A DNA stretch of 34,500 nucleotides. It comes from Desulfocapsaceae bacterium (GTDB lineage: Bacteria > Desulfobacterota > Desulfobulbia > Desulfobulbales > Desulfocapsaceae). The notes beneath the pieces are model-generated. The model saw only the letters and a list, made by a program, of their open reading frames with translations. It made no database searches and was not told the origin of the DNA. The position numbers were made by a program, and so were the translations under genes. How positions within the stretch are numbered: the first letter of the stretch is position 1; every line of letters starts with the position of its first letter. The DNA is taken from positions 1 to 34,500 of the forward strand of contig JAUSAB010000016.1 of assembly GCA_030653035.1 (NCBI GenBank), in the 5' to 3' direction. This document shows, piece after piece, positions 1-34,500 of this stretch.

Positions 1-365
1 AGCAATCCCCGATGCCGGCTACAAGGTTGCAGCATGGAGTGGCACGGATGATGACAGCTTAACCACTATAAACAACCATATTACCATGGACAGTGATAAA
101 ACCGTTGCTGTCCAGTTTGCAATGATTTCGGTTGTTGAATACAATTTAATCACCAGTGTTACAGGCGGTCATGGTTCCCTTTCACCATCAAGCGGAAACA
201 ATGAAGAGGGAACTGTTGTTGACCTGACAGCAATCCCCGATGCCGGCTACAAGGTTGCAGCATGGAGTGGCACGGATGATGACAGCTTAACCACTATAAA
301 CAACCATATTACCATGGACAGTGATAAAACCGTTGCTGTCCAGTTTGAAATGATTTCGGTTGTTG
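1..365 (+). repeat. 228-bp tandem DNA repeat inside the surface-protein gene
   Basis: Bases 1-137 recur at 229-365 with a single mismatch (base 120 versus 348). The period of 228 bp equals 76 codons, so copy number can change without shifting the frame. Near-identity at DNA level implies recent duplication or gene conversion. More copies probably lie before the window. Confidence 0.9.
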
Positions 366-415
366 TTAAGTTTCCATGGGCTATGTTCCTGCCTGCAATT
401 ATAGGAACTAAATAA
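2..415 (+). CDS. C-terminal part of a repeat protein (InlB B-repeat-like), cut by window start
   Basis: The reading frame is open from base 2, so only the C-terminal 137 residues are visible. They hold nearly two copies of a 76-residue unit whose conserved parts are AIPDAGYKVAAWSGTDDD, NNHITMDSDKTVAVQF and LTAIPDAGY. This pattern (GxVxxWxG then a TxxMxxxxTVxVxF strand) is that of the divergent InlB B-repeat / beta-grasp modules found in secreted or surface proteins of many environmental bacteria. The last 20 residues (ending PAIIGTK) depart from the repeat and look like a terminal tail. No sorting signal is visible. The gene is separate from the Mo/nif genes to the right. Exact function cannot be given; the repeat family is a recognised resemblance, cell-surface location is inference. 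Confidence 0.7.
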   Translation, partial: AIPDAGYKVAAWSGTDDDSLTTINNHITMDSDKTVAVQFAMISVVEYNLITSVTGGHGSLSPSSGNNEEGTVVDLTAIPDAGYKVAAWSGTDDDSLTTINNHITMDSDKTVAVQFEMISVVVKFPWAMFLPAIIGTK

Positions 416-457
416 TATTCATTTGTAGAATACTTGCTCAACAAACTCATCCTATTA

Positions 458-509
458 GCTATTCACGGTGGCATTGTCATTTATTCCCTACACTGCCACC
501 GTGAATAGC
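458..509. terminator. 16-bp perfect inverted repeat downstream of the repeat protein
   Basis: Bases 458-473 (GCTATTCACGGTGGCA) are the exact reverse complement of 494-509, with a 20-base spacer. It lies 43 bases after the stop codon of the surface-protein gene. There is no T-run after the stem, so it is not a classical intrinsic terminator. It could be a bidirectional terminator or the end of a small mobile element. Confidence 0.4.
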
Positions 510-1065
510 CAGTGAACATCTCAATCGCTTGACTGTCGGCTCAAACGAATCACTACTGTACACCGCCAAAATTAAACTCAAGATACCTCCTATAAGTCTG
601 AATAACTTCATCTCATCTAACTGTAAGCTCTCATCCTTATCTTGATCACGGATACCCGGCCACCAGCCGGGTATAACCTCCCTGATTATGATTAACCGCC
701 TGACTACGATGTTATTTCCGAAATCCACCGGTCTTCCCTCGAGCCCTGACCGACACTCAAGGCTCGAATCATTCCGCCCATCACCCGCAGCAACCTGCAA
801 ACAACCAGGAACAAACCTGCCAGGCCACTCTCTTTTCCAGGATGAGGTCCTTGACCAACCAGGAAAATCTTGCCATTTTGTTACCTTTCCTTCGTTTTAG
901 GAGGACATGCGACAAAAAGGTCTGTAACCGGCACCCTCTTTTCTCGCATCAACCTCTCACAAAATTTGTAAAATCAAGCAGTTCCCGTAAAAACACCCTG
1001 TCCAGATCGTCCTGGCATGAAACTTGATATGAGAGAGGTCAGCGGAAAAGAATATTTTTGCAAGG
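510..1065. other. Intergenic stretch with no supported gene
   Basis: Open frames here have no recognisable product or ribosome-binding site. A strong hairpin is present at 652-674 (9-bp stem ATACCCGGC / GCCGGGTAT, 5-base loop). Around 1015-1031 there is a weak sigma-54-like string (TGGCATG-N4-TTGAT) upstream of modE, whose -12 element lacks the conserved C. Nothing else is supported. Confidence 0.5.
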
Positions 1066-1088
1066 CGTTATCCCTTTTTGCAATAACG
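1066..1088. promoter_or_regulatory. Candidate ModE operator upstream of modE
   Basis: CGTTAT at 1066-1071 and ATAACG at 1083-1088 form a perfect 6+6 palindrome with an 11-base spacer, 19 bases before the modE start codon. ModE-type operators in Proteobacteria are CGTTAT/ATAACG palindromes of about this size. The position would suit autoregulation by ModE. The spacer differs slightly from the enteric form as I recall it, so this is a candidate. Confidence 0.6.
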
Positions 1089-1107
1089 TTGATCAGCAGG
1101 ATCTCTT

Positions 1108-1917
1108 ATGACCAGACACAAACAATGCCCACGGGAATCTTCTGACGAGTTGCACGGTTCTCTGGGCTGGCCCGAACTGGAAGGGCCAGCCATTGATCTT
1201 CTGGAAGCGATAGCCCAGCATTGTTCCATCAACCAGGCCGCCAAGGCAGTCGGTCTGAGTTACAAGTCGGCCTGGGAGCACGTGGAGACCCTGAACAACC
1301 TCTCCGCTCAGGATCTTGTGATAAGAATGGTTGGCGGTTCCGGAGGCGGAGGCACAGTCCTTACCGATGCCGGCCGCCAGTTTCTTGATAAGGCCCAGAT
1401 TCTGCGCCGGGAATTCAAGCGATTTATGACGTTCTTTGCCGGAAATCCCCAAGAGGCATTACAGGCACTCAAAACGATGCGGAGATTCGAGATGAAATTG
1501 AGCGCGCGCAACATCTGGGCCGGCCAGGTCACCACGATCAAGGCGGGAGCAATAAACAGCGTCGTTGAGGTGGCCTTGAAAGGCAAAGACTCCATTACCT
1601 CCGTTATTACCAACAACAGTGTGGAGCGGCTTGGACTCCAGCCCTGTACCGAAGTACTCGCCATCGTCAAGGCTTCATCGGTTCTTGTCGGGCGCAATCT
1701 CCACCAAGACCAGCTGTCGGCCGGCAACATCCTGGCCGGCACGGTGGCCAATATTGTTACCGGTGCGGTCAACGATGAGGTGACGATCCTGCTTGCCGGC
1801 GGCATTACCGTTACCGCGATTATTACCAGGGAGGGTGTTCAGCATCTGGAACTGATCCCCGGAGTTGAGGCCTGCGCCATAATCAAGGCGTCGAGCGTTC
1901 TTCTGGCCATTGCCTGA
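1108..1917 (+). CDS. modE: Molybdate-responsive transcriptional regulator ModE
   Basis: This 269-residue protein (family about 260) has the ModE layout: an N-terminal LysR-type winged helix (residues about 20-110; the helix-turn-helix includes SINQAAKAVGLSYKSAWEHV) followed by two TOBE/Mop molybdate-binding modules. The modules begin at about residues 127 and 198, each with an SARN or SAGN start and a KASSV end. Molybdate-loaded ModE dimers bind palindromic operators to repress Mo uptake genes and adjust Mo-enzyme genes. A purine-rich GCAGGA motif precedes the ATG. A ModE-like palindrome lies just upstream. No modABC is in the window. The location some 2 kb beyond the distal end of the nif operon fits a role in matching Mo supply to nitrogenase. 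Confidence 0.93.
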   Translation: MTRHKQCPRESSDELHGSLGWPELEGPAIDLLEAIAQHCSINQAAKAVGLSYKSAWEHVETLNNLSAQDLVIRMVGGSGGGGTVLTDAGRQFLDKAQILRREFKRFMTFFAGNPQEALQALKTMRRFEMKLSARNIWAGQVTTIKAGAINSVVEVALKGKDSITSVITNNSVERLGLQPCTEVLAIVKASSVLVGRNLHQDQLSAGNILAGTVANIVTGAVNDEVTILLAGGITVTAIITREGVQHLELIPGVEACAIIKASSVLLAIA

Positions 1918-1959
1918 AAAATCAACGATTCGCTAACCAACATTCCAAAGGAGAAGAAT

Positions 1960-2286
1960 ATGTTTCATTTCCCTTACATCCTATTTGTCGTATTTATCTT
2001 TATTGGCCTCCAATATCTACTGGAAGTCCGCATAGGCAGCTCCATCTGCATGTATGACGGCGAATCGGGACTCTTGTCTCCGGCCTGCCCGCCCAGGAAA
2101 AGCTCTGCCTGTCAATTTATGGGAATAGCCGTGCCCTTACAGCTTGGAGCTATCGGCCTGCCTCTGCTCGCCTGCGATCTCCTCTCAGGTATTCTGTTGA
2201 TCATGCTGTCTCTATTTTTGTTTTGCCTGTGCAGAAAGAAATTATCGACCCAAAAACGGCAGTTGGAAATAGTGCTTTTGCAATAA
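1960..2286 (+). CDS. Small membrane protein of unknown function in the modE unit
   Basis: A 108-residue protein with a strong ribosome-binding site (AAAGGAG, 8 bases before ATG) 42 bases after modE. Two hydrophobic segments are visible: residues about 2-22 at the N-terminus, and about 45-85 with a long second hydrophobic stretch that could be two helices. Between them is a polar segment with cysteines (SSICMYDGE, SPACPP, SSACQF). The protein ends in a basic tail (CRKKLSTQKRQ). The four or five cysteines facing one side of the membrane could bind metal or form disulfides. I do not recognise a family. Its place between modE and a molybdopterin-type protein suggests a molybdenum- or redox-related job, which is inference. 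Confidence 0.6.
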   Translation: MFHFPYILFVVFIFIGLQYLLEVRIGSSICMYDGESGLLSPACPPRKSSACQFMGIAVPLQLGAIGLPLLACDLLSGILLIMLSLFLFCLCRKKLSTQKRQLEIVLLQ

Positions 2287-2309
2287 CTTCTTGCATGGCC
2301 AGATTTTTT

Positions 2310-2392
2310 CCCTCACCCCGACCCTCTCCCAAAAGGAGAGGGAGCTTTCTCCCTTCTCCCTGAGGGAGGAGGGCTGGGGATGAGGGGGAGAG
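2310..2392. repeat. Dispersed CCCTCACCCC/GGGGATGAGGG inverted-repeat element
   Basis: An imperfect palindrome of pyrimidine- then purine-rich arms (CCCTCACCCCGACCCTCTCC at 2310-2329 against a matching GGGAGGAGGGCTGGGGATGA region around 2364-2383), with a nested hairpin at about 2325-2342. This style of extragenic palindrome is common in Proteobacteria. Related pieces occur at 33765-33797 and 33995-34013. Confidence 0.7.
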
Positions 2393-2493
2393 GTATTTAC
2401 ATTATGAAGCAACTGCCGTTTTTAAGATCAACACAAACAAAATCGTCAGCAAGCAAACCTCTCATTTCTGCCATAAAAGCAAAGGATAACAAC

Positions 2494-2982
2494 ATGAATT
2501 ATCAACAAATATTAAAAACAAACGATCAATCGGAACAGAGCAACAACGGATTTCGTATCTGCGGCAGGGTGAAAACGCCCCTTATCTTCAGCATTGAAAA
2601 ACTCCGGGCCATGGAGGCAGTAGAGGCAGACGACCTGCTCCTGACCTGTGGCAGTGGCGGGCCCAAAGGCCGCATCAATCAATGCCGGGGAGTATTGCTG
2701 GCAGATATCATCCACAGGTCCAACGTCCTGATTACTGATCATAATGACACCAAAAAGATGTTCATTATTGCCTCATCGGATGATGGGTACAAAACGGTTT
2801 TTTCATGGCAGGAGGTCTTTAACACGTCAGTCGGTGACGGCATCATGGTCCTGCTCGAAAAGGATGGCAAACCTCTTTATAACGGCAATGGCCCGGTAGA
2901 CCTTTTCTCGGCCAAGGACTATCTGACCGGACCTCGTTATGTAAAAGAGCTGGCAGATGTTGAAATTATCATGGTGGAGTGA
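2494..2982 (+). CDS. Small molybdopterin-dependent oxidoreductase-like protein
   Basis: From ATG 2494 (AAAGGA about 10 bases upstream) the product is 163 residues. In-frame starts at 2380 and 2404 exist but lie in or just after the palindromic repeat, and the added residues do not look like a signal peptide. The sequence resembles the single Moco-binding domain of the sulfite-oxidase superfamily: IxGRVKTP and a FSIEKLRAM segment, a cysteine in LLLTCGSGG (candidate Mo ligand), NQCRGVLLADII (the WxGVxLxxLL position), SSDDGYKTVFSW, and a C-terminal PRYVKELADVEII. No export signal is visible, so it would be cytoplasmic. Together with modE and the membrane protein it forms a Mo-themed unit. Family assignment is by motif memory, not by a search. 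Confidence 0.6.
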   Translation: MNYQQILKTNDQSEQSNNGFRICGRVKTPLIFSIEKLRAMEAVEADDLLLTCGSGGPKGRINQCRGVLLADIIHRSNVLITDHNDTKKMFIIASSDDGYKTVFSWQEVFNTSVGDGIMVLLEKDGKPLYNGNGPVDLFSAKDYLTGPRYVKELADVEIIMVE

Positions 2983-3018
2983 TTGTAATTTTTTATTGCT
3001 CATCGTTATCTTTGATGG

Positions 3019-3151
3019 TCTCGCAAAAAGTCAAAAAAGCCTGTCATCCTATGCTTGAAAGCGAGAAATCTTTCTTCTTAAGCACTGGGTACTATTAAGA
3101 TTTCTCCCGATGGTCGAAATGACATGGTGACAGTCTGGACTTTTTGCGAGA
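3019..3151. repeat. Dispersed palindromic repeat, family A, copy 1
   Basis: The ends are perfect 14-bp inverted repeats (TCTCGCAAAAAGTC at 3019-3032 and its complement at 3138-3151). The right half carries GATTTCTCCCGATGGTCGAA and GACAGTCTGGACTTTTTGCG. The right half recurs nearly word for word at 4059-4113, so this is a dispersed non-coding element resembling a miniature transposon or REP-type sequence. Confidence 0.8.
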
Positions 3152-3220
3152 TTGTCATTCTTCCCTTTCCAAAAAACAGCGCATGTTGACGGCATGAGTA
3201 CACCATCAACATGCACGCCC

Positions 3221-3463
3221 TTACTCCTTCGGACTGTATGTCCTGATCATGTCGATGCTGGCCCAGTCATAGTAGGTATTGATATTTGTGCCGTCTGCTC
3301 CATCTTCCGATATGCGGACAAACTCCCCCAAAAAGATGACGGCGGAGTCATACATCTTTCCCTCGTTAATCTGCAGGGTAACTCCCTTGCGCAGTTTCCT
3401 CGACAACGTGCCGTGGACCGGCATTGAGGCATATTCAAATATTTTTTCCCAAGTTTCTTTCAT
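3221..3463 (-). CDS. 80-residue hypothetical protein at the distal end of the nif strand
   Basis: A small acidic protein starting MKETWEKIFEYASMPVHG and ending IDMIRTYSPKE. It has a good ribosome-binding site (AAGGAGG, 8 bases before ATG) and starts 44 bases after the GNAT gene, so the two are probably co-transcribed. The pattern of alternating hydrophobics (VTLQI, SAVIFLGEFVRIS) suggests a small beta-barrel-like fold. No cysteine, signal peptide or membrane segment is seen. I do not recognise a family. It may be a passenger of the GNAT gene rather than a nitrogen-fixation gene, because a repeat element separates this pair from the nif genes. Confidence 0.6.
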   Translation of the reverse strand: MKETWEKIFEYASMPVHGTLSRKLRKGVTLQINEGKMYDSAVIFLGEFVRISEDGADGTNINTYYDWASIDMIRTYSPKE

Positions 3464-3507
3464 GCTGCCATCCTCCTTGTGTCCTATGGTTTATCCAGCC
3501 TATCTCA

Positions 3508-3969
3508 TCACTGCAGAAAGGTCCGCAGACAGATGAGTTCCGTCGTATGCCAGCCCAGGCTCCGGTAGAAATCAAGAGCCGGGACATTGTTGCGGTCGGC
3601 CAAAAGTTGCAGGCGCGACACCTTATTCGCTTTGGCCCAGTCGCTGATCGCTGCCATCAGCAGGCGGCCCACCCCACGCCCGCGCCACCGCTCATCGACC
3701 ACCACATCTTCAACCAGCAGGGACAGACCGCCCTCTGCCGTCGAGACCAGCAACTGCCCGCTGCACATGCCGATCACCAGACCTTCAGCCTCGGCCACCA
3801 ACACACGGCCACGCTCGTTTTCAAGCATTAAAGAAAGACCCCGCCGCTGCTTCGGCTCATCAAAGACAAAATCCTCTTCGATAGAAAAAAGCGCTGCCAG
3901 TAAAGAGACCAGGCTGTCAAGGTCAGCAGGTTCTGCGCTTCGCATTCTCACCTTAACGTCATCAGACAT
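3508..3969 (-). CDS. GNAT-family N-acetyltransferase
   Basis: A 153-residue protein with the full GNAT core. It has an N-terminal strand-helix (VRMRSAEPADLDSLVSLL), the central strands (GRVLVAEAEGLVIGMCSG), motif A with the acetyl-CoA pyrophosphate loop RGRGVGRLL (residues about 96-104) after VEDVVVDERW, and motif B (LLADRNNVPALDFYRSLGW). Such enzymes transfer acetyl from acetyl-CoA to an amine; the substrate cannot be read from sequence, although the layout resembles the RimI/small-molecule group. It is followed by the 80-residue gene. It is separated from the nif genes by a hairpin and repeat, so a nitrogen-fixation role is not implied. Confidence 0.88.
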   Translation of the reverse strand: MSDDVKVRMRSAEPADLDSLVSLLAALFSIEEDFVFDEPKQRRGLSLMLENERGRVLVAEAEGLVIGMCSGQLLVSTAEGGLSLLVEDVVVDERWRGRGVGRLLMAAISDWAKANKVSRLQLLADRNNVPALDFYRSLGWHTTELICLRTFLQ

Positions 3970-4027
3970 GGTTTCTCTTCCCGGTGACTGTCAGCTCATG
4001 CAATAAAATTGCATAAACCGGGTTAAT

Positions 4028-4056
4028 CTGGTTCCCATGCGGCGCATGGGAACCAG
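4028..4056. terminator. 13-bp perfect hairpin with 3-base loop
   Basis: CTGGTTCCCATGC at 4028-4040 pairs exactly with 4044-4056, giving a 13-bp stem and a GGC loop. It lies about 60 bases beyond the stop of the last nif-linked gene on the minus strand. There is no clear T-run on either side. It probably acts as the 3' end or an RNA-stabilising structure of the nif transcript. Confidence 0.5.
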
Positions 4057-4058
4057 AA

Positions 4059-4123
4059 AAGATTTCTCCCGATGGTCGAAATGAACTGTGACAGTCTGGA
4101 CCTTTTGCGAGATTGTCACAGTT
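4059..4123. repeat. Dispersed palindromic repeat, family A, copy 2 (partial)
   Basis: The segment from AGATTTCTCCCGATGGTCGA to CCTTTTGCGAGATTGTCA matches the right half of the element at 3019-3151 with few changes. It also forms its own 10-bp inverted repeat (AACTGTGACA at 4084-4093, complement at 4114-4123). The right arm overlaps the last codons and stop of the HEPN-like gene. Confidence 0.75.
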
Positions 4124-4550
4124 GTTGTTCCACCAATGCCTGTAACCGTCCGGCCAGACCCAGCATAACAGGAATTTCCTCCATGGCCGGCCCGGTGATA
4201 TTGAACGTATCGACATCACAGATCTCCTGATATTGATCAAGATTCAAGAGCCCCTCCCGAATGTCTGACATGGCGCCGGGAAAGGCCTCATCCATGGCCT
4301 CGACTAGATCTTTCATGGTGTGGTTGTTAGGCAATTTGCCCTGGCACATCAGGGCGGTCATGACGAACTTTTCAATGGCCATGGCAATAATGTTGTACAG
4401 GATCACGGTGGTGAAGGCCTTTTTGTGCTGCGCATAGGCGGCTGACGCGGTCTTGAGGAAGGCCTTGCCCTCACCCCAGAAATCTTCCCATCCCTGAATG
4501 GGCTGGGCCTTTTTGAGGTCGGATAGAGAAAAGTTGGGAGTCGGTTTCAT
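4116..4550 (-). CDS. HEPN-like protein at the 3' end of the nif operon
   Basis: A 144-residue helical protein. Residues about 48-92 (VILYNIIAMAIEKFVMTALM, then a polar loop with NNHTMKDLVEAMDEAF) follow the HEPN pattern: a long helix with YNIIAxAxEK, a short loop, then H-xx-x-DLV. The Rx4-6H RNase motif is not clear, because the residue before the loop is not arginine, so this would be a non-nuclease HEPN. The start has AAGAGG about 9 bases upstream. It lies 82 bases after the zinc-ribbon gene and is probably the last gene of the nif transcript. Its stop codon overlaps a repeat arm, so the original C-terminus may have been altered. Function is unknown. Confidence 0.6.
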   Translation of the reverse strand: MKPTPNFSLSDLKKAQPIQGWEDFWGEGKAFLKTASAAYAQHKKAFTTVILYNIIAMAIEKFVMTALMCQGKLPNNHTMKDLVEAMDEAFPGAMSDIREGLLNLDQYQEICDVDTFNITGPAMEEIPVMLGLAGRLQALVEQQL

Positions 4551-4632
4551 GGCAATATGCCTCTTTTATTGCTGTTGAAGAAGGCTGAATGATCTGCCAA
4601 CGCTGTTATGTTACCAGGGCATCCCCTGCAAT

Positions 4633-4818
4633 TTATAATTCTTCTGCCTTGCTGAGAGCATAGATGTCTCGCCACCTGGCGCCACAGGTTCCACAAAACA
4701 TGGACACCTGCATCTTGCCAGCCTTCATCTTTTCCGGCGACGCACTGGCCTTGATGGCGGTGGAACCGCATTTGGGGCAGTTTTCTCCATTGGACTCCAG
4801 GTATGATTTGAAGGTCAT
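4633..4818 (-). CDS. 61-residue zinc-ribbon protein
   Basis: The protein carries two CxxC knuckles, CPKC at residues 14-17 and CGTC at 42-45, separated by a basic linker (SPEKMKAGKMQVSM). It ends GARWRDIYALSKAEEL. The arrangement CxxCG...CxxCGxxW is a classic rubredoxin-like or zinc-ribbon fold binding one metal. An AGAGGGA ribosome-binding site lies about 5 bases before ATG 4818. It sits 44 bases after the [2Fe-2S] ferredoxin gene on the same strand, so co-transcription with nifHDK is likely. It could be a small metal-binding accessory protein or an RNA/DNA-binding ribbon. A precise function cannot be assigned. Confidence 0.7.
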   Translation of the reverse strand: MTFKSYLESNGENCPKCGSTAIKASASPEKMKAGKMQVSMFCGTCGARWRDIYALSKAEEL

Positions 4819-4862
4819 CGCTTCCCTCTTTTTTGTTCATCGCGCCTCATTCCGGCAAAAAC

Positions 4863-5168
4863 CTATGAGGCGATCAGATACTCTGCCGCCGGTTCCCCAT
4901 CCTCGATACCATCGAGAATGGCATCAATGGCCTCGGTACTGCTTACCCCTTTAAACCACCAGTTTTCCGGCTGAACCACCATGATCGGGCCGGACTCACA
5001 CTGCTTGAGGCAAGTGGTGGCTGTGACCAGACAGTCAAGACCGCGGTCAAGAATTTCTTCCTCAAGATACTGGAGGAAACCATCGGTCTGCTTGTGGCAG
5101 AGGCCTTTTTTATCGCCCGCCACCCGAAAACTCTGACAGACAAGGATTTGTCGATCTGGAATTGCCAT
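4863..5168 (-). CDS. [2Fe-2S] ferredoxin of the clostridial (thioredoxin-like) type
   Basis: The start at 5168 is chosen because AAGGAG lies 6-7 bases upstream and the product then matches the family length (101 residues). Cysteines are at 11, 24, 46, 53 and 57. Cys11 and Cys24 fall at the positions known as cluster ligands in Clostridium pasteurianum [2Fe-2S] ferredoxin, and Cys53/Cys57 (TTCLKQCESGP) match the second pair with the loop shortened. The thioredoxin-like ferredoxins of this kind occur in nif operons and the clostridial one is known to interact with MoFe protein. The gene is 52 bases after the NifB-paralogue gene. Role: electron carrier or protective partner of nitrogenase (inference). 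Confidence 0.88.
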   Translation of the reverse strand: MAIPDRQILVCQSFRVAGDKKGLCHKQTDGFLQYLEEEILDRGLDCLVTATTCLKQCESGPIMVVQPENWWFKGVSSTEAIDAILDGIEDGEPAAEYLIAS

Positions 5169-5220
5169 TTTTCTCTCCTTTTTCATGTTAATAAAAAAAA
5201 TTTCAAACCGCCGGAGCAGA

Positions 5221-6393
5221 TCATTTTTTACGGCATTTTTTCCCTTTTCCGCCGCCGCCATACAGGACTTCAACCGAACCTTCAATATTGTCCTCGGTAA
5301 GCAGAACACTGATACCATGGCTGCTTAACACCTTTCTGGGACTCTCGCCGGCGCTTGCTGCCAGGAGCACAAAACAATCTTTCAGGGTATCAGCCAGGAT
5401 CTCCCAGCGAGAGGCGCCGGCCCCAGGCTCAGGAAGGGTGCGGGTGCCAAGCAGACAAACAAGTCCATCTTCCCTCGGGCCATAGATCAGCGCCGTTATG
5501 GCATGGCCAAGGTGGAGATCAACCTCCATACCGTTGGAGCTGACCAGTGCCACATTAGGGCGATCAACACTGGGCTTGGGCAGCGTTGAAGCCGCTGAAC
5601 AGCAACTCTTTCCGGAGGGATCAGCCATCCTATCGGCTTGGATCTTCTCAGGGACTGCCAGAATGGTCATATATTTTGCCACCTGGTTACGAATGCTGGT
5701 CATCAGTTCATGACTCGGCCGTTCAAGCATCTCTTCCTCTTCCGTGGTCGGATCAAAGGGCAGCAATGCCATGGATTTCACCCCCAGGGCCGCCATGGTC
5801 CCGGCAATTTGCTCCACGTGCTCGTCATTATACCCCGGATAGATCGTGGTTCTGACCTGCACATCGCATCCGGCCTGCAGAAAGGCCGCGACACTCCTTA
5901 TCTGTTCCTCCAGGAGCACCCCGGCTGCCGTGAATAACGGAATGGTTTTGATACCGGGACGGATCCAGGCATACAATCTCTTCACCACTTCCAGATCAAC
6001 ACCATCCACCAACAGGGTAACATGGCTGACACCGGCCTTGACCAGTCGCTCGACAGACTGCTCGCCTCCCAACCCCAGAGTGATAATCCCCAGATCCATT
6101 GCCGGATATTTCTCCCGCACCAGACGCAATGTATCAAGGGTCGGACCCAGATCAACCAACGGATCACCGGGACCACTTATGTTCACCCCATCAATCTTTT
6201 CACCCTTGTCCAGAAGATCATCGAGCCAGGCCAGCGCCTGTACCGGGATCATCGCCTGGCTGGACTCTTGGGTCGAGGCAAAGCGGATACGGTTATTGGC
6301 ACGCGGCGCCACCGGCAAATTCACCCATCGCCCCTGCGGGGAATGGGGATGGGTAGCGGAACAGGAACACGAGGTTTGAGAAAGAGGTGTCAT
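5221..6393 (-). CDS. NifB paralogue lacking the radical-SAM cysteine motif, with C-terminal NifX-like domain
   Basis: The 390-residue protein aligns over its length with NifB. It has LPVAP at 26-30 where NifB has VAPACNIQCNYC, GVNISGPGDPL at 69-79, VSHVTLLVDGVDLEV, IYPGYNDEH, and a C-terminal NifX-like domain from about residue 285 (DLHLGHA, RWEILADTLKDC, SPRKVLSSHGI, EVLYGG). The three AdoMet-cluster cysteines are gone: after VAP the sequence is RANNRIRFA. The HPC motif near the N-terminus and the CxxCRAD motif before the NifX domain are also missing (residues read QADRMADPSG). It therefore cannot be a normal radical-SAM enzyme. The genuine NifB is encoded separately at 34035-34500. No clear ribosome-binding site precedes ATG 6393. 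A scaffold, cofactor-carrier or regulatory role is possible. Sited directly after nifK. Confidence 0.85.
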   Translation of the reverse strand: MTPLSQTSCSCSATHPHSPQGRWVNLPVAPRANNRIRFASTQESSQAMIPVQALAWLDDLLDKGEKIDGVNISGPGDPLVDLGPTLDTLRLVREKYPAMDLGIITLGLGGEQSVERLVKAGVSHVTLLVDGVDLEVVKRLYAWIRPGIKTIPLFTAAGVLLEEQIRSVAAFLQAGCDVQVRTTIYPGYNDEHVEQIAGTMAALGVKSMALLPFDPTTEEEEMLERPSHELMTSIRNQVAKYMTILAVPEKIQADRMADPSGKSCCSAASTLPKPSVDRPNVALVSSNGMEVDLHLGHAITALIYGPREDGLVCLLGTRTLPEPGAGASRWEILADTLKDCFVLLAASAGESPRKVLSSHGISVLLTEDNIEGSVEVLYGGGGKGKKCRKK

Positions 6394-6437
6394 TTTTATT
6401 CAATGGTTAAGATGATTACAATTCAGAGCCTCTTTAA

Positions 6438-6522
6438 GCCCCCCTTTGGGAAATGGGGATTGAGGGGGATTTCAATTTATCCTGACAAATCCCCCCTGAC
6501 CCCCATTTTCCATGGGGGGAAA
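6438..6522. repeat. Imperfect palindrome of CCCCC/GGGGG arms between nifK and the NifB paralogue
   Basis: The left arm GCCCCCCTTTGGGAAATGGG and the right arm CCCCCATTTTCCATGGGGGG are related inverted sequences around a GGGGGATTTCAATTTATCC centre. Elements of this style are dispersed in many Desulfobacterota and other genomes. In the nif transcript it would fold into a large hairpin separating nifK from the downstream genes, and could reduce or stabilise expression. Confidence 0.7.
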
Positions 6523-6541
6523 ATCAGTTCCCTGTTTTTTC

Positions 6542-7915
6542 TTACAGAACAAGTTCAAACTTCGACTCAGGATCATCCCGGTCCTTACGATCCTGGATGA
6601 CACCCAGGATCTTCTCCAGCAGCCGCAGCGCCCCCTTATAGCCGACCGTCGGGAAATACTGATGGCCCTGCCGGTCAAGGATGGGAAAGCCCCAGCGCAC
6701 CAGCGGAATATCCTCGTCCCTGGCGATATACTTGCAGTAGGTGTTGCCGATAATCAGATCCACCGGCTCGTTCTTGATCCACTGGTGGAGCAGGAACATA
6801 TCGCCCTTGGCCCTGACATTGACCGCAAAAGGCATGTCCTTGGTAATCTCCAGGATCCGCCGCTCAAATTCCTTACCGGGCGTACCGGTAACAATGTGGA
6901 TCGGGCACATGTCCATGGAGACCAAAAATTCAGTCATGGCAATGAGTTGATCAGGATCTCCCACCAGCGCTACCTTTTTGTGGTACAGATACTGATGCAT
7001 ATCAGAGATCATATCCACCAGCTGCCCCCGTTCCAGGGACAATTCATCCGGCACTGAAACACCGGCGATAATACGCAGGGCATCAATAAACCGGTCCGTG
7101 GCTTTCAGACCAAACGGCATATCCAGCACCTGACAGGGAACTTTGTTCTTGGTATCGAGTTCATGGGCCGCCGCGGCGGAGCACCATTCGCCCAGGGCCA
7201 GGGTGCCGATGGAATCACCTGCGGATATAAGCTCGGCCACCGTGGTGCCGCCATCCGGAAACATCTTGTACTCCCCGGACAGGGGGCCGTTTAAAACACC
7301 AGAGGTGTCAGGAAACATGATGGTCTTGACGCCGATCATCGTGGTCAGCCTCTTGATCTCTTCCATGTCCGACGGTTCCACCCAGCCGGGGATAATATTG
7401 ACCTTGCCGTTCTTCTTGCCGGTGGTCTCAGCAAGGCCTGCCATGGATTTGACCATGGTCGAAAACCCCGTGACATGCGACCCCACATAACTGGGGGTGG
7501 AGGCGCTGATCATATACTTGCCCTCGGGAATCTTGCCCTCGGTGATCGCCTTCTTCCTGATCTGTTTGAGATCGTCGCCAATGGTCTCGGAAAGACAGGT
7601 GGTATGGGCGGCGATAATCACGGGATTATAGACGGCAAAGATATTTTCAATGGCCTGCAACATATTGGCCTGACCGCCGAAGACCGACGAGCCTTCCGTA
7701 AAGGAACTGGTGGCCGCGGAGACCGGCTCCTTGTAATGCCTGGTCAAGGTGCTCCGATGATAGGCGCAGCAGCCCTGAGAACCATGACTGTGCGGCAGGC
7801 AGCCATGGATGCCCAGTGCGGCATACATGGCCCCGATGGGCTGGCAGGTCTTGGCCGGATTGATCATCAAGGCGCTGCGCTCGGTTATTTCTTTTGGTGT
7901 GTGTCGTAATAGCAT
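6542..7915 (-). CDS. nifK: Nitrogenase molybdenum-iron protein beta chain NifK
   Basis: At 457 residues this is the short form of NifK, lacking the N-terminal extension of the Azotobacter type (about 520). P-cluster ligands are present: Cys24 (INPAKTCQPIGA), Cys49 (HGSQGC) and Cys107 (HTTCLSETIGDD). Other hallmarks are YKEPVSAATSSFTEGSSVFGG split over residues 61-81, IPGWVEPSDMEEIKR and ALGEWCSAAAAHELD. With NifD it forms the alpha2beta2 MoFe protein that holds the P-cluster at the alpha-beta interface. GAGGT lies 7 bases before ATG 7915. It is separated from nifD by 187 bases, most of which is a dispersed palindromic element. No delta-subunit (AnfG/VnfG) gene intervenes, which supports the Mo type. 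Confidence 0.97.
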   Translation of the reverse strand: MLLRHTPKEITERSALMINPAKTCQPIGAMYAALGIHGCLPHSHGSQGCCAYHRSTLTRHYKEPVSAATSSFTEGSSVFGGQANMLQAIENIFAVYNPVIIAAHTTCLSETIGDDLKQIRKKAITEGKIPEGKYMISASTPSYVGSHVTGFSTMVKSMAGLAETTGKKNGKVNIIPGWVEPSDMEEIKRLTTMIGVKTIMFPDTSGVLNGPLSGEYKMFPDGGTTVAELISAGDSIGTLALGEWCSAAAAHELDTKNKVPCQVLDMPFGLKATDRFIDALRIIAGVSVPDELSLERGQLVDMISDMHQYLYHKKVALVGDPDQLIAMTEFLVSMDMCPIHIVTGTPGKEFERRILEITKDMPFAVNVRAKGDMFLLHQWIKNEPVDLIIGNTYCKYIARDEDIPLVRWGFPILDRQGHQYFPTVGYKGALRLLEKILGVIQDRKDRDDPESKFELVL

Positions 7916-7973
7916 GATTTACCTCGACAAATAAGTGGTTGAATACGCAAAGAACTTGTAAACGCTCAGCAAG

Positions 7974-8104
7974 AGGATGGCTAAGCCAAAAGGGCCAAAG
8001 ACGAGGCGCGCAAGTCCTGAGGAATGAGGCGTACTTTTGGGTACGTCGCAATGACGAAGGATGCAGCGCAACGAAGTATTTGGCCCTTTTCGCGACGCCA
8101 TCCT
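7974..8104. repeat. Palindromic element between nifD and nifK
   Basis: The outer arms are AGGATGGC (7974-7981) and its complement at 8097-8104. The inner arms AAAAGGGCCAAA (7988-7999) and 8079-8090 are also perfect complements. The core has GTACTTTTGGGTAC and GGATGCAGCGCAACGAAG. The right end includes the nifD stop codon. A sequence with the same plan (GTACAAAGAGTAC, GCGGCGCAGCAC) occurs at 20673-20796, so it is a dispersed family. Confidence 0.8.
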
Positions 8105-9743
8105 ATTCCCATCCATAGGTGGCAGATAATTGGGGATTGTCCTGCCAAGGGGCCTTCATATAGCTCCAGACCTTGCTGTTCACCAGGCGATCGATTTCCT
8201 GATAAAAGTTGATCGCCCCCTCAAAACCGGCATACGGCCCGCCTGAATCATAGCTGTGCAACTGCTTCATGGGCACGCCCAGCTTCTGGATGGAATATTT
8301 TTCCTTGATTCCAGCACAGAAGATATCCGGTTTCATCAGCTCCACCAGCTTTTCCGCCTCGTACTGATTGAGATCATCAATAATGAGGGTGCCGTTTTCC
8401 ATATCAGGGGCCAACCCGTCATAATGTTTGAACTTGTAGCCGGCATTTTCCAGCGCCTTGATCTCTTCGGCACTTTTGCGTGGGTTAAAGCGGTTTGCAT
8501 CAGCCTCGACCTCCAGCTCTTCAATGTTCCGGCTGTCCGCATCCACCTTGAGATCAGGAATAACCTGCCGTCCCTCATAGTCATCACGATGACCAAACTC
8601 ATATCCGGCGGAGATGACCCTCATCCCCATCTCGTTAAACAGCTCCTTGTAATGATGGGCCCGGGAGCCGCCCACGAACATCATCGCCGTCTTGCCCTCA
8701 GTACGGGTGCGGACATCGGTGCGGGCCGCCAGGACCTTCGGCATCTCTTCAGTAATAACCTCCTCAACCCGATCGATGAATTCCTGATCGCCAAAGTACT
8801 GGGCGATCTTGCGCAACGACTTGGCCGTGGCATCGGCGCCGATAAAATTCACCTTGATCCAGGGGATGCCAAATTTAGTCTCCAGCATGTCGGCTACATA
8901 ATTAATGGAGCGGTGGCACATGACGGCATTCAGGTCGGCTTTATGGGCCGAGGCGAACTGGTCATAGGTGGAGTTGCCCGAAAAGGTGGCAATATTGGTG
9001 ATGCCGCATTTTTTGAAGATGCGGTCGATCTCAAAGCCATCACCGCCGATGTTGTACTCACCCAGCAGGTTGATCTTGTATTTGCCCGGTTTCTCCGCAT
9101 CATTTTCGCCGACGATATGCTTGAAGACCTGGTTGTTGGCGATATGATGGCCGGCAGACTGGGAAACACCCTTGTACCCTTCGCAGGAAAAGGCATAAAC
9201 ATTGCAGTCACCGAATTTTTCCTTCATCCTTTTGGTCACGGTATGGATATCATCACCGATCAGACCCACCGGACAGGTGGCGAAGACGGCAATCGACCGG
9301 GGATGAAAGAGGTCATAGGCCTCCTGAATGGCGGCCGCCAACTTTTTCTCGCCACCAAAGATGATATCCGAATCCTGCATGTCGGTACTGAAGCAGTAAT
9401 TCATATAGTTCTCACCATCCAGCCCGGCATCCGTCTGGTTCCTGCGGGTCAGCCAGGCGTAAAAGCTGCAGCCGATGGGACCATGCACCAGATTGACGAT
9501 ATCCCGGGTCGGGCCCATGATAACGCCCTTGCATCCGGCATAGGTACAGCCGCGCATGGTGATAATTCCGGGTGTGGTGCGAACGTTGGCCGTAATCTCG
9601 GGCGTTTCGTTCCCCTGGGCCTCATTGATCATGATCTGTTTGGAGCGCTTGCGGGCCACCTTCGACGGGTACTTCGCCAACAGCTCCGCCTTGACATGGG
9701 CAGGATCCCATTGCACGATTTTTTTCTTGGTTGTTGTTGCCAT
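8103..9743 (-). CDS. nifD: Nitrogenase molybdenum-iron protein alpha chain NifD
   Basis: A 546-residue alpha subunit. P-cluster ligands are Cys66 (MRGCTYAG), Cys92 (HGPIGCSFY) and Cys157 (FATCPVGLIGDD). FeMo-cofactor ligands are Cys276 (VMCHRSINY) and His496 (LHSYDSGGPYAGF). The active-site Gln195 and His199 (GVSQSAGHH) are kept, equivalent to Azotobacter Gln191 and His195. Arg361 (FVGGSRAHH) matches the cofactor-contacting arginine. An extra cysteine, Cys71, follows the first P-cluster motif (AGCKG, serine in Azotobacter). About 50 residues are inserted near 393-440 (rich in E and D), as in the anaerobe-type and alternative nitrogenases. GTAGGTGAAATG gives the ribosome-binding site. nifV, modE and the absence of a delta subunit argue for the Mo enzyme. 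The stop codon lies in a repeat element. Confidence 0.97.
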   Translation of the reverse strand: MATTTKKKIVQWDPAHVKAELLAKYPSKVARKRSKQIMINEAQGNETPEITANVRTTPGIITMRGCTYAGCKGVIMGPTRDIVNLVHGPIGCSFYAWLTRRNQTDAGLDGENYMNYCFSTDMQDSDIIFGGEKKLAAAIQEAYDLFHPRSIAVFATCPVGLIGDDIHTVTKRMKEKFGDCNVYAFSCEGYKGVSQSAGHHIANNQVFKHIVGENDAEKPGKYKINLLGEYNIGGDGFEIDRIFKKCGITNIATFSGNSTYDQFASAHKADLNAVMCHRSINYVADMLETKFGIPWIKVNFIGADATAKSLRKIAQYFGDQEFIDRVEEVITEEMPKVLAARTDVRTRTEGKTAMMFVGGSRAHHYKELFNEMGMRVISAGYEFGHRDDYEGRQVIPDLKVDADSRNIEELEVEADANRFNPRKSAEEIKALENAGYKFKHYDGLAPDMENGTLIIDDLNQYEAEKLVELMKPDIFCAGIKEKYSIQKLGVPMKQLHSYDSGGPYAGFEGAINFYQEIDRLVNSKVWSYMKAPWQDNPQLSATYGWE

Positions 9744-9812
9744 TTCACCTACTCCTTATTCTGAAAAGGTATTTCGTCGTTGAGAAGACGGTCTTCATCC
9801 ACCTGGGGAATT

Positions 9813-9843
9813 GATGGGCACGTCCTGTCGGCCTTTGCCCATC
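9813..9843 (-). promoter_or_regulatory. Hairpin in the nifI2-nifD gap
   Basis: GATGGGC at 9813-9819 pairs with GCCCATC at 9837-9843. The nifI2-nifD gap is 143 bases, longer than others upstream, and this stem would form in the transcript. It could mark a processing site or partial terminator that sets nifI:nifDK ratios. There is no T-run. Confidence 0.35.
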
Positions 9844-9886
9844 CTACTGCTGGTTCCCGTCTCAGCCAGCGCTACACCTGAATTTA

Positions 9887-10261
9887 TTAAACGATGGACT
9901 TCAGACCCGTCTCTCCGGTACGAACCCGGACCGCATCGGCCACCGGCAGGACAAAGATCTTGCCGTCACCCGGCTTGCCAGTCTGATTGGTCTTAATGAT
10001 CGCCTCGACCACATCACTGACCAGCTCATCTTTCACCACCACCGTCACCATCCGTTTGGCATACAACTTGCCTTTCTCGCCAAGGAGGGAGGCTGCCTCT
10101 TCATAGCCCTGATTCGCCCCCTCAAGGACAGGCATATTGACAAAACCCTTGCCGCGGCCATGGGCCTCATGGGCAAAGAAGGCGTCAATACCGGCATCAG
10201 TCAGGGCCTGCTTGGTCTGATTCATCATATTGATGCGCACTATCGCAATCACCTCTTTCAT
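9887..10261 (-). CDS. nifI2: Nitrogenase-specific PII-like regulator NifI2
   Basis: A 124-residue GlnB-superfamily protein. It has the N-terminal strand MKEVIAIVRINMMNQTKQAL, a distinctive T-loop region (AHGRGKGFVN...GANQGYEEAASLLGEKG), and the conserved GKIFVLPVADAVRVRTGE C-terminal strand and B/C-loop. In anaerobes and methanogens NifI1 and NifI2 form a hetero-oligomer that binds dinitrogenase when 2-oxoglutarate falls and ADP rises, switching nitrogen fixation off after ammonium addition. The T-loop lacks the uridylylation tyrosine context of GlnB. Its ATG overlaps the nifI1 stop by four bases (ATGA), implying translational coupling and near-equal synthesis of the two partners. Confidence 0.95.
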   Translation of the reverse strand: MKEVIAIVRINMMNQTKQALTDAGIDAFFAHEAHGRGKGFVNMPVLEGANQGYEEAASLLGEKGKLYAKRMVTVVVKDELVSDVVEAIIKTNQTGKPGDGKIFVLPVADAVRVRTGETGLKSIV

Positions 10262-10614
10262 ACCGGCCCCCTTTCGGATTCAAATTCCGTCTCCTTGACC
10301 CCGGAGCTGATGGTGTAGGCCTCCTCCACATCACTGACAAAGATCTTACCGTCACCAAAAGCACCCTTCACTCCGGACTTGGCTGTTTTCATGATGGTAT
10401 CCAGGACAAAATCCTTATCCGCCGGATTGATCACGCTCATCAGCATGACCTTGGGAATCTCATCATAGGTAACATCGCCGATCTTGATGCCGCGCTGCTT
10501 GCCGCGTCCCGCCACAGCGTATTTGGTGACAGAGGGAAATCCAGCATCCATAAGGGCTGCAAGGATCTTGTCCGCTTTCTCTGGTCTGACAATGGCTCTA
10601 ATCATGGTTAACAT
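10258..10614 (-). CDS. nifI1: Nitrogenase-specific PII-like regulator NifI1
   Basis: From ATG 10614 (AGGAG 8-9 bases upstream) the protein has 118 residues: MLTMIRAIVRPEKADKIL, the AGRGKQRGIKIGD T-loop of NifI1, and GDGKIFVSDVEEAYTISSG. A longer frame to 10671 lacks support. NifI1 partners NifI2 in ammonium switch-off of nitrogenase by direct binding to NifDK. It lies 142 bases after nifH on the same strand; the gap contains purine/pyrimidine-rich sequence able to form weak structure, which may lower expression relative to nifH. Confidence 0.95.
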   Translation of the reverse strand: MLTMIRAIVRPEKADKILAALMDAGFPSVTKYAVAGRGKQRGIKIGDVTYDEIPKVMLMSVINPADKDFVLDTIMKTAKSGVKGAFGDGKIFVSDVEEAYTISSGVKETEFESERGPV

Positions 10615-10756
10615 GGTTATTTCTCCTATATATTTAATAAGTTGTAGTGTGCGGATCACAGGGAGAGGCAAGAGACGAAAGGTTCAAAGAAACGATTAGC
10701 TGACTGGCTGCACCTTCCCCTCTTTAACCTTGCCCCTTGTGCCTTTATGCCTTCCC

Positions 10757-11602
<846 letters not shown>

Positions 11603-11694
11603 TTAGGTTAAAGTTTGCACAGCCTGTGAAGAACAAAATGCCTTGAAAATGTTCTGTCCTGAAAGCAAACCGTATCTTGTCTTGCCATGACTAT

Positions 11695-11710
11695 TACAAA
11701 GGCTGTGCCA
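11695..11710 (-). promoter_or_regulatory. Candidate sigma-54 promoter of nifH
   Basis: Read on the minus strand from 11710 to 11695 the sequence is TGGCACAGCCTTTGTA. The -24 element TGGCAC is perfect and the -12 element is TTGT instead of TTGC, with the GG-to-G spacing kept. Transcription would start near 11683, about 100 bases before nifH. The -12 deviation lowers certainty. Confidence 0.55.
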
Positions 11711-11798
11711 AAAACCCAAAAAAGCGTAGTTCCCTTACCAACAAGGATTGCCGCGGCATCAGCCGACAGGACACACGAATATGTCCAACAATCCATTT

Positions 11799-11814
11799 TG
11801 TGCAGAAGATGACA
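11799..11814 (-). promoter_or_regulatory. Candidate NifA upstream activator site
   Basis: TGT at 11799-11801, ten bases, then ACA at 11812-11814: the TGT-N10-ACA signature bound by NifA. It is about 90 bp upstream of the -24 element, the usual distance for looping to the promoter. The motif is short and can arise by chance, but its spacing to the promoter supports it. Confidence 0.55.
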
Positions 11815-12169
11815 ATTTGAGGCGGAAGCGACAATTTGGTAGAAAAGAGGGGGGAAAAAACAGGGTGAGCCACGGATATTGATTCGGTACTGACGATTAC
11901 AAAATTAGAATTTTTCTTCACCGGTAATTACTATAGCAACATCCACTGATTACTTGTAATATCAATAAAGAAGCTCAACTAAACAATCAGCTAAAAGGAG
12001 GCGCTGACCATGAAATAACCACGAGATAAATAACGGGTTCATCTTTACTTGCAAAGAAACAATAAATGATAGAGAATTTTATAAAAGCTGACAGGACAAA
12101 AATCGACACATTTACAGATACATTTTTCGCGACAAAGATATATCCATCTAATAAAACAGGAGAAGTCAT

Positions 12170-12565
12170 ATGAGACAAATATCCGCGATAGTGATGTTCC
12201 TGGTAATTCTGATCTACTCTCTACAAGCACACGCAAATCCCGTAACCCGTTACGACGCCGCCAGCAACACAACCCGGATACTCAGTGAAGGTCCTCTGTA
12301 CTGGGAAAGTTATGCCTTTGGCGAAGGGGGGAAGACATTCAAGGCCAAATGCCAAAGTTGCCACAACGGCAACGATAAAAGCACCCCCTTTCTCTGGTCA
12401 GAATCGAAAAACCAGGATGCCTGGAACAGGGTTTTTTCCACCCGCTATCCCAAGTGCGCCCAGAATGGCTCCTGGAAGGGAATCAGTGATGAGCAGTTAC
12501 GCATGGTCAACGATTACCTCTGGCGCTTTGCGGACAACGTCGTAGAAAATGTCTGCCGTGGCTGA
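12170..12565 (+). CDS. Periplasmic mono-heme cytochrome c
   Basis: A 131-residue precursor. It has a signal peptide (MRQISAIVMFLVILIYSLQA, cleavage after AHA near residue 23) and one heme-binding motif CQSCH at 61-65. Mature size is about 108 residues. A possible axial ligand is the methionine in LRMVNDYLW near the C-terminus, and two further cysteines (YPKC, NVCRG) could form a disulfide. It resembles small soluble c-type cytochromes of electron transfer, but I cannot name a subfamily. AGGAG lies 6-8 bases before ATG. It is divergent from nifH; a NifA link is possible but not shown. A terminator follows, so it is a single-gene unit. Confidence 0.85.
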   Translation: MRQISAIVMFLVILIYSLQAHANPVTRYDAASNTTRILSEGPLYWESYAFGEGGKTFKAKCQSCHNGNDKSTPFLWSESKNQDAWNRVFSTRYPKCAQNGSWKGISDEQLRMVNDYLWRFADNVVENVCRG

Positions 12566-12623
12566 AACTAATTTTTGTTTCCCAGGTTGGGAAGCATAGC
12601 AGGCGAAACGACTCAGTGTTCAC

Positions 12624-12674
12624 GACAAGGCCTCCAGCCCGATAGCGCATCAGGCCATGGAGGCCTTGTCTTTT
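12624..12674 (+). terminator. Intrinsic terminator after the cytochrome gene
   Basis: GACAAGGCCTCCA (12624-12636) pairs exactly with TGGAGGCCTTGTC (12658-12670), a 13-bp stem, followed by TTTT. It lies about 60 bases after the stop of the cytochrome gene. Confidence 0.75.
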
Positions 12675-12774
12675 GTCATCAATAATGAGCTGATGACCAT
12701 CAAACGACATCACATCAAACATAAAGATCTGCCCCCATCACCTCTGCACACTATTCATTGAAAAAGGATCCTCC

Positions 12775-13800
12775 ATGAAAAGGAAACTTCCCGCTTTATT
12801 GCTCCTGATCGCCTTCCTCACCGGCGGCGCCTATTACTGGAATCGGCAGCGACAGGAACCGGCTACCAAAGACCTTCTGACCCTCTATGGTAATGTGGAT
12901 ATCCGCAAGGTGGATCTCGGATTCCGGGTCGGGGGAAAGGTTTCTGCGATCGCCTTTGAAGAAGGAAATCGGGTGCAATCCGGGCAGGACATCGCCCATC
13001 TGGAAGATGCCCCTTATCAGGATGAATTAAAGCTGGCGCTGGCCCAGCAGGAACAGGCAGCGGCGAATCTGGCGAAGATGGAGGCCGGTAGCCGGCCCCA
13101 GGAGATTGCCCAGGCCGAGGCCCTGGTGCGGGAAAGGCAGGCCACGGCCTCCAATCTGGAGATCGAGCGGCAACGCATGGAAACCCTTCTGAAAAGCCAT
13201 GCCATTGCCCGCGAGTTGTTCGACAATGTCGATGCCAATCTCACTGAGGCCAAGGCCCGCCTGGCGACTGCCCAAGAAGGGTTGAAACTGGCCCGCGAAG
13301 GATTCCGGGCCGAGGACATCAAGGCGGCGCGGGCCGCCCTGCAGGCCGCCGAGGCGCACACCGCCACCGCCCATACCCGGCTGGACGACACCGTGTGCAA
13401 GGCCCCGGACACCGGTATCATCCTGACCAGGGTGGTGGAACCGGGGGCCATTGTCAACACCGGTCAGACCGTACTCACCCTCTCCCTCGACTCTCCGGTA
13501 TGGATTCGCGCCTATATCGAGGAACCGGATCTGGGGCACATCTTCCCGGGAATGGCGGCGCAGGTGATTACCGATTCCCGGCCGCAACAACCCTATGCCG
13601 GACATGTGGGCTCCATCTCACCCGAGGCGGAATTCACCCCCAAGACCGTGCAGACCCAGGAATTACGGACGCGATTGGTCTATCAGGTGCGCATTATTGC
13701 CGACAACCCGGACCATGGATTGCGCCAGGGGATGCCGGTCACCATCAAACTCCGGACCAACGAACAGGTGAAGGATTCTGCAGCAAGCCATGGCCGATGA
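12775..13800 (+). CDS. HlyD-family membrane fusion protein of an ABC exporter (YbhG-like)
   Basis: A 341-residue periplasmic adaptor. It has an N-terminal membrane anchor (residues about 5-22, LPALLLLIAFLTGGAYYW), a split biotinyl-lipoyl domain (GKVSAIAFEEGNRVQSGQDIAHL, then DTGIILTRVVEPGAIVNTGQ), and a long alpha-helical coiled-coil hairpin between (about 80-200). A beta-barrel domain (DSPVWIRAYIEEPDLG) follows, ending VYQVRIIADNPDHGLRQGMP split over the last 40 residues. It would bridge the inner-membrane ABC transporter to an outer-membrane channel. It is the first gene of a four-gene operon in the order of E. coli ybhG-ybhF-ybhS-ybhR. Its end overlaps the ATPase gene by 11 bases. A TolC partner is not in the window. 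Confidence 0.9.
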   Translation: MKRKLPALLLLIAFLTGGAYYWNRQRQEPATKDLLTLYGNVDIRKVDLGFRVGGKVSAIAFEEGNRVQSGQDIAHLEDAPYQDELKLALAQQEQAAANLAKMEAGSRPQEIAQAEALVRERQATASNLEIERQRMETLLKSHAIARELFDNVDANLTEAKARLATAQEGLKLAREGFRAEDIKAARAALQAAEAHTATAHTRLDDTVCKAPDTGIILTRVVEPGAIVNTGQTVLTLSLDSPVWIRAYIEEPDLGHIFPGMAAQVITDSRPQQPYAGHVGSISPEAEFTPKTVQTQELRTRLVYQVRIIADNPDHGLRQGMPVTIKLRTNEQVKDSAASHGR

Positions 13801-15529
13801 TTCACTGGTCATTAAAGGCTTGAGCTACAGCTACGGCGCCCATCTGGTGCCGGCCCTCGCCGAGCTGTCGGCGACGATCCGTCCCGGCATCGTCACCGGC
13901 CTGGTTGGCCCGGACGGCGCCGGCAAGACGACCCTGATGCGGCTGATGACCGCGCTGCTCCTGCCGACATCGGGCCGCCTTACCGTCTTTGGTCTCGACA
14001 CCGGCACCAGCGCCGACCAGCTGCACGAGATTATCGGCTACATGCCCCAGAAATTCGGCCTCTACGAGGACCTGTCCGTTATCCAGAACCTGCGCCTTTA
14101 CGCCGATCTCCGCAATGTGCCCGAAAGCGGTCGCCAGCAGCTGTTTGCACGGCTGCTGGCATTTACCGGCCTGGAATCCTTCCAGAAACGGCTGGCCGGA
14201 CGGCTCTCCGGCGGCATGAAACAGAAACTGGGCCTGGCCTGCGCCCTGATCCGCAAGCCGCGCCTGCTGCTGCTCGATGAGCCGAGCGTCGGCGTCGACC
14301 CGGTCAGCCGCCGGGAACTGTGGCGCATGGTGCAGGAACTGGTGGACAAGGAGACGGCGGTCATCTGGTCCACCGCCTATCTTGACGAGGCGGAACTGTG
14401 CCAGGAGGTCCTGCTCCTCGATGGCGGACGGCTGCTCTTTGCCGGGCCGCCCGGGCAGTTGACGGAACGGGTGGCCGACCGCTGTTTCCTGGTCCAGGGA
14501 ATTTCCGGCAACCGCCGCCAGGTGTTGGCCAGGGCCCTGCAACTGCAGGAGGTGCAGGATGGCATTGTCCAGGGGCAGAATGTGCGCATCGTCCTGCGCG
14601 CCGGTCAAAACCAGCCAACTCTTTCTCTCCTCAATGCCGGAGCTGACGCTTATTTGACACCCGTCCCCCCCCGCTTTGAAGACGCCTATGTCGATGCACT
14701 AGGCGGTGGCCCCGGCGGAAACTCGGCGCTGGCCGCTGCCATGGCCCCTTTGCCAAATGATCAGGCGATAACGGTTGAAGCCAAGGGACTGACCAAACGT
14801 TTCGGCGACTTTATTGCTGCCCAGGACGTCAGCTTCGCCATCCGCCGGGGCGAGATCTTCGGCCTGCTCGGCCCCAACGGCGCCGGTAAATCAACCACCT
14901 TCAAGATGATGTGCGGCCTGCTGTGGCCGACCAGCGGCACCGGCCGGGTAGTCGGCCTCGATCTGCAGCAGGCACCGGGCCAGGCCCGCTCCCACCTAGG
15001 GTACATGGCCCAGAAGTTCTCCCTCTACGGCGATCTTTCCGTCCGTCAGAATCTCGATTTCTTTTCCGGGATCTACGGTCTGGCCGGGGCCCGGCAGAAA
15101 GAGACGGTCACCCGCATGATCGACATCTTCGGCCTGCACCCACACCTGAGCGATTCGGCCAAGGATCTGCCCCTGGGCTTCAAACAGCGTCTGGCCCTCG
15201 CCTGTTCCGTCATGCACGAACCGGCGGTGCTCTTTCTCGATGAACCGACCTCAGGCGTTGACCCCCTGACCCGCCGGGAATTCTGGACCCATATCAACGG
15301 ACTGGTCGAGCACGGGGTAACGGTCCTGGTCACTACCCACTTCATGGACGAGGCGGAGTACTGCGACCGGATCGGCCTTGTCTACCGGGGCCGGATGATC
15401 GCCACCGGCCCGCCCGATGAACTGAAGTCGCAGGCCCAAAGCCCGCAAATACCGTACCCAACCCTGGAAGAGGCCTTTATCGCCCTGCTCCAGCAGTGGG
15501 ATGCCAGCCATGAGGAGCTGCCATCATGA
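13790..15529 (+). CDS. Tandem ABC transporter ATP-binding protein (YbhF-like)
   Basis: A 579-residue protein with two nucleotide-binding domains. The first has Walker A GPDGAGKTT near residue 40, signature LSGGMKQKLGLACAL and Walker B LLLLDEPSVGVDP. The second has Walker A GPNGAGKST near 363, and VLFLDEPTSGVDP. Its signature position reads LPLGFKQRLALAC, lacking the SGG of the canonical LSGGQ, as is usual in the YbhF family, so the two ATP sites are probably unequal. The subunit powers the exporter with the two permeases encoded next. Overlap with the adaptor gene (11 bases) and with the following permease (ATGA) shows tight coupling. Substrate is likely a drug-like or organic cation compound, by family analogy only. 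Confidence 0.93.
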   Translation: MADDSLVIKGLSYSYGAHLVPALAELSATIRPGIVTGLVGPDGAGKTTLMRLMTALLLPTSGRLTVFGLDTGTSADQLHEIIGYMPQKFGLYEDLSVIQNLRLYADLRNVPESGRQQLFARLLAFTGLESFQKRLAGRLSGGMKQKLGLACALIRKPRLLLLDEPSVGVDPVSRRELWRMVQELVDKETAVIWSTAYLDEAELCQEVLLLDGGRLLFAGPPGQLTERVADRCFLVQGISGNRRQVLARALQLQEVQDGIVQGQNVRIVLRAGQNQPTLSLLNAGADAYLTPVPPRFEDAYVDALGGGPGGNSALAAAMAPLPNDQAITVEAKGLTKRFGDFIAAQDVSFAIRRGEIFGLLGPNGAGKSTTFKMMCGLLWPTSGTGRVVGLDLQQAPGQARSHLGYMAQKFSLYGDLSVRQNLDFFSGIYGLAGARQKETVTRMIDIFGLHPHLSDSAKDLPLGFKQRLALACSVMHEPAVLFLDEPTSGVDPLTRREFWTHINGLVEHGVTVLVTTHFMDEAEYCDRIGLVYRGRMIATGPPDELKSQAQSPQIPYPTLEEAFIALLQQWDASHEELPS

Positions 15530-16650
15530 ACAACCGCCTGCAACGCATGAGTGCCCTCATCCGTAAGGAGTTCATCCAGATCCGACGTGATCCCAGCAGC
15601 CTGCTGATCGCCTTTGTCCTGCCGGTGATCCTGCTGTTTCTCTACGGATTCGGCGTTTCCCTTGATGCCAAGGAGGTCAAAATCGGGGTGACACTCCAGG
15701 ACCCAGGCAAAGAAGGGAACGGCCTGGCGGCGGCCTTTCTCGCCAGCCCCTATTTCCGGGCCCGGATCAGCCATGACGAAGGGCTCCTCGAACAGGAGCT
15801 GGTGGCCGGCCGTCTGCGGGGACTGGTGGTGATTCCCGAGAACTTTTCCCGGCTGGTGGAAAAAGGCGGCGGCGCGGCCAGACTGCAGGTCATTGCCGAC
15901 GGCAGCGAGGCCAATACCGCCAACTATGTCCAGAACTACGCCCAGGGGGTAGTCAACACCTGGTGGGCCATGCACCAGCGGGATCACGGTCTGCCCAGCC
16001 AGAAAGGGGTGCAGCTGATGACCCGCATCTGGTTCAACCCGGAGCTTACCAGCCGCAACTCCCTGCTGCCGGGGGCCCTAGCCATCATCATGGCCATCAT
16101 CGGCACCCTGCTTACCGCCTTGGTCGTGGCCCGGGAATGGGAGCGGGGCACCATGGAGGCGCTGATGGCCACGCCGGTTGCCATCAGCGAACTCATCATC
16201 GGCAAGCTGCTCCCCTATTTCATCCTGGGGATGCTGGCCATGCTCGGCAGTGTGGCTATTTCCGTGACCCTGTTCGACCTGCCCTTCCGGGGATCTCTGC
16301 CCGCCCTGCTGCTCAGTTCCGGGGCCTTTCTCCTGGCCGCCCTCGGGCAGGGGCTGCTGATCTCCTCGGCCGCCAAAAATCAGTTCATCGCCGCCATGGT
16401 CGCCCTGATCACCGGGTTTCTGCCCGCCTTTCTCCTCTCCGGATTTATCTTCGAGATCGCCTCCATGCCGCCCATGGTCCGTGCCCTGACTCACATTATC
16501 CCGGCCCGCTATCTGGTGACCAATCTCCAGACCCTGTTCCTGGTGGGAGATGTCTGGTCGCTGCTGCTCCCCAATGTCGGTATCCTGCTGCTGCTGGCGG
16601 CCGTGCTCTTTTTTCTCACCGCCAGGAAAACCGTCAAACGCCTGAGGTAA
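15526..16650 (+). CDS. ABC-2 type permease (YbhS-like)
   Basis: A 374-residue ABC-2 permease. One N-terminal helix (SLLIAFVLPVILLFLYGFGV, residues about 24-43) is followed by a large extracytoplasmic domain (about 50-175), then five hydrophobic segments from about 180 (NSLLPGALAIIMAIIGTLLTALVVAREWERGTMEAL region) to the end. The REWERGTMEALMATPV amphipathic loop is the ABC-2 coupling signature. The start ATG overlaps the stop of the ATPase gene by four bases. It pairs with the next permease to form a heterodimeric pore. Confidence 0.92.
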   Translation: MNNRLQRMSALIRKEFIQIRRDPSSLLIAFVLPVILLFLYGFGVSLDAKEVKIGVTLQDPGKEGNGLAAAFLASPYFRARISHDEGLLEQELVAGRLRGLVVIPENFSRLVEKGGGAARLQVIADGSEANTANYVQNYAQGVVNTWWAMHQRDHGLPSQKGVQLMTRIWFNPELTSRNSLLPGALAIIMAIIGTLLTALVVAREWERGTMEALMATPVAISELIIGKLLPYFILGMLAMLGSVAISVTLFDLPFRGSLPALLLSSGAFLLAALGQGLLISSAAKNQFIAAMVALITGFLPAFLLSGFIFEIASMPPMVRALTHIIPARYLVTNLQTLFLVGDVWSLLLPNVGILLLLAAVLFFLTARKTVKRLR

Positions 16651-16653
16651 GCC

Positions 16654-17760
16654 ATGTTCAACCGCATCCGCGCCCTGATCATCAAGGAACTGCTGGCCCT
16701 TCTGCGGGACAAGAAAAGCCGCATGGTCCTCATCGTCCCGCCGCTGGTCCAGCTTTTCATCTTCTCGTTTGCCGCCACCCAGGAGGTCAAGAACCAGACC
16801 CTGGCCATCCTCAACCAGGACCACGGCGGACCGGCCTGGACCCTGGAGCAGGACTTCACGGCAGCCGCCACCTTCAGCAAGGTGATCCGCCTGCAACGGC
16901 CGGAAGAAATCCCGGCCGTGATCAACGAGCAGCAGGCCATCGCCGTCCTCTGGATCCCGCCGGATTTTTCCCGCGACCTGGCCCGCGGGCAGGCCCCCCA
17001 GGTCAGCTTCATCCTGGATGGCCGCAAGACCAATGCCGCCCAGATCGTCCAGGGCTATGGTGTACGGATCATCAACAGCTACCGGGACAAACTGGCCGCG
17101 GGCACCGGGCAGCAGTCAGGCGTCACCCTGGTGGCACGCAACTGGTTCAATCCCAATCTCGATTTCCGCTGGTTCACCGTGCCGAGTCTGGTCTGTATCC
17201 TGACCACGGTCATCGGCCTGATCGTCACCGGGCTTTCGGTAGCCAGGGAGCGGGAAATGGGCACCTTTGAGCAACTGCTGGTCTCGCCCCTGCACCCGCT
17301 GGAGATCCTGGTAGGCAAGGCCCTTCCCGCCCTCCTGGTAGCCATGGCCGAAGGAGGCCTGATCGTGCTCATTGGCGTCTTTCTGCTGCAGGTCCCCTTT
17401 AACGGATCCCTGCCTTTGCTCTTTGCCAGCATGGGGGTCTTCCTGCTGGCCATCATCGGGGTCGGCCTCTTCGTCTCCTCCCTGGCCATGACCCAGCAGC
17501 AGGCGGTGCTCGGCAGTTTTCTGTTTCTGGTCCCGGCCACCATTCTTTCCGGCTTCGCCAGCCCCATCGAAAACATGCCGCACTGGCTGCAGACCATCTC
17601 CTACGCCAACCCCTTACGCTACTTCATGACCATTGCCCGCGGCATCTTTCTAAAAGACATACCGGCGGCCGTTGTCTGGGGCCAAACCTGGCCCATGGCC
17701 ATCATTGCCTGCGTGACCCTTTCCATGGCGACCTGGCTGTTCAAAAAACGGATGGAGTAA
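16654..17760 (+). CDS. ABC-2 type permease (YbhR-like)
   Basis: A 368-residue paralogue of the preceding permease with the same plan: an N-terminal helix (MVLIVPPLVQLFIFSFAAT), an extracytoplasmic domain (about 45-170) and a C-terminal membrane block. It carries the loop SVAREREMGTFEQLLVSPL, and the hydrophobic stretches LVCILTTVIGLIVTG and GVFLLAIIGVGLFVSSLAM. It begins three bases after the stop of the previous gene. It ends the operon; no clear terminator hairpin follows within 100 bases. Confidence 0.92.
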   Translation: MFNRIRALIIKELLALLRDKKSRMVLIVPPLVQLFIFSFAATQEVKNQTLAILNQDHGGPAWTLEQDFTAAATFSKVIRLQRPEEIPAVINEQQAIAVLWIPPDFSRDLARGQAPQVSFILDGRKTNAAQIVQGYGVRIINSYRDKLAAGTGQQSGVTLVARNWFNPNLDFRWFTVPSLVCILTTVIGLIVTGLSVAREREMGTFEQLLVSPLHPLEILVGKALPALLVAMAEGGLIVLIGVFLLQVPFNGSLPLLFASMGVFLLAIIGVGLFVSSLAMTQQQAVLGSFLFLVPATILSGFASPIENMPHWLQTISYANPLRYFMTIARGIFLKDIPAAVVWGQTWPMAIIACVTLSMATWLFKKRME

Positions 17761-17889
17761 ACGAAAGAAGAGCTTCGTGAGTGTACTTTTTTCATTTATC
17801 ATGCTATCTTTTTTGGAGAGGAACTATACACAAACATTGAGAAGTTTTCGGCAACACCATCAGACAACCTTAACACACAACCAATCATC

Positions 17890-18993
17890 ATGAGTTTTCC
17901 AAAAGTCCTGTTCAAGGTCACTGAAAATAACAAATGCCCCCTCTTCAGTTTCGGAGACACCTTCAGCGTAACCGGTATCACCATCTCCATGACCAACGAA
18001 GAGGAGAACACCCTTTTCAGCACGGTCATCATCACCTCCCCGCTCGACAAGGAAAAATGCAAAGTCCTGAGCAGTGACTTGGCCAAGATCCTGATCCAGT
18101 ACGAACGGGCGGAGAAGATCCCGGTCTGTCTGATCACCTGTAGTGGCTGCACGGGCTCACTCCGTCTGGAAAACTATAAAGATAACAGCCTGGAAGATCT
18201 GGAATTTGACAATAACTCCAACCCCGCAGAGATGGACTCCATATTGCACTTGCTCCGTGATTTCGCCTTCTTCAAAAGCATCAACGAAAAGGATGTAAAA
18301 AAGGTGGCACAGCACTTCAAGATTAACAAGTTCAAGGCGAATGACATTGTTATCCGCAAAGGAAGCCCTGGCGGCAATTTTTATATCATCGCCAAAGGAA
18401 GTGTGAATGTGATTAACAAGGTGGGCATCTCCATCTCCACCTTGAAGCAAGGTGATGTCTTTGGTGAGATGAGCCTGATCTGTAACGATCCTGTCAGCGC
18501 CACCATCCAGGTCTGCGAGCCGACAGTCATCCTCTACATCGACCGGAAAAACTTCCTGAAAATTCTCGATCAATATCCCGCCATCCAACTCTACTTCACC
18601 CGCTTGATGGCAAAACGGCTCAGCAAGTCCAACATGATTCGGGCTCAGGACCTCTCTTCAGGGATGATCGGTAACCTTGCCGAAATCCCGCCCGAGGCCC
18701 TTTTCCAGATCCTCAACATGAACCAGAAGACCGGAATCCTGACTATCACTGAGCTTCCCAAAGGTTCGGCCCGCTTTTCTTTCCGACAGGGAGCCCTTAT
18801 TAAGGCCAAATATGACGATATTATTGGTGAAGGGGCCTTTTACGAAATCCTCCAAGAGCCGGAAGGGCGATTCCGCTTTACTCCAGGCATTCCGACTGAG
18901 GAGTTTGAAATTCCAGAAATCGGTTATTTCATGAAACTCCTCATGGAAGGGATGCGCCGTCTGGACGAAGGACGCAACCAAAACATTAACTGA
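17890..18993 (+). CDS. Cyclic-nucleotide-binding domain protein with N-terminal cysteine module and C-terminal PATAN/DUF4388-like domain
   Basis: A 367-residue signalling protein in three parts. Residues 1-110 form a cysteine-containing module of unknown family (NKCPLFSFGDTF, then LITCSGCTGSLRLE). Residues about 120-240 are a cNMP-binding/Crp-like sensor domain (FFKSINEKDVKKVAQHF, IVIRKGSPGGNFYIIAKGSV, GDVFGEMSLI, PVSATIQV). The phosphate cassette has GEMS but lacks the usual RxA(T/S) arginine, reading VSATI, so cAMP affinity is uncertain. Residues about 258-350 resemble the DUF4388/PATAN module (EIPPEALFQILNMNQKTGILTI, KGSARFSFRQGALIKAKYDD) linked to two-component regulation. There is no DNA-binding domain. 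No strong ribosome-binding site is seen before ATG 17890. Confidence 0.8.
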   Translation: MSFPKVLFKVTENNKCPLFSFGDTFSVTGITISMTNEEENTLFSTVIITSPLDKEKCKVLSSDLAKILIQYERAEKIPVCLITCSGCTGSLRLENYKDNSLEDLEFDNNSNPAEMDSILHLLRDFAFFKSINEKDVKKVAQHFKINKFKANDIVIRKGSPGGNFYIIAKGSVNVINKVGISISTLKQGDVFGEMSLICNDPVSATIQVCEPTVILYIDRKNFLKILDQYPAIQLYFTRLMAKRLSKSNMIRAQDLSSGMIGNLAEIPPEALFQILNMNQKTGILTITELPKGSARFSFRQGALIKAKYDDIIGEGAFYEILQEPEGRFRFTPGIPTEEFEIPEIGYFMKLLMEGMRRLDEGRNQNIN

Positions 18994-19116
18994 TAAACGA
19001 GCCTTTCGCCTCACGGTTGCTGGCGGACAACCGCGTCTTCTTCCTCGCCCATCTGGCGCGACCGGAAACCGTCAAGGAGATCAAGGGGGCCACTACCGCA
19101 ACCGCGTGTTCAGGAG

Positions 19117-19745
19117 ATCGCCCTCCCTAAGCATCTGAACGGCTTTGATCTGGCCCAGAGCAGGGAGCTCCTGGGCGGAAACTCGCTGCTCTTCATCCGC
19201 CTGGCGATTCAGTTCAGGGAACAGTTCTGGCAGGCGGCGCAGACCCTGGGTGAACAGATTGAGCATGGCGACCTGGGCAATGCTGCCGCCCTGATCCACA
19301 GCCTCAAGGGGGCCACAGGCAACCTGGGCGCGACATCACTGCATCAGGCCGCCGCCCTGGAACCCGTTCTGCACGCCAGGGAATCGCCGGACATCTCGGA
19401 TTTTGAGGCCTGCCTCCAAGAGGTACTCGCCTCGGTGGGGCAACTGCAAGGGCTCCAGGCCACCACCCCCTCATTGCCTGAGAGGGAATACTTGCAATGC
19501 GACTGGCAGCGCGGGCCACCGAGTTGTTCCAGGCCTTGCGCCCCCAAGTGGAGAGCTATGACTACGTCCCCCCGGAGACCGTGCTGGAATTCAAGGCATG
19601 TATCCGTTGCCAGCCCCTGCGCACCCAGCTGGATATGCTGGAGAGACACCTTCGCAATACCGATTACGACAAGGCCAAATCCGTCCTGGAGGCGCTCTCC
19701 TGCGCCGAGGGGCACACCTTCAAAGGAGACGACACAAATGACTGA
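19117..19745 (+). pseudogene. Decayed HPt domain remnant of a hybrid histidine kinase
   Basis: From 19117 one frame reads IALPKHLNGFDLAQSRELLGG ... EQIEHGDLGNAAALIHSLKGATGNLGATSL, which is a clear histidine phosphotransfer domain with the phospho-accepting histidine in the HSLKG motif. The frame lacks a start codon or upstream kinase domains. Near 19490-19500 the coding signal jumps to another frame (RLAARATELFQALRPQVESYDYVPPE ... AKSVLEAL), ending at 19745. The pieces suggest the tail of a large hybrid sensor kinase that was deleted upstream (junction between 18994 and 19110) and then frameshifted. It lies directly before a response-regulator gene that may have been its partner. Confidence 0.75.
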
Positions 19746-20643
19746 GACCACCACCAAACCCCTGATCCTGATCGTCGACGACACCCCCACCAACATCCAG
19801 GTCCTGGTCGAGGCACTGCGGCCGGACTATCGAGTCGAGGTGGCCCCCAACGGCAAGGCGGCCTTCGAGGTCATCGCCAAAAGGCTGCCGGACCTGATCC
19901 TGCTCGACGTCATGATGCCGGAGCTGGATGGCTATGAGGTGTGCCGCCGTCTCAAGGCACAACCGGAGACCAGAGAAATCCCGGTGATCTTCATCACCGC
20001 CAAGTCGGATGAGCTCGACGAGGAGCAGGGTCTACGACTGGGGGCGGTGGATTACATCACCAAACCCTTTCATCTGCCCATCGTCATCGCTAGGGTGCGG
20101 AACCACATCAACCTCAAGATCAAGAGCGACCTGCTGGAAACCATGGCCATGGTGGACCGCCTGACCAACATCCCCAACCGCCGCCGCTTTGACGCCTCTC
20201 TGGAAGATGAATGGCGACGGGCCCAACGAAACGGCACCCCTCTCTCCCTGTTGATGATCGACATCGACCATTTCAAGGACTACAACGACCACCATGGCCA
20301 CAGCGCCGGCGATGAATGTCTGAAGAAGATTGCCGCCTCATTGAGCAGCGCTATCGACCGCCCCGGCGATCTGGTCGCCCGTTGGGGAGGCGAGGAATTC
20401 ATCGCCATCCTGCCTGACACCGACCCCAACGGCGCCCAACAGATTGCCGAGTTGATGCGTGTCCGGGTGGAGGGCATGGCCATCCCCCACGGTCATTCCG
20501 ACACCTCTCCGTCGGTCACGGTCTCCATCGGGGTGGCCGGCCAGGAGCCGTGGTTGACCGATTCAGCCAACGGACTGATCGAAGAGGCCGACCGTATGCT
20601 GTTCCAGGCCAAGAAGACGGGCCGCAACCGGGTGGCAGAGTAA
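19738..20643 (+). CDS. Response regulator with REC and GGDEF domains (diguanylate cyclase)
   Basis: Taken from ATG 19738, which has AAAGGAG 10 bases upstream; longer frames only join the HPt debris. The 301-residue product has a receiver domain (about 9-125: VDD at 13-15, phospho-acceptor Asp57 in LLDVMMPELDG, conserved Thr in FITAKSD and Lys in TKPF) followed by a GGDEF domain (about 140-300). The latter has DIDHFKDYNDHHGHSAGD, the catalytic RWGGEEF and an inhibitory RxxD I-site (RPGD) five residues before it. It should make cyclic di-GMP when phosphorylated and be product-inhibited. The presumed kinase next to it is broken, so its phosphodonor must come from elsewhere. Confidence 0.95.
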   Translation: MTETTTKPLILIVDDTPTNIQVLVEALRPDYRVEVAPNGKAAFEVIAKRLPDLILLDVMMPELDGYEVCRRLKAQPETREIPVIFITAKSDELDEEQGLRLGAVDYITKPFHLPIVIARVRNHINLKIKSDLLETMAMVDRLTNIPNRRRFDASLEDEWRRAQRNGTPLSLLMIDIDHFKDYNDHHGHSAGDECLKKIAASLSSAIDRPGDLVARWGGEEFIAILPDTDPNGAQQIAELMRVRVEGMAIPHGHSDTSPSVTVSIGVAGQEPWLTDSANGLIEEADRMLFQAKKTGRNRVAE

Positions 20644-20672
20644 CGGAACCCTGTTGACGTCGATCGGAGCTC

Positions 20673-20796
20673 ATTCCATTTCTAAATCAAGATGAGCACG
20701 CGAAGGCAAGCGAGCAGCGACGAGGCAGTACAAAGAGTACGGTGAGGAGCGGCGCAGCACAGCCGACAAAGTGAACGCTTGATTGAGAAATAGAAT
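20673..20796. repeat. 124-bp palindromic element, related to the nifD-nifK element
   Basis: The terminal 19-bp inverted repeats (20673-20691 and 20778-20796) match at 17 of 19 positions. The centre has GTACAAAGAGTAC and GGAGCGGCGCAGCAC, paralleling GTACTTTTGGGTAC and GGATGCAGCGCAAC of the element at 7974-8104. It lies 30 bases after the GGDEF gene. Confidence 0.75.
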
Positions 20797-20935
20797 CACA
20801 AGAAAAGTGGACAAGAAAGTCTCTTGGTGGTTTTCGGTACAAAACCCAAACTTCCACACCACTTCTACTTGAACAAGCCTTGTAAGCCTTTTTTCAGTTG
20901 ATCCTAGACCTTGTCTTGACTTCCGTTTTAATTTT

Positions 20936-21569
20936 TTATTTCGCCGCTTCACGGACCATAACCTCAAAATCAAGGGTATACTGCAAGTCGCTGAATGGGC
21001 CTGACCCTTACCGGCACGACAAGGGTGCTGACCTTGGCCAGGCTGCCCCCTCCTTCCAGGGGCTTGACCAAGGCGGCCTTGGCCAGATAGTCTATGCTGT
21101 CATTGCCGATATTGATGACACCTGAGCCAAGCACACGCAGACACGCAGCAAGGGCGACTGCAAAGACAAGTCATCATTATGTGCCACCCCGTTGTTCACT
21201 TTGAAGGTCGCCTTGAGCTCACTGAAATCGGCCTGCGCGGCATTATTGGCAGCTTGCGTCCGGGTAGTGGCACCACCTCAGGTATCAGTGCCAGCGAGAT
21301 GTGCACACTTTCCACCGATGCAAACTCGCTATCGCTCCTGAAGTCGGAGAAGGACACTTTGCCCAGCTCAGCGCCGATCCGGGGATAGAAGGACAGCCTG
21401 ATGTTACCGCCAATACTCAGCGTGCGTTGCGTGTTCTCCTTGACCGCCCGGATGATCTTTCCTTTGTAATCATTGGGATTGAACGTCGCCGCCACATAGA
21501 GCACAACAACCAATACTAGACCAATGATAACGCCAACGCCCAGCAAACAGAATTAAGGATCTTATTCAT
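20936..21569 (-). pseudogene. asmA-family pseudogene with internal deletion and several frameshifts
   Basis: The minus strand starts ATG 21569 (MNKILNSV) after GAAGGGGG. A one-base loss near 21553 shifts the frame into LLGVGVIIGLVLVVVL and YVAATFNPNDYKGKIIRAVK, the AsmA N-terminal membrane anchor and first repeat. After SVHISLALIPEVVPL the coding signal jumps near 21260 to another frame, reading QAANNAAQADFSELKATFKV, the C-terminal part of AsmA. Most of the roughly 600-residue middle is therefore absent. An 8-bp tandem duplication (21133-21140 and 21141-21148) and a further one-base shift near 21003-21007 break the rest, which ends DLQYTLDFEVMVREAAK and a stop at 20936-20938. AsmA proteins are envelope lipid-transport/assembly factors. 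This copy cannot make a full product. Confidence 0.85.
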
Positions 21570-21633
21570 GTTCCCCCTTCCTGTTGAGCGCTCTTGCTTT
21601 CGTCGGAACAACCCTTACCGCTGTCGTCCATGC

Positions 21634-22464
21634 TCAGCGCACGACATTGACCTGGGCCGGAGCTCGCTGCACAGTCCGATGATACTCCACGGCCGGCCAA
21701 CCAAAGGCCATGGCATAGCCCACCAGGTGTTCATCGGGGATACCCAGTCTCTCTGTCAGATCAGGACAGAGGGAGAGCGCCATCATGAACAAACCGTCCC
21801 ACACCGTGCCAAGGCTGTGGGCATGGGCAATCATCTGGAAGGTGGTAAGGGCGATCAGGGTGTCCTGGGCCGGACAGTGAGAGGCCTTAGGGGCACTGGT
21901 GATGAGCAGATGGGGCGCACCCCGGAAAATAATATCCTTGCCCTCCTCCTGCCAGAGCTTGACGGCCCCACCCATATACTGGCCGATAAACCCATCCGGC
22001 AAACCGCCGCTCTCCTTGAGCCTTGCCAGGCGCTCCATGACCTCCTGGCGTAGCGCATTCATAACAGCACGCTCTTTGACCACAGTAAACAGCACATTCT
22101 GGGCATTGACTCCGGTGGGGGCATGACCGGCAACGTCCAGAAGCTCGTCGATCAAACTGGCGGCAACCTTCTCGTCGCTGTACCGCCGAACAGACCTGCG
22201 CCCCTTGATCAGGGCAGTCATCTGGGCAGCGGTGGGGAAGGTGCCGGCCAGCGCCTGGCTCTCGTCCGGATTTTTACCAAGAATCGACACCGCCCCGGTC
22301 GGACAGACGGCAAGACAGTGCTGACACCGGAAGCAACCTCCCTCCTCATTGAATCTGGGTTTGCCGTCCATGGTAATGACCCCGGCAGGACAATCCGCCG
22401 CACACTCTCCACACTCGATACAACGCTCCTCATCAACCTGAAACTTGAACATTGATTTCTCCAT
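21634..22464 (-). CDS. Ferredoxin-nitroreductase fusion (flavin oxidoreductase)
   Basis: A 276-residue protein with an N-terminal double [4Fe-4S] ferredoxin domain (Cys15, 18, 21, 25 in CIECGECAADCP and Cys44, 47, 50, 54 in CFRCQHCLAVCP). A nitroreductase-family FMN domain follows from about residue 86 (IKGRRSVRRYSDEKV, APTGVNAQNV, GTVWDGLFMMAL, GIPDEHLVGYAMAFGWP). It would pass electrons from low-potential carriers to FMN and reduce an unknown organic or quinone-like substrate in the cytoplasm. Fusions like this are common in anaerobes. AAGGAG precedes ATG 22464 by 4 bases, a slightly short spacing; an ATG four codons in is an alternative start. It is a single-gene unit. Confidence 0.93.
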   Translation of the reverse strand: MEKSMFKFQVDEERCIECGECAADCPAGVITMDGKPRFNEEGGCFRCQHCLAVCPTGAVSILGKNPDESQALAGTFPTAAQMTALIKGRRSVRRYSDEKVAASLIDELLDVAGHAPTGVNAQNVLFTVVKERAVMNALRQEVMERLARLKESGGLPDGFIGQYMGGAVKLWQEEGKDIIFRGAPHLLITSAPKASHCPAQDTLIALTTFQMIAHAHSLGTVWDGLFMMALSLCPDLTERLGIPDEHLVGYAMAFGWPAVEYHRTVQRAPAQVNVVR

Positions 22465-23201
22465 AGCACTCCTTCTTTTCTATGAGGGGATTCATAACTC
22501 TCCCTGTTTCCAGGGTGAACCAATTTCTATTGAGCGGGACAACAACGAACAGAGGCACACGTTATCCCTTCCGGTACTCATGCAGCCTTGCCTTTATCTA
22601 ACCCCGGTAAACGGGAAATAAGCCGGGATAAGTACCTTCACGAAATTCATTCATAAAAAAACAAGAAATGAATTTCTAAGGTACTAACCATCCTGAGGGA
22701 CATATGAGCATCTGGCACCAACATCCAGATTGCATCAGATCTGCGGATCACTGCTTACCAGCAGTAAAGTCATGAACAGGAAAGTTCTCCAATGCAGCTC
22801 ATTGGAAGAATAGCATGGTTGATTACCAGAGTACAAGGAGAGCGGATTGAAAACGTGGGCGGTGAGGAGAAAAAATCAGGGGTTGCCCCGGTCGTTGCGA
22901 TTGCGGAACCGGAATGGCCACAGAGAGTTGAAAGATTTACAGAAAAGATGTCATTTAATCGCTAATTCACCATTCTTCTTGAGAATTACCTTTCTTACTG
23001 GTACACAATAGATATGCTTTTAAGGAAACTCTACTTAATTTTGCCGACAATTGTTTAAATTTTTGTTAATTATAACAATCAATATTATTGGGCATTATGT
23101 ATGAGTATATAAAAAATATTGAAATTTTCAACACCTATGGCAATTTATAGTGTGACGGGGAATTTTCTCTGTACCATTCACGATCAACTGAGGCAGATTT
23201 A
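22465..23201. other. 737-base intergenic region with no supported gene
   Basis: No frame gives a recognisable product. It contains the long dyad at 22631-22685. The right part (22970-23160) is strongly AT-rich and probably holds the promoter of the CheY-CheC operon. Nothing else is supported. Confidence 0.5.
22631..22685. repeat. Two-tier inverted repeat
   Basis: The outer arms AGTACCTT (22631-22638) and AAGGTACT (22678-22685) and the inner arms GAAATTCATT (22642-22651) and AATGAATTTC (22667-22676) are both perfect complements, giving a near-continuous 18-bp stem with an A-rich loop. No T-run follows. It could be a transcription roadblock, an operator or a mobile element end. Confidence 0.7.
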
Positions 23202-23582
23202 ATGATAAATACAATCCTTATTGTTGATGACTCGACGATTTCCAGAAAGATTGTCAAAAAATGTCTCCCGAAAGACCGGGAGTTTAATCTATTTGAGGCA
23301 GGTGACGGACTTGCCGGTCTGGAAAAATTCAAAGAGATTAAGCCGGATCTGGTTTTTCTTGATTTGACCATGCCGGTAATGGATGGTGTACAGGCACTGA
23401 AGGAAATAATCAAGGTAGACAAAGATGCCGTGGTCGTTGTGCAGACTGCGGATGTACAACGAAAAACAATTAGTAATGTGATGGACGCCGGGGCCTTTAC
23501 TTTGCTCCGCAAGCCTCTTTCTCCCGAGGCGGTCGCCGAGGTTTTGCGACTGATCGAGGGAACCGGTCACAAGAAAGGATAA
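23202..23582 (+). CDS. CheY-like single-domain response regulator
   Basis: A 126-residue receiver domain alone: acidic pair VDD at 8-10, phospho-acceptor Asp54 in VFLDLTMPVMDG, the conserved Thr (VVQTADVQ) and Lys (LRKPLS). The start has GAGG about 8 bases upstream. It has no output domain, so it acts by protein contact, typically on a motor switch or a downstream enzyme. It begins a three-gene unit with a CheC-type phosphatase four bases downstream and a PAS-GGDEF protein. The CheC partner is expected to dephosphorylate it. Confidence 0.95.
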   Translation: MINTILIVDDSTISRKIVKKCLPKDREFNLFEAGDGLAGLEKFKEIKPDLVFLDLTMPVMDGVQALKEIIKVDKDAVVVVQTADVQRKTISNVMDAGAFTLLRKPLSPEAVAEVLRLIEGTGHKKG

Positions 23583-23586
23583 ATTT

Positions 23587-24231
23587 ATGAGTGTTGCAGC
23601 TGAGCAAACGCTTTCCGCGGATGAACAAGACATCCTTCAGGAGTTGATGAATATTGCCTTTGGCAGGGCCTCAGCCGATCTAGCCGAGGTGATTGACACC
23701 TATGTGGTTTTGAATGTCCCCGAGGTGCGCACCTTAAAGGTGGATGATCTGCCGGAATTTATCTCCACCGAGATATCGGAACACGATATTATCAGTATTG
23801 TGGAGCAGAGTTACCTGGGCAAATTCAAGGGCGTGGCGTTGCTGATTTTCCCCAGTGGTGCCGGCCGGGAATTATTGAATCTGTTCGGTGATAGTAACGA
23901 GGACTATGGCGAGGACGTCAGCATGGCGTCCCTTGAAAAAGAATCTCTTATGGAAGTAGCGAATATTCTGATCGGCGCCTGTGTCGGCAAGGTGGTTGAG
24001 TTGCTTGATGACGAGGTCAGTTTTTCCCCGCCGCGGATCATTATCGAGGATCATCCCCGTAACGCCATTCCGTGTGAGATTTTTGAGCCGGACAGCCTGG
24101 CAACCGTCATGCGGACCGTTTTCCAGTTTAGTGAACGGAATATCAGCGGTTATTTCTTTTTGATAAACAGCAATGAATCTTTCCAATGGCTGAAGAAGGC
24201 CCTGAATCTATTCATGGAGCAGTATGAATGA
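23587..24231 (+). CDS. CheC-family chemotaxis phosphatase
   Basis: A 214-residue protein with two copies of the CheC active-site signature E-x2-N-x22-P: ELMN at residues 19-22 followed by Pro45, and EVAN around residue 119-122 followed by PP. Two intact sites match CheC rather than CheX or CheD partners. CheC enzymes remove phosphate from CheY-P. It lies four bases after the CheY-like gene and overlaps the following GGDEF gene by four bases (ATGA). The genes therefore form one translationally coupled module, joining response-regulator dephosphorylation to cyclic-di-GMP output. Confidence 0.92.
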   Translation: MSVAAEQTLSADEQDILQELMNIAFGRASADLAEVIDTYVVLNVPEVRTLKVDDLPEFISTEISEHDIISIVEQSYLGKFKGVALLIFPSGAGRELLNLFGDSNEDYGEDVSMASLEKESLMEVANILIGACVGKVVELLDDEVSFSPPRIIIEDHPRNAIPCEIFEPDSLATVMRTVFQFSERNISGYFFLINSNESFQWLKKALNLFMEQYE

Positions 24232-25127
24232 TTTTCGAACAGGTATTCAACATGATCAATGTCGGCCTCGTCATCCTTGACGAGGACCTGTTCGTATGCC
24301 ACTGGAACCGCTGGATGGAGCTACACAGCGGCATCCAGGCCGAAAACATCATAGGTTCACCAATTTTTAAATTTTTCCCCAATTTGGATAACCCGAAATT
24401 CCTCCGTAACTGCAAATCGGTATTCAAGTTCGGCAACTTTTCTTTTTTCTCCCAGAAACTGCATCACTATCTATTCCCCTTCAAACCAGACAGCACCTTC
24501 GGTTCCGAGTTCAATCACATGCAGCAAAGCTGCACCATGGGACCATTGCGGGATGAGAGCAACGTCATCAGCAATATTTATCTTGCCGTGCAAGATGTTA
24601 CCGAGATTGCCGCCTACGAAAGGAAGCTTGTCGAGAAGAACATGCAGGACGGCTTGACCGGGGTCTACAATCGGCGATTCCTGGACACCAAAATCCAGGA
24701 GGAATTCAGCCGCCACAAAAGCTATCACCGCCCGTTCAGTCTGATCATGTGCGATATAGATCTTTTCAAAAATGTCAACGATACGTATGGCCATCAATGC
24801 GGCGATGTCGTCATAAAACAAATCGCCACCAAGATCGAGTCAATGCTTCGGAAGACCGATTTTTTGGCACGTTACGGCGGTGAAGAATTTTGCTGTCTAC
24901 TGCCGGAGGCCAACCTTGAAGCGGCCTGTAATCTTGCTGAACGGCTACGCCAGGCTATTGAGGAGGAGGAAGTAAACTTTGACGGCCAGACCCTTAAGAT
25001 TACGGTCAGTTTCGGGGTCGCCTATATGCATGATGGAGTCGAGAATGCGGAGACCTTGTTACAGATGGCCGACGAGGCGCTTTATGTGGCAAAGAAATCA
25101 GGTCGTAACCGGGTTGCCGCTGCTTAG
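24228..25127 (+). CDS. PAS-GGDEF diguanylate cyclase
   Basis: A 299-residue cytoplasmic protein. Residues about 1-125 form a PAS sensor (VFNMINVGLVILDEDLFVCHW, FPNLDNPKFLRNC, ending IYLAVQDVTEIAAYERKLVE). Residues about 135-299 form a GGDEF domain with DGLTGVYNRRFLD, DIDLFKNVNDTYGHQCGD and the catalytic RYGGEEF, with an I-site RKTD five residues before it. It should synthesise cyclic di-GMP in response to a PAS-bound signal. The start overlaps the cheC stop (ATGA at 24228-24231). Confidence 0.95.
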   Translation: MIFEQVFNMINVGLVILDEDLFVCHWNRWMELHSGIQAENIIGSPIFKFFPNLDNPKFLRNCKSVFKFGNFSFFSQKLHHYLFPFKPDSTFGSEFNHMQQSCTMGPLRDESNVISNIYLAVQDVTEIAAYERKLVEKNMQDGLTGVYNRRFLDTKIQEEFSRHKSYHRPFSLIMCDIDLFKNVNDTYGHQCGDVVIKQIATKIESMLRKTDFLARYGGEEFCCLLPEANLEAACNLAERLRQAIEEEEVNFDGQTLKITVSFGVAYMHDGVENAETLLQMADEALYVAKKSGRNRVAAA

Positions 25128-25235
25128 GAGCCTGTCAGATTTAGTCTTTCAACTACAAGACAGTTGCTCATGTCCGACCTGCTCGGCCTGGCCATAGATG
25201 TCATTCTTTGTCTCTACGAGAAAAGGCGACATTAT

Positions 25236-25310
25236 GGATTTTTTCAGTTTTCGCTCTACGTTGCCGTCATCCTCAGGCATACCCATAGAGATATTTCCGG
25301 ATTGCTTCAG
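25236..25310 (+). repeat. Degenerate third copy of the 27024/27852 repeat
   Basis: The string TTTTTTCAGTTTTCGCTCTA, then CGTTGCCGTCATCCTCAGGC and ATACCCATAGAGATATTTCC, parallels the 76-bp repeats at 27024-27099 and 27852-27927 with scattered changes, and continues with GGATTGCTTCA as the 27852 copy does with GGATTGTTTCA. Confidence 0.7.
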
Positions 25311-25319
25311 CGCGTTTCC

Positions 25320-25430
25320 ATCAGAGGGATCGAGAGGCCGCCAGATGTCCCCAGCAATTTCAACAAACGGATGGTCAAAACTCCCAAACTCTATTTTATT
25401 GATACCGGCATGGCTGGTGTATGGTGGCAC
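25320..25430 (+). pseudogene. Relic of a DUF4143-type AAA+ ATPase
   Basis: One frame reads ERPPDVPSNFNKRMVKTPKL followed by YFIDTGMAG. The string F(G/N)KRxVKxPKLYFxDTGxA is the hallmark of the DUF4143 region in a widespread family of bacterial AAA+ ATPases of about 400 residues. Neither the Walker motifs upstream nor the C-terminal part is present, so this is a fragment. It lies in an AT-richer patch with repeats. Confidence 0.6.
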
Positions 25431-25813
25431 AAAAAGACATACCAATGGGAATATCGCTATCGTCCCGTGGAGTGAACTGGCGACTTTAGCAACTCTGTAA
25501 TTCTCAGAGAGAAGAGACCTGGACTGGAAATATCATCAACGTCCACTTTGCTTTCGTCCCATTTCCTCCTTGCCTTTCCATACTCTGCCACATAGAATTA
25601 CTAACTATTGAAACCAACGAAAAAATTGGGAGGCTCTTTCCCTCCGACTGAGGTGACTCAGGCGACAAAAAGAGACAAGATACTTCTGGCGCGAAGAAAG
25701 ATCAGACAAAGATATTGGGGAATATTTCAAAACTTTAAATATCAACAACGTCCCATTTTTATACTTTTTATACCCTTTTTATATGCGTTCGGCTTCCAAT
25801 TCTGAGGAAAAAA
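25431..25813. other. Intergenic stretch before the RelA-like gene
   Basis: There is no supported gene. A hairpin is visible at about 25628-25646 (GGGAGG-CTCTT-TCCCTCC). The last 60 bases are very AT-rich with TTTTTATAC direct repeats and likely hold the promoter of the RelA-like gene. Confidence 0.45.
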
Positions 25814-26881
25814 TTGAATAAATCTATTAATGTAAATTTCCCAGGTGGCTCTAAATCCCGTGTGAACCTCGCTGGGAATAACATCCGTTCACAAGTCATA
25901 ACACCGGATGATTTACTTGTAGTCGAAGAATGGCGTGCTGCTCATCGTGCAGTTTTGAATACATTTCAAGCAATTCTGCGCACTAGAACTCGCGGAAAAG
26001 ATATTGTCGTTGCACAAAGACACAAGAGGAGATCTACAATTTTTGATAAATTGGATCGGTTTCCAGCAATGCAACTGGCACGAATGGATGATGTAGCCGG
26101 TTGTCGCCTAATCTTTTCAGATATACAGGAGCTATACGATTTTCGTAAAAACCTTCATAAAGCTCGATTTCATCACGACCGACGCAACGATATTGACAAA
26201 TATGATTATATAAAGAATCCAAAGGCCACAGGATATCGTGGTATTCATGACGTATATGTATATGACGTTAATTCCGTCAACGGGCGTCATCTAAAAGGGC
26301 TAATGGTTGAGATCCAGTATCGGACAAAAATTCAACACGCATGGGCTACTGCAGTAGAAGTCATTGGATTTATCACAGAAAGCCAGCCTAAATTCCAAGA
26401 AGGGGACACACGCTATCAAACAGCTATGGCGCTTGCGAGTGAAATACTTGCTAGGGCGTTTGAAGGAAGGAGTGGGCCATTTTCACAGAGAGACAAGAGT
26501 GAAGTCGTAAAAGATTTCCTCAAACTGGACCAAGAGTTAAGGCTTTTAAAAACGCTACAAGGCCTTAATTCCGCCGATACCATTGTAAGCACAAACCGAA
26601 ACTCCATTCTCATATTCTCTCCGACTGGAGAGTTAGAAATAAAAACATACCGTGATGCTCCAGAGGCTCTTCGTGCCTTGTTCCAGCTAGAAAAAGAATA
26701 TCCAGAAAAGGACATCGTTCTAGTTAAAGCAGATACGTCAGAAGAGGTACGATTTGCTTTTAAAAACTATTTTTCTGATGCCCAAGACTTTATCCGCTTG
26801 GTTGAAGAAGGATGCCAAGTCCTTTCGGGTGTTAGCATGATTGAGCAAAAAACTGTATTGAAAACTCTGAATATAAAATAA
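25814..26881 (+). CDS. RelA/SpoT-domain nucleotidyltransferase with extra C-terminal domain
   Basis: A 355-residue protein starting at TTG 25814 (GAGGAAAAAA just upstream). Residues about 60-190 hold the (p)ppGpp-synthetase core: AQRHKRRSTIFDKL (substrate-binding basic motif), ARMDDVAGCRLIF (Asp92/93), NPKATGYRGIHDVY (Tyr141 of the G-loop) and VEIQYRT (Glu166, Gln168, Arg170). All key residues are present, so catalysis looks intact. There is no HD hydrolase domain. The C-terminal 150 residues (from about 205) are not a TGS/ACT region and are unrecognised. Length and plan recall stand-alone alarmone synthetases and toxSAS proteins with a fused antitoxin-like domain such as CapRel. Codon use is AT-rich relative to neighbours and relic genes flank it, suggesting acquisition by transfer. 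Confidence 0.85.
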   Translation: MNKSINVNFPGGSKSRVNLAGNNIRSQVITPDDLLVVEEWRAAHRAVLNTFQAILRTRTRGKDIVVAQRHKRRSTIFDKLDRFPAMQLARMDDVAGCRLIFSDIQELYDFRKNLHKARFHHDRRNDIDKYDYIKNPKATGYRGIHDVYVYDVNSVNGRHLKGLMVEIQYRTKIQHAWATAVEVIGFITESQPKFQEGDTRYQTAMALASEILARAFEGRSGPFSQRDKSEVVKDFLKLDQELRLLKTLQGLNSADTIVSTNRNSILIFSPTGELEIKTYRDAPEALRALFQLEKEYPEKDIVLVKADTSEEVRFAFKNYFSDAQDFIRLVEEGCQVLSGVSMIEQKTVLKTLNIK

Positions 26882-26917
26882 CTTTTGATTTGCCAAAGAG
26901 GGATAGGAAGTGGGTTT

Positions 26918-26990
26918 TAATCCCCCTCCCTCCCACACCACCCGACATGCAGGTCCGCACCGGATGGTTACCAAGAGCGTCGGACCGTAG
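26918..26990 (-). ncRNA. Possible group II intron 3'-end (domain V-like) relic
   Basis: On the minus strand, AACCATCCGGTGCGGACC followed by TGCATGTCGGGTGGTGTGGG and AGGGAGGGG resembles the 3' end of bacterial group II introns, where a short domain V hairpin is followed by a G-rich tail. No intron reverse transcriptase is in the window, so it would be a truncated remnant. The match is from memory and needs a covariance-model check. Confidence 0.4.
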
Positions 26991-27023
26991 CCGGGGGATA
27001 AAGGGGGATAAAGGATAAAGAAA

Positions 27024-27099
27024 GGATAAAGGGGGACGTTGTTGATATTTTCAGTTTTCACTCTCCGTTGCCATCATACTAAGACATGCCCATATAGAT
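27024..27099 (+). repeat. 76-bp direct repeat, left copy, flanking the toxin-antitoxin pair
   Basis: It starts GGATAAAGGGGGACGTTGTT and ends AGACATGCCCATATAGAT. It is identical to 27852-27927 except for one base (27094 T versus 27922 C), 828 bp apart. It is preceded by short GGATAAAG tandem units at about 26995-27030. Confidence 0.92.
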
Positions 27100-27134
27100 T
27101 AAGGGGACAGAACTATTTTCCTTGCAAATTAGTC

Positions 27135-27163
27135 TTGACATGTAACCATAAATTGATTACATA
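27135..27163 (+). promoter_or_regulatory. Sigma-70 promoter with operator palindrome for the toxin-antitoxin operon
   Basis: The -35 element TTGACA (27135-27140) and -10 TACATA (27158-27163) are spaced by 17 bp. The palindrome TGTAA (27141-27145)-N11-TTACA (27157-27161) lies between and over the -10, an ideal site for autorepression by the antitoxin. The predicted transcription start coincides with the toxin ATG at 27170, so the mRNA may be leaderless. Confidence 0.75.
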
Positions 27164-27169
27164 AAAGAT

Positions 27170-27436
27170 ATGAAATTTACGGTGACGGTCAAGCGTAGGG
27201 TGCTGAAAGGCATCAAGAAAATGCCGGCAAGAGAGCAGGAGCGACTCGCCTTCCTTATCAGGGCCCTGGCTGAAGACGGCCCAGTGCAACCTTCATGGCC
27301 AAATTACAACAAACTCTCCATCACCGAATATCACTGCCACCTGAGCCGAAAGTGGGTTGCCTGTTGGCGTCATGACGAAGGAACAATAGAAATTGAGGTG
27401 TATTATGCAGGTAGTCGTGAAAACTCCCCGTATTAA
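27170..27436 (+). CDS. HigB/RelE-like toxin
   Basis: An 88-residue basic protein of the RelE/ParE-superfamily mRNA-interferase type. Its plan (KFTVTVKRRVLKGIKKMPA, then GPVQPSWPNYNKL, YHCHLSRKWVACWRHDEG, and IEIEVYYAGSRENSPY at the C-terminus) matches the COG3549-like toxins that end in Y(A/V)GTHExAPY. A toxin of this type cleaves ribosome-bound mRNA. Toxin-first order and a 32-base overlap with an XRE antitoxin fit HigBA-type modules. No Shine-Dalgarno precedes the ATG; see the promoter entry. The gene lies between 76-bp direct repeats. Confidence 0.88.
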   Translation: MKFTVTVKRRVLKGIKKMPAREQERLAFLIRALAEDGPVQPSWPNYNKLSITEYHCHLSRKWVACWRHDEGTIEIEVYYAGSRENSPY

Positions 27437-27776
27437 CCTGAAAATGAAAGGGGATATCCCTGCTGGGATAATCAAGGCCCTTAAAAACGAGTATGGAGAT
27501 CTGCAAATCATCCACGACAAGGATGATGAGGTCGTCAACATTGTTGATACCGACTGGTATAAATCAATGCAGCCGTTACTGACGCCCGGCAAAGCACTCA
27601 GGGTTTACCGGGAAAACGCCGGATTGACCCAGGAGGCGCTTGGAGCCAAGGTTGGTGGGGTTCCCCGACAGCACATTTCGGGAATGGAGACCGGCAGACG
27701 AACTATTGGAAAGGAAATGGCCAAAAGGCTCGCAATTGCACTCAATACATCACCGCTGAAATTCATCCCAATATAA
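27405..27776 (+). CDS. HigA-like XRE-family antitoxin
   Basis: Taken from ATG 27405, preceded by GAGGTG; product 124 residues. The N-terminal half (MQVVVKTPRINLKMKGDIPA ... VVNIVDTDWYKSM) is the toxin-binding part seen in this antitoxin family. The C-terminal half (about 60-120: TPGKALRVYRENAGLTQEAL, GGVPRQHISGMETGRR, KEMAKRLAIAL) is a Cro/C1-type helix-turn-helix. It should neutralise the toxin and repress the operon through the TGTAA-N11-TTACA site. Overlap with the toxin gene is 32 bases in another frame. Confidence 0.9.
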   Translation: MQVVVKTPRINLKMKGDIPAGIIKALKNEYGDLQIIHDKDDEVVNIVDTDWYKSMQPLLTPGKALRVYRENAGLTQEALGAKVGGVPRQHISGMETGRRTIGKEMAKRLAIALNTSPLKFIPI

Positions 27777-27851
27777 GTCAATTCGGTTAGAATGCGATGC
27801 TCCGCGATTGGTTGAAAGAAAAACACCCGGCATGAAACAATTCTGCCGGAC

Positions 27852-27927
27852 GGATAAAGGGGGACGTTGTTGATATTTTCAGTTTTCACTCTCCGTTGCC
27901 ATCATACTAAGACATGCCCACATAGAT
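27852..27927 (+). repeat. 76-bp direct repeat, right copy
   Basis: It matches 27024-27099 with one base difference. It lies 75 bases after the antitoxin stop. Together the two copies bracket an 828-bp unit that carries the whole toxin-antitoxin module and its promoter. Confidence 0.92.
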
Positions 27928-28006
27928 ATTTTCGGATTGTTTCAATAAAAAAGATGGTGCCCCGCCGGACGCAACTGCAAGAAAATGCGGACAAATTTAT
28001 TTTGAA

Positions 28007-29050
28007 ATGAAGAAAAAAGGTCTGTACTCGGCAATCATCTCCGCCATTCTGTTCGGCTTGTCTCCGGTCGCCTGCAAAGCTATCGTCGGACAGATGCCGT
28101 CGTCACTTCTCGCCGGGCTTCTCTACCTGGGATCGGGCCTGGGCCTGACCGGGGTTGTCCTCCGTCAAAAACTTCCTGTTTACGACATTCTCAAGTCTCT
28201 TTCCAGGCGGCAGCAAGTCAATCTTACCGGCGCGATCCTGTCCGGCGGGGTGGCAGCTCCTCTCTTTCTGGCATACAGCATCCGCTCTGGGACGGCGACC
28301 GAGGTATCGTTGCTGCTCAATTTCGAAACCGTTGCCACCACTCTGCTGGCATGGATGATCTTTCATGAGCACATCGGTTACCGTGTCTGGATCGGAAAGT
28401 TTTTCATCATCGGCGCCTCCATCCTCGTCCTTTTCACCGGCAGCGAAGGGGTACGCCTGTCGATATCAGGACTCTCCGTGCTTGCGGCCTGCTTTCTATG
28501 GGGAATTGACAACAATCTCACCCGTGAACTGGAGACCATTCCCGCCTCGCTTCTGGCCTGTGTGAAGGGGTGGACAGCCGGGACATTCAACGTCATTCTT
28601 TTCATCGTCCTGTTCAGGAGTCCGGTCACAACCTTTCAGGTCTCGGGAACCCTCGTTATCGGAGCACTCAGCTACGGAGTGAGCCTGGTCCTGTTCATTC
28701 ATGCCCTGAGGGAAATAGGAGCGGCCAGAACGAGTACCTGGTTCGCATCGGGACCGTTCGTTGGGACCATCCTCTCCGTCATCGTTCTTGGTGAACGCCC
28801 GCCTGGTGCGTACTGGATAGCGGCGCCGCTCATGTTTTTGGGGATGTTCCTCCTCTACTGGGAAGTGCATCAACACTACCACCAACATGAACGGCTCGCC
28901 CATTCTCATCTCCATGAACATGACGAGCACCATCCTCATGAGCATGACGAAGAAGGAGAGAGCAGAAAGCATGACCATGCTCATATTCATAAGCCGACAG
29001 ACCATACACACGTGCATTGGCCGGACATTCACCATCGGCATATTCACTGA
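28007..29050 (+). CDS. DMT/EamA-type transporter with histidine-rich C-terminal tail
   Basis: A 347-residue inner-membrane protein with about ten hydrophobic helices in two EamA repeats. The first repeat is about 5-145 (GLYSAIISAILFGLSPVACK, VSLLLNFETVATTLLAWMIF, GKFFIIGASILVLFTG); the second is about 152-285 (LSVLAACFLWGIDNNLTREL, IAAPLMFLGMFLLYWEV). The last 61 residues (from VHQHYHQHE) contain 23 histidines in HxH, HEHDEHH and HDHAHIH clusters, a typical metal-binding tail. The combination suggests export or buffering of Ni, Co, Zn or a metal complex; the substrate is not deducible. The ribosome-binding site is weak. It lies between the toxin-antitoxin patch and nifA and ends 265 bases before nifA. 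Confidence 0.88.
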   Translation: MKKKGLYSAIISAILFGLSPVACKAIVGQMPSSLLAGLLYLGSGLGLTGVVLRQKLPVYDILKSLSRRQQVNLTGAILSGGVAAPLFLAYSIRSGTATEVSLLLNFETVATTLLAWMIFHEHIGYRVWIGKFFIIGASILVLFTGSEGVRLSISGLSVLAACFLWGIDNNLTRELETIPASLLACVKGWTAGTFNVILFIVLFRSPVTTFQVSGTLVIGALSYGVSLVLFIHALREIGAARTSTWFASGPFVGTILSVIVLGERPPGAYWIAAPLMFLGMFLLYWEVHQHYHQHERLAHSHLHEHDEHHPHEHDEEGESRKHDHAHIHKPTDHTHVHWPDIHHRHIH

Positions 29051-29179
29051 TAGAAAATACAACATGGAACTCATTACCATCAAACTCATACGAGAAAACA
29101 GAGATTAGATCTTCACCTTTGCCCCATCCCCCCTGATAAATTTCAAAAATGCGCTTATTCCTAATAATTATTGCAAATT

Positions 29180-29195
29180 TGTAAAACATTAAACA
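29180..29195 (+). promoter_or_regulatory. Candidate NifA-type activator site upstream of nifA
   Basis: TGT (29180-29182)-N10-ACA (29193-29195), 43 bp upstream of the -24 GG at 29240. This is closer than the usual 80-150 bp and the context is AT-rich, so it may be fortuitous. If real it implies autoactivation. Confidence 0.4.
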
Positions 29196-29237
29196 AGAAG
29201 GATATCCATAACATACTGAAAGCAAAGCGATTGCCCT

Positions 29238-29254
29238 TTGGCATGTTTTTTGCT
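29238..29254 (+). promoter_or_regulatory. Sigma-54 promoter of nifA
   Basis: TTGGCATGTTTTTTGCT contains GG (29240-29241), ten bases, then GC (29252-29253), the exact -24/-12 architecture with the near-consensus TTGGCAYG-N4-TTGCT. Transcription would start near 29265, about 50 bases before the nifA ATG at 29315. Confidence 0.8.
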
Positions 29255-29314
29255 CTATACTTTCCAGGCGCCAACACAACACACCCACCCACTCGGCGCA
29301 ACTTGGGAGAAATT

Positions 29315-30937
<1,623 letters not shown>

Positions 30938-30990
30938 ATGCCGTTATTAAGCAGGCAAGGTCTTTTTCTTGCATGCTTAATTTACGGCAT
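30938..30990 (+). terminator. Long hairpin immediately after nifA
   Basis: ATGCCGT (30938-30944) pairs with ACGGCAT (30984-30990), and an inner stem pairs about 30946-30959 with about 30968-30980 (TTGCATGCTTAA side), with a T-rich loop. It begins at the base after the nifA stop and would terminate or protect the nifA message. Confidence 0.6.
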
Positions 30991-31002
30991 CTTATGCCGC
31001 AC

Positions 31003-31036
31003 TCAAGAAACAGCAGTTTGTTTCGCTGTTTCTTGA
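31003..31036 (+). terminator. Second hairpin after nifA
   Basis: TCAAGAAACAGC (31003-31014) pairs exactly with GCTGTTTCTTGA (31025-31036), with a 10-base loop, extended by GCCGC (30996-31000) and GCGGC (31038-31042). No T-run follows. It is likely part of the nifA 3' structure or a repeat. The motif GCGTCCGGCAAAGAA recurs near 31041 and 31159. The remaining gap to 31209 includes a weak family-A repeat piece near 31073-31090. Confidence 0.5.
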
Positions 31037-31209
31037 AGCGGCGTCCGGCAAAGAAGACGGCCTCGCAGAAAGTCCCCAAATGGACTTTTTATCAAATTTC
31101 TCCCCTGTAATTTCAACAGGTTACTGGCGCGCTTTTGGGCTTTTTCAACTTCTTGCAGCGTCCGGCAAAGAACAAACACAGTGCCACGATAAAAAACAGG
31201 ATCAACACC

Positions 31210-32520
31210 ATGAATCTCCTGAACAATAAATCAATCTTTACGTCCATGCTTCAGGATGGCCCCTTTGCGGTTGGTGATCTGCCGCCCTTTGCCCATCCTT
31301 TTTCCAAAGAGGCCAAGAACTGGGTGCTCACACTACGAGACAACCAGTTGATGAAAACCAAATATCGCGCTGTTCGCAGTCAGATTTTCAACTTTCTAGG
31401 AATCAACAGTTTTGACGAGATCCTGGTCCTGATCCACGACCGGAAACACCGCGAGAAAACAGCGGAACGCTCTCGCCGCCTTCTGGGAAACATGTTCGGT
31501 CTCGACAGCGCCACCCATGACATCAGCCGGTACCTGCACGACTATGCCCGTATCGCTGACGATGTGGTCAACTCCCTGCGGGAAAAGGTCCTGGCCCCCT
31601 ATCGCTCTCATATCGAGACTACCAATGAGATCGAAACTACCCACGACCCGGTGAATCTGCTACTCATCATCTTTGACGAGCGCTTTCACCGCAAGGCCCG
31701 CTTTGAGGCCAAGCGCAAGCTGGTGCTCATGAATCTGGCCGGCTCCATTGACCAGCGGGAACGGGAGACCGATATCGAGACCAAGTTTTCGGACTTCCTT
31801 CGTTTTCTCAATTCCCATGTCTGGAGCCCCAGCCTCAAGATCGGCGATCTGGAAATCAAGTATCTGCACAGCCACCACCATCCTGACGATTTCAGCTGCC
31901 GGGAAGTGACGGTGCTCTCTGAAGAACAGGCTCGACTGCTGGCACCCGCAGCCGGTGAAAAACTGACCCTGATCAAGCGCCGCCGTTTTCGCAGCCAAGA
32001 CCGGGAGGTTCCGATTTACGTCACGATCAGAAAAAAACCACCGGCTGCCAAAGTTCTGAAACTGTTGCGTAAAAATGAAAAAAATCCTGCCGTGGCCGTT
32101 GATGATGAGTTGGGATTGATGGCGGTGCTCAACTCGGTGGGTGATGTCAAGTGCTTCATCCGTCACCTGACCAACAGCGCCGTGCAGGCAGGCTCGCTCA
32201 TGACCCTGGAGGATATCTCCGACACCCTGACCGGCGGCCGGTACGGGGGCACATCCACGGGCAGCTCCGGCAGCACCCCGATGCTGAAATTTTTTGCCAG
32301 AATGGGCGGGATACGGGTGGAATTTATTATCCACACCAACCGCTCCTATCTTAACTATATCTACCAGCGGGATGTGGCCCATGACGAATATGAGGTCAAG
32401 CGGATCTTCGACACCGGAGTGGCGGACTTTCTCTTTCCCATCGATATCTATCACCTGAAGATGGACGAGATCCGCACCTCCCAGATCAACACGTTTCGGA
32501 AACGGATCGAAGGAAGCTAA
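31210..32520 (+). CDS. Unrecognised 436-residue protein in the nifV unit, possible nucleotidyltransferase fold
   Basis: Start chosen at ATG 31210 (CAGGA upstream); the frame extends back to a TTG at 31135 without support. The protein is soluble. Residues 1-200 are mostly helical, with many charged residues. Residues about 273-400 show a pattern like a RelA/SpoT synthetase or related nucleotidyltransferase: TIRKKPPAAKVLKLLRK (basic/lysine motif), AVAVDDELGLMAVL (acidic pair at 298-299), a glycine/serine-rich loop GGRYGGTSTGSSGSTP, IRVEFIIHTN (Glu371) and VAHDEYEVKRIF (His391, Tyr394). No named family is recognised with certainty. It ends 11 bases before nifV, so the two are surely co-transcribed, which suggests a nitrogen-fixation or regulatory link. 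The fold proposal is inference. Confidence 0.75.
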   Translation: MNLLNNKSIFTSMLQDGPFAVGDLPPFAHPFSKEAKNWVLTLRDNQLMKTKYRAVRSQIFNFLGINSFDEILVLIHDRKHREKTAERSRRLLGNMFGLDSATHDISRYLHDYARIADDVVNSLREKVLAPYRSHIETTNEIETTHDPVNLLLIIFDERFHRKARFEAKRKLVLMNLAGSIDQRERETDIETKFSDFLRFLNSHVWSPSLKIGDLEIKYLHSHHHPDDFSCREVTVLSEEQARLLAPAAGEKLTLIKRRRFRSQDREVPIYVTIRKKPPAAKVLKLLRKNEKNPAVAVDDELGLMAVLNSVGDVKCFIRHLTNSAVQAGSLMTLEDISDTLTGGRYGGTSTGSSGSTPMLKFFARMGGIRVEFIIHTNRSYLNYIYQRDVAHDEYEVKRIFDTGVADFLFPIDIYHLKMDEIRTSQINTFRKRIEGS

Positions 32521-32531
32521 CGAGGTTTGCC

Positions 32532-33653
32532 ATGACTCCCAATTTTCTCGGCATTATCGACTCAACCTTACGGGAAGGCGAACAGACGCCTGGTGTTCGC
32601 TTCAGCCAGGAACAGCGCTGCGCGATCATCCGCCAGCTTTGCCAAGTGGGAGTAGAAGAGATGGAATTAGGTGTTGCTTCCGAAAAAAACACCTACCTGC
32701 CGGAGCTGCTGACCTTTGCCCGGCAGATAACCAAAGGAGAGCAACGCCTGGGTCTCTGGTGCCGCTGTCACCACGAAGATGTTGAGTTTGCCGCAAGCTG
32801 CCGGCCCGATGTCCTGTCGCTGTCGATCCCGGCCTCAGACCTGCACATCAATGAGCGTCTGCGAAAAGACCGGGCCTGGATCCTGGCCACCGTGCGTCAG
32901 ACCGTTGTCCAGGCCAGGGAATCCGGCATTCCTTTTATCTCTCTCGGTCTTGAAGACGCGACCAGAGCCGAACCCGAGTTCCTCTGCCAGCTGGCCCGCG
33001 CCGCGGCGGATTGCGGCGTCCAGCGTCTACGGCTGGCCGACACCGTGGGTATTGGCTCTCCGGCCACCATTGCAGCAATGGTAAAAATGCTGCGACGGAT
33101 ATCAGGGCTTCCCTGCGGAGTCCACACCCACAACGACTTTGGCATGGCCACCGCCAATGCCATTGCCGCCATTGAGGCTGGGGCATCCTGGATCGACGCC
33201 ACCATCCTTGGCCTTGGCGAACGGGCAGGCAATTGCCGCCTGGAAGAGGCCGTCGCCTTTCTCTGCCTGCAAAAAGGGATAGAACATTATCGGATCAACC
33301 TTCTTCCCGCACTCTGCCAGACCGTCAGCAAGGCGACAGGTATTGCCATCGCCCGCAACCATCCTGTTATCGGCAGCGCCATCTTTACCTGCGAAACCGG
33401 CCTGCACCTGCATGGCCTGACCCTCAATCCCGACACCTATGAGCCCTATGCTCCAGACAAGGTTGGCGCCAACCGCACCCTACGCTTTGGCCACAAGAGC
33501 GGCAAACGTGCCCTCTGCAACCACTTGGCACGCTTAGGCCATCCCATTGATGACAACCAGGCGGAGTCGCTTTCACGGCAGCTCCGTAACCTGACTGACC
33601 TTACCGCCCAAGGACTCAGTGATCCTGAGCTGTTGCGCCTGGCGGCGCAATAA
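32532..33653 (+). CDS. nifV: Homocitrate synthase NifV
   Basis: A 373-residue DRE-TIM metallolyase. It condenses acetyl-CoA and 2-oxoglutarate to R-homocitrate, the organic ligand of FeMo-cofactor. Motifs: DSTLREGEQTPG (Asp10, Arg14, Glu15), LGLEDATRAEPEF, RLADTVGIGSP and the metal-binding HTHND (His198, His200). The C-terminal DITLLGLGERAGN-equivalent ATILGLGERAGNCRLEE is kept. Length equals the NifV norm (about 380), shorter than 2-isopropylmalate synthases, and no LeuA regulatory domain is present. GAGG lies about 6 bases before the ATG. It is preceded by the 436-residue gene and followed at once by a strong terminator. nifB on the opposite strand is convergent. Confidence 0.94.
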   Translation: MTPNFLGIIDSTLREGEQTPGVRFSQEQRCAIIRQLCQVGVEEMELGVASEKNTYLPELLTFARQITKGEQRLGLWCRCHHEDVEFAASCRPDVLSLSIPASDLHINERLRKDRAWILATVRQTVVQARESGIPFISLGLEDATRAEPEFLCQLARAAADCGVQRLRLADTVGIGSPATIAAMVKMLRRISGLPCGVHTHNDFGMATANAIAAIEAGASWIDATILGLGERAGNCRLEEAVAFLCLQKGIEHYRINLLPALCQTVSKATGIAIARNHPVIGSAIFTCETGLHLHGLTLNPDTYEPYAPDKVGANRTLRFGHKSGKRALCNHLARLGHPIDDNQAESLSRQLRNLTDLTAQGLSDPELLRLAAQ

Positions 33654-33694
33654 AAGAAGCCCCTTTTTCTCAACAAGAAAAAGGGGCTTCTTTT
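33652..33694. terminator. Bidirectional intrinsic terminator overlapping the nifV stop codon
   Basis: A 19-bp perfect stem: AAAAGAAGCCCCTTTTTCT at 33652-33670 and its complement at 33676-33694, with a 5-base loop. It gives A- and T-rich ends on both strands, and starts at the second base of the nifV TAA stop. Confidence 0.92.
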
Positions 33695-33764
33695 AGAGTC
33701 GATGATCTCGTCGACGAGCAAGTGAACATCAGAAATATTCATAACTTTTTTATTTTCATCAATC

Positions 33765-33797
33765 CCCTCACCTTGAGAGCGGGTAAGGGTGAGGGGG
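33765..33797. repeat. Small CCCCTCACC/GGGTGAGGGG hairpin
   Basis: CCCCTCACCTT (33765-33775) and AAGGGTGAGGGG (33786-33797) are inverted with a one-base bulge. It is the same family as the element at 2310-2392. Confidence 0.65.
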
Positions 33798-33812
33798 AAA
33801 AGCCTGATTTCA

Positions 33813-33955
33813 GAGCCTGTTGCAAAATGAAGATCTTCGTCCCAAAATCGAGGAATGCGAAAAATTTTTCCGCAGGCATATAGCTGATATTCCGAGGATA
33901 AAATTTTGAGCATAACGAAGAGTTTGGGCAAAAAGATCATTTTGCAAGAGGCTCT
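33813..33955. mobile_element. MITE-like element with 19-bp terminal inverted repeats
   Basis: AGAGCCTGTTGCAAAATGA (33813-33831) and TCATTTTGCAAGAGGCTCT (33937-33955) are inverted with one mismatch. The 143-bp element has no coding capacity. The interior is also partly palindromic (AAGATCTTCGTCCCAAAAT against a related sequence near 33905-33930). It lies between nifV and nifB. No target duplication can be fixed. Confidence 0.7.
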
Positions 33956-33994
33956 TCAGACTCATGCTGCCCTCCTCTTCCGGCCTGCGGCCAC

Positions 33995-34013
33995 CTTCTC
34001 CCTCAGGGAGAAG
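33995..34013 (-). terminator. Hairpin downstream of nifB
   Basis: CTTCTCCCT (33995-34003) pairs with AGGGAGAAG (34005-34013). It lies about 22 bases after the nifB stop on the minus strand and could act as its 3' end. It resembles part of the 2310-2392 element. Confidence 0.45.
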
Positions 34014-34034
34014 TACCCAAATGGAGATATTCTC

Positions 34035-34500
34035 TCAACCGCAACCGGTGCCCGTCCCTTGGCAATGCCCGTTGCTGCAGCTCTTTTTCTCCCGTCTCTT
34101 CAGCTTGGACAACCCTTCTCCGGAATAAATCGCCTTGAGCCCCATGTCAATGAATCCCGACATGGTCACCGGTTCAATGCCGTGCTTTTGCAGGATCTCA
34201 CGGGGGGTCTCGCCCATGTCGCTGACCAGCACCGCCCGGCAGTCATACAGTAAGCGGGTCATGGCCTGCCAGCGGCCGATACCACTGCCGGGGATTGGGG
34301 CCGGACGTTCTTCAACCAGTCGGAAAGTGTTATCCGGTGCCTGCTCCCAAATCATAAACCGGGTGGTCTCACCCAGATGCTGATTGACAAGCATCCCCTC
34401 CATACTGGCCACCGCCACATAGGGCCGCATATTCCCCGGATTAGCCGGCAGCGAGGCGCAGGCACTCAGACATCCGGCCATCTCGCCTGAACGGTCGGCA
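34035..34500 (-). CDS. nifB: NifB, C-terminal part, cut by window end
   Basis: The minus-strand frame is open from base 34499 to the stop at 34035. The visible 154 residues begin ADRSGEMAGCLSACASLP, matching the end of the NifB radical-SAM core after the CxxCRAD motif, and continue into a NifX-like domain (RPYVAVASMEGMLVNQHLGE, RWQAMTRLLYDCRAVLVSDM, ETPREILQKHGIEP, GLKAIYSGEGL). The tail is cysteine-containing (SCSNGHCQGTGTGCG). NifB makes NifB-co, the [8Fe-9S-C] precursor of FeMo-cofactor. The radical-SAM part lies outside the window. Comparison with the paralogue at 5221-6393 shows shared linker and NifX-domain sequence. It is convergent with nifV. Confidence 0.88.
   Translation of the reverse strand, partial: ADRSGEMAGCLSACASLPANPGNMRPYVAVASMEGMLVNQHLGETTRFMIWEQAPDNTFRLVEERPAPIPGSGIGRWQAMTRLLYDCRAVLVSDMGETPREILQKHGIEPVTMSGFIDMGLKAIYSGEGLSKLKRREKKSCSNGHCQGTGTGCG

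Follow-up and report, generated by a model that had tools for sequence, protein, structure and literature searches.

A 436-residue protein of a Desulfocapsaceae bacterium, for which sequence searches return no family, is on balance probably a nitrogen-linked pyrophosphotransferase, i.e., a putative enzyme of the RelA/SpoT fold that has diverged beyond sequence detection. The predicted fold and the proposed donor site indicate a RelA/SpoT-type pyrophosphotransferase, and the genes found around its homologues point to nitrogen status. If active, such proteins would represent alarmone enzymes of sulfate reducers and sulfur disproportionators that are tied directly to nitrogenase genes as well as to PII/AmtB nitrogen sensing; in addition, the RelA/SpoT fold would have members unseen by curated sequence models. 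A literature search covering titles and abstract openings returned no entry that names such a protein (nearest entry, PMC10060972), and excerpts of the RSH superfamily survey (PMC3153485) name Desulfotalea solely for second-copy long RSHs.

A gene between nifA and nifV

The stretch of DNA analysed in full, hereafter the window, comprises positions 1-34,500 of the forward strand of contig JAUSAB010000016.1 (GCA_030653035.1). The gene of the 436-residue protein lies at 31210..32520 (+), its stop codon ending 11 bases before the ATG of nifV at 32532, and both the coordinates and the length given in the original prediction were correct. An alternative TTG start would yield a product of 461 residues, and many homologues start at the residue equivalent to the ATG at 31210. 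The downstream gene (32532..33653, +) encodes a homocitrate-synthase-like protein whose best family is TIGR02660 (348.7 bits, below the cut-off of 462.9). Upstream, the placement after nifA was confirmed by a TIGR01817 match of 565.6 bits, above the cut-off, for the frame at 29171..30937 (+), this being the longest frame, with a TTG start. A nif cluster is located elsewhere in the window (6542..11584, -) and is composed of nifH (10757-11584, -), two PII-type genes (9911-10261 and 10303-10608, both -), nifD (8103-9743, -) and nifK (6542-7915, -; 425.8 bits, just under the cut-off of 427.3). The position of the PII-type pair between nifH and nifD (9911-10608) resembles the nifI1/nifI2 arrangement.

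Several further features of the window were recorded. Two separate pieces (5224-6393 and 34038-34499, both -) show partial matches to the NifB model, each of which stays under the cut-off. A true RelA_SpoT-family protein of 355 residues (25814-26881, +; PF04607, E 9.8e-15) is encoded 4.3 kb upstream of the gene; it corresponds to the candidate defence family PDC-S33 in PADLOC (E 4.7e-103), and no relatives of it were found in the other mapped homologue loci. The gene itself contains an antisense open frame of 264 residues (31660-32454, -), which is probably a codon-usage effect, and similar antisense frames are apparently present in some homologues (for example one of 459 residues, its overlap being inferred).

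The statement that the protein belongs to no obvious family held throughout the sequence searches, as no family was returned for it from Pfam, NCBIfam, PHROGs, PADLOC or a phmmer search of the PDB. The sole Pfam row, TPR_WDR11 (E 0.044, below cut-off), was discarded as chance; neither a TGS nor an ACT domain was found by Pfam, and the GlnD model TIGR01693 was unmatched in NCBIfam up to E 10. Fifty-three homologues searched against Pfam gave scattered matches only, none better than E 0.011, and a profile of these 53 returned no PDB chain up to E 10. When the genome of origin was searched with PF04607 up to E 10, three other proteins were listed and the 436-residue protein was not among them. 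Profile-profile comparison was carried out against 45 RelA_SpoT domains collected from genomes of the order to which the window belongs. The profile of all 45 domains was the best of 11 profiles in hhalign, with E-values of 1.1e-3 for the full-length query, 4.5e-4 for the C-terminal part and 3.4e-4 for the core (probability 21-38%), as compared to E 0.033 or worse for six unrelated control families with the C-terminal query. A profile of small alarmone synthetases (SAS) only was weaker (E 4e-3 to 1.4e-2), and profiles of long RSHs only, full-length RSHs and RelA-like proteins only were unmatched (E 0.1 to 0.6). The alignment with the RelA_SpoT domains spans residues 265-390 and pairs R274-x-K276...K284 with the R-x-K...K motif, D299 with the Asp of strand b2 and E371 with the Glu of ExQxRT, so that the profile comparison agrees, if weakly, with a RelA/SpoT relationship.

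Predicted fold and proposed active site

A RelA/SpoT-synthetase-like or nucleotidyltransferase domain had been proposed for this protein, and the AlphaFold2 model built from the 53 homologues (mean pLDDT 88.7, pTM 0.88) bears this out: it contains the nucleotidyltransferase-like sheet on which that proposal depended, and its nearest solved relatives are RelA/SpoT synthetases. The model consists of two parts, of which the C-terminal one, at about residues 206-436 (31825..32517, +), was delimited by Foldseek, VIA and the profile alignment. Here, a beta-rich stretch (215-262) is followed by b1 (265-275), a helix (278-287), b2 (301-307), a helix (310-326), b3 (332-338), a lower-confidence loop, b4 (359-365), b5 (368-376) and helices to the end. 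This b1-helix-b2-helix-b3-loop-b4-b5 order of the predicted model fits the synthetase fold with its five-stranded nucleotidyltransferase sheet.

In a Foldseek search of the PDB, ranks 1-29 were all of the RelA/SpoT type (RelP, Rel, SpoT, RelA and CapRel), and rank 30 was a chain of a pre-50S ribosome particle. The best row was RelP 6ewz (E 3.0e-3, probability 1.00), with zero rows at E <= 0.001 and with low whole-model TM-scores (0.21/0.41 for 6ewz). The top row of the VIA comparison was 6fgk (Z 9.5 over 154 residues, rmsd 4.4), and ranks 1-23 (Z 9.5 to 7.4, covering model residues about 180-436) bear RelA/SpoT-type titles, with the exception of 3l9d, which is titled by locus only. Polymerase mu follows at Z 7.3, the DNA polymerases mu and lambda trailing the RelA/SpoT rows; the lead over these unrelated polymerases is a moderate one of about 2 Z units for the predicted model, in a Z range where common arrangements also score, though the top rows are uniform in kind. 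In a viral structure library, rank 1 was an unnamed protein of 1,321 residues, and ranks 2 and 3 were named RelA/SpoT.

The N-terminal part, residues 33-204 (31306..31821, +), is all-helical according to DSSP on the models. Modelled alone, it reached a pLDDT of 80 with five uneven models and matched no solved fold, the best rows being E 2.6 in Foldseek and, among 127 chains, Z 4.5 in VIA. HD domains, GlnD and GlnE were absent from the fold rows shown for this part, these rows being too few to exclude them. An all-helical part in front of a synthetase fold is shared with the long RSHs Rel, RelA and SpoT; no HD hydrolase motif was seen in the helical part, which contains one invariant histidine (H160), and the TGS and ACT domains are likewise missing from the Pfam results.

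Conservation was counted over 53 aligned rows, the window protein included, and residue equivalences to known synthetases were derived from profile alignment, spacing and strand order. Invariant in all rows are R274, K275, K276, K284, R287, K288, D299, G302, E371, T376, H391, E393 and Y394, and D298 is conserved in 52 of the 53. The motifs that the original prediction had listed within residues 273-400 thus exist and are conserved across the 53 rows as it required, whereas its Gly/Ser loop is only partly so: G351 and S352 are invariant and most other loop positions vary. In excerpts describing the SaRelP structure (PMC5794853), Arg78 and Arg112 stack against the adenine, Lys80, Lys88, Arg91 and Ser84 contact the phosphates, Asp107 and Glu174 bind Mg, and Tyr151 of the G-loop binds the guanosine substrate. 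The corresponding excerpts for FaRel2 (PMC11782079) give R64, K66, S70, K74, R77, D90, R95, E145, Q147 and Y128 as site residues, and those for RelSeq (PMC7983052) give D264, E323, R241, R269 and Y308.

Six of the eight SaRelP donor-site residues have counterparts in the protein, all six of them invariant. The end of b1 and the following helix (residues 274-288; 32029..32073, +) carry the proposed donor-ATP contacts R274, K276, K284 and R287, which are the counterparts of SaRelP R78, K80, K88 and R91 (the R287-Arg91 pairing being made by spacing alone, with long RSH rows of the same order having no Arg there). Within DDELG (residues 298-302; 32101..32115, +), D299 is the proposed Mg-binding Asp equivalent to D107, and within EFIIHT (residues 371-376; 32320..32337, +), the counterpart of ExQxRT, E371 is the proposed second acidic residue equivalent to E174, both pairings with the Mg-binding residues following from the profile alignment. 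The HDEYE stretch (residues 391-395; 32380..32394, +) lies at a helix start and is invariant except for D392; we infer that H391 may stand in for the ribose-contacting His190 of SaRelP. Shuffling the invariant-residue string 200,000 times reproduced the donor signature R.K.{7}K..R-D-E once, and shuffling the plain sequence equally often did so 256 times; these figures are illustrative, the pattern having been written post hoc with spacings like those of SaRelP and FaRel2, widened to include the 436-residue protein.

Other positions differ from the known synthetases. The Ser that contacts the alpha-phosphate is replaced by A280 (Ala in 50/53), the second adenine-stacking Arg by M304 (Met in 50, Leu in 3), and in EFIIHT both I373, at the Gln position, and H375 are invariant. 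The loop in the place of the G-loop, i.e., the acceptor site (residues 339-358; 32224..32283, +), includes Y345, G351, S352, T356 and M358; position 345, which hhalign pairs with the G-loop Tyr, is Tyr in 39 rows, His in 10 and another residue in four. Judged from the alignment, the triphosphate-Mg half of the donor site appears to have been kept and the adenine contacts to have changed, the acceptor loop being uncertain. With regard to membership of the RSH superfamily, the protein is missed by the sequence model and lacks part of the motif set, whereas the predicted fold, the proposed metal residues and the basic contacts agree with it; it appears RSH-like in anatomy, at least in its donor half.

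The closest comparison is with RelP and RelQ (6ewz, 6fgj, 6fgk), with which the protein shares its predicted fold and strand order, the R-x-K-x7-K-x2-R arrangement, the Asp and Glu of the ATP-Mg site and a loop between strands 3 and 4 at the G-loop place. Unlike these enzymes, it is missed by PF04607, has the Ser, the second Arg and the ExQxRT motif changed, and possesses a helical N-terminal part of 200 residues as well as a nitrogen gene neighbourhood.

Because of A280, M304, EFIIHT and the variable position 345, the activity or the acceptor may differ or be lost. It is accordingly conceivable, though rather unlikely, that the protein is a catalytically dead relative with ATP or (p)ppGpp as a ligand, acting as a scaffold for PII, nitrogenase synthesis or glutamine sensing: A280, M304 and I373 stand where three purine or phosphate contacts would normally be, the G-loop motif is incomplete, and a frequent operon partner, described below, is by its motifs itself a degraded enzyme. 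However, a scaffold need not keep the two proposed metal-binding acidic residues and the four basic triphosphate contacts, all of which are present in every row. It is also unlikely that the protein is a (p)ppGpp synthetase of the ordinary kind devoted to nitrogen starvation. While the donor site, the fold and the Tyr at position 345 in 39 of 53 rows are what such an enzyme would have, changes affect the acceptor motif and one of the adenine-stacking Arg residues, and recognised RelA_SpoT proteins above the family cut-off are present in all 38 genomes of the order that were tested, including that of the window, so that a further general source of ppGpp is not obviously needed. For the favoured reading, a pyrophosphotransferase with a nitrogen-linked task, the changes at the acceptor and adenine contacts suggest that a different acceptor is used or that regulation differs.

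Nitrogen genes around the homologues

To map the neighbourhood, 55 loci were located by tblastn, one per genome, nine of them from the same genus as the window; neighbour families were named by Pfam on one example each, and the nif references came mainly from the window. The families comprise PII (PF00543), AmtB (PF00909), a class-I glutamine amidotransferase-like protein (PF00117) and a Gcw_chp/porin-like protein that falls below the Pfam cut-off. A recurrent order, present in whole or in part in loci such as L065, L152, L059, L071, L025 and L151, is PII, AmtB, (porin), (amidotransferase-like), the gene, (a small membrane-like protein) and (nifV), with bracketed members being optional.

Among the 46 loci outside the genus, 20 had been chosen for diversity, their neighbours being as yet unknown, 20 were picked partly after nifD positions were known and six came from a peptide-pattern scan; only the 20 blind loci were set against controls. 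PII, AmtB or nif genes were found within 5 kb in 12 of these 20 loci, in seven of 10 families, as opposed to 0/20 RSH loci and 0/20 arbitrary places in eight genomes of the order under the same identity rule, by which NifA and NifV matches under 45% were dropped (without the rule, the controls gave 2/20 RSH loci and 1/20 arbitrary places, i.e., 3/40). The remaining eight blind loci had no nitrogen gene nearby, and four of the 20 have less than 5 kb on one side. The non-blind sets were positive in 9/20 (picked partly by nifD) and 6/6 (pattern scan), a seventh pattern-scan locus, L024, lying on the same contig as L149, which is negative.

Coupling to nifV, as originally proposed, is commonest in the genus, where nifV is adjacent in eight of the nine mapped loci, as against 7/46 loci outside it; in these 46, more frequent partners within 5 kb are PII (22/46), AmtB (20/46) and the amidotransferase-like gene (17/46). 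Eight of the nine loci of the genus were positive for nitrogen genes, and neither PII nor AmtB was mapped beside the gene in any of them. The proposed nitrogen link itself goes beyond nifV: even in distant families, the gene is repeatedly accompanied by PII, AmtB and nif genes, and its recurrence next to genes for ammonium sensing suggests a signal dedicated to nitrogen. Across 242 genomes of the order, 120 hold both the gene and nifD, 45 the gene alone, 24 nifD alone and 53 neither, which is a descriptive count over related genomes. A role restricted to nitrogen fixation was dropped because nifD went unmatched, at the chosen threshold, in 45 of the 165 genomes with the gene, some of these 45 being incomplete. 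PII was absent from five of 58 genomes, four of which also lack the gene, the fifth (G321) having it.

A scan with a sigma-54 consensus over 54 loci placed seven above the 95% level of random stretches. In five of the seven (L059, L062, L063, L065 and L152), a strong TTGGCAC-type site precedes the estimated start of a PII-headed run by 63-96 bases, 14 such runs being present among the scanned loci; the same scan returned no such site in the window. These sigma-54-like sequences lend weak support to the nitrogen link.

The amidotransferase-like gene is present in 87 of the 242 genomes at E <= 1e-40, 76 of which also hold the gene of the 436-residue type, and at least 42 of these 76 have it on the same strand, 18-424 bases upstream of that gene; in the genus of the window the amidotransferase-like gene was found in none of the 14 genomes listed at this threshold. 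The catalytic residues of class-I amidotransferases are His, Glu and Cys. Twenty relatives from the mapped loci (for example L065:5568-6305; that of L060 is not directly upstream) were compared with a solved glutamine amidotransferase: in place of QFHxE they carry QFDNH or a similar stretch, none of the 20 retains the His or the Glu, and 10 have also lost the nucleophile Cys. The partner may thus be a glutamine-binding, non-hydrolysing sensor.

The sharing of operons with PII and AmtB would also suit another type of nucleotidyltransferase, one whose target is a protein (PII, glutamine synthetase or AmtB, for example) modified by adenylylation, uridylylation or phosphorylation; the fold group contains many nucleotidyltransferases, and it is polymerases mu and lambda that follow the RelA/SpoT rows in the structural comparison. 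We regard this as quite unlikely, since the nearest solved structures are pyrophosphotransferases and since 102 of 116 genomes encode GlnD, which normally uridylylates PII (84 of these 102 also have the gene). GlnD is of the nucleotidyltransferase fold group and resembles the protein in its role near PII; it differs in that the latter has no NCBIfam match and in being encoded separately in those 102 genomes. No replacement of GlnD is therefore needed in most genomes, and the idea of such a replacement was dropped, six gene-bearing genomes of the sample being without GlnD.

The preferred reading, a RelA/SpoT-type pyrophosphotransferase, would then operate as follows. In the protein, a helical N-terminal part would be combined with a pyrophosphotransferase fold in the C-terminal part, where the residues for the ATP triphosphate and for Mg are retained, and its role would most likely be nitrogen regulation in the Desulfobulbales. 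Upon a change in ammonium or glutamine status, ATP would donate pyrophosphate to an acceptor, which may be a purine nucleotide held in the altered G-loop, and the product would be a signal, made or modified, which adjusts nitrogen assimilation or fixation. The amidotransferase-like neighbour, where present, could serve as glutamine sensor, and PII could be the sensor of energy and 2-oxoglutarate. The full version of this scheme, i.e., a nitrogen-dedicated alarmone system in which a sequence-undetected RelA/SpoT-fold enzyme works with PII and a degraded glutaminase as glutamine sensor, uses an acceptor other than GDP or GTP and controls nitrogen fixation, is offered as a tentative and somewhat doubtful extension. 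A small alarmone synthetase near PII signalling is described in the excerpts of PMC10060972 on the cyanobacterial PII/PipX network with RelQ, which concerns, in contrast, other organisms and a recognisable RelQ.

Distribution in the Desulfobulbales

Of 242 genomes of the Desulfobulbales, the order of the window, 165 match the protein (118 of the 148 of good quality). Among 297 genomes sampled evenly across the phylum there were eight with a match at E <= 1e-5, one of them the genome of the window, and all eight belong to the order. A profile search of 345 genomes of the phylum gave 11 matches, ten inside the order; the other (G268, E 0.008 over 35 residues) was taken as chance, and hence the phylum samples contain no convincing match outside the order. 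An exact peptide-pattern scan of one genome per species, by which only close relatives are detectable, located 21 loci on 20 contigs, including ones named Desulfobulbaceae, Desulfocapsa, Desulfocapsaceae, Desulfofustis and Desulfobulbus or bearing broader names. Neither 72,556 plasmid records nor 50,697 phage records contained a match.

These data bear on the suggestion of a toxic small alarmone synthetase or tRNA pyrophosphokinase belonging to a module of phage defence or of the toxin-antitoxin type. The structural matches include CapRel and, further down, FaRel2 (E 0.27), such enzymes modify tRNA or ATP, and the protein is of the same fold group as CapRel and FaRel2 (7ztb, 8pu4), having counterparts of FaRel2 R64, K66, K74, R77, D90 and E145. 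Unlike those systems, the family is mostly a single conserved gene, with a single match in 156 of the 165 gene-bearing genomes and at least 57% identity in most listed matches; it has no PADLOC family and no phage or plasmid match, and no small, antitoxin-like partner recurs in most loci, the small partners found among genes of at least 80 aa (clusters 18 and 46) occurring in four and two loci. We consider such a toxin very improbable, and the toxin-antitoxin reading was dropped, the recurrent neighbours being PII, AmtB, the porin, the amidotransferase-like protein and nif genes.

Identity to the window protein disagrees in places with family labels: several genera of another family (f2) show 67-79%, a genus of the same family as the window (g203) about 59-62%, and one genome of a third family (G386, f3) 74% as opposed to 57-60% in most other listed genomes of that family. 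Transfer of the gene between lineages is possible. Lastly, a second, broken copy of the gene (L028, 6019-7901) lies on the same contig as an intact copy (L017, DIKT01000095.1).
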